Below, piece after piece: positions 1 through 35,255 of a DNA stretch of 35,255 bases. The translations under genes and the position numbers were made by a program. The stretch comes from Pseudomonadota bacterium (GTDB lineage: Bacteria > Pseudomonadota > Alphaproteobacteria > JAAXGF01), in the NCBI GenBank assembly GCA_022572945.1, contig JACZUY010000002.1, positions 1 through 35,255 of the forward strand, read 5' to 3'. Under the pieces are notes generated by a model that ran no database searches, was not told the origin of the DNA, and worked only from the letters and a program-made list of their open reading frames with translations. How positions within the stretch are numbered: the first letter of the stretch is position 1; each line of letters starts with the position of its first letter.

Positions 1-14
1 GGGAGGCGGGGGCG

Positions 15-1658
15 GTGACCCGCGTGGTCGTTTGCGTGCTCGCGTTGGACGGCGGCGAGGCGGCCGAACGCGCGGTCGGCTCGGCGCGCCGCTTCGGTCT
101 CGACGTCGCGGTCGGCGTTGCGAGCGAAGAGGGCGGTGCGTGTCCGGGCGGGGTCAACGTCCATCGGATCGAGTGGCGCGACGACTTCGCCGACGCGCGC
201 AACCAGCTCGCGGACCAAGTGACGGCGGACTGGCTGCTGTGGATAAACGACGACGAGACGCTCGCGGAATACGCGCCGGGCGGGATCGACCGGCTCGACG
301 AGCCGTTCGCGGCGGTGTGGCTGGCAGACCGCAAGGACTATACGCCGCGCCCGGCGATCCGCCTGCAACGGCGGCGCGCGGGCGTGCGCTGGGCCGGCGC
401 GGTCAACGAGGCGCTCGTCGCAGAGGAGGGCGGGCCGCTGGTCATCCTCGACGAGCTTCAACTCAAGGCATTCGGCCACGAGGACCCCGATATCGCCCGC
501 CGGAGGCTCGCGCGCAACCAACGCATCGTCGGCCTTCAGCGCGCCGCGGGCGCCGACGACTTCGGCCTCGCTCTCGAAGAGGCGCGGTTGACGGATGCCG
601 CCGAACCCGCGGCGACCGCGCTCATGGCGTGGCTCCGCGCCTTCAAGCATCCCGAGGCCAAGCCTCCCTGTCCAGGGGCGCCCGACCCGCGCGTCGAGAT
701 CGCGGAGCGGCTCTGCGCCTACGACTTTACCAAGCCGGCGCGCCGCCTCCTCGACGAGAACCCGGGAATCGTTCCACTCGCCTACGCGCTGCTCGCGGCC
801 GAGGTGCGCGCCGCCAGGCGCGTGAGGTTATCGCGCGGCGCCGAGCTTGCGGACCGGCTCGCGAGCGGGCGGATCGACCGGCGCTACAGTTTTCCGCGCC
901 GGCTGGAAGGCGCTAACGCCGACGCGCTATCCCAGTTGCTCAGGGCCGGATTCGTGGCCGAGTATGATTTGGGCGAGCGGGAGCGTAGCTGGGCGAATCC
1001 GTTGCGCGTCGGGCGCTATGTCATCGGTCCGGCGCACACGCCCGCCCCGCGCCGAGGCCGCTTCCAGCTCGGGATCGAGGTGGGGACGGTCTTCGGGACC
1101 GGCGCGCACTCGACGACGTACTGCTGCCTTCTCGCGCTCGACCGGCTCGCCCGCCAGCGGCAATTCCGGCGCATCCTCGATGTTGGCACCGGTTCGGGGG
1201 TGCTCGCGATTGCGGCGGCGAAGACCTGGCCGGCGCGCGTCACGGCCATCGACGTCAACCCCGTGGCGGTCGAGCAGGCGCGCCACAACGTTCGCGCCAA
1301 CGACCTGGGTCACCGCGTGCGCGTCCTTTGCGCCCATGGATTGGAGGCCGCCCGGCTGCCGCGCACCATGGGCTTCGACCTCGCGTTCGCCAACCTGAAC
1401 AAATCCATGAACCTTCGCTATGCCGACGCACTCGCCCGTTGCGCGGCGCCCGGCGGCGTCGTGGTCGTGTCGGGACTGCTCGGTCGAGAGGGACGCCACG
1501 TCGCCTATGCGTACGGCACGCGGGGGTTTCGGCTTCGCTCGGTGCTCAGGTGGCGCGGATGGTTGGCGCTGGTGATGGAGGCGCCGCGCCTAGGGAGGCA
1601 GCCTGCGAGTCGGCGAGCGAACCGACGTCTCGCTCGATCTCGCCGGGCGCGGCGCTGA
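15..1658 (+). CDS. Glycosyltransferase-like / PrmA-type methyltransferase fusion protein
   Basis: This 547-residue protein appears to be two enzymes in one chain. Residues about 1-90 resemble a family 2 glycosyltransferase: the stretch ADARNQL followed by ADWLLWINDDE (residues 60-81) matches the usual ARN...gDWvLwlDaDE pattern. A linker of unclear fold follows. Residues about 355-520 are a SAM-dependent methyltransferase of the ribosomal protein L11 methyltransferase (PrmA) type: FGTGAHSTT (about 359-368) is the PrmA substrate-side motif, LDVGTGSGVLAIAA (about 387-400) is SAM motif I, and ANLNKS (about 458) sits where PrmA has its motif IV. It is unlikely to be housekeeping PrmA because of the N-terminal domain and the location next to peptide, kinase and PqqD-like genes. 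The last 20 residues are very basic. The GTG start lies 15 bases from the window edge, so an upstream start cannot be excluded. It converges on the peptide gene. Confidence 0.72.
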   Translation: MTRVVVCVLALDGGEAAERAVGSARRFGLDVAVGVASEEGGACPGGVNVHRIEWRDDFADARNQLADQVTADWLLWINDDETLAEYAPGGIDRLDEPFAAVWLADRKDYTPRPAIRLQRRRAGVRWAGAVNEALVAEEGGPLVILDELQLKAFGHEDPDIARRRLARNQRIVGLQRAAGADDFGLALEEARLTDAAEPAATALMAWLRAFKHPEAKPPCPGAPDPRVEIAERLCAYDFTKPARRLLDENPGIVPLAYALLAAEVRAARRVRLSRGAELADRLASGRIDRRYSFPRRLEGANADALSQLLRAGFVAEYDLGERERSWANPLRVGRYVIGPAHTPAPRRGRFQLGIEVGTVFGTGAHSTTYCCLLALDRLARQRQFRRILDVGTGSGVLAIAAAKTWPARVTAIDVNPVAVEQARHNVRANDLGHRVRVLCAHGLEAARLPRTMGFDLAFANLNKSMNLRYADALARCAAPGGVVVVSGLLGREGRHVAYAYGTRGFRLRSVLRWRGWLALVMEAPRLGRQPASRRANRRLARSRRARR

Positions 1659-1689
1659 AGCGCGGCGCCCCGGCCGAACCCGTAAGTCG

Positions 1690-1703
1690 GCCGATCAGTC
1701 GGC
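1690..1703. terminator. Small stem-loop between convergent genes
   Basis: GCCGA-TCAG-TCGGC forms a 5-bp stem with a tetraloop between the fusion protein (stop at 1658) and the oppositely oriented peptide gene (stop at 1747). There is no T-tract on either strand, so it is at best a weak bidirectional terminator. Confidence 0.25.
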
Positions 1704-1746
1704 GGTATACCCTGCCGTCCCTTGTCCTATCCGGGAACAACCGCTA

Positions 1747-1920
1747 CTAGATGCACTTCGGGTCACTGGGATGCTGATCGCAGAACGCGGCATTGGCGTT
1801 GCGCGGGTACATCAAAATCGCCGTCGGTACGATGTATCCGCTCACGGCGACCACTGCCAGGCGCTTCAACAACTCTCGGCGCCGCTGTTTCGACATTGGG
1901 CTATTCTTTGCCATAACCAT
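1747..1920 (-). CDS. Small secreted peptide 1, candidate RiPP precursor (C-x3-PSxP-x-C-x end)
   Basis: This gene encodes about 57 residues. A positively charged N-terminus (SKQRRRELLKR) is followed by a hydrophobic stretch (LAVVAVSGYIVPTAILM) and an A-rich cleavage-like site (NANAA), so it looks like a secreted peptide with a Tat-like or Sec-like leader. The C-terminal end FCDQHPSDPKCI carries two Cys eight residues apart around P-S-x-P. The same end (C-x3-P-S-x-P-x-C-x-stop) closes the peptide encoded at 3678-3863, although the rest of the two sequences differs. Starts at GTG 1935, ATG 1920, ATG 1914 and ATG 1896 are all in frame. I chose ATG 1920 because a strong promoter predicts transcription starting about there, which excludes 1935. 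It is adjacent to an HprK-like kinase, a PqqD-like protein and methyltransferases. That it is a modified precursor is inference. Confidence 0.55.
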   Translation of the reverse strand: MVMAKNSPMSKQRRRELLKRLAVVAVSGYIVPTAILMYPRNANAAFCDQHPSDPKCI

Positions 1921-1926
1921 GAGCTG

Positions 1927-1954
1927 ATTATACACTGCGTCCTCGACGTTGCAA
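1927..1954 (-). promoter_or_regulatory. Sigma70-type promoter of peptide 1
   Basis: On the minus strand TTGCAA (1954-1949) and a perfect TATAAT (1932-1927) are separated by 16 bp. A consensus -10 box is rare by chance in DNA this GC-rich. The same -35 hexamer and spacing recur at the gntR promoter (18127-18154). The predicted transcript starts at or within a few bases of ATG 1920. Just upstream, at 1970-1984, ATGCTT-CTA-AAGCAT forms a perfect 6-bp hairpin. Confidence 0.55.
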
Positions 1955-1988
1955 AGTGGAATGCGGACATGCTTCTAAAGCATTTTCA

Positions 1989-2110
1989 GCTTACCTTTAC
2001 CCAGGTCAAAGGCAAGCAGCGTTCAATCGCCACGCAGGCTCTCGTCGCATACGCGACGGCCCGCGGTCGCGGGCTGGCGAATTCCGAACGATTCCACTCG
2101 TTCTGAATTC
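1989..2110 (-). repeat. Mosaic hairpin repeat, type A copy 1
   Basis: This 122-bp element read on the minus strand has an outer hairpin (2079-2110: GAATTC and GAACGA arms around TTCCAC), a GCCCGC-GACC-GCGGGC hairpin, CGTCGC-GTAT-GCGACG, GCC-TGCGT-GGC, the motif ATTGAACGC, and a second outer hairpin (1989-2017). It is homologous to 33841-33985 and, more distantly, to 9253-9425 and the 125-bp copies. The element begins three bases after the stop of the HprK-like gene and ends about 35 bp before the peptide 1 promoter, so it fills the gap between them. Confidence 0.75.
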
Positions 2111-2113
2111 GCT

Positions 2114-2947
2114 CTAGAGCCGGGCGAGCAGGGAGAGCGCTTGGTCGATCTCGTCGGGCGCGACGTTGAGGCGAAGCAACCGCCCGCCATTCGCGTGGGC
2201 GTTCAGGAAGCGCAGCACATCCATGGGCGTGGCGGCGCCGAGCTCGGTGTAAGGCAGCGCTTCCCCGAGAACCGCGGAAACCGGAATTTCGTCGAGGCGT
2301 GTGGGCCCGGTTTCGACGCGCCGCAGCAGCGCAACCGCGCGGATCGGCACGGCGGCTTGGCAATCGACGATGCCGGGTAGGCCACGGGACAAGATCCAGC
2401 GCCGCTCGCCGCCTAATTCCGCGATGAAAGCGGCGTCGTCCGGCACGCCCGCGCGCCAGGCGGCGTGCACGTGACCATCTTCGAGACGGAGCTGGAGACA
2501 CCTTGGAAGCGAGCGCACGGCGTTGTCGTCGAACAGCAACGCAATCCGGTCGTCCCCAAGGACGGCGTAACCCTTCCGCCAGGCGGCGAAGGTGAGCCGG
2601 CTCTTGCCCTGGCGCAGCCCGGCCAGGTATACGACCGCGCCGCCATCGTTGACGAACGCGCCGGCGTGGACCAGGGTCCGCCGCGTACGGGCCTGAAACT
2701 CGTAACCAAGAACCAGGAAAAGCAGGAACGCGGCGTCCTCGTCGCGCTCCGCGGCGCGGGGGCCGTGTGGAGCGTCGATTTCCCAGCCCGATTCGGTCCG
2801 GCGGACGGTGATGACCGGCGGTTCGTCGCCCGCGCCGGAAACCGGCCTCAGCTCGATCGCGAGAAACCGCTCGATCCAGTCCCTGAAAGCCACGTCCTCG
2901 AGTAGGAGAGGGACGGCGCAGTCGCCCCAAATCGCGGTGAAGAGCAC
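2114..2947 (-). CDS. HprK-related serine kinase-like protein
   Basis: This 277-residue protein is related to the HPr kinase/phosphorylase fold. From a GTG start at 2947, LVHAG (92-96) precedes a degenerate Walker A, AGLRQGKS (109-116), where the first Gly of GxxxxGKS is Ala. LGDDRIALL (130-138) matches the LGDD phosphate/metal-binding segment of the family. HprK relatives next to PqqD-like proteins and nucleotidyltransferases are known from lasso-peptide clusters, where a homologue phosphorylates the precursor, and from the so-called HPr-rel-A system; both are recalled, not searched. The start lies seven bases after the stop of the PqqD-like gene, so the two form one operon. A longer reading to 3022 would overlap the PqqD-like gene and is unlikely. 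The plausible substrate is one or both neighbouring small peptides. Confidence 0.7.
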   Translation of the reverse strand: MLFTAIWGDCAVPLLLEDVAFRDWIERFLAIELRPVSGAGDEPPVITVRRTESGWEIDAPHGPRAAERDEDAAFLLFLVLGYEFQARTRRTLVHAGAFVNDGGAVVYLAGLRQGKSRLTFAAWRKGYAVLGDDRIALLFDDNAVRSLPRCLQLRLEDGHVHAAWRAGVPDDAAFIAELGGERRWILSRGLPGIVDCQAAVPIRAVALLRRVETGPTRLDEIPVSAVLGEALPYTELGAATPMDVLRFLNAHANGGRLLRLNVAPDEIDQALSLLARL

Positions 2948-2954
2948 GGCCCGC

Positions 2955-3236
2955 CTAGCTCTCGGCCACGTCCGCCGTGACCAGGCCGGCCTCGACCAGC
3001 GTATCGAGCACGCCCTGGACATCGCGCCGGATGACGGCGGGATCGTTGTCGGGAAAGGCGCGCTGAAAGAGACCGCCGATCTCCTCGACCGTGGCGCCGC
3101 TATCCAGCGCCTCCCAGACCGTGCGGCCGGTGGCGTTGAGCGTCACCACGGCCTGGCTTTCGGCCTCCATGAGAACGAGCTCGTCCTCGAATTCCTCGTG
3201 GTCGAACGATTCAATGCGACGATAGAGCGTGCTCAT
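2955..3236 (-). CDS. PqqD-like RRE protein (peptide chaperone)
   Basis: This 93-residue protein has the PqqD winged-helix pattern: a strand-rich N-terminus ending in VVTLNATGRTVWEALDSGATVEEI (about 30-53) followed by two helices with a conserved Asp-rich turn (FPDNDP) and VLDTLVEAGLV. PqqD-family proteins bind the leader peptide of ribosomally made precursors and hand it to the modifying enzyme (RiPP recognition element). Here it lies directly upstream of the HprK-like kinase, with a 7-base gap, and downstream of a small secreted peptide gene on the same strand. That arrangement suggests it presents the peptides to the kinase. I see no strong ribosome site before ATG 3236; no other start fits better. 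Confidence 0.72.
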   Translation of the reverse strand: MSTLYRRIESFDHEEFEDELVLMEAESQAVVTLNATGRTVWEALDSGATVEEIGGLFQRAFPDNDPAVIRRDVQGVLDTLVEAGLVTADVAES

Positions 3237-3677
3237 GAGGCGCTCATGGGGTTATCGGATACTCGCTTGGGGCGCGTGCGCCGCGCCGACGCGACCGTAT
3301 GTCGGCGCTTCGACAGCCGCCGGACGGATCATCAGTCCCATATACGGAAAGGACCCGAAGCGCAAATCCCGTGTGGAGTATCCTTACCCGGTCCGTCGCG
3401 GGGTCGGGGCTCGCCGGCCGGGACCGCCTTCGGGGCCGCGTCTCCGGCGGCCATCGTGCGCTTCCGCTCGATCGTCTTCGAACCAGCCAATACTCACGCC
3501 GGGCGAGCGGTCGGGAAAAGACATCGGCGCGCTCCGATTCGGACGCGCCACATCAAAGCGGCCACGGATGAAGACCCGCACCGGCTTCGAATATGTCGTG
3601 GTGGCCCAGCTTAGATAGCGAGCGCTAAACGGCGCGCCGGTACCCCGTGTACCGGCCCGCTCGCACGCAGAGTCGGC
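3237..3677. other. Gene-poor gap between peptide 2 and the PqqD-like gene
   Basis: No confident gene. A minus-strand reading at 3384-3581 (65 residues, Arg/Pro-rich C-terminal half, GTG start, no clear ribosome site) is open but matches nothing I recognise. It could be a small unrecognised member of the cluster or chance in GC-rich DNA. Near 3636-3656 there is a strong hairpin, listed separately. No clear promoter for the PqqD-like gene is visible here. Confidence 0.4.
3636..3656 (-). terminator. Hairpin just after peptide 2 (partial terminator or RNA processing site)
   Basis: GCCGGTAC and GTACCGGC form a perfect 8-bp stem around a 5-base loop, starting 21 bp after the peptide 2 stop on the minus strand. 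It is followed only by a short GTTTAG, so it would be a leaky terminator. Such hairpins after precursor genes commonly make the precursor transcript more abundant than that of the enzymes downstream; here that is inference. Confidence 0.45.
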
Positions 3678-3863
3678 TTATGGGCACCAGGGAACGCTAG
3701 GGGCGAAAACGCACCAGTCCCACGTAATTCTGCTGGGCCCTGGAAACTCAGTCGGGCGCGCCGCCAGCGCCATTGAGATCAAGCCAAAATAGTTCACCGC
3801 CGCGAGCGCCATCACCGCCGCGACGGGGTGCTTCGAGAATCCGTGAATTGCAAACTTGCCCAT
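3678..3863 (-). CDS. Small secreted peptide 2, candidate RiPP precursor (C-x3-PSxP-x-C-x end)
   Basis: This gene encodes 61 residues. ATG 3863 has a ribosome site GAGG eight bases upstream. The N-terminal 35 residues form a signal-peptide-like segment (HPVAAVMALAAVNYFGLISMALAA), and the predicted mature part is about 26 residues rich in Pro and Trp. It ends WDWCVFAPSVPWCP: two Cys separated by eight residues, with P-S-x-P in the same register as the peptide at 1747-1920. The conserved Ser and the Cys pair are the obvious candidates for modification (phosphorylation by the HprK-like protein, disulfide or other crosslink). It has its own promoter and lies upstream of the PqqD-like and kinase genes on the same strand. 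The function is not known. Confidence 0.62.
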   Translation of the reverse strand: MGKFAIHGFSKHPVAAVMALAAVNYFGLISMALAARPTEFPGPSRITWDWCVFAPSVPWCP

Positions 3864-3919
3864 GGGTGCTACCTCGTTTTTGACAAACGTTGTTAAAAGC
3901 ACCCCCAGCCTTGAGGCGT

Positions 3920-3948
3920 TGTATAGCGCATTTTTCAGCGTTTGTCCA
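3920..3948 (-). promoter_or_regulatory. Sigma70-type promoter of peptide 2
   Basis: On the minus strand TGGACA (3948-3943, 5 of 6 to consensus) and TATACA (3925-3920, 4 of 6) are separated by 17 bp. The leader between it and ATG 3863 contains a near-palindrome around AACGTT (about 3880-3896) that could be an operator. The motif GACAAACG also occurs in inverted orientation about 50 bp away, inside the promoter. Confidence 0.45.
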
Positions 3949-4001
3949 GCCCCTCATTTTACACGATCACATGCGCACAATACGAAATGAGAAATGCTAA
4001 C

Positions 4002-4220
4002 ATGGCGTTAACGCGCGTCGTTCGAGTGAGTTCCAAACCGGGCGTCCGCACCGGCCGGCGCGATGCGGACGAACGCGCCGCGGTGGGCAGGCGTTCCAAC
4101 CGGCACTGGCGGGCTGGCGGTTCATGCCTGGGGGCGGAGACGGTGGATTGCTTCGCGCCGGGCGGCGACTTAATCTTGGCGGCGCGGCCCCTTGGCATCG
4201 TCAACGAAAGCGCCCCGTGA
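4002..4220 (+). CDS. Small hypothetical protein preceding the nucleotidyltransferase
   Basis: An open frame of 72 codons starts at ATG 4002 with GAGAAA about eight bases upstream. Its third codon positions are GC-rich as in neighbouring real genes. Its TGA overlaps the GTG start of the nucleotidyltransferase (4217), an arrangement typical of translational coupling. The sequence (Arg-rich N-terminus, one CFAPGG segment) is not recognised and has no signal peptide. It may be a small cluster component or merely the leader region of the next gene. Confidence 0.28.
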   Translation: MALTRVVRVSSKPGVRTGRRDADERAAVGRRSNRHWRAGGSCLGAETVDCFAPGGDLILAARPLGIVNESAP

Positions 4221-5323
4221 ACCAGACCAAGCCGGAGCCCGCCGCCGACGCGGCGCCGGCGACACTCGCCAGCCTGTTTCCCGCGGCGTTCGTCGAGCGG
4301 CTGATCGAGCCCCTGTTCGCGGAATCCAGGCGCGCGGAGTTCGCGACGCAGCTTCTCGGTGCGCCGCTGGCGTTCGCCTGCGTCCGGCTTTGCCGCAAGC
4401 CGGCGGTCGACAGGGACGCGCTGCACGCAAGCGCGGCGCACGAGAGCATCCGCTTGCGCAAGGTGCGCGAAAGGGTCATCCGGCTCGTCGGGGAGCTGGC
4501 GGGGGAGGGCGTGCGCGGCGTCGCGATCAAGGGGCTGGCGACGGCGCTCAGCGTCTATCCGCACCCGGCGTACCGCGCGCTTCCCGACGTCGACTTTCTC
4601 TTTCACGAGCGCGAGCTGCCGCTGCTTGCGCGGTGTCTGGCCGACCGAGGCTTTCGCACCGGCGTCGCGGCCGGGACGACGCGCGTGTGGGGGGTTCTGG
4701 CGGAAGCCAGCTTCGCGCCCATCTTTCCGCCCGACTACGGTTTCTTCCTCGACGTTCATCGCGCCGTCGACGAGCGGCCGGCGAGCCAGGGTCTCGACGC
4801 CGAGCGGGTGTTCGCGCGCGCCGGGGAGATCGAAACCGAATGGGGCCCTTGCCTGGTGCCGGCGCGCGAGCACAGCTTCGCCATCGCGGCGCTGAACACC
4901 TATCGTGACTTCTACCGACCCGATGCGCTCAAGGGCGTGTTCGACGCCTGCCTCATCCTCGGCCGCTTCGGCGCGGCGTTGGACTGGGGGGAGGTCGAGG
5001 CGGTGGCCCAAAAAGGCCGTTTCGTCAATCGCATGGTCTTCTTCCGCGAGCTCCTCGCCGCGCTCGGCGCGGGGCTGGCGCCGGTTTTCGCGGACCGGCG
5101 GCTTGCGCCGTGGTTACGTCCGCGGCTCGCGGCGATCATCCGCAATTACGCAACGCTCAAGCGGTTGGTGACGAGCGACGCGGACAAGGTCGTTCTCGAG
5201 ATAGCGCTGCTCGATTCACCGTTCGCGACGCTGCGCCTGCACTGGCGGCGGCTCCGCAGCCTCGTCGCACCGCCGATGCACTACCTTCCGGGCGTCCCGG
5301 TCGTCCGGGATACGCCGCCATGA
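4217..5323 (+). CDS. Nucleotidyltransferase-like protein (PF14907 type)
   Basis: This 368-residue protein resembles the uncharacterised nucleotidyltransferase family PF14907: VAIKGLATAL (102-111) and YRALPDVDFLF (119-129) give the KG...DxD arrangement of the nucleotidyltransferase fold, with Asp124 and Asp126 as likely metal ligands. Members occur in lasso-peptide and other PqqD/HprK-containing clusters and next to exopolysaccharide genes (established association, recalled). I chose GTG 4217 because upstream codons read as low-complexity Gly/Arg; the ribosome site (GAAAG) is weak, consistent with coupling to the small upstream frame. It overlaps the next gene by ATGA. It is likely to modify the same substrate as the kinase or to make an activated donor. 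Confidence 0.68.
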   Translation: MNQTKPEPAADAAPATLASLFPAAFVERLIEPLFAESRRAEFATQLLGAPLAFACVRLCRKPAVDRDALHASAAHESIRLRKVRERVIRLVGELAGEGVRGVAIKGLATALSVYPHPAYRALPDVDFLFHERELPLLARCLADRGFRTGVAAGTTRVWGVLAEASFAPIFPPDYGFFLDVHRAVDERPASQGLDAERVFARAGEIETEWGPCLVPAREHSFAIAALNTYRDFYRPDALKGVFDACLILGRFGAALDWGEVEAVAQKGRFVNRMVFFRELLAALGAGLAPVFADRRLAPWLRPRLAAIIRNYATLKRLVTSDADKVVLEIALLDSPFATLRLHWRRLRSLVAPPMHYLPGVPVVRDTPP

Positions 5324-6075
5324 CCGCCGCGGGCTGGGCGCCGCCCTCGAGCCTCGGCGAGCGGCTGAAAGACGCCCTGGCGCCGCCGACGCTTTACTAC
5401 CGGATGCGCGCGCGCCGCGAGCTCAGGCGGGGCGAGGCCGAGCTCGGATTGCTGCCGAGCCTCCTCGACCCGAAGCGCAACAGCATCGACGTGGGCGCCA
5501 ACAAGGGCGTCTACACCTACTGGATGCAACGCCATTCGCGCCACGTCTACGCCTACGAGCCCAACCCCAAGATCTTCCGGATACTCCGCGCCGGCGCGCG
5601 CGGCAACGTGACCGTTTCCTCCGCGGCGCTGTCAAACGCGAACGGCAAGGCGGCGCTCAGGATTCCGAAGACGGCTTCGGGCTACTCCAACCAGGGCGCA
5701 AGCCTCGATTACGACAAGGTCGGCCCGTCGTACGGCGAGGTCGAGGTCGACGTCCGCCGCCTCGACGACGAGGGCCTCGCCGACATCGGCTTCATCAAGA
5801 TCGACGTCGAGGGGCACGAGTTCGCGGTGCTCGAAGGCGGCCGGGCGCTCATCGCGCGCGACCGCCCGACGCTCCTGATCGAGATCGAGGAGGCGCACAA
5901 CAGGCGGCCCATCGAAGACTCGCTCGCGCGCGTGACGGCGCTGGGATACGCGGGCTTCGCGCTGTTCGACGGCGTGCTCCGAAGCCTCGACTTCTTCGAC
6001 CCCGAGGCGCACCACCGCGCCGCGCCGGACCCCGCCGACTACATCTACAACTTCCTGTTCCTGCCGAAGAAGTAG
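5320..6075 (+). CDS. FkbM-family methyltransferase
   Basis: This 251-residue protein has the FkbM layout: SAM motif I IDVGANKGVYT (56-66), AYEPNP (78-83), and the hallmark FIKIDVEGHEFAVLEGG (158-174) followed by LLIEIEE. FkbM enzymes are usually O-methyltransferases acting on sugars or secondary metabolites; some act on peptides. The start overlaps the stop of the nucleotidyltransferase as ATGA, so the two are translationally coupled. Together with the PrmA-type fusion upstream this gives the cluster two methyltransferases. Confidence 0.82.
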   Translation: MTAAGWAPPSSLGERLKDALAPPTLYYRMRARRELRRGEAELGLLPSLLDPKRNSIDVGANKGVYTYWMQRHSRHVYAYEPNPKIFRILRAGARGNVTVSSAALSNANGKAALRIPKTASGYSNQGASLDYDKVGPSYGEVEVDVRRLDDEGLADIGFIKIDVEGHEFAVLEGGRALIARDRPTLLIEIEEAHNRRPIEDSLARVTALGYAGFALFDGVLRSLDFFDPEAHHRAAPDPADYIYNFLFLPKK

Positions 6076-6211
6076 GTGGGCCGGCGGCCGGTCGCGACGA
6101 GAAGATTCAGCGGGAGGCTTGTATCCGGAAGCGGGATGGCCCTGCCGGATCGGGACGAAGATGCCGGATCGGCCCGCCGAAACACGTTCCCATCGGAACG
6201 ATCATGGCTAA

Positions 6212-6240
6212 TTGCCCGGAGCGGCGAGTTCGAGCATAAT
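6212..6240 (+). promoter_or_regulatory. Likely promoter of the DUF1264-like gene
   Basis: TTGCCC (6212-6217) and CATAAT (6235-6240, 5 of 6) are separated by 17 bp, about 140 bp before the gene. A CGTTCC-CATC-GGAACG hairpin lies just upstream (6185-6200). The rest of the 6076-6378 gap holds nothing I recognise. Confidence 0.4.
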
Positions 6241-6378
6241 CGAACCGACATCCGGGGCGGTCGGGGGAATGTCGGTCGAAATCCGACCTGTCCGGGAAGG
6301 CTCCTGCCGGGCCGCACGCGCATGGCGTGGATTGGGGCCTCGCAGTACCCCTGCCCAAAAAAACATAAGGAGCGAGGT

Positions 6379-6879
6379 ATGAACATCCGTTTGCTCATTA
6401 CCGGACTGACAGTGCTATTCGCCGCGGCGCTGCCCCTGCGGCACGCCGAAGCTCATCCCCCACCCGGATTCCTTCACGTCGACGCCACGGCGGGCTGCGT
6501 TTTCGGAAACGCGCCACATCACTGGTTCAAGTTATCGTCAGAGGGTCTCTTCTTCGGCCTCGTGTTCGAGACCGACGATGTCGGCGCCCAACCCATCGCG
6601 ATCGAGCTGGTCGTGACCGAGGACGGCTATGCCAAGCTGCCGGACAACGTCAAGAAGTTCTACCACAATCATGCCGACGAGATACGGATGGGCGAGGTCA
6701 CCGTGCCGGACCTTAGCGGAGAAGAGGCAAAGGGTACGCTCGACTTCCTCGCCACCACCTACGGCAGGATGATCATCATTTCCGAGATCGCCGATCTCGC
6801 GCCGATCGAGCGGACCCACATTCCCGCCAATCCCCAGGAGTTCATGGGGACGTTCTGGAGCTACTCTCCGGCGCAATGA
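6379..6879 (+). CDS. Secreted DUF1264-like protein
   Basis: This 166-residue protein starts at ATG 6379, with AAGGAG six bases upstream. A clear Sec signal (LLITGLTVLFAAALPLRHAEA, cleavage about residue 26) precedes a domain resembling DUF1264 (PF06884): IAIELVVTEDGYAKLPDNVKKFYHNH, then VPDLSGEEA and TTYGRMIIISE, matching the family's IEyvv...LP...WH.H and TYGK segments. Function in bacteria is unknown. The single Cys in the mature part (AGCVFGN) and the HNH stretch are visible. It follows the modification genes but has its own promoter and a hairpin after it, so membership of that cluster is uncertain. Confidence 0.6.
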   Translation: MNIRLLITGLTVLFAAALPLRHAEAHPPPGFLHVDATAGCVFGNAPHHWFKLSSEGLFFGLVFETDDVGAQPIAIELVVTEDGYAKLPDNVKKFYHNHADEIRMGEVTVPDLSGEEAKGTLDFLATTYGRMIIISEIADLAPIERTHIPANPQEFMGTFWSYSPAQ

Positions 6880-6931
6880 TACTGGCGAGCCCACGAAAGG
6901 ACTCAGCCTAATGTTCCCTCAGGCGCCGGGC

Positions 6932-6947
6932 GGGGCCATCCGGCCCC
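6932..6947 (+). terminator. GC hairpin after the DUF1264-like gene
   Basis: GGGGCC-ATCC-GGCCCC is a 6-bp all-GC stem 53 bp after the stop codon, followed only by TTGG. It is a plausible but weak intrinsic terminator. Confidence 0.35.
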
Positions 6948-6956
6948 TTGGCTATC

Positions 6957-7105
6957 GCGCCAGGGGGCGCGGCGCCCAATTATTGCGATCAAAGCTGGCG
7001 CGCTCGGCCCCCCGAGCCGATGAAGGTGCCTTCATCGGCTCGGCGGTATGAGAGGGCCAATAACGCCGGCGGTCATCATGAGCGGGTCTTAATGACCGCC
7101 GGCGT
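6957..7105 (-). repeat. Mosaic hairpin repeat, divergent composite copy
   Basis: Two very strong hairpins occur here: 7012-7043 (15-bp perfect arms, 2-base centre) and 7063-7105 (14-bp perfect arms, ACGCCGGCGGTCAT type). The second shares its arm and loop (GGTCAT...GAGCGGGTC) with the outer hairpin of the 125-bp copies. The stretch 6975-6994 (CCCAATTATTGCGATCAAAG) matches the core of the copy at 9253-9425 in opposite orientation. The 6880-7260 gap therefore consists of a terminator, this composite element and about 150 bp with nothing recognised. Confidence 0.6.
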
Positions 7106-7260
7106 AAAGTGTCTCCTCGGCTGACATCCGGGGTGGATCGGGCGGCAATCCGCGCCGACCGGCTTCGCCGCCAAGGCGGTCCATCCCCCGGGCCGAACGG
7201 CGTGGCGCAAATCTGGAAACCGGGCCGACATCGGGGGCGCAACACGGAGACCTGCCCGAC

Positions 7261-7854
7261 ATGACCAAGACCGTCGATTACCATTACTCGCTGATATCGC
7301 CGTGGAGCTACCTCGGCGGGCCGCGCCTCGACCGCATCGCCGCCGCGGCCGGCGCCACGGTGAACTTCAAGCCGATCAATCTCGGCAAGGTGTTCCCGGC
7401 GACCGGCGGGCTGCCGCTCGCCAAGCGCGCACCCGAGCGCCAGGCGTACCGGATGGCCGAGCTCGGGCGCTGGCGCGACCGCCTCGGCGTGGCGCTCAAC
7501 CTCGAGCCCAGGCACTTCCCCGCGCCCGACGGGCTCGCCGCGCGCACGGTCATCGCCGCGCGCCGCGCGGGCGCCGACGCCGGGCGGCTCACCAACGCGA
7601 TCATGCGCGCGGTGTGGGCCGAGGAGCGCAACATCGCCGAGGCGGAGACGCTCCGCGCCATCGCCGGCGAGAACGGCATCGACGGCGACGCGATGCTCGC
7701 CGAGGCGGAGACCCAGGCGGTCGCCGACGAATACGCCGCCGACACCGACGCGGCGATCGCGCGCGGCGTGTTCGGCGCGCCGACCTACATCTACGAGGGC
7801 GAGCTCTACTGGGGCCAGGACCGGCTCGACTTCCTCGAGCGCGCGCTGGGGTGA
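7261..7854 (+). CDS. 2-hydroxychromene-2-carboxylate isomerase family (DsbA-fold) protein
   Basis: This 197-residue protein belongs to the DsbA/GST-kappa-like family. YHYSLISPWSYLGGPRL at the N-terminus carries the active-site Ser (S13) of the HCCA isomerase group in place of the CxxC of true DsbA, and GVFGAPTYIYEGELYWGQDRLDFLE near the C-terminus is the family's conserved end (cis-Pro loop and final helix). Members isomerise chromene carboxylates in aromatic catabolism with glutathione, but many are of unknown substrate. The sirtuin gene starts four bases after its stop, so the two are co-transcribed. Confidence 0.85.
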   Translation: MTKTVDYHYSLISPWSYLGGPRLDRIAAAAGATVNFKPINLGKVFPATGGLPLAKRAPERQAYRMAELGRWRDRLGVALNLEPRHFPAPDGLAARTVIAARRAGADAGRLTNAIMRAVWAEERNIAEAETLRAIAGENGIDGDAMLAEAETQAVADEYAADTDAAIARGVFGAPTYIYEGELYWGQDRLDFLERALG

Positions 7855-7858
7855 GGGC

Positions 7859-8617
7859 GTGACGGACGTTGCCCCGGAGGTGGCGGAACTCAAGCGGCTG
7901 ATCGACGAGAGCCGCCGCGCGGTGGTCTTCACCGGCGCCGGCATCTCGACCGAATCGGGCATCCCCGACTTCCGCAGCCCGGGCGGCATCTGGGACCAGT
8001 ATCGCCCCGTCGAGTTCCACGACTTCCTGCGCTCCGAGGAGATGCGCCGCGAGGCGTGGCGCCGCAAGTTCGCGACCCACCCGGCGATCGCGCGGGCCGA
8101 GCCGAGCCGCGGCCACCGCGCGGTCGCGGAGCTGGCGCGGCGGGGCACGGTCGCCAGCGTCGTCACCCAGAACATCGACGGGTTGCACCAGCGGTCCGGC
8201 ATGGCCGACGACATGGTCATCGAGCTTCACGGCAACACCACCTACGCGCACTGCCTGAGGTGCGGCGAACGCTTTGAGCTGGCGCCGATCTTCGAGGCGT
8301 TCTCGGTCGACGAGACCCTGCCCGTCTGTTCCGCGTGCGGCGGCCTCGTCAAGACGGCGACGATCTCGTTCGGCCAGCAGATGCCGGCCGACGCCATGCG
8401 CCGCGCCGAGGAGGAGACGCTCGGCTGCGACCTGTTCCTCGCCATCGGCTCGTCGCTCACGGTCTACCCGGCGGCGGGCTTCCCGGCGCTCGCCAAGCAA
8501 AACGGCGCCCGCCTCGTGATCATCAATCGCGAGCCCACCGAGCTCGATGCGCTCGCCGACCTGGTCGTCCACGGCGAGATCGGTCCGACGCTCGGCGCCG
8601 CGGTCGGCGTCGATTGA
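7859..8617 (+). CDS. cobB: NAD-dependent protein deacylase (sirtuin, Sir2 family)
   Basis: This 252-residue protein carries every sirtuin mark: FTGAGIS (24-30) for NAD, GIPDFRSPGGIW, TQNIDGLH (103-110), catalytic His124 in ELHGN, a zinc site of four Cys (132, 135, 157, 160), and GSSLTVYPAA near the C-terminus. It removes acyl groups from lysines, consuming NAD and releasing O-acyl-ADP-ribose and nicotinamide. GTG 7859 follows GAGGG closely and lies four bases behind the isomerase gene. Confidence 0.92.
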   Translation: MTDVAPEVAELKRLIDESRRAVVFTGAGISTESGIPDFRSPGGIWDQYRPVEFHDFLRSEEMRREAWRRKFATHPAIARAEPSRGHRAVAELARRGTVASVVTQNIDGLHQRSGMADDMVIELHGNTTYAHCLRCGERFELAPIFEAFSVDETLPVCSACGGLVKTATISFGQQMPADAMRRAEEETLGCDLFLAIGSSLTVYPAAGFPALAKQNGARLVIINREPTELDALADLVVHGEIGPTLGAAVGVD

Positions 8618-8725
8618 CGCGGATGGCGAGCCGCCCGTGCCCGGCTTTCACCATTCAGTCGCTTGAACGCCGGTTGCGCGTGTGTGACATTCGGGCGGCC
8701 GAGGAGTGGGCAGCGAGGTAAAGAC

Positions 8726-9247
8726 ATGAACGCCGAAGAGTTGCGGGCGCTGCAGGCGCCGCTGAAGGCGCGCTACAAGGAAACCCCCGACGCCGCCGCG
8801 ATCACGCTCACCGCCGACGGGAGGTTGGGCGACGAGGACATCACCTGCTCGGTCGAGACCGGCAAGGCGCTCGTCCGGGCGGGGCTGCACCCGGCGACCG
8901 GCGGCGACGGCTTGTCGGCCTGCTCGGGCGACATGCTCTTGCAGGCGCTCGTCGCGTGCGCCGGGGTGACGCTTCGCGCGGTCGCCACCGCGTTGGAGGT
9001 GCCGCTCAGCGGCGGTACGGTCCACGCCGAGGGCGACCTCGACTTCCGCGGCACGCTCGGGACCGACAAGGAGACGCCGGTCGGTTTCAGGGATATCCGC
9101 CTGCGCTTCGACCTCGACACCGACGCCACGCCCGAGCAGCTGGCGACGCTGTTCAGGCTCACCGAGCGTTACTGCGTGGTTTACCAGACGCTCGCCGGCT
9201 CACCCGGCATCACGCTCGCCGACAGCGCGGACGACAACCGCGATTAG
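8726..9247 (+). CDS. OsmC-family protein
   Basis: This 173-residue protein of the OsmC/Ohr fold has DMLLQALVACAGVTLRAVA (central helix with the first redox Cys) and TERYCVVYQTL (second Cys), the usual two-cysteine arrangement of thiol-dependent peroxide or organic hydroperoxide reduction. ATG 8726 is preceded by GAGG about eight bases upstream; an in-frame ATG at 8663 lacks a site. Expression is probably from a promoter in the 108-bp gap after the sirtuin gene, which I could not define. Confidence 0.85.
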   Translation: MNAEELRALQAPLKARYKETPDAAAITLTADGRLGDEDITCSVETGKALVRAGLHPATGGDGLSACSGDMLLQALVACAGVTLRAVATALEVPLSGGTVHAEGDLDFRGTLGTDKETPVGFRDIRLRFDLDTDATPEQLATLFRLTERYCVVYQTLAGSPGITLADSADDNRD

Positions 9248-9252
9248 AGCGC

Positions 9253-9425
9253 CGCGGGCTTATCCCGGATTTCAAATCGATTGGATCGATTTGAAATCCA
9301 GAGCCCGCGACCCCTTTGATCGCAACGAATTGGGGGCCGCCGCCCCTGCGGCCAGGTTTTGGTCGATATAAGGTTTGGCCTGCGTGGCGTTTGAACGCAG
9401 CAATGTCGCAGATATTGCGACATTG
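9253..9425 (+). repeat. Mosaic hairpin repeat, type A copy 3
   Basis: The element fills the gap between two convergent stop codons. The left hairpin at 9267-9299 has 15-bp perfect arms around TGG and is nested in an outer CGCGGGCT/AGCCCGCG stem (9253-9309). The core shares GTTTTGGTCGATATAAG, GCGTGGCGTTTGAACGCAG and the GGGCCGCCGC-CCCT-GCGGCC hairpin with 33841-33985. The right hairpin is 9401-9425 (10-bp arms, CAATGTCGCA type). Both outer hairpins have sequences unlike those of the other copies while the core is conserved. Confidence 0.72.
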
Positions 9426-9429
9426 CGAA

Positions 9430-9783
9430 TTAGTCCGCCGACCAGTCGCGCGCCAACTCTTTCGCCCGCGCGATCTGCTCGGGTGTCATCCGCCGCGAAA
9501 GGCTGGCCACCATATCGGCGGCGATCTGGTCGCCCTGGCGCGCGGCGAGGCTGAACCACAGATAGGCGCGCACCAGGTCGCGCCGCACGCCCTCGCCGCG
9601 GGCGTAGAGGAAGCCGAGCATGTATTGCGCGTCGGCGTCGCCGCGTTCGGCCACCGGCCTGGTCTCGGCGAAGGCGGTGGCGTAGTCGCCCTGGTCGTAG
9701 GCCTCCACCGCCGCCGGAAAGTCCGCCGAGGCGGGCGCAGCCAGCGCGGCGACGAGCAGAACGGCGAGAACGAAGCGGACCAT
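9430..9783 (-). CDS. Secreted Sel1-repeat protein
   Basis: This 117-residue protein has a Sec signal (MVRFVLAVLLVAALAAPASA, cleavage about 20) followed by tetratricopeptide-like Sel1 units: AVEAYDQGDYATAFAETRPVAERGDADAQYMLGFLY then ARGEGVRRDLVRAYLWFSLAARQGD. Sel1 repeats mediate protein contacts in the periplasm; no specific partner is evident. ATG 9783 is preceded by GGGAG at good distance. The frame stays open upstream to 10050, but that part is a transposase remnant, so the start at the signal peptide is preferred. Confidence 0.8.
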   Translation of the reverse strand: MVRFVLAVLLVAALAAPASADFPAAVEAYDQGDYATAFAETRPVAERGDADAQYMLGFLYARGEGVRRDLVRAYLWFSLAARQGDQIAADMVASLSRRMTPEQIARAKELARDWSAD

Positions 9784-9879
9784 TGCGGTCTCCCGGACGG
9801 GTGCGATCGTCTCAAGAGCAATATAGATCGGAGCCGGCCTCCGGCCAGTGCCATCGTCGCTCGGGGTTTCCGTGGCGGC

Positions 9880-10020
9880 CATCCGACCCTCCAGGACTTC
9901 CTTCAGGGCCTGGGCGCTGGCGCGCCGGTAATCCTCGCCCCATTCGATCCCTTGCGCTTGCATGGCCTTCATCATCCGGGACGCGCGCGGTAAAATCTTG
10001 ATTGTCGCAGCTTGTGGCAT
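9880..10020 (-). pseudogene. N-terminal remnant of an IS256-type transposase
   Basis: Forty-seven codons read MPQAATIKILPRASRMMKAM..., then QGIEWGEDYRRASAQALKEVLEGRM. I recognise this as the opening of alphaproteobacterial IS256-family transposases (ASRLMKAMRAQGIDWGEDYR...AL..ILEGRM). The rest of the roughly 400-residue enzyme, including the DDE residues, is missing. The remnant is in frame with the Sel1 gene through a low-complexity linker, so a read-through fusion is formally possible. Family assignment is from memory. Confidence 0.5.
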
Positions 10021-10171
10021 TGACGGCGCTCCTTTCATGGATTTCAGCAAACCACGGAGTACCCCTTCTCACCCGCCTGACATAAACTTCCGTACATCAC
10101 CGGTGGGGCCGGCGGTCGCTTTTGCCCCCCGCGCGCCCTATATTGTCGGGCAGGGAACGGCCAACTTCGCG

Positions 10172-10750
10172 ATGCGCCGGCGACTCTGCAAGCGATTGAC
10201 GATTGCCGCCGCCGTCCTCCTGTGGGCGGGGATGGCGCCGCCGCTCGCGGCGCAGGAGCACGAGGAGGCGGCCGCGTACAGCCAGGCGTTCCTGCACTGG
10301 CAGTTCGGCACCCGGCTTCACATGCTCGGCGAGTACCGGAGCGCGGTCGCGCAGTTCGAGCAGTCGATCGAGCTTTACCCCACCGCCGAAGGCCACACCT
10401 ACCTCGGCTGGTCGCTGAGCGAGCTCGGCCGGCTCGAGGACGCGATCGCCGAGTGCGAGACCGCGATCACGCTCGATCCCGACTACGGCAACCCCTACAA
10501 CGACATCGGCGTCTACCTCATCGAGCTCGACCGGGCGCAAGAAGCGATCCCCTGGCTCGAGAAGGCGCTCGCCGCCGGGCGTTACTGCTGCTACCAGTTC
10601 CCCCACTTCAACCTCGGCCGCGTCTTCCTGATGGAGGGGCGCATCGACGCGGCCCGGCGCGCGTTCGGGCGGGCGCTCGAGATCGATCCCGCCTACCTGC
10701 CCGCGCGCCAGGGACTGGCGTTGATCCGCGAGCAGGGCGAGACCTTGTAG
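10172..10750 (+). CDS. Secreted TPR-repeat protein
   Basis: This 192-residue protein has a signal peptide (RLTIAAAVLLWAGMAPPLAAQ, cleavage about residue 26) and four to five tetratricopeptide repeats: LHMLGEYRSAVAQFEQSIELYP, LGWSLSELGRLEDAIAECETAITLDP, IGVYLIELDRAQEAIPWLEKALAAG, and LGRVFLMEGRIDAARRAFGRALEIDP. It is probably a periplasmic scaffold. ATG 10172 starts the signal peptide; the ribosome site is weak (AGGGAA 14 bases upstream). Confidence 0.82.
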   Translation: MRRRLCKRLTIAAAVLLWAGMAPPLAAQEHEEAAAYSQAFLHWQFGTRLHMLGEYRSAVAQFEQSIELYPTAEGHTYLGWSLSELGRLEDAIAECETAITLDPDYGNPYNDIGVYLIELDRAQEAIPWLEKALAAGRYCCYQFPHFNLGRVFLMEGRIDAARRAFGRALEIDPAYLPARQGLALIREQGETL

Positions 10751-10971
10751 GGTGGCGAGACGCCGCGGGCGGGGCGGCGACGCAGGTCATAAGACAGTGT
10801 TATGAATCGCTCTGAAATTTCTAATTTGATTGTGCCCCGAATCTCGGCGATTCTCGCCCTTGAGCGCGCGAGAGCGCGCCTCTTTCCCGCATCGCGTCGT
10901 TGTCGAAGGTACTAAGCGGTATCCCGCGCGCCCGTTCCGGGGGCCGAGGATGAGGTGAGGGTCGTCGTGCA
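10751..10971. other. Gap with three serial hairpins (possible further repeat element)
   Basis: No gene is supported. Three hairpins follow each other: TCATAA-GACAGTG-TTATGA (10787-10805), GAATC-TCGGC-GATTC (10839-10853) and GCGCGC-GAGA-GCGCGC (10864-10879). The third is followed by CTCTTT and is a candidate terminator for the TPR gene. The serial-hairpin layout resembles the mosaic repeats elsewhere in the window, but the sequence is different and no second copy is present here. Confidence 0.4.
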
Positions 10972-11489
10972 ATGAACCGTGCATTGAATCGTGGAGCCGG
11001 CCTGACGCCCGACCGTCTCGAAGGCGACAGCAACCTGTCGCCTCGCCGGCGCGCCTGGGCCGAAGCGAACCTCTCCGCCGCCACCCGTGCGCTGCTCGAC
11101 GAGGACGCGCGCTACTTCCTGCACCAGTCGTTGTCGTCGCCCGCGCGCTCGGGCGGCTGCGCGAGATGAAACGCCGCCATCCTCTGGTTGGCGACGTACG
11201 CGGCCTCGGCCTGCTCATGGGCGTCGATCTGGTCGAAGACCGCGACGCCAAGACCCCGGCGCTCGACGCCGGCGAGTCGATTCTTTACCGGGCGCTCGAC
11301 AAGGGGCTGAGCCTCAAGCTCACCATGGGCAGCGTGCTGACGCTGACGCCGCCGCTGACCATAACCGAGGCCGAGATGGACGCCGCGATCGACATCCTCG
11401 ATGAATGCCTTGCCGACGAAGCGGTGGCGCGCGGGGTTGAGGCCGGGCGACCGACGACGGACTGGACAGGCCCCGCGCGCGCCGCATAG
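10972..11489 (+). pseudogene. Class III aminotransferase remnant with large internal deletion
   Basis: Two pieces of one family are joined. Codons from 10972 read LTPDRLEGDSNLSPRRRAWAEAN...LLDEDARYFLHQSLS, typical of the N-terminus of class III PLP aminotransferases. At about 11137 the frame shifts to ARALGRLREMKRRHPLVGDVRGLGLLMGVDLV...TLTPPLTITEAEMDAAIDIL, the C-terminus of the same family. Roughly 280 residues including the PLP lysine are missing and the two parts are in different frames, so no enzyme can be made. An open frame from ATG 11166 to 11489 could still give a 107-residue fragment. Confidence 0.78.
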
Positions 11490-11527
11490 CGTTGGGCGCG
11501 ACGCCTGACAGGGTGATAGGAGGCAAG

Positions 11528-12178
11528 GTGAAACCTTTCGCGATCTTTCGCAAGACCAGGGAACTCGAATCGCAGATCGATCAGTTCTGCGACACGGTCG
11601 ATCAGGGCGGGCTCGCTTTCAAGCTCGGCATCACGTCGTACCTCGAGGGCGACACCGCCGCGTTCGAGGACAAGCTCAAGCAGGTCAACGAGCTCGAAAG
11701 CCAGGGGGACTCGCTTCGGCGCATGATCGAGCGGCGGCTCTACACCCAGACGCTGATCCCCGAATCGCGCGGCGACGTGCTCGGGCTGCTGGAAAACATG
11801 GACCAGATCCTCAACAAGTGCGAAGGGCCGATGTGGCAGTTCGCCATCGAGAAGCCCGAGATTCCGAACGAGTTCCGCGCCGACTTCGCCAAGCTGCTCG
11901 AAGCCGTGGTGGAGGCGGTCGAGGCCCTGGTCGCCGCGTCGCGCGCCTTCTTCCGCGGCCTCGAGACGGTCTCCGATCACATGCACAAGGTGATGTTCTA
12001 CGAGAAAGAGGCCGACAAGGTCTCGACCAAGCTGAAGATGGCGATCTTCTCGGGTGATCTCGACCTCGCGCGCAAGGCGCAGTTGCGCAACTTCGTCGAG
12101 CACATCGACAACATCGCCGACACCGCCGAGGACGTCGCCGACCGACTCGCGATCTACACGATCAAGCGCTCGATCTGA
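11528..12178 (+). CDS. DUF47 (PhoU-like) Pit accessory protein
   Basis: This 216-residue all-helical protein of the DUF47/TIGR00153 family contains two PhoU-like motifs: ESQGDSLRRMIERRLY (about 55-70) and EKEADKVSTKLKMAIFSGDLDLARKAQLRNFVEHIDNIADTAEDVADRL at the C-terminus, with acidic EXXXD metal-binding turns. DUF47 proteins pair with PiT transporters and are thought to control them. GTG 11528 is preceded by AGGAGG four bases upstream, the best ribosome site in this stretch. The PiT gene follows after 29 bp. Confidence 0.88.
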   Translation: MKPFAIFRKTRELESQIDQFCDTVDQGGLAFKLGITSYLEGDTAAFEDKLKQVNELESQGDSLRRMIERRLYTQTLIPESRGDVLGLLENMDQILNKCEGPMWQFAIEKPEIPNEFRADFAKLLEAVVEAVEALVAASRAFFRGLETVSDHMHKVMFYEKEADKVSTKLKMAIFSGDLDLARKAQLRNFVEHIDNIADTAEDVADRLAIYTIKRSI

Positions 12179-12207
12179 GCGACCCGGCGGGCGAGGGGTT
12201 CGGGCAC

Positions 12208-13698
12208 ATGGACGTCGCGGTCCTGATCTTTCTGTCGAGCGGATTGTTCCTCGGATGGTCGCTTGGCGCCAACGACGCGGCGAACGTGTTCGGCACCGCC
12301 GTGGGCACGCGCATGGTCCGCTTCACCACGGCGGCGATCATCTGCAGCGCGTTCGTGATTCTCGGCGCGGTAATCAGCGGCGGCGGTGTGGCGCATACGC
12401 TGGGCAAGCTGGGGGCGATCAACGCGATACCGGGCGCGTTCATGGTGGCGCTGGCGGCGGCGGCCACGGTCTATCTGATGACCAAGGCGGGGCTGCCGGT
12501 GTCGACGACGCAAGCGATCGTCGGCTCGATCGTCGGCTGGAACCTGTTCTCGGGTTCGCTCACCGATACCGCGACGCTGGTCACCCTGACCGCCACCTGG
12601 GTGATCTGCCCGCTGCTGGCGGCGGCAATCGCGGCGGTCCTGTACAAGGGCGTCGCCGCGGGTCTGCGCGCGGCCAAGCTGCACCTCATCAGGCTCGACG
12701 CGTACACCCGCGCCGGACTCATCTTAGCAGGCGCGTTCGGCGCCTATAGCCTGGGCGCCAACAACATCGCCAACGTGATGGGGGTGTTCGTGCCGGTGTC
12801 GCCGTTCACCGCGTTCGGAATCGGCGAGCAGTTCGTGTTCTCGTCGGCCCAGCAGCTTTTCCTGCTCGGCGGCGTCGCGATCGCCGTCGGCGTCTTCACC
12901 TACTCGAAGCGCGTGATGATGACGGTCGGGCGCGACATCCTGCGGCTGTCGCCGATCGCCGCCTTCGTCGTCGTGGTGTCGCACTCGTTGGTGCTGTTCC
13001 TGTTCGCCTCGCAAGGCCTCGAGCATCTGCTGGCGCGCGCCGGGCTGCCGACGATCCCGCTGGTGCCGGTATCGAGCTCGCAGGCGGTGATCGGCGCGAT
13101 CATCGGAATCGGCCTGCTCAAAGGGGGCAGGGGGATGGACTACCGCCTGCTCGGCGTCGTCGGCGTCGGCTGGCTGGCGACGCCGGTGATCGCCGGGCTG
13201 TTCTGCTTCGTCGCGCTGTTCATCCTGCAGAACGTGTTCAACCAGCAGGTCTACCGCCCGGCGGAATACGCGCTCAGCGAAACCGTGCTCGCGCGCGCCG
13301 CGGCCGCGGGAATCGACGTTGCCCCGGTGCGCGCGCTGCGCGGCATCCGCTACCCCAGCGCGACACGCCTCGGCGACGCGCTCGGCGAGCGCATCGCGAT
13401 CGACAACCAAACTCTCAAGACTTTCGTCGCGTACGCCGAGGTCGACCGCATGACGATCGATCCGCGGCGGCTTCCGGACCTCGGCGACAGTCTGCTCACG
13501 GCGCCCCAGCTTGCGGCGGTGGAGCGGCTCGCCGGTCAGACCTTCATCCATCGCTGGATGCTCGACGAGGCGCTGGCGCGCGAGAGCGGGGAATGGGCGC
13601 CGCTGCCACCGACCACGGTGAACAGGATCGCTAACCGCGCTCTCGACGAGAAGCGGCAGGCGGTCTACAACCTGTTCCGCGTGGCGCCCACGCGGTAA
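12208..13698 (+). CDS. pit: PiT-family inorganic phosphate transporter
   Basis: This 496-residue membrane protein carries both PiT signature repeats, GWSLGANDAANVFGTAVGTRM (about residues 17-37) and AYSLGANNIANVMGVF (about 178-193), each at the start of an inverted-repeat half, and about ten hydrophobic segments. It imports phosphate (usually as metal-phosphate) with protons. The last roughly 130 residues form a soluble tail (ALRGIRYPS..., then many charged residues) of unknown role. It is co-transcribed with the DUF47 gene. Confidence 0.9.
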   Translation: MDVAVLIFLSSGLFLGWSLGANDAANVFGTAVGTRMVRFTTAAIICSAFVILGAVISGGGVAHTLGKLGAINAIPGAFMVALAAAATVYLMTKAGLPVSTTQAIVGSIVGWNLFSGSLTDTATLVTLTATWVICPLLAAAIAAVLYKGVAAGLRAAKLHLIRLDAYTRAGLILAGAFGAYSLGANNIANVMGVFVPVSPFTAFGIGEQFVFSSAQQLFLLGGVAIAVGVFTYSKRVMMTVGRDILRLSPIAAFVVVVSHSLVLFLFASQGLEHLLARAGLPTIPLVPVSSSQAVIGAIIGIGLLKGGRGMDYRLLGVVGVGWLATPVIAGLFCFVALFILQNVFNQQVYRPAEYALSETVLARAAAAGIDVAPVRALRGIRYPSATRLGDALGERIAIDNQTLKTFVAYAEVDRMTIDPRRLPDLGDSLLTAPQLAAVERLAGQTFIHRWMLDEALARESGEWAPLPPTTVNRIANRALDEKRQAVYNLFRVAPTR

Positions 13699-13740
13699 CG
13701 CGGCTGCCGCGCCGGTCCTCTGGTCTCGCCGCGAGAATTC

Positions 13741-14505
13741 ATGTCGGGCATCGTCACCGCCGCGCTGATCATCATCGGCAACGAGATTCTCTCGGGGCGC
13801 ACGCGCGACGACAACCTGCCGTACGTCGCGCGGCGGTGCACCGAAATCGGCGTGCGTCTGGCCGAGGTGCGGGTCGTGGCCGATGACGCCGACGCGATCG
13901 CCGACGCCGTCAACGCCTGCCGCGCGGCCCATGATTACGTCTTCACCACCGGCGGCATCGGCCCGACCCACGACGACATCACCGTGGCGGCCGTCGCCAG
14001 GGCGTTCGGCGTCGAGGTCGTGCGCGACGCGGAAGCGGTGCGGCGGCTCACCGCATATTATGAAGGCGGCGACCTCGAGCTCAACGAGGCGCGGCTCAAG
14101 ATGGCCGACGCGCCGGCCGGCGCCGCGATCGTCGACAACCCGGTGAGCGGCGCGCCGGGCTTTCGCATCGAGAACGTCTACGTGATGGCGGGCGTGCCCG
14201 AGATCATGCAGGCGATGTTCGAGGGCGCGGTGCGCGAGATCAAGGGCGGTGACCGCTTGCGCGCCCGCACCGTGGCGGTGGACTTGCCCGAGGGCACGAT
14301 CGCGGCGACGCTGGCCGCGGTCCAGAAGCGCTACGCCGACGTCGAGATCGGCAGCTATCCGTATTACCGCAGCCGCGCCTTCGGGGTGAAGGTGGTGCTG
14401 CGCGGGGTCGACGAGGCGCGGCTCGACGCCGCCGCGGCCGCGTTGATCGAAGCGCTCGCCGAGCTCGGCGGCAACCCGGCGCTCGAAGAGGAGGAGGGTG
14501 CCTGA
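13741..14505 (+). CDS. CinA/MoCF-type molybdopterin-binding domain protein
   Basis: This 254-residue protein matches the stand-alone COG1058 (CinA N-terminal) family: LIIIGNEILSGRTRDDN (9-25), VFTTGGIGPTHDDIT (residues 67-81) and MAGVPEIMQAMFEG (149-162) are the MoCF-fold motifs that bind molybdopterin-like or ADP-ribose-type ligands. The C-terminal deamidase domain of full CinA is absent. Some members hydrolyse ADP-ribose or other nucleotides; the substrate here is open. It starts 42 bp after the PiT gene, with a weak ribosome site. Confidence 0.85.
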   Translation: MSGIVTAALIIIGNEILSGRTRDDNLPYVARRCTEIGVRLAEVRVVADDADAIADAVNACRAAHDYVFTTGGIGPTHDDITVAAVARAFGVEVVRDAEAVRRLTAYYEGGDLELNEARLKMADAPAGAAIVDNPVSGAPGFRIENVYVMAGVPEIMQAMFEGAVREIKGGDRLRARTVAVDLPEGTIAATLAAVQKRYADVEIGSYPYYRSRAFGVKVVLRGVDEARLDAAAAALIEALAELGGNPALEEEEGA

Positions 14506-14565
14506 TCGCCGCTTGCGGCGAGGCACGGGCCCGCGCTAGCCTAGCGCCGTCACGCAATGTCGTTC

Positions 14566-14652
14566 GCCCGCTTGGTGGAACTGGTAGACACGACGGACTT
14601 AAAATCCGTTCCCCGTCAGGGGTTGGGGGTTCGAGTCCCTCAGCGGGCACCA
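14566..14652 (+). tRNA. tRNA-Leu (anticodon UAA)
   Basis: This 87-base gene has acceptor arms GCCCGCT and AGCGGGC, discriminator A and an encoded CCA. The anticodon stem ACGGA/TCCGT encloses CTTAAAA, so the anticodon is UAA (reads UUA). The long variable arm (CCCCGTCAGGGG) identifies a class II leucine tRNA. The T arm GGGGGTTCGAGTCCCTC is canonical. Confidence 0.95.
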
Positions 14653-14781
14653 ATATTTTCGAGAGGTTGCGGAGGGTTCGCCGGCGCGGCGCCGTGGCGG
14701 GCCGCCGCGCCCGCCATTGCAAACCGGGGGCCCGGCCTGGCGCGCCGAGGCGGCGCGCATTAACCATACGCACCAAGGGTC

Positions 14782-14819
14782 TTGCGCGAGATGCTCGCAA
14801 CTGCATAATGTATCGACCA
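14782..14819 (+). promoter_or_regulatory. Promoter of the tct operon with GntR-like half operator
   Basis: TTGCGC (14782-14787) and CATAAT (14804-14809) are 16 bp apart, about 110 bp before tctC. The -10 region reads TGCATAATGTATCGACCA, sharing ATAATGTAT and the trailing CCA with the perfect palindrome over the gntR promoter (18146-18162). This suggests that the GntR protein also controls tctCBA. Confidence 0.5.
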
Positions 14820-14921
14820 GATCAGGGAGGGCGTTCGCGAGAGAGACGGACATCCTGGTACGTTGGTTCGGGCCGTGGACGGGCGCCCCCGAATATGGCA
14901 AAATCTCATATGGAGGATACG

Positions 14922-15929
14922 ATGAAACGCTTAGCAACATCATTGATGCTCGGGCTTGGGGCCGCGCTGATACTGGCCCTGGGCGTGACCACCGGGCCGC
15001 GGGACGCCGCGGCGCAAGGTTGGGAGCCCAAGAAGCCCGTCGAGTTCGTCATCATGGCGGGCAAGGGCGGGGGCGCGGACAGGCTGTCCCGCTTCATTCA
15101 GGGTATCATCGAAAAGCATGGCTTCGCGTCCAAACCCTTCGTCCCCGTCAACAAGGGCGGCGGCTCGGGGGCCGAGGCCTTGGTCTATCTGAAGCAGCAC
15201 AAGGGCGATCCCCATGTGATCATGGCGACGCTCAACAGCTACTACTTGACGCCGCTTCGCCAACCCGATTTGGGCATCGATATTTCCAAATTCACGCCCA
15301 TCACCCGGATGGCCGAAGACACCTTCCAGCTTTGGGTGCATGCGGACAGCGACATCAAGACCGTCGATGACTACGTGAAAGCGGTGAAAAAGGCAGGCGC
15401 CGCGAACTGGAAGATGGGCGGCACCGGCACGGGCATTGAAGACTCCCTGGTCACCGCCATGCTTGAGAAGAAGTTCGGCATCAAGGTTACGTACATTCCG
15501 TACAAGGGCGGTGGCACGGTCGCCAAGGAGTTGATCGGCAAGCACATCGATTCGACCGTGAACAACCCCTCCGAGCAGGCCGGTTTCTGGGAAGCCGGCA
15601 AGTCGCGTCCGCTTGCCAGCTTCACGCCGAAAGGGAAGCTGTCAGGACGATTCGGCGAGATCCCCACCTTCGAGGAACTGGGGTACGGTACCGACATGGT
15701 CTACTACATGCAGCGCAGCTTCATCGCGCCGGAGGGCATCGACAAGGACGTTCAGGCGTTCTACGTCGGCGTGTTCGAGAAGGTCTACAAGTCCGACGAA
15801 TGGCAAGACTACATGAAGAAGAAGGGCATGGTCCCCGGTTGGTTGACCGGTACGGCGCTGACCGAGTACTTCGTCGCCGAGCTCGAAGCGCATCGCAAGT
15901 TACTGCAAGATGCCGGCGAAATCCAGTAA
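14922..15929 (+). CDS. tctC: Tripartite tricarboxylate transporter substrate-binding protein (TctC family)
   Basis: This 335-residue periplasmic binding protein has a signal peptide (MLGLGAALILALGVTTG... cleaved near AAAQG, about residue 29), then KPVEFVIMAGKGGGADRLSRF, the two beta-strand/loop region that holds a carboxylate through water molecules in TctC/BugT proteins. VTYIPYKGGGTVAKELIGKHID is the second conserved block. ATG 14922 has GGAGG five to six bases upstream. It delivers a small carboxylate to TctAB. Given the downstream genes the ligand may be oxalate or a related two-carbon acid (inference). Confidence 0.88.
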   Translation: MKRLATSLMLGLGAALILALGVTTGPRDAAAQGWEPKKPVEFVIMAGKGGGADRLSRFIQGIIEKHGFASKPFVPVNKGGGSGAEALVYLKQHKGDPHVIMATLNSYYLTPLRQPDLGIDISKFTPITRMAEDTFQLWVHADSDIKTVDDYVKAVKKAGAANWKMGGTGTGIEDSLVTAMLEKKFGIKVTYIPYKGGGTVAKELIGKHIDSTVNNPSEQAGFWEAGKSRPLASFTPKGKLSGRFGEIPTFEELGYGTDMVYYMQRSFIAPEGIDKDVQAFYVGVFEKVYKSDEWQDYMKKKGMVPGWLTGTALTEYFVAELEAHRKLLQDAGEIQ

Positions 15930-15969
15930 GCCGGAAAACACAAAGGAATCAGGTTAGGGCAAAAACGTC

Positions 15970-16467
15970 ATGCGAATAGCGGAACTCGTCATGGCCTTGG
16001 TCATGGCGGTGTTCTCCCTTTACCTGATGTGGAAGAGCGCGGAACTCCCCATCGGCTGGATCCCCGGTAAAGGACCAGGCGGTGGGGCGTTTCCGTTCTG
16101 GCTGTCGTTGGGGATGTTGGCATGCTGCGTTGCGATCATCCTGCGTTGGATCGCAAGGGCTAGCCCGCCGTCACGATCGACCGAGCCCTTTATGACGCCC
16201 GAGACGTTCAAGTGGTTCCTGCTGGTCGCCGGTTCGCTGACGGCGATGATCGCGCTGATCCACGTTATCGGCGTCTACGGCGCGGTGCCCCTTTTCCTCA
16301 TTTTTTACGTTCGGTTCCTGGGCCGGCACAGTTGGACAACGGCGGGCGCGCTGGCTATCTGTACGCCCGTGGCGACGTTTTTCTTTTTCGAGATCGCATT
16401 GAAGAAGACCCTCCCCAAGGGTTTCACCGAGCCGTTGTTCTACCCGCTTTACGATATTTTTCTTTAG
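15970..16467 (+). CDS. tctB: TctB-family small membrane subunit
   Basis: This 165-residue protein has four hydrophobic segments (about residues 5-25, 40-60, 80-100, 110-150) and the TctB opening in which IGWIPGKGPGGGAFPFWLSLGM follows the first helix. It is the small permease subunit of the tripartite tricarboxylate transporter. It starts 40 bp after tctC and is followed by tctA after 100 bp, where a GGGC-GCA-GCCC hairpin may separate the messages. Confidence 0.88.
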   Translation: MRIAELVMALVMAVFSLYLMWKSAELPIGWIPGKGPGGGAFPFWLSLGMLACCVAIILRWIARASPPSRSTEPFMTPETFKWFLLVAGSLTAMIALIHVIGVYGAVPLFLIFYVRFLGRHSWTTAGALAICTPVATFFFFEIALKKTLPKGFTEPLFYPLYDIFL

Positions 16468-16567
16468 GCGGTCCTTGGGCGACCGGGCGCAGCCCGTTAA
16501 TCGGGTCGGAGAACGGACGCGAGTGTTGGGCCTTCACCCCCGACCGAAATTGGAAGGTTAACCACGG

Positions 16568-18073
16568 ATGGAAGTGTTTAGCCTCCTTGTCAACGGGTTC
16601 TTTATTGCTTTCGAACCCCTCAATCTCTCGTTGGTCATCGCCGGCGTGGTCGTCGGACTGTTCATCGGCGCCATGCCTGGATTGGGATCGGTTAACGGCG
16701 TCGCGATTCTGTTGCCGATGACCTTCCTGGTGCCGCCGACATCGGCGGTCATCTTTCTGGCGGCGATCTATTACGGCGCGATGTATGGCGGCGCCATCAG
16801 TTCGATCATGCTGGGCATTCCCGGCGCGTCGACCGCGGTGGCGACCACCTTCGACGGCCGTCCGCTGGCGCTCAAGGGGATGGCCGACAAGGCGCTGGTG
16901 GCGGCGGCGACGGCGTCCTTCGTGGGCGGCACCATATCGGTCGTGCTGTTTACCCTGTTCGCGCTGCCCATGGCCGAGGTGGCGTTGGCTTTTGGCCCGC
17001 CCGAGACATTCGCGCTGATGGTGCTGGCCTTCTCCACCTTCATCGGCCTCGGCGGCGACGACATAGCGAAAACCCTTTTCTCGATCTTCATCGGGCTGGT
17101 GTTCAGCGCCGTCGGGTTGGATATCATCAGCGGCGAACCGAGGTTGATCTTCGGCGGTCTCACCGGATTTTACCACGGCATCAACTTCCTGGTGCTCGCC
17201 ATCGGCATCTACGGCATCGGCGAGATGCTGTGGACCATCGAGGTCAGCCGGGGCGATGTGTTGATGTCCAAGGCGACGGTCTCGTTCCGGCGCATTATCA
17301 ATTGCCTGAAAGAACTCAGGTCCTCCGCCAAGACCATGGTCTTGAGCTCGTTGCTTGGGTACTTCGTCGGCATCCTGCCGGCCGCCGGCGCCACGCCGGG
17401 CTCGCTCATGGCGTACGGCGTCGCCAAAACCATGGCAAAGAATCCGGAGACTTTCGGCAAGGGCAACGTGGACGGCGTGGTGGCGCCCGAGGCGGCCAAC
17501 AATGCCGCCAGCACCGGCTCCATGCTGCCGATGCTCACGCTCGGCATTCCGGGCTCGCCGACCACCGCGATTCTCCTCGGCGGCATGGTCATCTGGGGCC
17601 TCGAGCCGGGCCCCCTGGTGTTCGTCGACCATCCGGATTTCGTGTGGGGGCTCATCGCCAGCCTGTACGTCGCCAACGTGTTCGCGCTGTTGATCAACAT
17701 CGGCTTCATCCCGGCCTTCATCTGGGTGTTGAAGATGCCGTTCACCATCCTCGCCCCGATCATCTTCGTGCTTTGTGTGATCGGCGGTTACGTGCCGACC
17801 CAGGACATGCACGACGTGTGGCTGATGCTGATCTTCGGCGTCGTCGGATACATGATGCGCAAGCTCGACTATCCCATGGCGCCGGCGGTCCTCGCGATCG
17901 TTCTCGGGCCGCTCGCCGAGCCGGCGCTGCGCCAGTCCCTGATCGGGTCCCACGGCGACGTGATGATCTTCTTCGAACGCCCGATTTCCGGCTCGATCAT
18001 GGCTATCGCCATCATCCTGTTCGCCCTCCCGCTGGTGAAGCTCGTGAAAGCTAGGTGGAAGCGGGCGACATAG
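16568..18073 (+). CDS. tctA: TctA-family large permease subunit
   Basis: This 501-residue integral membrane protein has about eleven hydrophobic segments and the TctA signatures: GAMPGLGSVNGVAILLP (about 35-51), YYGAMYGGAISSIMLGIPG (about 69-87) and the symmetric second half GILPAAGATPG (about 267-277) with NNAASTGSMLPMLTLGIPGSP. It uses the proton or sodium gradient to import the substrate delivered by TctC. It is the last gene of the tct operon. Confidence 0.92.
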   Translation: MEVFSLLVNGFFIAFEPLNLSLVIAGVVVGLFIGAMPGLGSVNGVAILLPMTFLVPPTSAVIFLAAIYYGAMYGGAISSIMLGIPGASTAVATTFDGRPLALKGMADKALVAAATASFVGGTISVVLFTLFALPMAEVALAFGPPETFALMVLAFSTFIGLGGDDIAKTLFSIFIGLVFSAVGLDIISGEPRLIFGGLTGFYHGINFLVLAIGIYGIGEMLWTIEVSRGDVLMSKATVSFRRIINCLKELRSSAKTMVLSSLLGYFVGILPAAGATPGSLMAYGVAKTMAKNPETFGKGNVDGVVAPEAANNAASTGSMLPMLTLGIPGSPTTAILLGGMVIWGLEPGPLVFVDHPDFVWGLIASLYVANVFALLINIGFIPAFIWVLKMPFTILAPIIFVLCVIGGYVPTQDMHDVWLMLIFGVVGYMMRKLDYPMAPAVLAIVLGPLAEPALRQSLIGSHGDVMIFFERPISGSIMAIAIILFALPLVKLVKARWKRAT

Positions 18074-18126
18074 TGGTGTGGCGGACCGCGCAAGCGCTGG
18101 GACCGCCGATCAACAGGATTGCGGTG

Positions 18127-18162
18127 TTGCAAGCGAATTGGGCTGTGGTATAATGTATACCA
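18127..18162 (+). promoter_or_regulatory. gntR promoter overlapped by a perfect operator palindrome
   Basis: TTGCAA (18127-18132) and consensus TATAAT (18149-18154) are 16 bp apart. TGGTATAATGTATACCA (18146-18162) has 7-bp perfect arms with a 3-base centre and covers the -10 box. Palindromes of the GTATA/TATAC kind are typical targets of FCD-subfamily GntR repressors, so the downstream regulator probably represses itself. The ribosome site GAGAGGAG follows directly. Confidence 0.7.
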
Positions 18163-18175
18163 GAGAGGAGACGAT

Positions 18176-18865
18176 ATGGCGTCGGTGAGGGCGGCGGTTC
18201 AGCCCATCGAGCTCGACTTCAGCTTGAAGGACAAGACCTACGAGGCGCTGAAGCGGGCGATCTCGGAAATGAACATCTATGTCGCGCCCGAGGAACCCCG
18301 GCTCGACGAGCGCCAGCTCGCGGAGGACCTGGGAGTCAGCCGGACGCCGGTTCGCGAAGCCATCGCCCGGCTCGAGCAGGAGGGTTTCGTCCGCATCGCC
18401 CCCAGGAAGGGCGTCTACGTCGTTCGCAAGACGAAGCGGGAAATCCTCGAGATGATCACGGTGTGGGCGGCGCTCGAGAGCATGGCCGCGCGGCTGATCA
18501 CCTTGCACGCCACGGACTCGGAGATCGCCACCCTGCGCAGCCTGTTCGCGACCTTCGAGAACAACCAGGTGCAGGCCAAGATCGACGAGTATTCGGAGAC
18601 CAACATCCGGTTCCACCAGGCGCTTCTGAAAATGAGCCACTGCGAGCTCTTGAACCGGATGACCGAGAACCTGTTCATTCACATGCGGTCGATCCGCATG
18701 CGGACGATCGCGGAGGACGACAGGGCGCGGCGATCGATCATCGACCACATGCATATCATCGAGGCGCTCGAGCGCCGGGACACCGAGCTGGCCGAGCGGC
18801 TTGCCCGCCAGCACACCCTGAACCTCGCGGCCCACGTCGAGAGGAACGTCCACTACCTTGACTGA
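18176..18865 (+). CDS. GntR-family transcriptional regulator, FCD (FadR-C) type
   Basis: This 229-residue protein has an N-terminal winged helix (ERQLAEDLGVSRTPVREAIARLEQEGFVRIAPRKGVYV, about 43-80) with the invariant SRTPVREA recognition helix, and a C-terminal all-helical FCD domain whose metal/ligand His and Asp residues lie in TNIRFHQALLKMSHCELL and IIDHMHIIEALERRD. FCD regulators usually sense small carboxylates. ATG 18176 follows GAGGAG. It sits between tctCBA and the oxalate genes and carries an operator over its own promoter. It is the likely regulator of the island. Confidence 0.88.
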   Translation: MASVRAAVQPIELDFSLKDKTYEALKRAISEMNIYVAPEEPRLDERQLAEDLGVSRTPVREAIARLEQEGFVRIAPRKGVYVVRKTKREILEMITVWAALESMAARLITLHATDSEIATLRSLFATFENNQVQAKIDEYSETNIRFHQALLKMSHCELLNRMTENLFIHMRSIRMRTIAEDDRARRSIIDHMHIIEALERRDTELAERLARQHTLNLAAHVERNVHYLD

Positions 18866-18909
18866 CAACGATCATCCCAGGACCCGGAGCACGGGATGGG
18901 AGGAGCGCC

Positions 18910-20628
18910 ATGGCTGAAGCGGCGAAGAGACTCGACACGGCCGAGCGGCCCGACGAGAAGATATCGGGCGGACGTCTCGTCGCCAAGGCGCTGAAGAACG
19001 AAGGCGTCGAGGTGATCTTCACACTCTGCGGCGGCCACATCATCGACATCTACGACGGCTGTCTCGACGAGGGCATCGACATCATCGACGTGCGGCACGA
19101 GCAGGTCGCCGCGCACGCCGCCGACGGCTACGCGCGGATGACCGGCAAGCCGGGCTGCGCGGTGGTGACCGCCGGCCCGGGCACGACCGACGCGATCACC
19201 GGCGTCGCCAACGCGTTCCGCGCCGAGAGCCCGTTCGTCTTGATCGGCGGCCAGGGCGCGTTGTCCCAGCACAAGATGGGTTCGCTCCAGGACCTGCCCC
19301 ATGTCGACATGATGCTGCCGATCACCAAGTTCGCGGCGACCGTGCCCTCGACCGCGCGCATCGCCGACATGGTCAGCATGGCCTTCCGCGAATGCCGCAA
19401 CGGCGCGCCGGGGCCGTCGTTCCTCGAAATCCCGCGCGACGTTCTCGACGCCAAGATCGACCCGGAGCAGGCCCGGATCCCCGAAGCCGGCAGCTACCGG
19501 GCCTCGACCAGGTCGGTCGGCGACCCCGACGATATCGAGCGGCTCGCGGACATCCTGGTCAAGTCCGAGCGGCCGTGCGTCCTGTTCGGCACCCAGGTCT
19601 GGACCTGCCGCGCGACCGAGGCGGCCCGCGCGTTCGCCCGCGCGCTGAACATTCCGGCTTACCTCAACGGCGCCGGGCGCGGCACGTTTCCGCCCGGCGA
19701 TCCGCATCACTTCCACCGCACCCGCCGGGTCGCGTTCGACAACGCCGACGTGATCGTCATCGTCGGCACGCCGTTCGACTTCCGCATGGGCTACGGCAAG
19801 CGGTTGCGGGCGGACGCGACCGTGGTGCAGATCGACATGGATTACCGCACGGTGGGCAAGAATCGCGACATCTCGCTGGGCCTGGTCGGCGACGTCGGGC
19901 GCGTGCTCGAGGCGGTGACCGCGGCCGCGACCGGCCGCGTCGATAACGGCGCGCGTTCGCGCAAGTCGTGGATGGCGGAGCTCAGGGCCGAGGAGGCCGT
20001 CCGCTACGAGAAGCTGCTTCCCGAGCTGAAGTCGGACGCCGTGCCGATCAATCCCTATCGGGTGGCGTACGAACTCAACGAGTTCCTCACCGAGGACACG
20101 ATCTACATCGGCGACGGCGGCGACGTGGTCACCATCACCGCGCAGGCGGTCCAGCCGCGCTCGCCCGGCCACTGGATGGATCCGGGACCCCTCGGCACCC
20201 TCGGCATCGGCGTTCCCTTCGCCATGGCGGCCAAGTACGTCCACCCGGAGAAGGAGGTGCTGTGCTACTTCGGCGACGGCGCCCTGGCGATGACCGGCTG
20301 GGACTTCGAGACCTGCGTCCGGTTCAACCTGCCGTTCCTTGGGGTCGTCGGCAACAACTCGTCGATGAACCAGATTCGCTGCGGCCAGATCGACAAGTAC
20401 GGCGAGCAGCGCGGCAATGTCGGCAACCTGCTCGGCGACGTGCCGTTCGACAAGTTCGCCGAGATCCTCGGCGGCCACGGCGAGGAGGTGCGCGAACCCC
20501 ACCAGATCCGCCCGGCGCTCGAGCGCGCCCGCGAGGCCGTCGCCTCGGGCACGCCGGCGCTGGTCAACATCTGGGTCGACCGCGACGTCTGGGCGCCGGG
20601 CACCCGGAACCAGACGATGTACAAGTAG
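18910..20628 (+). CDS. ThDP-dependent enzyme, oxalyl-CoA decarboxylase / 2-hydroxyacyl-CoA lyase-like
   Basis: This 572-residue enzyme is of the acetolactate synthase/decarboxylase superfamily: catalytic Glu64 in VRHEQVAAHAADGYARM, TAGPGTTDAITG, a central domain, and the ThDP/Mg motif GDGALAMTGWDFETC...NN (about 455-483). Length and layout equal oxalyl-CoA decarboxylase (about 565-570) and HACL enzymes. The C-terminal APGTRNQTMYK resembles HACL-like rather than classical Oxc ends. With Frc nearby, conversion of oxalyl-CoA to formyl-CoA and CO2 is the attractive role. An acyloin lyase or ligase acting on formyl-CoA is the alternative. The start has GGGAGGAG upstream, 44 bp after gntR. Confidence 0.7.
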   Translation: MAEAAKRLDTAERPDEKISGGRLVAKALKNEGVEVIFTLCGGHIIDIYDGCLDEGIDIIDVRHEQVAAHAADGYARMTGKPGCAVVTAGPGTTDAITGVANAFRAESPFVLIGGQGALSQHKMGSLQDLPHVDMMLPITKFAATVPSTARIADMVSMAFRECRNGAPGPSFLEIPRDVLDAKIDPEQARIPEAGSYRASTRSVGDPDDIERLADILVKSERPCVLFGTQVWTCRATEAARAFARALNIPAYLNGAGRGTFPPGDPHHFHRTRRVAFDNADVIVIVGTPFDFRMGYGKRLRADATVVQIDMDYRTVGKNRDISLGLVGDVGRVLEAVTAAATGRVDNGARSRKSWMAELRAEEAVRYEKLLPELKSDAVPINPYRVAYELNEFLTEDTIYIGDGGDVVTITAQAVQPRSPGHWMDPGPLGTLGIGVPFAMAAKYVHPEKEVLCYFGDGALAMTGWDFETCVRFNLPFLGVVGNNSSMNQIRCGQIDKYGEQRGNVGNLLGDVPFDKFAEILGGHGEEVREPHQIRPALERAREAVASGTPALVNIWVDRDVWAPGTRNQTMYK

Positions 20629-20715
20629 GAGAGAACAGCGAATGGCGCCGCGCGCTGGATCAGACCCGGCCGATCGTGGCCGCAAGTTGGCTTTGATGGG
20701 TTCGCGCCATACTTT

Positions 20716-20738
20716 GTACGGCAGGCGCCTGACCGTAC
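20716..20738 (+). other. Compound hairpin in the leader of the oxidoreductase genes
   Basis: GTACGG and CCGTAC pair around an inner CAGGC/GCCTG palindrome in the 133-bp gap before the gamma-delta gene, 24 bp before its start. It could limit read-through from the ThDP gene or protect the 5' end of the downstream message. Confidence 0.4.
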
Positions 20739-20761
20739 TTACTCCAGAAGGAGGAATTTAA

Positions 20762-21907
20762 ATGAGCACCGGTTCCGTGGAGGTCGTGTACCGCGGCATC
20801 TTTCAAAAGACGCTGGCCAAGAACATCTGCCGCGGGATCGTATTCGCGGCCAGGAAAGAAGGAAAGATCGGCACCGCCTTCGGACGCTACGGTGACTCGC
20901 CCGAACGCAACGGCATTCCGGCGAAGCAGTTCGCCGTGGTTTCCGATACCGAAGAGGAGTTGGAGGAGCACCTTGCGAAGTACGAACCGGTCAACAACGA
21001 CGTGACCATTGCCGCCGACGACGCCCTTTGCAAGGGCATCGAGTCCTGGGCCTGGTACGGTCTGCAGCCGATCAACAAGCTGCTCGGAGACGGCGGCACG
21101 CTTTTGGTCACCTCGATCCAGTCGCCCAACAAGCTGATCAAGACCATCCACCGCAAGGGGACTCCGTACAATCTCGCCATCGTCAAGGCCCAGGCCAGTT
21201 TCTCGGGTCTGTGGGCGTACAAGGACGACCACACCGATGTGCGCCTCCTCGGCGCCCTCGCCAAGGTCGCCCCGCACATCGTCAGCCTGGACGCCATGCT
21301 CGAGGCGATCCGCGACCAGTGGAACGATGACCTCAAGGTCGCTGCCGCGAAGCGCGCTTATGAAGCGACCGAGTCGACCCCCGTTGGCGTCGATCAGGGC
21401 AACGACGAGGTGCCGTTCTCGTTCGATCTGCCCGGCTGGACGAAGATGGAGGAGGGCCTGGTGATTCGCGGCATGGACGCGAAGCCACAGGACGTTCCCG
21501 GCCGCGACGGCGGCTACGTCCCGACACGCAACGAGGTGTTCAAGAAGTTCTCGACCCGCACCATGCGGCCGGTCATCAACTTCGACACCTGCACCAAGTG
21601 CACGCTGTGTTGGCTGAATTGCCCCGACACCTGCTTCGACATCACCCCCGACGGCTTCTACGACGCCAATATGGAAGCCTGCTGCGGCTGTGGCGTGTGC
21701 GAGGCGGTCTGCCCGGTGAAAGACTGCGTCACCATGGTCAACGAGGAAGCCTTCGAGGACAACGACAGCCAGTGGGAGATGTGGACCAAGGACAAGGAAG
21801 GCTACCTGGCCTGGCTGACCAAAAATATTACCGAACGGCCCGCCCGCTCGCACGGGTATCACCACGTAGGCCAATACGCCGAGGAGATAGCCGATGGCAC
21901 CGCCTGA
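20762..21907 (+). CDS. Oxalate oxidoreductase, fused gamma-delta subunit
   Basis: This 381-residue protein has two parts. Residues 1-180 form the gamma domain of 2-oxoacid:ferredoxin oxidoreductases (VEVVYRGIFQKTLAKNICRGIVFAA..., then LLVTSIQSPNKL). Residues about 265-330 form the delta ferredoxin domain with two [4Fe-4S] sites, C277-x2-C280-x2-C283-x3-C287-P and C307-x2-C310-x2-C313-x3-C317-P. Gamma and delta fused in this order is the layout of Moorella oxalate oxidoreductase, which oxidises oxalate to two CO2 and reduces ferredoxin. A strong AAGGAGG lies eight bases before ATG 20762. The stop overlaps the alpha gene by 14 bases. Confidence 0.83.
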   Translation: MSTGSVEVVYRGIFQKTLAKNICRGIVFAARKEGKIGTAFGRYGDSPERNGIPAKQFAVVSDTEEELEEHLAKYEPVNNDVTIAADDALCKGIESWAWYGLQPINKLLGDGGTLLVTSIQSPNKLIKTIHRKGTPYNLAIVKAQASFSGLWAYKDDHTDVRLLGALAKVAPHIVSLDAMLEAIRDQWNDDLKVAAAKRAYEATESTPVGVDQGNDEVPFSFDLPGWTKMEEGLVIRGMDAKPQDVPGRDGGYVPTRNEVFKKFSTRTMRPVINFDTCTKCTLCWLNCPDTCFDITPDGFYDANMEACCGCGVCEAVCPVKDCVTMVNEEAFEDNDSQWEMWTKDKEGYLAWLTKNITERPARSHGYHHVGQYAEEIADGTA

Positions 21908-23144
21908 CACAGCCACTGCGGCCAAGACGATCGAGCTCCCCGGCGGATCGGGCGACGAGAGAGAGGAGCTGATCAGCGGCAGCGAGGCGATCGCGCACGC
22001 CTGCCGGCTCGCCGACGTCGACGTGATCACGGCGTACCCGATCCGGCCGTACGACACCGTCATGCAATACGTATCGCAGATGATCTCCAACGGAGATTTC
22101 GACTGCGAATTCATCGTTGCCGAGAGCGAGCATTCGCAGTTCGAGATCGTCAAGCACGCGTCGGCGGTGGGCGCCCGCGTGTTCTGCGGGTCCAGCGGCG
22201 TCGGCTGGTTCTACGCCTTCGAGGCGCTGGCGGTCACCGCCGGGCTGCGTATACCGATGGTCGCCATGGTCGGCAACAGGGCGCTCGACGATCCTGGCGC
22301 CTTCGGGGTCGAACACAACGATGCGCTCGCGGTGCGAGACCTCGGCTGGATGCTCGCCTGGGTGGCGACCGCGCAGGAGGCGCTGGACACGGCGCTGATT
22401 GCGTACCGTGTGGCCGAGGATCCACGCATCTTCCTTCCCTGCGCGATCAGCTGCGACGGGGCCTTCCTCACCCACAGCCAGGCGATCGTCAAGGTTCCCA
22501 GCAAGGAGATGGTGGACAGCTTCCTGCCGCCCTATGACCGGGGGGAAAAGCAGCTGCATCCGGACAACCCGATCACCATCGCGCCGCAGGTGAACGAGGA
22601 CTGGCTGATGGAGATGCGGCAGCAGAACGACAAGGCGATGCGCCGTGCCCGTGAGGTCATCATCGAGGCATACGACGATTTCGAAGCCAAGTTCGGCCGC
22701 GGCGGCGAGCCCTTCATCGAGCGCTACATGATGGACGACGCCGAGATCGTGCTGGTCGGCATGGGGACCTTGGCGTTGCCGGTGAAAGTCGCCGTCCGCA
22801 AGATGAGAGGGCAGGGTAAAAAGGTCGGCTTCTTGCGGGTCAGGTGGTTCCGCCCGTTCCCCACCATCGAGCTGCAGGACGCGCTGTCCGGGGTGCAGGC
22901 CGTGGGCGTGATCGATCGCGATTACGGTTTCGGCTCCCCGTTCCACAGCGGCGTGCTGGCCAACGAGCTGCGCTCGGCGCTCTACCCGGTGGAGAACCCG
23001 CCCAAGGTCGTTTCGTTCATCGCCGGCCTCGGCGGCCGGGAGGTGAGCATTGACAACGTCGTCGAGATCGCCGGCATGACGTATGACGCCGCAAACGACA
23101 GCCTCGATGATCAGGACACCCATTGGATCGGAGTAAGGGAGTAA
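21894..23144 (+). CDS. Oxalate oxidoreductase, alpha subunit
   Basis: This 416-residue protein has the pyruvate:ferredoxin oxidoreductase domain I/II layout (SGSEAIAHACRLADVDVITAYPIRP, then the domain II part DAEIVLVGMGTLA...). Pyruvate enzymes have YPITP; here it is YPIRP (Arg51), and VGNRALDDPGAFG carries Arg129, Asp132 and Phe137. The oxalate enzyme of Moorella uses Arg31, Arg109, Asp112 and Phe117 as I recall; the spacing here is identical with an offset of 20. This favours a dianionic two-carbon substrate over pyruvate. The start is preceded by GAGGAG and lies inside the end of the gamma-delta gene. Confidence 0.84.
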   Translation: MAPPDTATAAKTIELPGGSGDEREELISGSEAIAHACRLADVDVITAYPIRPYDTVMQYVSQMISNGDFDCEFIVAESEHSQFEIVKHASAVGARVFCGSSGVGWFYAFEALAVTAGLRIPMVAMVGNRALDDPGAFGVEHNDALAVRDLGWMLAWVATAQEALDTALIAYRVAEDPRIFLPCAISCDGAFLTHSQAIVKVPSKEMVDSFLPPYDRGEKQLHPDNPITIAPQVNEDWLMEMRQQNDKAMRRAREVIIEAYDDFEAKFGRGGEPFIERYMMDDAEIVLVGMGTLALPVKVAVRKMRGQGKKVGFLRVRWFRPFPTIELQDALSGVQAVGVIDRDYGFGSPFHSGVLANELRSALYPVENPPKVVSFIAGLGGREVSIDNVVEIAGMTYDAANDSLDDQDTHWIGVRE

Positions 23145-23149
23145 CAATC

Positions 23150-24178
23150 ATGCTAGATGAAAACACAGACAGGAATCAGGAATCCTTCGAGGACTACCTT
23201 TCGACTCAGGTCCTCGACCCTTGGAAGGGTCCCAAGAAAGTCCCGGCGGAGGAATACTACACCTCGGGTCACCGCACCTGTCAGGGGTGTGAGTCGGCCC
23301 AACTCATGAAGCTCATGGCCAAGGCGGGCGGCCCGCGCTCGATCATCCTCGGCAGCACGGGCTGCATGTACGTGGCCAACACCACCTACTACTCGACCCC
23401 GTGGGCGGTGCCCTGGATGCACACCCAGCTCGGATCCGCGGGCTCCTCCGCCGTCGGCACCGCCGCCGGTCTGAGGGCGATGATGCGCAAGGGCAAGATG
23501 GCGAAGGAGCCGATCAACGTCATCGCCGTTTGCGGCGATGGCGGAGGCGCCGACATGGGGCTCTCGGCGATCTCGGCGGCGCTCCAGCACACCCAGTACA
23601 ACCTGCTGATCTTGATGTACGACAACGAGTCGTACGCCAACACCGATATCCAGGTGTCGGGCTCGTCTCCCTGGGGTGCCAACTCCACCTTCAGCCCTCC
23701 GGGCAGCGCGCGGCGCATCATGAACCGGCGCTGGAAAAAGAACACCGCGGCGATGCTGGCTGCGGGCCATCCCGATTGCAAGTACGTCGCCACCGTCAAC
23801 ACCGCGTACCCTGTCGACACCATGAACATGGTGCGCAAGGCGTTGACCATCGGCGGTCCGACGTTCATCCACTCGCTCGATCCTTGCCCCAAGGGCTGGG
23901 ACTACGATCCGATGTACTCCCACGAGCTCGGCGAGCTTGCGGTGGAGACCGGCATCTGGCCCCTCTACGAGGTCGAAGAGGGCAAGCTCAAGATGTGCGG
24001 CAAGTCCAGGCGGATCGTGAGCGGACAGTTCAAGCGTAAGCCGGTTCGCGAGTACCTGACGAGGCAGGGTCGCTTCGCCCACTTTATCGACGAGGATTTC
24101 GATTACTTCCAGGCGAAGATCGATGATATGTGGGAGAAGTGGCTCATCCCGGGGGTGATTCCATTCGCCGAGGCGTAG
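23150..24178 (+). CDS. Oxalate oxidoreductase, beta (ThDP-binding) subunit
   Basis: This 342-residue protein is the ThDP- and cluster-binding subunit: GDGGGADMGLSAISAALQH (129-147) and YDNESYANTDIQVSG (157-171) give the GDG...N motif for ThDP/Mg. Cys44, Cys47, Cys72 and Cys246 are placed as the ligands of the proximal [4Fe-4S] cluster in this family. ATG 23150 has GGGAG eight bases upstream and starts five bases after the alpha stop. Hairpins follow at 24202 and 24285. The three genes in order gamma-delta, alpha, beta make a complete enzyme. Confidence 0.86.
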   Translation: MLDENTDRNQESFEDYLSTQVLDPWKGPKKVPAEEYYTSGHRTCQGCESAQLMKLMAKAGGPRSIILGSTGCMYVANTTYYSTPWAVPWMHTQLGSAGSSAVGTAAGLRAMMRKGKMAKEPINVIAVCGDGGGADMGLSAISAALQHTQYNLLILMYDNESYANTDIQVSGSSPWGANSTFSPPGSARRIMNRRWKKNTAAMLAAGHPDCKYVATVNTAYPVDTMNMVRKALTIGGPTFIHSLDPCPKGWDYDPMYSHELGELAVETGIWPLYEVEEGKLKMCGKSRRIVSGQFKRKPVREYLTRQGRFAHFIDEDFDYFQAKIDDMWEKWLIPGVIPFAEA

Positions 24179-24201
24179 CCGTTTCGATCCGTCGGGTGGT
24201 C

Positions 24202-24220
24202 GGCGCCACGTAGGCGCCTT
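24202..24220 (+). terminator. Hairpin after the oxidoreductase operon
   Basis: GGCGCC-ACGTA-GGCGCC is followed by TT, 23 bp after the beta-subunit stop. It is a weak terminator, reinforced by the stronger hairpin at 24285-24317. Confidence 0.35.
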
Positions 24221-24284
24221 CCGTCGACGTCGCATTTATGCGGTCGATGGGCCGTCGACCGTGTGAAGTGCGCTCGGACATGTT

Positions 24285-24317
24285 ATATCAAAGGAACCCG
24301 TCGGGTTCCTTTGGTAT
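24285..24317 (+). terminator. Strong terminator hairpin
   Basis: CAAAGGAACCC-GTC-GGGTTCCTTTG pairs over 11 bp and extends to 15 bp with one G-T pair (ATAT and GTAT flanks). The right side is T-rich (CCTTTGGTATTATTG). It is the best intrinsic terminator in the window and separates the oxidoreductase operon from the reductase/frc operon; it is nearly symmetric and could act on both strands. Confidence 0.65.
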
Positions 24318-24367
24318 TATTGACTTCCTGTTGAATGCCAGTAACAACAACTTGTGCGGACGCGTAG

Positions 24368-25693
24368 ATGCCGGTCAGCGTTGCGATTGTCGGGTCCGGC
24401 CCTGCCGGTTTCTACACCGCCGATGCGCTCCTCAAATCGGATGCCGATGTGAGGATCGACATCATCGAGCGCTTGCCGACCCCGTTCGGGCTGATACGTG
24501 ACGGGGTCGCGCCGGACCATCAGACGACCAAGAAAATATCGGCGAAATTCGGGCACACCGCGTTGCGCGACGAGGTGCGCTTTTACGGCAACGTGAAGGT
24601 CGGCCGGGATGTCGGCCTCGCCGAGTTGCGCCGGATTTACGATGCCGTCGTGCTGTGCGTCGGCGCGCCACTCGATCGCGCCTTGCACATACCGGGCGAG
24701 GACAAGTCGGGGGTTTACGGCTCGGCCGCGTTCGTCGGCTGGTACAACGGCCATCCCGACTTCCGCGATCTCGATCCCGACTTGAACACGTCCGCGGTGG
24801 CGGTCGTCGGGGTCGGCAACGTGGCGATCGACGTCGCCCGCGTCCTGGTGAAAACCAAGGCGGAGATGGCGGCGTCCGATTTGCCCGAATACGCCGATCG
24901 GGTCATCCGTGCCTCGCCCCTCACCGATGTCCACGTGCTCGGCCGGCGCGGACCCGTCGAGGCCAAGTTCACCAACGTCGAGCTGCGCGAGATGGGACGG
25001 CTGGAGGACTGCGTTCCCGTGGTCGATCCCGCGCAGCTGCCCGACGGGGTCGGCGACTTGCCGGACCGGGATTTGCGCCTGAAGGAGAAAAATCTGGCGA
25101 CGTTGCGCGAATTCGCCGGCCGCGGGTCCGAGGACAAGGCTAAGCGCGTGCATTTCCAGTTCTACGCAGCGCCGGTCGAGATCCTGGGCGGCGATCGGGT
25201 CGAGGGGCTGCGCCTCGAGCGCACCCGGATCGACGGCGGCCGCGCCGTGGGCAGCGGCGAATTCTTTACCATCGAGTGTGGCGTGGTGATCGCCGCGATC
25301 GGCTACCGCGCCGGCCCGATCGAAGGCGCGCCCTTCGATGCCGATCGCCATATCGTGTCCAACGCGGACGGGCGGATCGACGAGGGGTTGTACGCCGCCG
25401 GCTGGATCATGCGCGGTCCCACCGGGGTCATCTCGAGCAACCGGGCCGACGGCGTCACGGTCGCCGAACGCATCCGCGCCGATTTCCCCCAGGGGATCAA
25501 GCCGGGCCGCGAGGCCTTCGACACGTTGCTGGGGGAACGGGCCGTTCGCCACGTGAGCTACGCCGAATGGCAGAAGATCGATGCGGCGGAGGTCGGCAAC
25601 GCGACGCCGCCGGCGCCGCGCCGCAAGTTCGTCACCATCAAGGAGATGCTGGCGGTTCTCGATGACACGGCGGCCAGGCGCTCGGTCGGCTGA
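24368..25693 (+). CDS. fprA: Ferredoxin-NADP+ reductase (FprA/adrenodoxin-reductase type)
   Basis: This 441-residue flavoprotein has an FAD-binding [18 protein letters not shown] at the N-terminus, the family's [22 protein letters not shown] (about 35-56), an NADP-binding [17 protein letters not shown] (about 140-156) with [20 protein letters not shown], and [18 protein letters not shown] near the C-terminus. It exchanges electrons between ferredoxin and NADP. Placed directly after the ferredoxin-reducing oxalate oxidoreductase and 18 bp before frc, it probably converts electrons from oxalate into NADPH. The ribosome site is weak and the promoter unclear (TTGACT lies at about 24323). Confidence 0.88.
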
Positions 25694-25710
25694 GGTATGT
25701 AGGGGAGACC

Positions 25711-26952
25711 ATGGAAAGAGCTCTTGACGGCATCCGGATCCTCGACATGACGCACGTCCAGTCGGGTCCTTCGGCGACGCAGATCCTCGCCTGGCTCGGC
25801 GCCGACGTGATCAAGGTCGAGCTGCCGGGCCGGGGCGACGTCACCCGCCAGCAGCTGCGCGATCTGCCCGGCGTCGACAGCCTCTATTTCACCATGCTCA
25901 ACTGCAACAAGCGGAGCCTCACCCTCAACACCAAGACCGACAAGGGCAAGGTGATCTTCACCAGGCTGCTCGAGAGCTGCGACGTCATCGTCGAGAACTT
26001 CGCCCCCGGCGCGCTCGCCCGCCAGGGCTTCGGCTGGGAAACCATCCATGAGATCAACCCGCGCATCGTCTACGCCTCGATCAAGGGCTTCGGCCCCGGC
26101 CCCTACGAGGACCTCAAGGTTTACGAGAACGTCGCCCAGTGCACCGGCGGCTCCGCCAGCACGACCGGCTTCGACGATGGGCCGCCGGTGGTGACCGGCG
26201 CCCAGATCGGCGATTCGGGCTCCGGCATCCACTGCGTCGCCGGCATCCTGGCGGCGCTCATCCAGCGCCAGAAGACCGGCCGCGGCCAGCGCGTCGAGGT
26301 CGCCATGCAGGACGCCGTGCTCAACCTCTGCCGGGTCAAGCTGCGCGACCAGCAGCGGCTGGCGCACGGCCCCCTCAAGGAGTACCCGCAATACCCCGGC
26401 GGCACCTTCGGCAGGGCGACGCCCCGCGCCGGGCACGCCTCGGGCGGCGGCCAGCCGGGCTGGTGCGTGAAGACCAGGGGCGACGGCCCGAACGACTACA
26501 TCTACATCGTCCTCCAGCCCCAGGGCTGGGAGCCGTTCATGAAGCTGATCGGCCGCGAGGAGATGATCGGCCATCCCGACTACGCCACGCCGGAGGCGCG
26601 CCTGCCGCATCTCGACGACTGTTTCGCCATGATCGAGGAATGGACCAGGACCAAGGACAAGTTCGAGGTCATGGATATCCTCACCGGGCACAACATTCCC
26701 TGTGGCCCGATCCTCGACATGAAGGACCTGCTCGAAGACGAATCGCTCGCCGCGCGGGGCACCGTGGTCGAGGTCGAGCACCCCGAGCGCGGGGTGTTCA
26801 AGACCGTCGGCAACCCGATCAAGCTCTCCGATTCGCCGGTCGAGGTGACGACCTCGCCGCTCTTGGGCGAGCACACCGAGGAGATTCTCAAGGACCTCGT
26901 GGGCTACGACGACGCGGAGATCGAGGCGGCGCGCGCCGACGGCGCGATCTGA
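25711..26952 (+). CDS. frc: Formyl-CoA:oxalate CoA-transferase
   Basis: This 413-residue class III (CaiB/BaiF) CoA-transferase closely follows the E. coli and Oxalobacter Frc sequences as I remember them: [22 protein letters not shown] with Gln17, [22 protein letters not shown], catalytic Asp168 in [26 protein letters not shown], the glycine loop GGGQPGW and the C-terminal [12 protein letters not shown]. It moves CoA from formyl-CoA to oxalate, giving oxalyl-CoA and formate. GGGGAG precedes the ATG closely. It forms an operon with the ferredoxin reductase and is followed by a 125-bp repeat. Confidence 0.93.
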
Positions 26953-26967
26953 GCGCGGCGGGCGTAA

Positions 26968-27092
26968 TACGATCGGTCATCAAGAATGACCGATGGGCGT
27001 TCAAACGGCACGCAGCCTTACGCCGCATTGGCGGCGGCGCGCGGTCGCGCTTGCCGGCGGTCATTATGAGCGGGTCATAATGACCGCTGGAA
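26968..27092 (-). repeat. Mosaic hairpin repeat, 125-bp MITE-like copy 1
   Basis: This copy is exactly 125 bp, as are 28067-28191 and 34864-34988. The outer hairpins are ATCGGTCAT-CAAGA-ATGACCGAT (26972-26994) and one with 13-bp arms GCGGTCATTATGA (27057-27087). The core, in reverse, reads GCGC-GACC-GCGC, CGCCGC-CAAT-GCGGCG, GGC-TGCGT-GCC. The ends are slightly decayed (TACGA and TGGAA instead of TACCA and TGGTA), and the flanks are TAA and TGA. It lies 15 bp after the frc stop. Confidence 0.8.
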
Positions 27093-27137
27093 TGACATCG
27101 GGCGGCGATTTCGCCAGCGTTCAGGGGAGGGAGGAGC

Positions 27138-28058
27138 ATGCGCATCGTCATCAACGGGCAACAGGCCTTCGGCAAGGCCGTCCTCGAGTCGCTGATCGAG
27201 CGCGGCGACAACGTCGTCGCCGTGTACTGCGCCCCCGACAAGCCCGGCCGGCCGGCGGACCCGTTGAAGCAGGCGGCGGTCGAGCGCGGGCTGCCCGTGC
27301 ACCAGCCGGCATCGTTCAAGGACCCGGCCGTGCTCGACACGCTGCGGGCGCTCGAACCCGACCTCTGCGTCATGGCCTACGTCGTGCTTCTGGTGCCCGA
27401 ATCGGTGCTCTACGCCCCCACCCACGGCACCATCCAATACCATCCCTCGCTGCTGCCCAGGCACCGGGGTCCGAGCTCGATCAACTGGCCGATCATCCAG
27501 GGCGAGACGGGGACGGGTCTGTCGATTTTCTGGCCCGACAAGGGCCTCGATACCGGACCCGTCCTGTTGCAGAAGGAGATCGCGATCGGCCCCGACGATA
27601 CGCTCGGCAGCATCTATTTCGATTCCTTATTCCCCATGGGCGTCGCGGCGATGATCGAGGCCGTCGATCTCGTCAAGTCGGGCGCGGCGCCGAAGATCGC
27701 CCAGGACGAAACCCAGGCCACCTACGAGGGCTGGTGCCGCAAGGAGGACGTCGCGATCGACTGGTCGCGCCCGGCCGCGGAGGTCCACAACCTCATCCGC
27801 GGCGCCAACCCCCAGCCCGGCGCTTGGACCACGTGGAACGGAAAAATGCTGCAGATTTACGATTGCGTCAGGCTGGCCGCGGCGGACGGCGCGCCGGGCG
27901 AGGTCACCGAGGCCACCGCAGCGGGATTCACCGTCGCCGCCGGGAGCGGTGGGATTCACGTCAAGCGCGTTCGCGCGGAAGGCGACCAGAAGATGCCGGC
28001 CGGCGACTTTGTCGCGGCCGGCGGGGTGAAACCGGGCGGCGTACTGGGAGAACGATAG
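27138..28058 (+). CDS. 10-formyltetrahydrofolate hydrolase / formyltransferase-like protein
   Basis: This 306-residue protein has the formyltransferase fold followed by the C-terminal OB-like domain, as in Fmt and in the hydrolase domain of ALDH1L. YHPSLLPRHRGPSSINWPIIQGE (101-123) with His102, and SIFWPDKGLDTGPVLLQKE with Asp138, match the ALDH1L hydrolase domain more closely than methionyl-tRNA formyltransferase, which has an Asn two residues before the His (here Gln100). Residues ATYEGWCRKEDVAIDWSRPAAEVHNLIRGANPQPGAWT continue this match. It may transfer or hydrolyse a formyl group on tetrahydrofolate. A strong GGGAGGGAGGAGC precedes the start. Inverted copies of the 125-bp repeat flank the gene on both sides. 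Confidence 0.78.
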   Translation: MRIVINGQQAFGKAVLESLIERGDNVVAVYCAPDKPGRPADPLKQAAVERGLPVHQPASFKDPAVLDTLRALEPDLCVMAYVVLLVPESVLYAPTHGTIQYHPSLLPRHRGPSSINWPIIQGETGTGLSIFWPDKGLDTGPVLLQKEIAIGPDDTLGSIYFDSLFPMGVAAMIEAVDLVKSGAAPKIAQDETQATYEGWCRKEDVAIDWSRPAAEVHNLIRGANPQPGAWTTWNGKMLQIYDCVRLAAADGAPGEVTEATAAGFTVAAGSGGIHVKRVRAEGDQKMPAGDFVAAGGVKPGGVLGER

Positions 28059-28066
28059 CCGTCTTA

Positions 28067-28191
28067 TACCAGCGGTCATTATGACCCACTCATAATGGCC
28101 GCTGGCAAGCGCGACCGCGCGCCGCCGCTTATGCGGCGAAAGGCTGCGTGCCGTTTGAACGCCTATCGGTCATTCTTGATGACCGATGGTA
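28067..28191 (+). repeat. Mosaic hairpin repeat, 125-bp MITE-like copy 2
   Basis: This element is 125 bp with terminal inverted repeats TACCAGCGGTCAT and TACCATCGGTCAT (12 of 13) and flanking TTA direct repeats (28064-28066 and 28192-28194). The hairpins are 28069-28105 (CCAGCGGTCATTATG arms), GCGC-GACC-GCGC, CGCCGC-TTAT-GCGGCG, GGC-TGCGT-GCC, and 28165-28187 (ATCGGTCAT arms). It starts eight bases after the formyltransferase-like gene. Confidence 0.85.
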
Positions 28192-28290
28192 TTAGGTCGT
28201 CCGACGGCGCTGGCCGGAAACCGTTGGCCGAGAATACGTTGCGCATGCGCTGTTCGTAAACCAATATGCGAGCACGGAGGGTTAGACGCC

Positions 28291-28728
28291 ATGGAACTGT
28301 CAAAAATTATCGCTTCGCGTGAAGGCAAGGTGATCACGGTTGGAATCGACGAGAAGATCGCCGAGGTCACCCGGACACTCGCGGTCGAACGCCTCGGCGC
28401 CGTGGTGGTGATGGACGACGACGGCAAACTGGCCGGGATCATCTCGGAGCGCGACATCGTCCGGGCCCTGAACGAACGCGGGGCCGGGGTCCAGGAATTG
28501 GGTGTGAGCGACCTGATGACGCGTTCGGTAATCACGTGCACGCCCGAGAACAGCATCGAGGAGATCATGGAGCTGATGACCTCGCACGAGATTCGCCACC
28601 TGCCGGTGGTCGACGGCGACGCGCTGCTCGGCGTCGTCAGCATTCTCGATGTGGTGAAGTCGCGGCTGAGCGAGGTCGAGACCGATTACAGCGTGCTCCG
28701 CACGTTCATGTCGACCCGCATCGAATAG
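28291..28728 (+). CDS. CBS-domain pair protein
   Basis: This 145-residue protein consists of two CBS domains (about 10-65 and 75-130): ITVGIDEKIAEVTRTLAVERLGAVVVMDDDGKLAGIISERDIVRAL and DLMTRSVITCTPENSIEEIMELMTSHEIRHLPVVDGDALLGVVSILDVVKSRL. Stand-alone CBS pairs bind adenine nucleotides and act as energy sensors. There is no signal peptide or other domain. GGAGG lies 13 bases before the start, rather far. It is convergent with the acyl-CoA dehydrogenase gene. Confidence 0.9.
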   Translation: MELSKIIASREGKVITVGIDEKIAEVTRTLAVERLGAVVVMDDDGKLAGIISERDIVRALNERGAGVQELGVSDLMTRSVITCTPENSIEEIMELMTSHEIRHLPVVDGDALLGVVSILDVVKSRLSEVETDYSVLRTFMSTRIE

Positions 28729-28858
28729 CCCGCTCGCATTGAGAAATTTGTGAGCCACCCGGTCCCGCGCCCGGCGCCGACCGCGCCTCCGACCGCGCCG
28801 GCGTAGCCTGTCGCGCCGGCCAAGGCCGGTCAACCGACCGTCCCGCGCCCGAATTTTC

Positions 28859-30640
28859 CTAGAACTGCTCCGCGGATAGCGCCATGACGCTGGCGCCGCC
28901 GCGGGTGACCGTGTGGGCGAGGCCCGGGGCCTGCGAGAGGACCTGGTCGGCGTAGAACCGCGCGCAGGCGAGCCGGGCGCGGTAGAACCCCGCGTCGCCG
29001 TCGCCGTTCGCCAGCCGCCGCCGCGCCGCGAGGCCCGAGCGCGCCATCTGCCAGCCGCCGGCGACGTCGCCGAACAGCCGCAGATACGGCGTCGCCCCGG
29101 CGGCGACCGAATCGGGGTCGTGCGCGGTGGTCTCGACCACCCAGTCGGTCGCCCGCCCGAGCGCCTCGAGCCCGCCCCTGAGTGGGCCGCGGATGGCGGC
29201 GAGATCGGCGTCGTTCGATTGCGCCAGCCCGGCGTCCGCCGCGGCCATCTCGGCGATGAAGGCGCGCGCCGCGGCGCCGCCGTCGCCCGCGACCTTGCGC
29301 CGCACCAGGTCGCCCGCCTGGATTCCGTTGGTGCCCTCGTAGATCGGGTTGATGCGGGCGTCGCGGTAGTGCTGCGCGGCGCCGGTCTCCTCGATGTAGC
29401 CCATGCCGCCGTGGACCTGCACGCCGAGCGAGGCGATCTCGACGCCGATGTCGCTGCACCACGCCTTGACCACCGGGGTCAGCAGCTCGACCATCGCCCG
29501 GCTGCGCGCCCGCTCCCCGGTTTCCGGGTGGCGCGCGGCGCGGTCGAGGGCGGCGGCGGTGTAGTAGACCAGCCCCCGCGACGCCTCGATCTGGGATTTC
29601 ATCAACAGCAGCATCCGGCGCACGTCGGGGTGGTGGATGATCGTTACCGCCGCGCCGCCGCGCCGGCCCTGGACGCGCTCGGCGGCGAACGCCCGTGCCT
29701 GCTGATACGCCCGCTCGGCGATCGCCAGGCCCTGCGCGCCGATCGAAATCCGGGAAATGTTCATCATCGTGAACATGCACTCGATGCCGCGGTTCTCCTC
29801 GCCGACGAGGTAGCCGATGGCGCCCTCGCCCTCGCCATAGGCCATCACCGCGGTGGGGCTCGCGTTGATGCCGAGCTTGTGCTCGAGCGAAATGCAGCGG
29901 AGATCGTTGCGTTCGCCCAGGCTTCCGTCCGCGGCCACCAGCACCTTGGGCACGATGAACACCGAAAGGCCCTTGGTGCCCGGCGGTGAATCGGGCGTGC
30001 GCGCCAGCACCACGTGGACGATGTTCGCGGTAAGGTCGTGGTCGCCGTAGGTGATGAAAATCTTCTGGCCCTTGAGCCGGTAGTGGCCGCCCTCGCGCAC
30101 CGCGCGCATGCGCACCGCGCCGAGGTCGGAGCCCGCCTGCGGCTCGGTCAGGTTCATCGTCCCCGCCCATTCGCCGGTCACCAGCTTGGGCAGGAACGCC
30201 GCTTTCTGTTCGGGCGTGCCATACTCGGTCAGGAGATCGACCGCCGCCTGGGTCAGCATCGGGCACAGTGCGAACGCCATGTTGGCCGACTGCCACAGCT
30301 CGTTGACCGCGGTGGCGACGAGGCGGGGAAGTCCCTGGCCGCCGTGCTCGGGGTCGAACGGCAGCGCGTTCCAGCCGCCGGCGACGTAGGCCGCGTACGC
30401 CTCCCTGAAGCCGTCGGGCGTGCGCACCACGCCGTTCTCGAGGCGGCTTCCCTGCTCGTCGCCGGGCTTGTTGAGCGGCGCGATGACCTCGGCCGCGAAC
30501 TTGCCTGCCTCTTCGAGCACCGCGCCGACGAGTTCGGGCGTGGCGTCCTCGTAGCCGGGCAGGGCGGTGATCTCGTCGAGCCCGGCCAGCTCGGTGAGCG
30601 CAAAGCGAATATCGTCGATCGGGGCGGCGTAGGCTGTCAT
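28859..30640 (-). CDS. Acyl-CoA dehydrogenase, DmdC-like
   Basis: This 593-residue protein is longer than classical acyl-CoA dehydrogenases (about 380) and matches the 590-600-residue group that includes 3-methylmercaptopropionyl-CoA dehydrogenase DmdC. The flavin/substrate loops NLTEPQAGSDLGAVRMRA (163-180) and FITYGDHDLT are present, VHGGMGYIEETG (409-420) is typical, and Glu435 in INPIYEGTNGIQA is the catalytic base at the same position as I recall for Ruegeria DmdC. The C-terminal 130 residues form the extra helical domain. It is divergent from a DmdB-like ligase, with a 146-bp gap. Substrate specificity within this group cannot be decided from sequence alone. Confidence 0.85.
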   Translation of the reverse strand: MTAYAAPIDDIRFALTELAGLDEITALPGYEDATPELVGAVLEEAGKFAAEVIAPLNKPGDEQGSRLENGVVRTPDGFREAYAAYVAGGWNALPFDPEHGGQGLPRLVATAVNELWQSANMAFALCPMLTQAAVDLLTEYGTPEQKAAFLPKLVTGEWAGTMNLTEPQAGSDLGAVRMRAVREGGHYRLKGQKIFITYGDHDLTANIVHVVLARTPDSPPGTKGLSVFIVPKVLVAADGSLGERNDLRCISLEHKLGINASPTAVMAYGEGEGAIGYLVGEENRGIECMFTMMNISRISIGAQGLAIAERAYQQARAFAAERVQGRRGGAAVTIIHHPDVRRMLLLMKSQIEASRGLVYYTAAALDRAARHPETGERARSRAMVELLTPVVKAWCSDIGVEIASLGVQVHGGMGYIEETGAAQHYRDARINPIYEGTNGIQAGDLVRRKVAGDGGAAARAFIAEMAAADAGLAQSNDADLAAIRGPLRGGLEALGRATDWVVETTAHDPDSVAAGATPYLRLFGDVAGGWQMARSGLAARRRLANGDGDAGFYRARLACARFYADQVLSQAPGLAHTVTRGGASVMALSAEQF

Positions 30641-30786
30641 CGCGTCTTACTGCTTGGTTCGAGGGGACGTGACGCCCAACCGGATTACGTCAAGCTAGCA
30701 CGAAGTGGCGTGCCCGGTCATCCGGCGGTGGACTTGCACGCCTCTCCCGTGCCACCGTCTCGGCGAGGCCGCGCAGGGGAGGCGAA

Positions 30787-32436
30787 ATGGTGAGCGACGA
30801 CAAACCGGAACCCGGCATCTACGAGCGCGACCTCGACCGTGGGCCGGCCAACTACCAGCCGCTGACGCCGCTGACCTTTCTCGCCTGGTCGGCGTCGGTG
30901 TACCCCGGCAAGACCGCGGTGATCCACGGCGACGCGCGCTACTCGTACGCCGAGTTCGACGCCCGTTGCCGCCGGCTCGCGAGCGCGCTCGCCGGCCGCG
31001 GCATCGGCCCCGGCGACACGGTCGCGGTGATGGCGCCGAACGTGCCGGCGATGCTCGAGGCGCACTACGGCGTGCCGATGATCGGCGCGGTTTTGAACGC
31101 GCTCAACTTCCGCCTCGACGCCGGCGGCATCGCCTTCATCCTCGGCCACGGCGAGGCCAGGGCGCTGATCACCGACCGCGAGTTCTCGCCGGTCATCAAG
31201 GACGCGCTCGACCGGCTGGGGCGCGACATCCTGGTCATCGACATCGACGATCCGCTGGCCGAAGGCGGCGAGCTCCTGGGCGAGAAGGACTACGAGGCGT
31301 TCCTCGCCGAGGGCGACCCGGACTTCGCCTGGGAACCACCCGCCGACGAGTGGCGGGCGATCGCGCTCAACTACACCTCGGGCACCACGGGCAACCCCAA
31401 GGGCGTCGTCTTCCACCACCGCGGCGCGTTCCAGAACGCGTTCGGCAACGCCATGGTGTTCGGGCTGTCGCGCGAGACGGTGTACCTGTGGACGCTGCCG
31501 ATGTTCCACTGCAACGGCTGGACCTTCACTTGGGGCGTCACCGCGGTGGGCGGCACGCACGTCTGCTTGCGCAAGGTCGACCCGGCGCTGATCTTCCCGA
31601 TGATCGAGCGCCACGGCGTCACCCACATGTGCGGCGCGCCGATCGTCCTCAACACGCTGATCCACGCGCCCGACGAGCACAAGATCGCCCTCGGCCGCGT
31701 GGTCGACGTCGCCACCGGCGGCGCCGCTCCGCCGAGCGCGGTGATCGCGGCGATGGAGCGCATGGGCTTCCGCGTCCTCCACCTCTACGGCCTCACCGAG
31801 ACCTACGGCCCGGCCGCATACTGCGCCTGGCAGGGCGACTGGGACGACCTCGACCAGGACGGCAAGACGGCCAGGATGGCGCGCCAGGGGGTGCGCTACC
31901 CGACGCTCTCCGACCTCATGATCGCCGATCCCGAGACCATGCGGCCGGTCCCCGCCGACGGCGAGACCATGGGCGAGGTGATGGTCCGCGGCAACACGGT
32001 GATGAAGGGATACCTCAAGAACCCCGGGGCGACCGGCGAGGCGTTCAAGGGCGGCTGGTTGCGCACCGGCGATTTGGGCGTCATGCACGGCGACGGCTAC
32101 ATGGAGATCAAGGACCGCTCGAAGGACATCATCATCTCGGGCGGCGAGAACATCTCGAGCCTCGAGGTCGAGGAGGCGCTCTATAGCCACCCCAAGGTGA
32201 TGGAGGCGGCGGTCGTCGCCAAGCCCGACGACAAGTGGGGCGAGGTGCCGTGCGCGTTCGTCACGCCCAAGCCGGGCGCGGAGGACGACATCACCGCCGA
32301 CGAGATCATCGCCTTCTGCCGCGAGCGGATCGCCCACTTCAAGGCGCCCAAGCTGGTGGTCTTCGGCCCCCTGCCCAAGACCTCGACCGGCAAGATCCAG
32401 AAATTCACGCTGAGAGACCGGGCCAAGGAGTTGTAG
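30787..32436 (+). CDS. Acyl-CoA synthetase, DmdB-like
   Basis: This 549-residue ANL-family ligase has the P-loop LNYTSGTTGNPKGVVFHHRG (about 195-214), the adenine motif HLYGLTETYGPA (about 335-346), GWLRTGDLGVMHGDGYMEIKDRSKDIIISGGENISSLEVEE (about 419-459), and the catalytic Lys in KTSTGKIQKF near the C-terminus. It activates a carboxylic acid with ATP and CoA. The sequence type (short- to medium-chain, with WTLPMFHCNGWTFTWG) is that of 3-methylmercaptopropionate-CoA ligase DmdB and related fatty acyl ligases. AGGGGAGG precedes the ATG by four bases. It probably works with the divergent dehydrogenase. Confidence 0.88.
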   Translation: MVSDDKPEPGIYERDLDRGPANYQPLTPLTFLAWSASVYPGKTAVIHGDARYSYAEFDARCRRLASALAGRGIGPGDTVAVMAPNVPAMLEAHYGVPMIGAVLNALNFRLDAGGIAFILGHGEARALITDREFSPVIKDALDRLGRDILVIDIDDPLAEGGELLGEKDYEAFLAEGDPDFAWEPPADEWRAIALNYTSGTTGNPKGVVFHHRGAFQNAFGNAMVFGLSRETVYLWTLPMFHCNGWTFTWGVTAVGGTHVCLRKVDPALIFPMIERHGVTHMCGAPIVLNTLIHAPDEHKIALGRVVDVATGGAAPPSAVIAAMERMGFRVLHLYGLTETYGPAAYCAWQGDWDDLDQDGKTARMARQGVRYPTLSDLMIADPETMRPVPADGETMGEVMVRGNTVMKGYLKNPGATGEAFKGGWLRTGDLGVMHGDGYMEIKDRSKDIIISGGENISSLEVEEALYSHPKVMEAAVVAKPDDKWGEVPCAFVTPKPGAEDDITADEIIAFCRERIAHFKAPKLVVFGPLPKTSTGKIQKFTLRDRAKEL

Positions 32437-32459
32437 CGGCGGGCTCCGAACCCGCCGTT
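32437..32459 (+). terminator. Hairpin directly after the ligase stop
   Basis: CGGCGGG and CCCGCCG pair over 7 bp around a 7-base loop, beginning right after the stop codon and followed by TTG. It is a GC-rich, weak intrinsic terminator. Confidence 0.4.
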
Positions 32460-32543
32460 GCGACGGCGCGCGGCGCCGGCGCCCGGTGGACGCAAGGTCG
32501 GGGCGTGTGTAGGGTGCGCCGCGATTCGCAAAGGATAACAGCC

Positions 32544-33839
32544 ATGGCCGAGCCCCGATACATTCGCCCCGATACCCTGAGCCTGCACGCGGGCCAGCGG
32601 CCCGATCCTGTGCACGGCGCGCGGGCGGTGCCGATCTACCAGACCACGTCGTACGTCTTCCGCGACACCGACCAGGCCGCGGCGCTGTTCAACCTCGAGC
32701 GCGCCGGGCACCTCTATTCGCGCATCTCCAACCCGACGACGGCGGTGCTCGAGGAGCGCATCGCCGCGCTCGAGGGCGGCGTCGGCGCGGTGTGCACGGC
32801 GAGCGGGCAGGCGGCGCTGCACCTCGCGGTGGCGACGCTCATGGGGGCCGGCGGCCACATCGTTTCGTCGCAGTCGATCTACGGCGGCTCGCACAACCTG
32901 TTCACCCACACGCTGCCGCGCTTCGGCATCGAGACGACCCTCGTGGATGCGCGCGACCCGGACGCGTTCGCCGCGGCGATCCGCCCCGAGACCCGGCTCC
33001 TGTTCGGCGAGACGCTCGGCAACCCGGGGCTCGAGGTGCTCGACATCCCCCGCGTCGCCGAGGTCGCCCACGCGGCCGGGCTGCCGCTGATGATCGATTC
33101 CACCTTCGCCACGCCGTGCCTGTGCCGGCCGCTCGATTTCGGCGCCGACCTGGTGCATCACTCGGCGACCAAGTTCCTCGGCGGCCACGGCGTCGCCATC
33201 GGCGGCGTCATCGTCGACGGCGGCGGCTTCGACTGGGAGGCCTCGGGCCTGTTCCCGACGCTCACCGAGCCCTACGCCGGCTACCACGGCATCGACTACG
33301 CCGAGGAGTTCGGCCCCCAGGCGTTCATCATGCGCGCCCGCACCGAAGGCCTGCGCGACTTCGGCGCGTGCATGAGCCCGGCGAACGCGTTCTACATCCT
33401 GCAAGGGGTCGAGACCCTGCCGGTGCGCATGGAGCGCCACGTCGCCAACACCCGCAAGGTAGTCGCCTACCTCGACGGCCACGGCGCGGTCGAATCGGTG
33501 ATCTACCCCGAGCTTCCCAGCCACCCCGACCACGAGCTCGCCAAGACGCTCCTTCCCAACGGTTGCGGCGCCATCTTCAGCTTCGAGATCAAGGGCGGCC
33601 GCGCGGCGGGGCGGCGCTTCATCGAAGCATTGGGGCTGTTCTCGCACCTCGCCAACGTCGGCGACGCCAAGTCACTGGTCATCCATCCGGCGAGCACCAC
33701 GCACCAGCAGATGGACGCCGAGGCGCTGCGCGCGGGCGGCGTGACCGAAGGCCTGGTGCGGCTCTCGATCGGCCTCGAGGACGCCGACGACCTGATCGAC
33801 GACCTCGGCCGCGCGCTCAAGGCGTCGCGGAAGGGGTAG
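32544..33839 (+). CDS. metY: O-acetylhomoserine aminocarboxypropyltransferase (sulfhydrylase)
   Basis: This 431-residue enzyme of the Cys/Met-metabolism PLP family begins LSLHAGQRPDPVHGARAVPIYQTTSYVF, has YSRISNPTTAVLEERIAALEGG, and carries the PLP lysine in HSATKFLGGHG (about residue 210). The length and the inserted segment around LFPTLTEPYAGYHGIDYAEEFG (about 236-257) mark the O-acetylhomoserine sulfhydrylase branch. It makes homocysteine from O-acetylhomoserine and sulfide, or methionine when methanethiol is the thiol. AAAGGA lies nine bases before ATG 32544. I saw no SAM riboswitch in the 107-bp leader. A repeat begins one base after its stop. Confidence 0.9.
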   Translation: MAEPRYIRPDTLSLHAGQRPDPVHGARAVPIYQTTSYVFRDTDQAAALFNLERAGHLYSRISNPTTAVLEERIAALEGGVGAVCTASGQAALHLAVATLMGAGGHIVSSQSIYGGSHNLFTHTLPRFGIETTLVDARDPDAFAAAIRPETRLLFGETLGNPGLEVLDIPRVAEVAHAAGLPLMIDSTFATPCLCRPLDFGADLVHHSATKFLGGHGVAIGGVIVDGGGFDWEASGLFPTLTEPYAGYHGIDYAEEFGPQAFIMRARTEGLRDFGACMSPANAFYILQGVETLPVRMERHVANTRKVVAYLDGHGAVESVIYPELPSHPDHELAKTLLPNGCGAIFSFEIKGGRAAGRRFIEALGLFSHLANVGDAKSLVIHPASTTHQQMDAEALRAGGVTEGLVRLSIGLEDADDLIDDLGRALKASRKG

Positions 33840-33840
33840 C

Positions 33841-33985
33841 GCGTAATCCGAACGATTCCACTCGGTCGGATTACGCCAGCCCGCGACCGCGGGCCGCCGC
33901 TTATGCGGCCACGTTTTGGTCGATATAAGATTTGGCCCGCGTGGCGATTGAACGCAGTTCACCTTTGACTTCAGTAAAGGTGAAC
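33841..33985 (+). repeat. Mosaic hairpin repeat, type A copy 2
   Basis: This 145-bp element starts one base after the metY stop. The left hairpin is 33841-33876 (11-bp arms GCGTAATCCGA plus inner CGA/TCG), the core has GCCCGC-GACC-GCGGGC and GCC-CGCGT-GGC, and the right hairpin is 33957-33985 with 10-bp arms GTTCACCTTT/AAAGGTGAAC. The hairpins have the same shape as at 1989-2110 but several base pairs are exchanged on both sides of the stem. Confidence 0.78.
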
Positions 33986-34013
33986 GAATAATACCCTAGG
34001 GTGGAGGCGCGCC

Positions 34014-34802
34014 ATGGACATCACGGTCGACGGCAAGGCGGTCTTCGCCGCCACCGGCGGGCGGCGCTTCGAGCCGGGGCGGCCGAGCGTCGTCTTCGTC
34101 CACGGCGGCGGCCTCGACCACACCGTGTGGGCGTTGCAGACGCGTTACTTCGCCTACCACGGGCGCAACGTGCTCGCGATCGACATGCCCGGCCACGGCC
34201 GCTCGGCGGGGCCGGCGCTCGAATCGATCCCCGCCATGGCCGACTGGGTCACCCGCCTGCTCGACGCGCTTGAGGTCGAGAAGGCGGCGCTGGTCGGCCA
34301 CAGCATGGGCTCGCTCGCCGTGTTCGACGCCGCGGCGCGCCACCGCAAACGGGTCACGGCGCTGGCGCTCCTCGGCGTCTCGCTGCCGATGCCGGTCACG
34401 GCGTCGCTGCTCTCGGCGGCCGAGGCCGACGAGCATTCGGCGTTCGACATGGTGACGCTCTGGGGGCACAGCCGGGACGGCCAGGTCGGCGGCAACCGCG
34501 CGCCGGGGCTGTGGATGACCGGCGCGGCCGTGCGCCTGCTCGAGCGCTCCGGCCCGGGCGTGCTGCACGCCTGTCTCAAGGCGGCCAACGACTACGCCGA
34601 CGGCCTGGCGATGGCGGGCGGCATCGAATGCCCGACGCTGCTGGTGCTCGGCGACCGCGACCTGATGACCCCGGCCGAGGGGGCCAGGGCGCTCGGCGAG
34701 ACGATCCCCGGCGCCCGCACCGTGATGCTCGCCGGCTGCGGCCACATGATGATGGCCGAGCGCCCCGACGAGGTGCTCGACGCGCTGATCTCGATTCTGT
34801 GA
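34014..34802 (+). CDS. Alpha/beta hydrolase
   Basis: This 262-residue alpha/beta-fold hydrolase has the oxyanion loop FVHGGGLDHTVW (27-38), the nucleophile Ser in GHSMGS (about 94-99), Asp in LGDRDLMTP (about 213-221) and His in GCGHMMM (about 239-245), forming a complete catalytic triad. The substrate is unknown; esterase or thioesterase action near acyl-CoA genes is possible. GGTGGAGGCGCGCC precedes ATG 34014. It begins 28 bp after the repeat, whose last hairpin may lie in its leader. Confidence 0.85.
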   Translation: MDITVDGKAVFAATGGRRFEPGRPSVVFVHGGGLDHTVWALQTRYFAYHGRNVLAIDMPGHGRSAGPALESIPAMADWVTRLLDALEVEKAALVGHSMGSLAVFDAAARHRKRVTALALLGVSLPMPVTASLLSAAEADEHSAFDMVTLWGHSRDGQVGGNRAPGLWMTGAAVRLLERSGPGVLHACLKAANDYADGLAMAGGIECPTLLVLGDRDLMTPAEGARALGETIPGARTVMLAGCGHMMMAERPDEVLDALISIL

Positions 34803-34863
34803 GCGACGATCTCGCCCGCGTTGATCCGAATGACGAATTCCGTATTGCGGGCCCAAGATTTAA

Positions 34864-34988
34864 TACCATCGGTCATCAAGAAAGACCGATGGGCGTTCAA
34901 ACGGCACGCAGCCTTACGCCGCAGGGGCGGCGGCGCGCGGTCGCGCTTGCCAGCGGTCATCATGAGTCAATCATAATGACCGCTGGTA
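34864..34988 (-). repeat. Mosaic hairpin repeat, 125-bp MITE-like copy 3
   Basis: This element is 125 bp with terminal inverted repeats TACCATCGGTCAT and TACCAGCGGTCAT and TAA direct repeats on both sides (34861-34863 and 34989-34991). The inner hairpin loop is CCCT in CGCCGC-CCCT-GCGGCG. The rest is nearly identical to copies 1 and 2. Confidence 0.85.
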
Positions 34989-35076
34989 TAACGGCGAGAT
35001 TCGGCTTGCGCGCGCGGCGGGCGAGCGATATTGGGGGTCCGCGCCACGTTCATTTCAGGCCCTGTCGCATCGGTGA

Positions 35077-35105
35077 TTGGCAGGGTATGGGCGGGGGCCT
35101 ATACC
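35077..35105 (+). promoter_or_regulatory. Probable rRNA operon promoter
   Basis: TTGGCA (35077-35082) and TATACC (35100-35105) are 17 bp apart and are followed by a GC-rich discriminator (GCCCGGG), as in stringently controlled rRNA promoters. It lies about 60 bp before the boxA sequence. Confidence 0.5.
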
Positions 35106-35166
35106 GCCCGGGCTTGTGCTGGCCGGAGGGGTGTTTTGTGGACCCCGGCGTTCCGGTCGGTGGAGT

Positions 35167-35180
35167 GCGCTCTTTGACAA
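35167..35180 (+). promoter_or_regulatory. boxA antitermination element of an rRNA leader
   Basis: GCGCTCTTTGACAA matches the rRNA boxA consensus (GCTCTTTAACA in E. coli, GCTCTTTGACA in alphaproteobacteria). The following AGTGAATACGGAAGAGATG and GTGGGCGGCGG are typical of alphaproteobacterial 16S leaders. The 16S gene itself must start beyond the window. Apart from the repeat and this leader the 34803-35255 stretch holds no gene. Confidence 0.7.
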
Positions 35181-35255
35181 GTGAATACGGAAGAGATGCG
35201 TGGGCGGCGGCGCACAAGCGCCGTACGCAAACGCAGCAGGACGCTTGGCGGCCTT

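Follow-up and report, generated by a model that had tools for sequence, protein, structure and literature searches.

What product could be made by an alphaproteobacterial locus in which two small open reading frames (ORFs) with a common C-terminal motif bracket a PqqD-like protein and an HprK-like kinase? The locus lies in a stretch of 35,255 nucleotides, referred to here as the window, and probably carries the genes of a RiPP-type pathway that makes a short, secreted, linear phosphopeptide. The computation yields a family of conserved leaders, the association of these leaders with the kinase and the RRE, residues kept in both the RRE and the kinase, domain fusions, and a lack of cyclase and B2 protease.

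Gene content of the locus

The reverse strand carries an HprK-like kinase with a GTG start (2114–2947), a discrete PqqD-type RRE (2955–3236; PF05402, E=3e-16), and two peptides on either side of this pair. Peptide 1 (1747–1896) is a precursor with a Tat-like leader, starting 218 bp after the kinase stop codon on the same strand. Peptide 2 (3678–3863), a candidate second precursor, has a Sec-like hydrophobic N-terminus and the tail CVFAPSVPWCP. On the forward strand, a PF14907 nucleotidyltransferase-like protein (4217–5323; E=2e-19) is followed by an FkbM-family methyltransferase (5320–6075; TIGR01444, E=5e-25; PF05050, E=2e-21), a candidate tailoring enzyme. The two genes overlap by 4 bp, and it is this overlap that suggests a place for the FkbM enzyme in the pathway. 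A PsmN/LppN-type role may be assigned to the PF14907 protein, homologues of which lie beside the kinase and PqqD or beside a precursor at 11 other loci, as well as at L017; its AF2 model (pLDDT 41) was left out of the analysis.

The PqqD protein, the kinase, the nucleotidyltransferase and the FkbM enzyme agree with the original prediction. The second of its two methyltransferases, encoded at 15–1658 on the forward strand, is more than a methyltransferase. It consists of a SunS/GmaR-like glycosyltransferase domain (approximately residues 1–310) fused to a PrmA-like methyltransferase (PF06325, E=4e-39), and is likewise a candidate tailoring enzyme. Its profile matches GmaR (3.6e-9) and SunS (2e-4) in the PDB, a distant GT-A likeness to the flagellin enzyme and the sublancin S-glycosyltransferase; unlike those, the domain is joined to a methyltransferase in the window protein and, in relatives, to an RRE. 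The N-terminal domain shares 40% identity (E=9e-54) with one fused to PqqD beside the kinase in genome G197.

The leader family and the two peptides

The peptide 1 ORF, MSKQRRRELLKRLAVVAVSGYIVPTAILMYPRNANAAFCDQHPSDPKCI, has alternative starts at 1914 and further upstream. Its leader, RR..L..L.......YIVPTA..NANA, follows the pattern RR-x2-L-x2-L-x7-Y-x2-P-x-[LIVA] and then AxA, and the A-x-A position, together with P[ST]..C enrichment, places the predicted core, AFCDQHPSDPKCI, at 1750–1788 (reverse strand), after the AxA-type site. Within the leader, YIVPTA (1819–1836, reverse strand) corresponds by sequence to the YxxPx[LVIFA] motif defined for RRE binding (PMC13381572). The element YxxPx[LIVA], the motif that lasso-type RRE (PqqD) proteins read, is here embedded in a Tat-like signal.

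It had been proposed that the leaders of the two peptides differ and that the shared tail is under selection. The opposite holds across 44–45 relatives, in which the leader (RR, Y-x-x-P-x-[LIVA] and AxA) is conserved and the core varies. RR, Y and P are invariant in the 22 leaders aligned; the residue at Y+5 is L, I, V or A in 44/44 leaders, the spacing from RR to Y is 14–15 in 43/44, and A-x-A falls at Y+10 to Y+17 in 42/44. The cores all contain Ser or Thr (45/45), within the first nine residues in 43/45, and P-[ST] and P-[ST]..C are recurrent elements, P[ST] being found in 36/45 cores versus 22 by shuffling. Some cores of the family are dominated by Gly and Arg. A C-x-P-x-P-x-C tail was discarded as a family signature after a scan of the kinase loci gave almost nothing; the leader is the conserved part. 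No Pfam or NCBIfam entries were found for the precursors, apparently an undescribed peptide family. The Tat model TIGR01409 scores 13.3 against a cut-off of 16.7, alongside the invariant RR and the AxA site. The Sec route is also available to RR signals that are positively charged.

Peptide 1 is, by profile comparison, a divergent member of this family. A leader profile of 44 rows that excludes peptide 1 ranks it top of the 346 window ORFs (E=2.9e-5); leaving out L101 as well lowers its score to 7.3 bits. In a phmmer comparison, peptide 1 matches L101 of genome G164 at E=1e-5. Another window ORF, at 24144–24281, was judged spurious as a leader ORF.

Both small ORFs exist and both end in C-x3-P-S-x-P-x-C-x, as originally noted. 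The exact tail (C.{3}PS.P.C.$) is found in 2 of 10,560 ORFs at 85 loci, both of them the window peptides; of 5,454 small ORFs used as background, none has it. A looser pattern, C.{3}P..P.C.$, has four matches, two of them the window peptides; one of the other two is the L038 precursor (...YCAANPNHPKCA), beside a kinase and PqqD, which approximates the tail. Although the motif was spotted post hoc, chance would not be expected to place two such ORFs only 2.1 kb apart or less.

Of the two peptides claimed as precursors, only peptide 1 belongs to the leader family, and the case for peptide 2, which ends in ...ITWDWCVFAPSVPWCP, is divided. That it is also a substrate, or even the main one, so that two precursors would bear one modification signature, has slightly less than an even chance; such a role would add to the preferred reading rather than compete with it. 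The exact tail match argues for it, as do a good ribosome-binding site (a GAGG element resembling such a site), the tandem precursors present in other genomes, and its place upstream of PqqD and the kinase, where the precursor lies in most relatives. Against it, no homologue is found in 372 genomes beyond weak matches, several with internal stops, it carries no RR/YxxP leader, and its coding signal is no higher than that of spurious ORFs, codon usage telling neither short ORF apart from these.

The leader profile matches in 37 of 385 alphaproteobacterial genomes, about one in ten. An HprK-like kinase (E<1e-20) is present in 32 of these 37, and three genomes have the kinase without a leader (Fisher p ~1e-38), an association measured in the same genomes that supplied the leader profile. 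Because the profile was drawn from these genomes, independent evidence is confined to its specificity, the remote matches and those in the phylum draw. In the 350 kinase-negative genomes, the profile gives five matches at most. At the kinase loci, 21 of 22 precursors are no more than 2 kb from the kinase and none is further away; the 22nd regular-expression match (L042) is false, and L034 was added by hand. In an out-of-sample draw from the phylum, five new genomes, four of them from another class, have leader ORFs, and 5/5 of these lie directly upstream of an HprK-PqqD gene. Precursors are often near the LPS-core genes hldE and gmhA (14 and 9 loci).

The leader ORFs could instead be ordinary envelope substrates of Tat or Sec, with a different target, for instance a polysaccharide carrier, for the kinase, PqqD and nucleotidyltransferase, whose proximity would reflect shared envelope synteny. 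This is unlikely, although RRxxL and AxA together make a standard export signal, the LPS-core neighbourhood fits it, and the kinases closest to that of the window sit amid HD-GYP and phosphatase genes with no nearby precursor. The profile passed over the ordinary Tat substrates of the kinase-negative genomes, and the co-location with the kinase holds across another class. Moreover, the invariant Y-x-x-P-x-[LIVA] is superfluous for export, yet matches an RRE docking motif, and PqqD domains are peptide-binding RREs.

Kinase, PqqD and related systems

In the kinase, H94, K115, D132 and D133 are invariant in the alignments, a His-Lys-Asp-Asp set shown to be essential in lasso kinases. The sequence matches HPr(Ser) kinase 3tqf in the PDB, and the AF2 model (pLDDT 82) has the PEPCK/HprK fold. 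The window kinase groups with four loci in a separate clade (100/99). No precursor adjoins these loci, and in three of the genomes there is no leader match; a search of G083, G366 and G197 with a peptide 1-type profile gave no leader, and a contig scan for close kinase homologues returned the same four loci and one fragment only. The absence of such peptides at homologous loci, which in the original prediction would point to chance, is seen in part: the closest kinase loci (G083, G366, G197) have none, while many more distant loci have them.

The best PDB matches of the PqqD family profile are TbiB1 (1.5e-11), LppB (9x8z, 1e-6) and TfuB1 (1e-5), which by sequence points to the leader-binding RREs of lasso and LPP systems. 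N34 and the nearly invariant D72 of the window PqqD correspond to LppB N33 and D70, which bind the YxxP of the leader (PMC13381572). The pairing of kinase and PqqD also resembles the NCBIfam HPr-rel-A system (TIGR04352 kinase, TIGR04353 PqqD family); membership was rejected, since the two window proteins reach only 18.6 of the 200 bits and 16 of the 35 bits set as curated cut-offs.

The closest known system is that of the Linear Polyphosphorylated Peptides (LPPs), encoded by lpp clusters and described as restricted to Bacillota (Popov et al., May 2026; PMC13381572). Their polyphosphorylation is proven, their precursors of 35–200 aa combine a conserved YxxP leader with a variable core, and no activity of LppN could be detected in that study (PMC13381572). 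The two systems share a discrete PqqD-type RRE, an HprK-like kinase with His-Lys-Asp-Asp, an NTP transferase, the lack of a macrolactam cyclase, a YxxP leader before a variable core, and frequent proximity to polysaccharide genes. To call the window system undescribed was therefore too strong, since LPP logic already consists of a kinase, a discrete RRE and an NTP transferase that act on precursors with a YxxP leader (PMC13381572). LPPs depend on LppS, a SipW-like signal peptidase, and possess a transporter resembling MsbA; no SipW-like peptidase is found in the Pfam matches of the genes at 15–6879 or, by sequence, among recurrent neighbours, and no MsbA-like exporter among the genes at 15–6879. 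The LPP leader, YxxPxVLxHQxIxFETxxS, has only YxxPx[LIVA] in common with RR-x(12-13)-YxxPx[LIVA]-AxA, and the SunS/GmaR-like glycosyltransferase and the methyltransferases are added in the window.

Phosphorylated lasso peptides (paeninodin, pseudomycoidin, SyanK type) likewise have a B1-like RRE, an HprK-family kinase with His-Lys-Asp-Asp, a nucleotidyltransferase (PsmN) and a YxxP/WxxP leader. The window differs in having no B2 protease (PF13471), asparagine-synthetase cyclase or C-terminal Ser, and in a leader that ends in a signal peptidase site. The shared parts could be remnants of a paeninodin-like cluster whose B2 protease and cyclase are lost or lie elsewhere in a genome only 81% complete, a degenerate origin that is very improbable. 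PF13471 is absent from this 81% complete genome and from 34/40 leader genomes; in the remainder it occupies separate loci, several of which have a kinase of their own. Asn_synthase is found nowhere on the window contig, with the PF00733 matches of this genome on other contigs, and in the genomes checked it never adjoins the kinase or the leader. Leader-associated kinases branch apart from lasso-cluster kinases in the tree, and the cores, Ser/Pro/Gly repeats or short Cys peptides, are unlike lasso cores. A lasso origin is rejected because the B2 protease and cyclase are absent and because of the kinase tree; the original claim of a RiPP-like system lacking both is well supported. That the tail and the small ORFs are chance matches is scarcely credible, even with a motif noticed after the fact in GC-rich DNA full of small ORFs with weak codon scores, and is rejected for peptide 1, which belongs to a leader family of tens of genomes and ends in a tail absent from the background ORFs.

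The predicted pathway and its meaning

In the phosphopeptide pathway, the modification, export and product are predicted. The peptide 1 leader would act both as an RR/hydrophobic/AxA export signal and, via Y-x-x-P-x-[LIVA], as a docking site for the PqqD-type RRE. In the cytoplasm, the RRE would present peptide 1 to the HprK-like kinase, which would phosphorylate a core Ser, probably that of HPSDPKC, a site that is a guess. The PF14907 protein may then transfer a sugar or nucleotide onto the phosphate, and sugar or methyl groups may come from the glycosyltransferase-methyltransferase and the FkbM enzyme. The modified peptide would be exported via Tat (or Sec) and cut after AxA by the housekeeping signal peptidase I, a task for which lasso peptides and LPPs rely on a dedicated leader protease. 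The two Cys may afterwards pair or be modified.

It is an evenly balanced proposition that these loci form a Pseudomonadota-wide RiPP class. In such a class, one N-terminal segment would double as the Tat export signal and the leader on which the RRE docks. Ser/Pro/Cys cores would be decorated in the cytoplasm by an HprK-like kinase together with glycosyl-, nucleotidyl- and methyltransferases, and the decorated linear peptide would reach the envelope without a dedicated protease or transporter, both of which the double role of the leader would make needless. If true, kinase-tailored linear RiPPs would be a widespread proteobacterial trait, extending from these alphaproteobacteria to another class, and not a Bacillota curiosity. 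Orphan HprK-PqqD-PF14907 gene sets would gain a substrate, the pattern RR-x(12-13)-YxxPx[LIVA]-AxA would be a simple handle for genome mining, and the question of what HprK-like kinases target would become addressable by two- or three-gene expression.

Gene layout and the shared peptide tail

The window is one entire contig (G000:C184; G-numbers denote genomes of the collection, G000 being the window's own, C-numbers contigs and L-numbers fetched loci) of a source genome of 2.29 Mb, which is 81% complete and whose order is represented by just three genomes in the collection. The minus-strand set consists, in transcription order, of peptide 2 (3678-3863), a PqqD-type protein (2955-3236), an HprK-like kinase with a GTG start (2114-2947) and peptide 1 (1747-1896). 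The plus strand carries, divergent from peptide 2, a PF14907 nucleotidyltransferase-like gene (4217-5323) with an FkbM methyltransferase (5320-6075); it also carries, at the low-coordinate end, a fused protein with a PrmA-like methyltransferase C-terminus (15-1658). Three successive genes at 20762-24178, judged by eye, resemble 2-oxoacid:ferredoxin oxidoreductase subunits, behind a thiamine-pyrophosphate enzyme-like gene.

The original prediction described two same-tailed peptides bracketing the kinase and PqqD genes; its coordinates and both tails are borne out, the ORFs being located in the window as described. Among 10,560 ORFs of 85 loci, the pattern C.{3}PS.P.C.$ is matched only by these two peptides; a background set of 5,454 small ORFs has 0 matches. 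Relaxing it to C.{3}P..P.C.$ adds two more, one being the precursor at L038, YCAANPNHPKCA, which stands beside a different kinase and PqqD and, like peptide 1, at the 3' side of such a pair. Though noticed post hoc, the likeness of the two window tails is unlikely to have arisen by chance.

A leader family accompanying the kinase

Searching 385 genomes of the class with one kinase as query yields five relatives. Two distant kinases have an upstream short ORF bearing RR...Y..P; one of these kinases (L019) is an additional copy within the window's genome. A seven-kinase profile recovers about 70 non-housekeeping loci, 60 of which were fetched for the short-ORF search. The leader regex gives 22 matches in the fetched kinase loci, 21 of them convincing; these all lie within 2 kb of the kinase and none beyond, mostly on the same strand and <60 bp upstream. 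The cores 3' of the leader are wholly dissimilar (PSPCGKGKG...PSGPSRPS, SRGSRG, RPTEPTEP, KPTKPTK, short Cys peptides), and Pfam and NCBIfam hold no entry for these precursors.

Several layouts are seen. In the separate copy of the window's genome (L019 7494-10245, G000:C3), a tandem pair of leader precursors, their cores rich in Gly and Ser, lies immediately 5' of an HprK-PqqD fusion. At L087-L089, a tandem precursor pair (FPSxC...GGGGGC) directly follows a giant RTX-repeat protein gene. In the subclade of L040, L042, L045, L051 and L054, kinase-PqqD follows a RegA/ActR-like response regulator, and the precursors, tandem in some of these genomes, are at a distance of tens of kb (about 35-40 kb).

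A 39-column leader profile (E<=1e-3) finds matches in 37 of the 385 genomes. The kinase (E<1e-20) is present in 32 of these 37, and the leader is missing from three kinase genomes; the co-occurrence (Fisher p=5e-38 to 8e-40) is measured on the same 385 genomes from which the profile was built. One exception, genome G088, has a weaker-scoring kinase placed within the leader-associated clade. The fair tests are therefore the profile's silence in kinase-negative genomes, which bears on specificity, the remote leaders and a fresh draw from the phylum. In a dozen genomes, the profile picks up leaders at sites remote from the kinase. The fresh draw of 399 genomes adds five new ones that have the leader, four of them belonging to a different class. 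In 5/5 of these the leader ORF either overlaps an HprK-PqqD fusion gene or stops no more than about 55 bp upstream of it. Outside the class, the precursors of L122-L125 carry long SRPxYSRP repeats 5' of a kinase-PqqD fusion, and most of them have a conserved C-terminal tail, IELRISRLLP.W.

Peptide 1 is a divergent member of this family: a 44-row leader profile built without it ranks it top of the window ORFs (E=2.9e-5), its score falling to 7.3 bits once L101 is also left out. L101 is the peptide of genome G164, whose kinase lies within the window kinase's clade (support 100/99), and the two peptides are mutually supporting (phmmer 1e-5). The remaining three genomes of the clade show no recognisable precursor. 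At L014, L015 and L017, whose kinases are nearest the window's, there is no leader peptide; these kinases have an HD-GYP sensor/calcineurin-like phosphatase pair on one side and a cytochrome c-like gene on the other. The coding score of peptide 2 does not set it apart from spurious ORFs. Its standing as a second precursor is rated about even, because it occupies the position where relatives carry the precursor and has the same tail as peptide 1, whereas no homologue was found in 372 genomes and the leader motif is absent.

Probable leader docking and possible tailoring chemistry

The RR-to-Y spacing is 14-15 in 43/44 leaders, Y+5 is L/I/V/A in 44/44, and a downstream A-x-A is present in 42/44. 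YxxPx[LVIFA] is the leader motif bound by discrete RREs (B1/PqqD) in lasso and Linear Polyphosphorylated Peptide (LPP) systems (PMC13381572). The top PDB sequence matches of the PqqD family of these loci are TbiB1 (1.5e-11), LppB (9x8z, 1e-6) and TfuB1 (1e-5), all RREs with crystal structures in complex with leader peptides. Mutation of LppB N33 and D70 weakens leader binding (PMC13381572); their counterparts in the window PqqD are N34 and the nearly invariant D72. The same leader segment (RR, hydrophobic stretch, AxA) resembles a Tat signal, scoring slightly under the cut-off of the curated model.

The model of the window kinase (pLDDT 82) shows the PEPCK/HprK fold, and the kinase retains the His-Lys-Asp-Asp residues required by lasso kinases. 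Ser/Thr occurs in 45/45 cores, within the first nine residues in 43. P[ST] is found in 36/45 cores versus a shuffled mean of 22, and P[ST].{0,4}C in 21/45 versus 5, both counts being inflated by related rows.

PF14907 proteins lie alongside the kinase/PqqD pair at about a dozen loci; in the pseudomycoidin system the hexose on phospho-Ser requires PsmN, whose annotation is nucleotidyltransferase (PMC9266682). In the 15-1658 protein, the N-terminal domain has 40% identity to a domain fused to PqqD, kinase adjacent, in genome G197, and is distant kin of GmaR and SunS (the sublancin glycosyltransferase). A TPR-methyltransferase adjoins precursors at ten other loci. The glycosyltransferase-like domain, the PF14907/PsmN precedent and the methyltransferase neighbours make sugar and methyl additions to the peptide plausible. 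The ADP-heptose synthesis gene hldE, often with gmhA and mmcB, lies near precursors of several families (L018, L025-L027, L029, L085, L086, L090, L093, L094, L096-L099), a proximity that could point to a heptose donor or reflect synteny alone.

Relation to lasso and LPP systems

Lasso-peptide membership is rejected because the B2 protease is absent from the 81% complete genome and the cyclase from this contig, in agreement with the prediction that asparagine synthetase and B2-type protease are missing. Locus L076 (G317:C3) is a region of lasso type: it contains several genes for B2, cyclase and HprK-like kinase, and the leader-type locus of that genome lies elsewhere. The plan of the Bacillota LPPs, a kinase, a discrete RRE and an NTP transferase without a cyclase, is also found in the window, whereas neither the LPP leader peptidase nor the exporter is present among the genes at 15-6879, and the bulk of the LPP leader motif is lacking. 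The open-access journal literature that was searched contains no account of proteobacterial members. Because of these differences and because LPPs are called restricted to Bacillota by their authors (PMC13381572), the window system is not classed as LPP, yet it is LPP-like in its predicted working.
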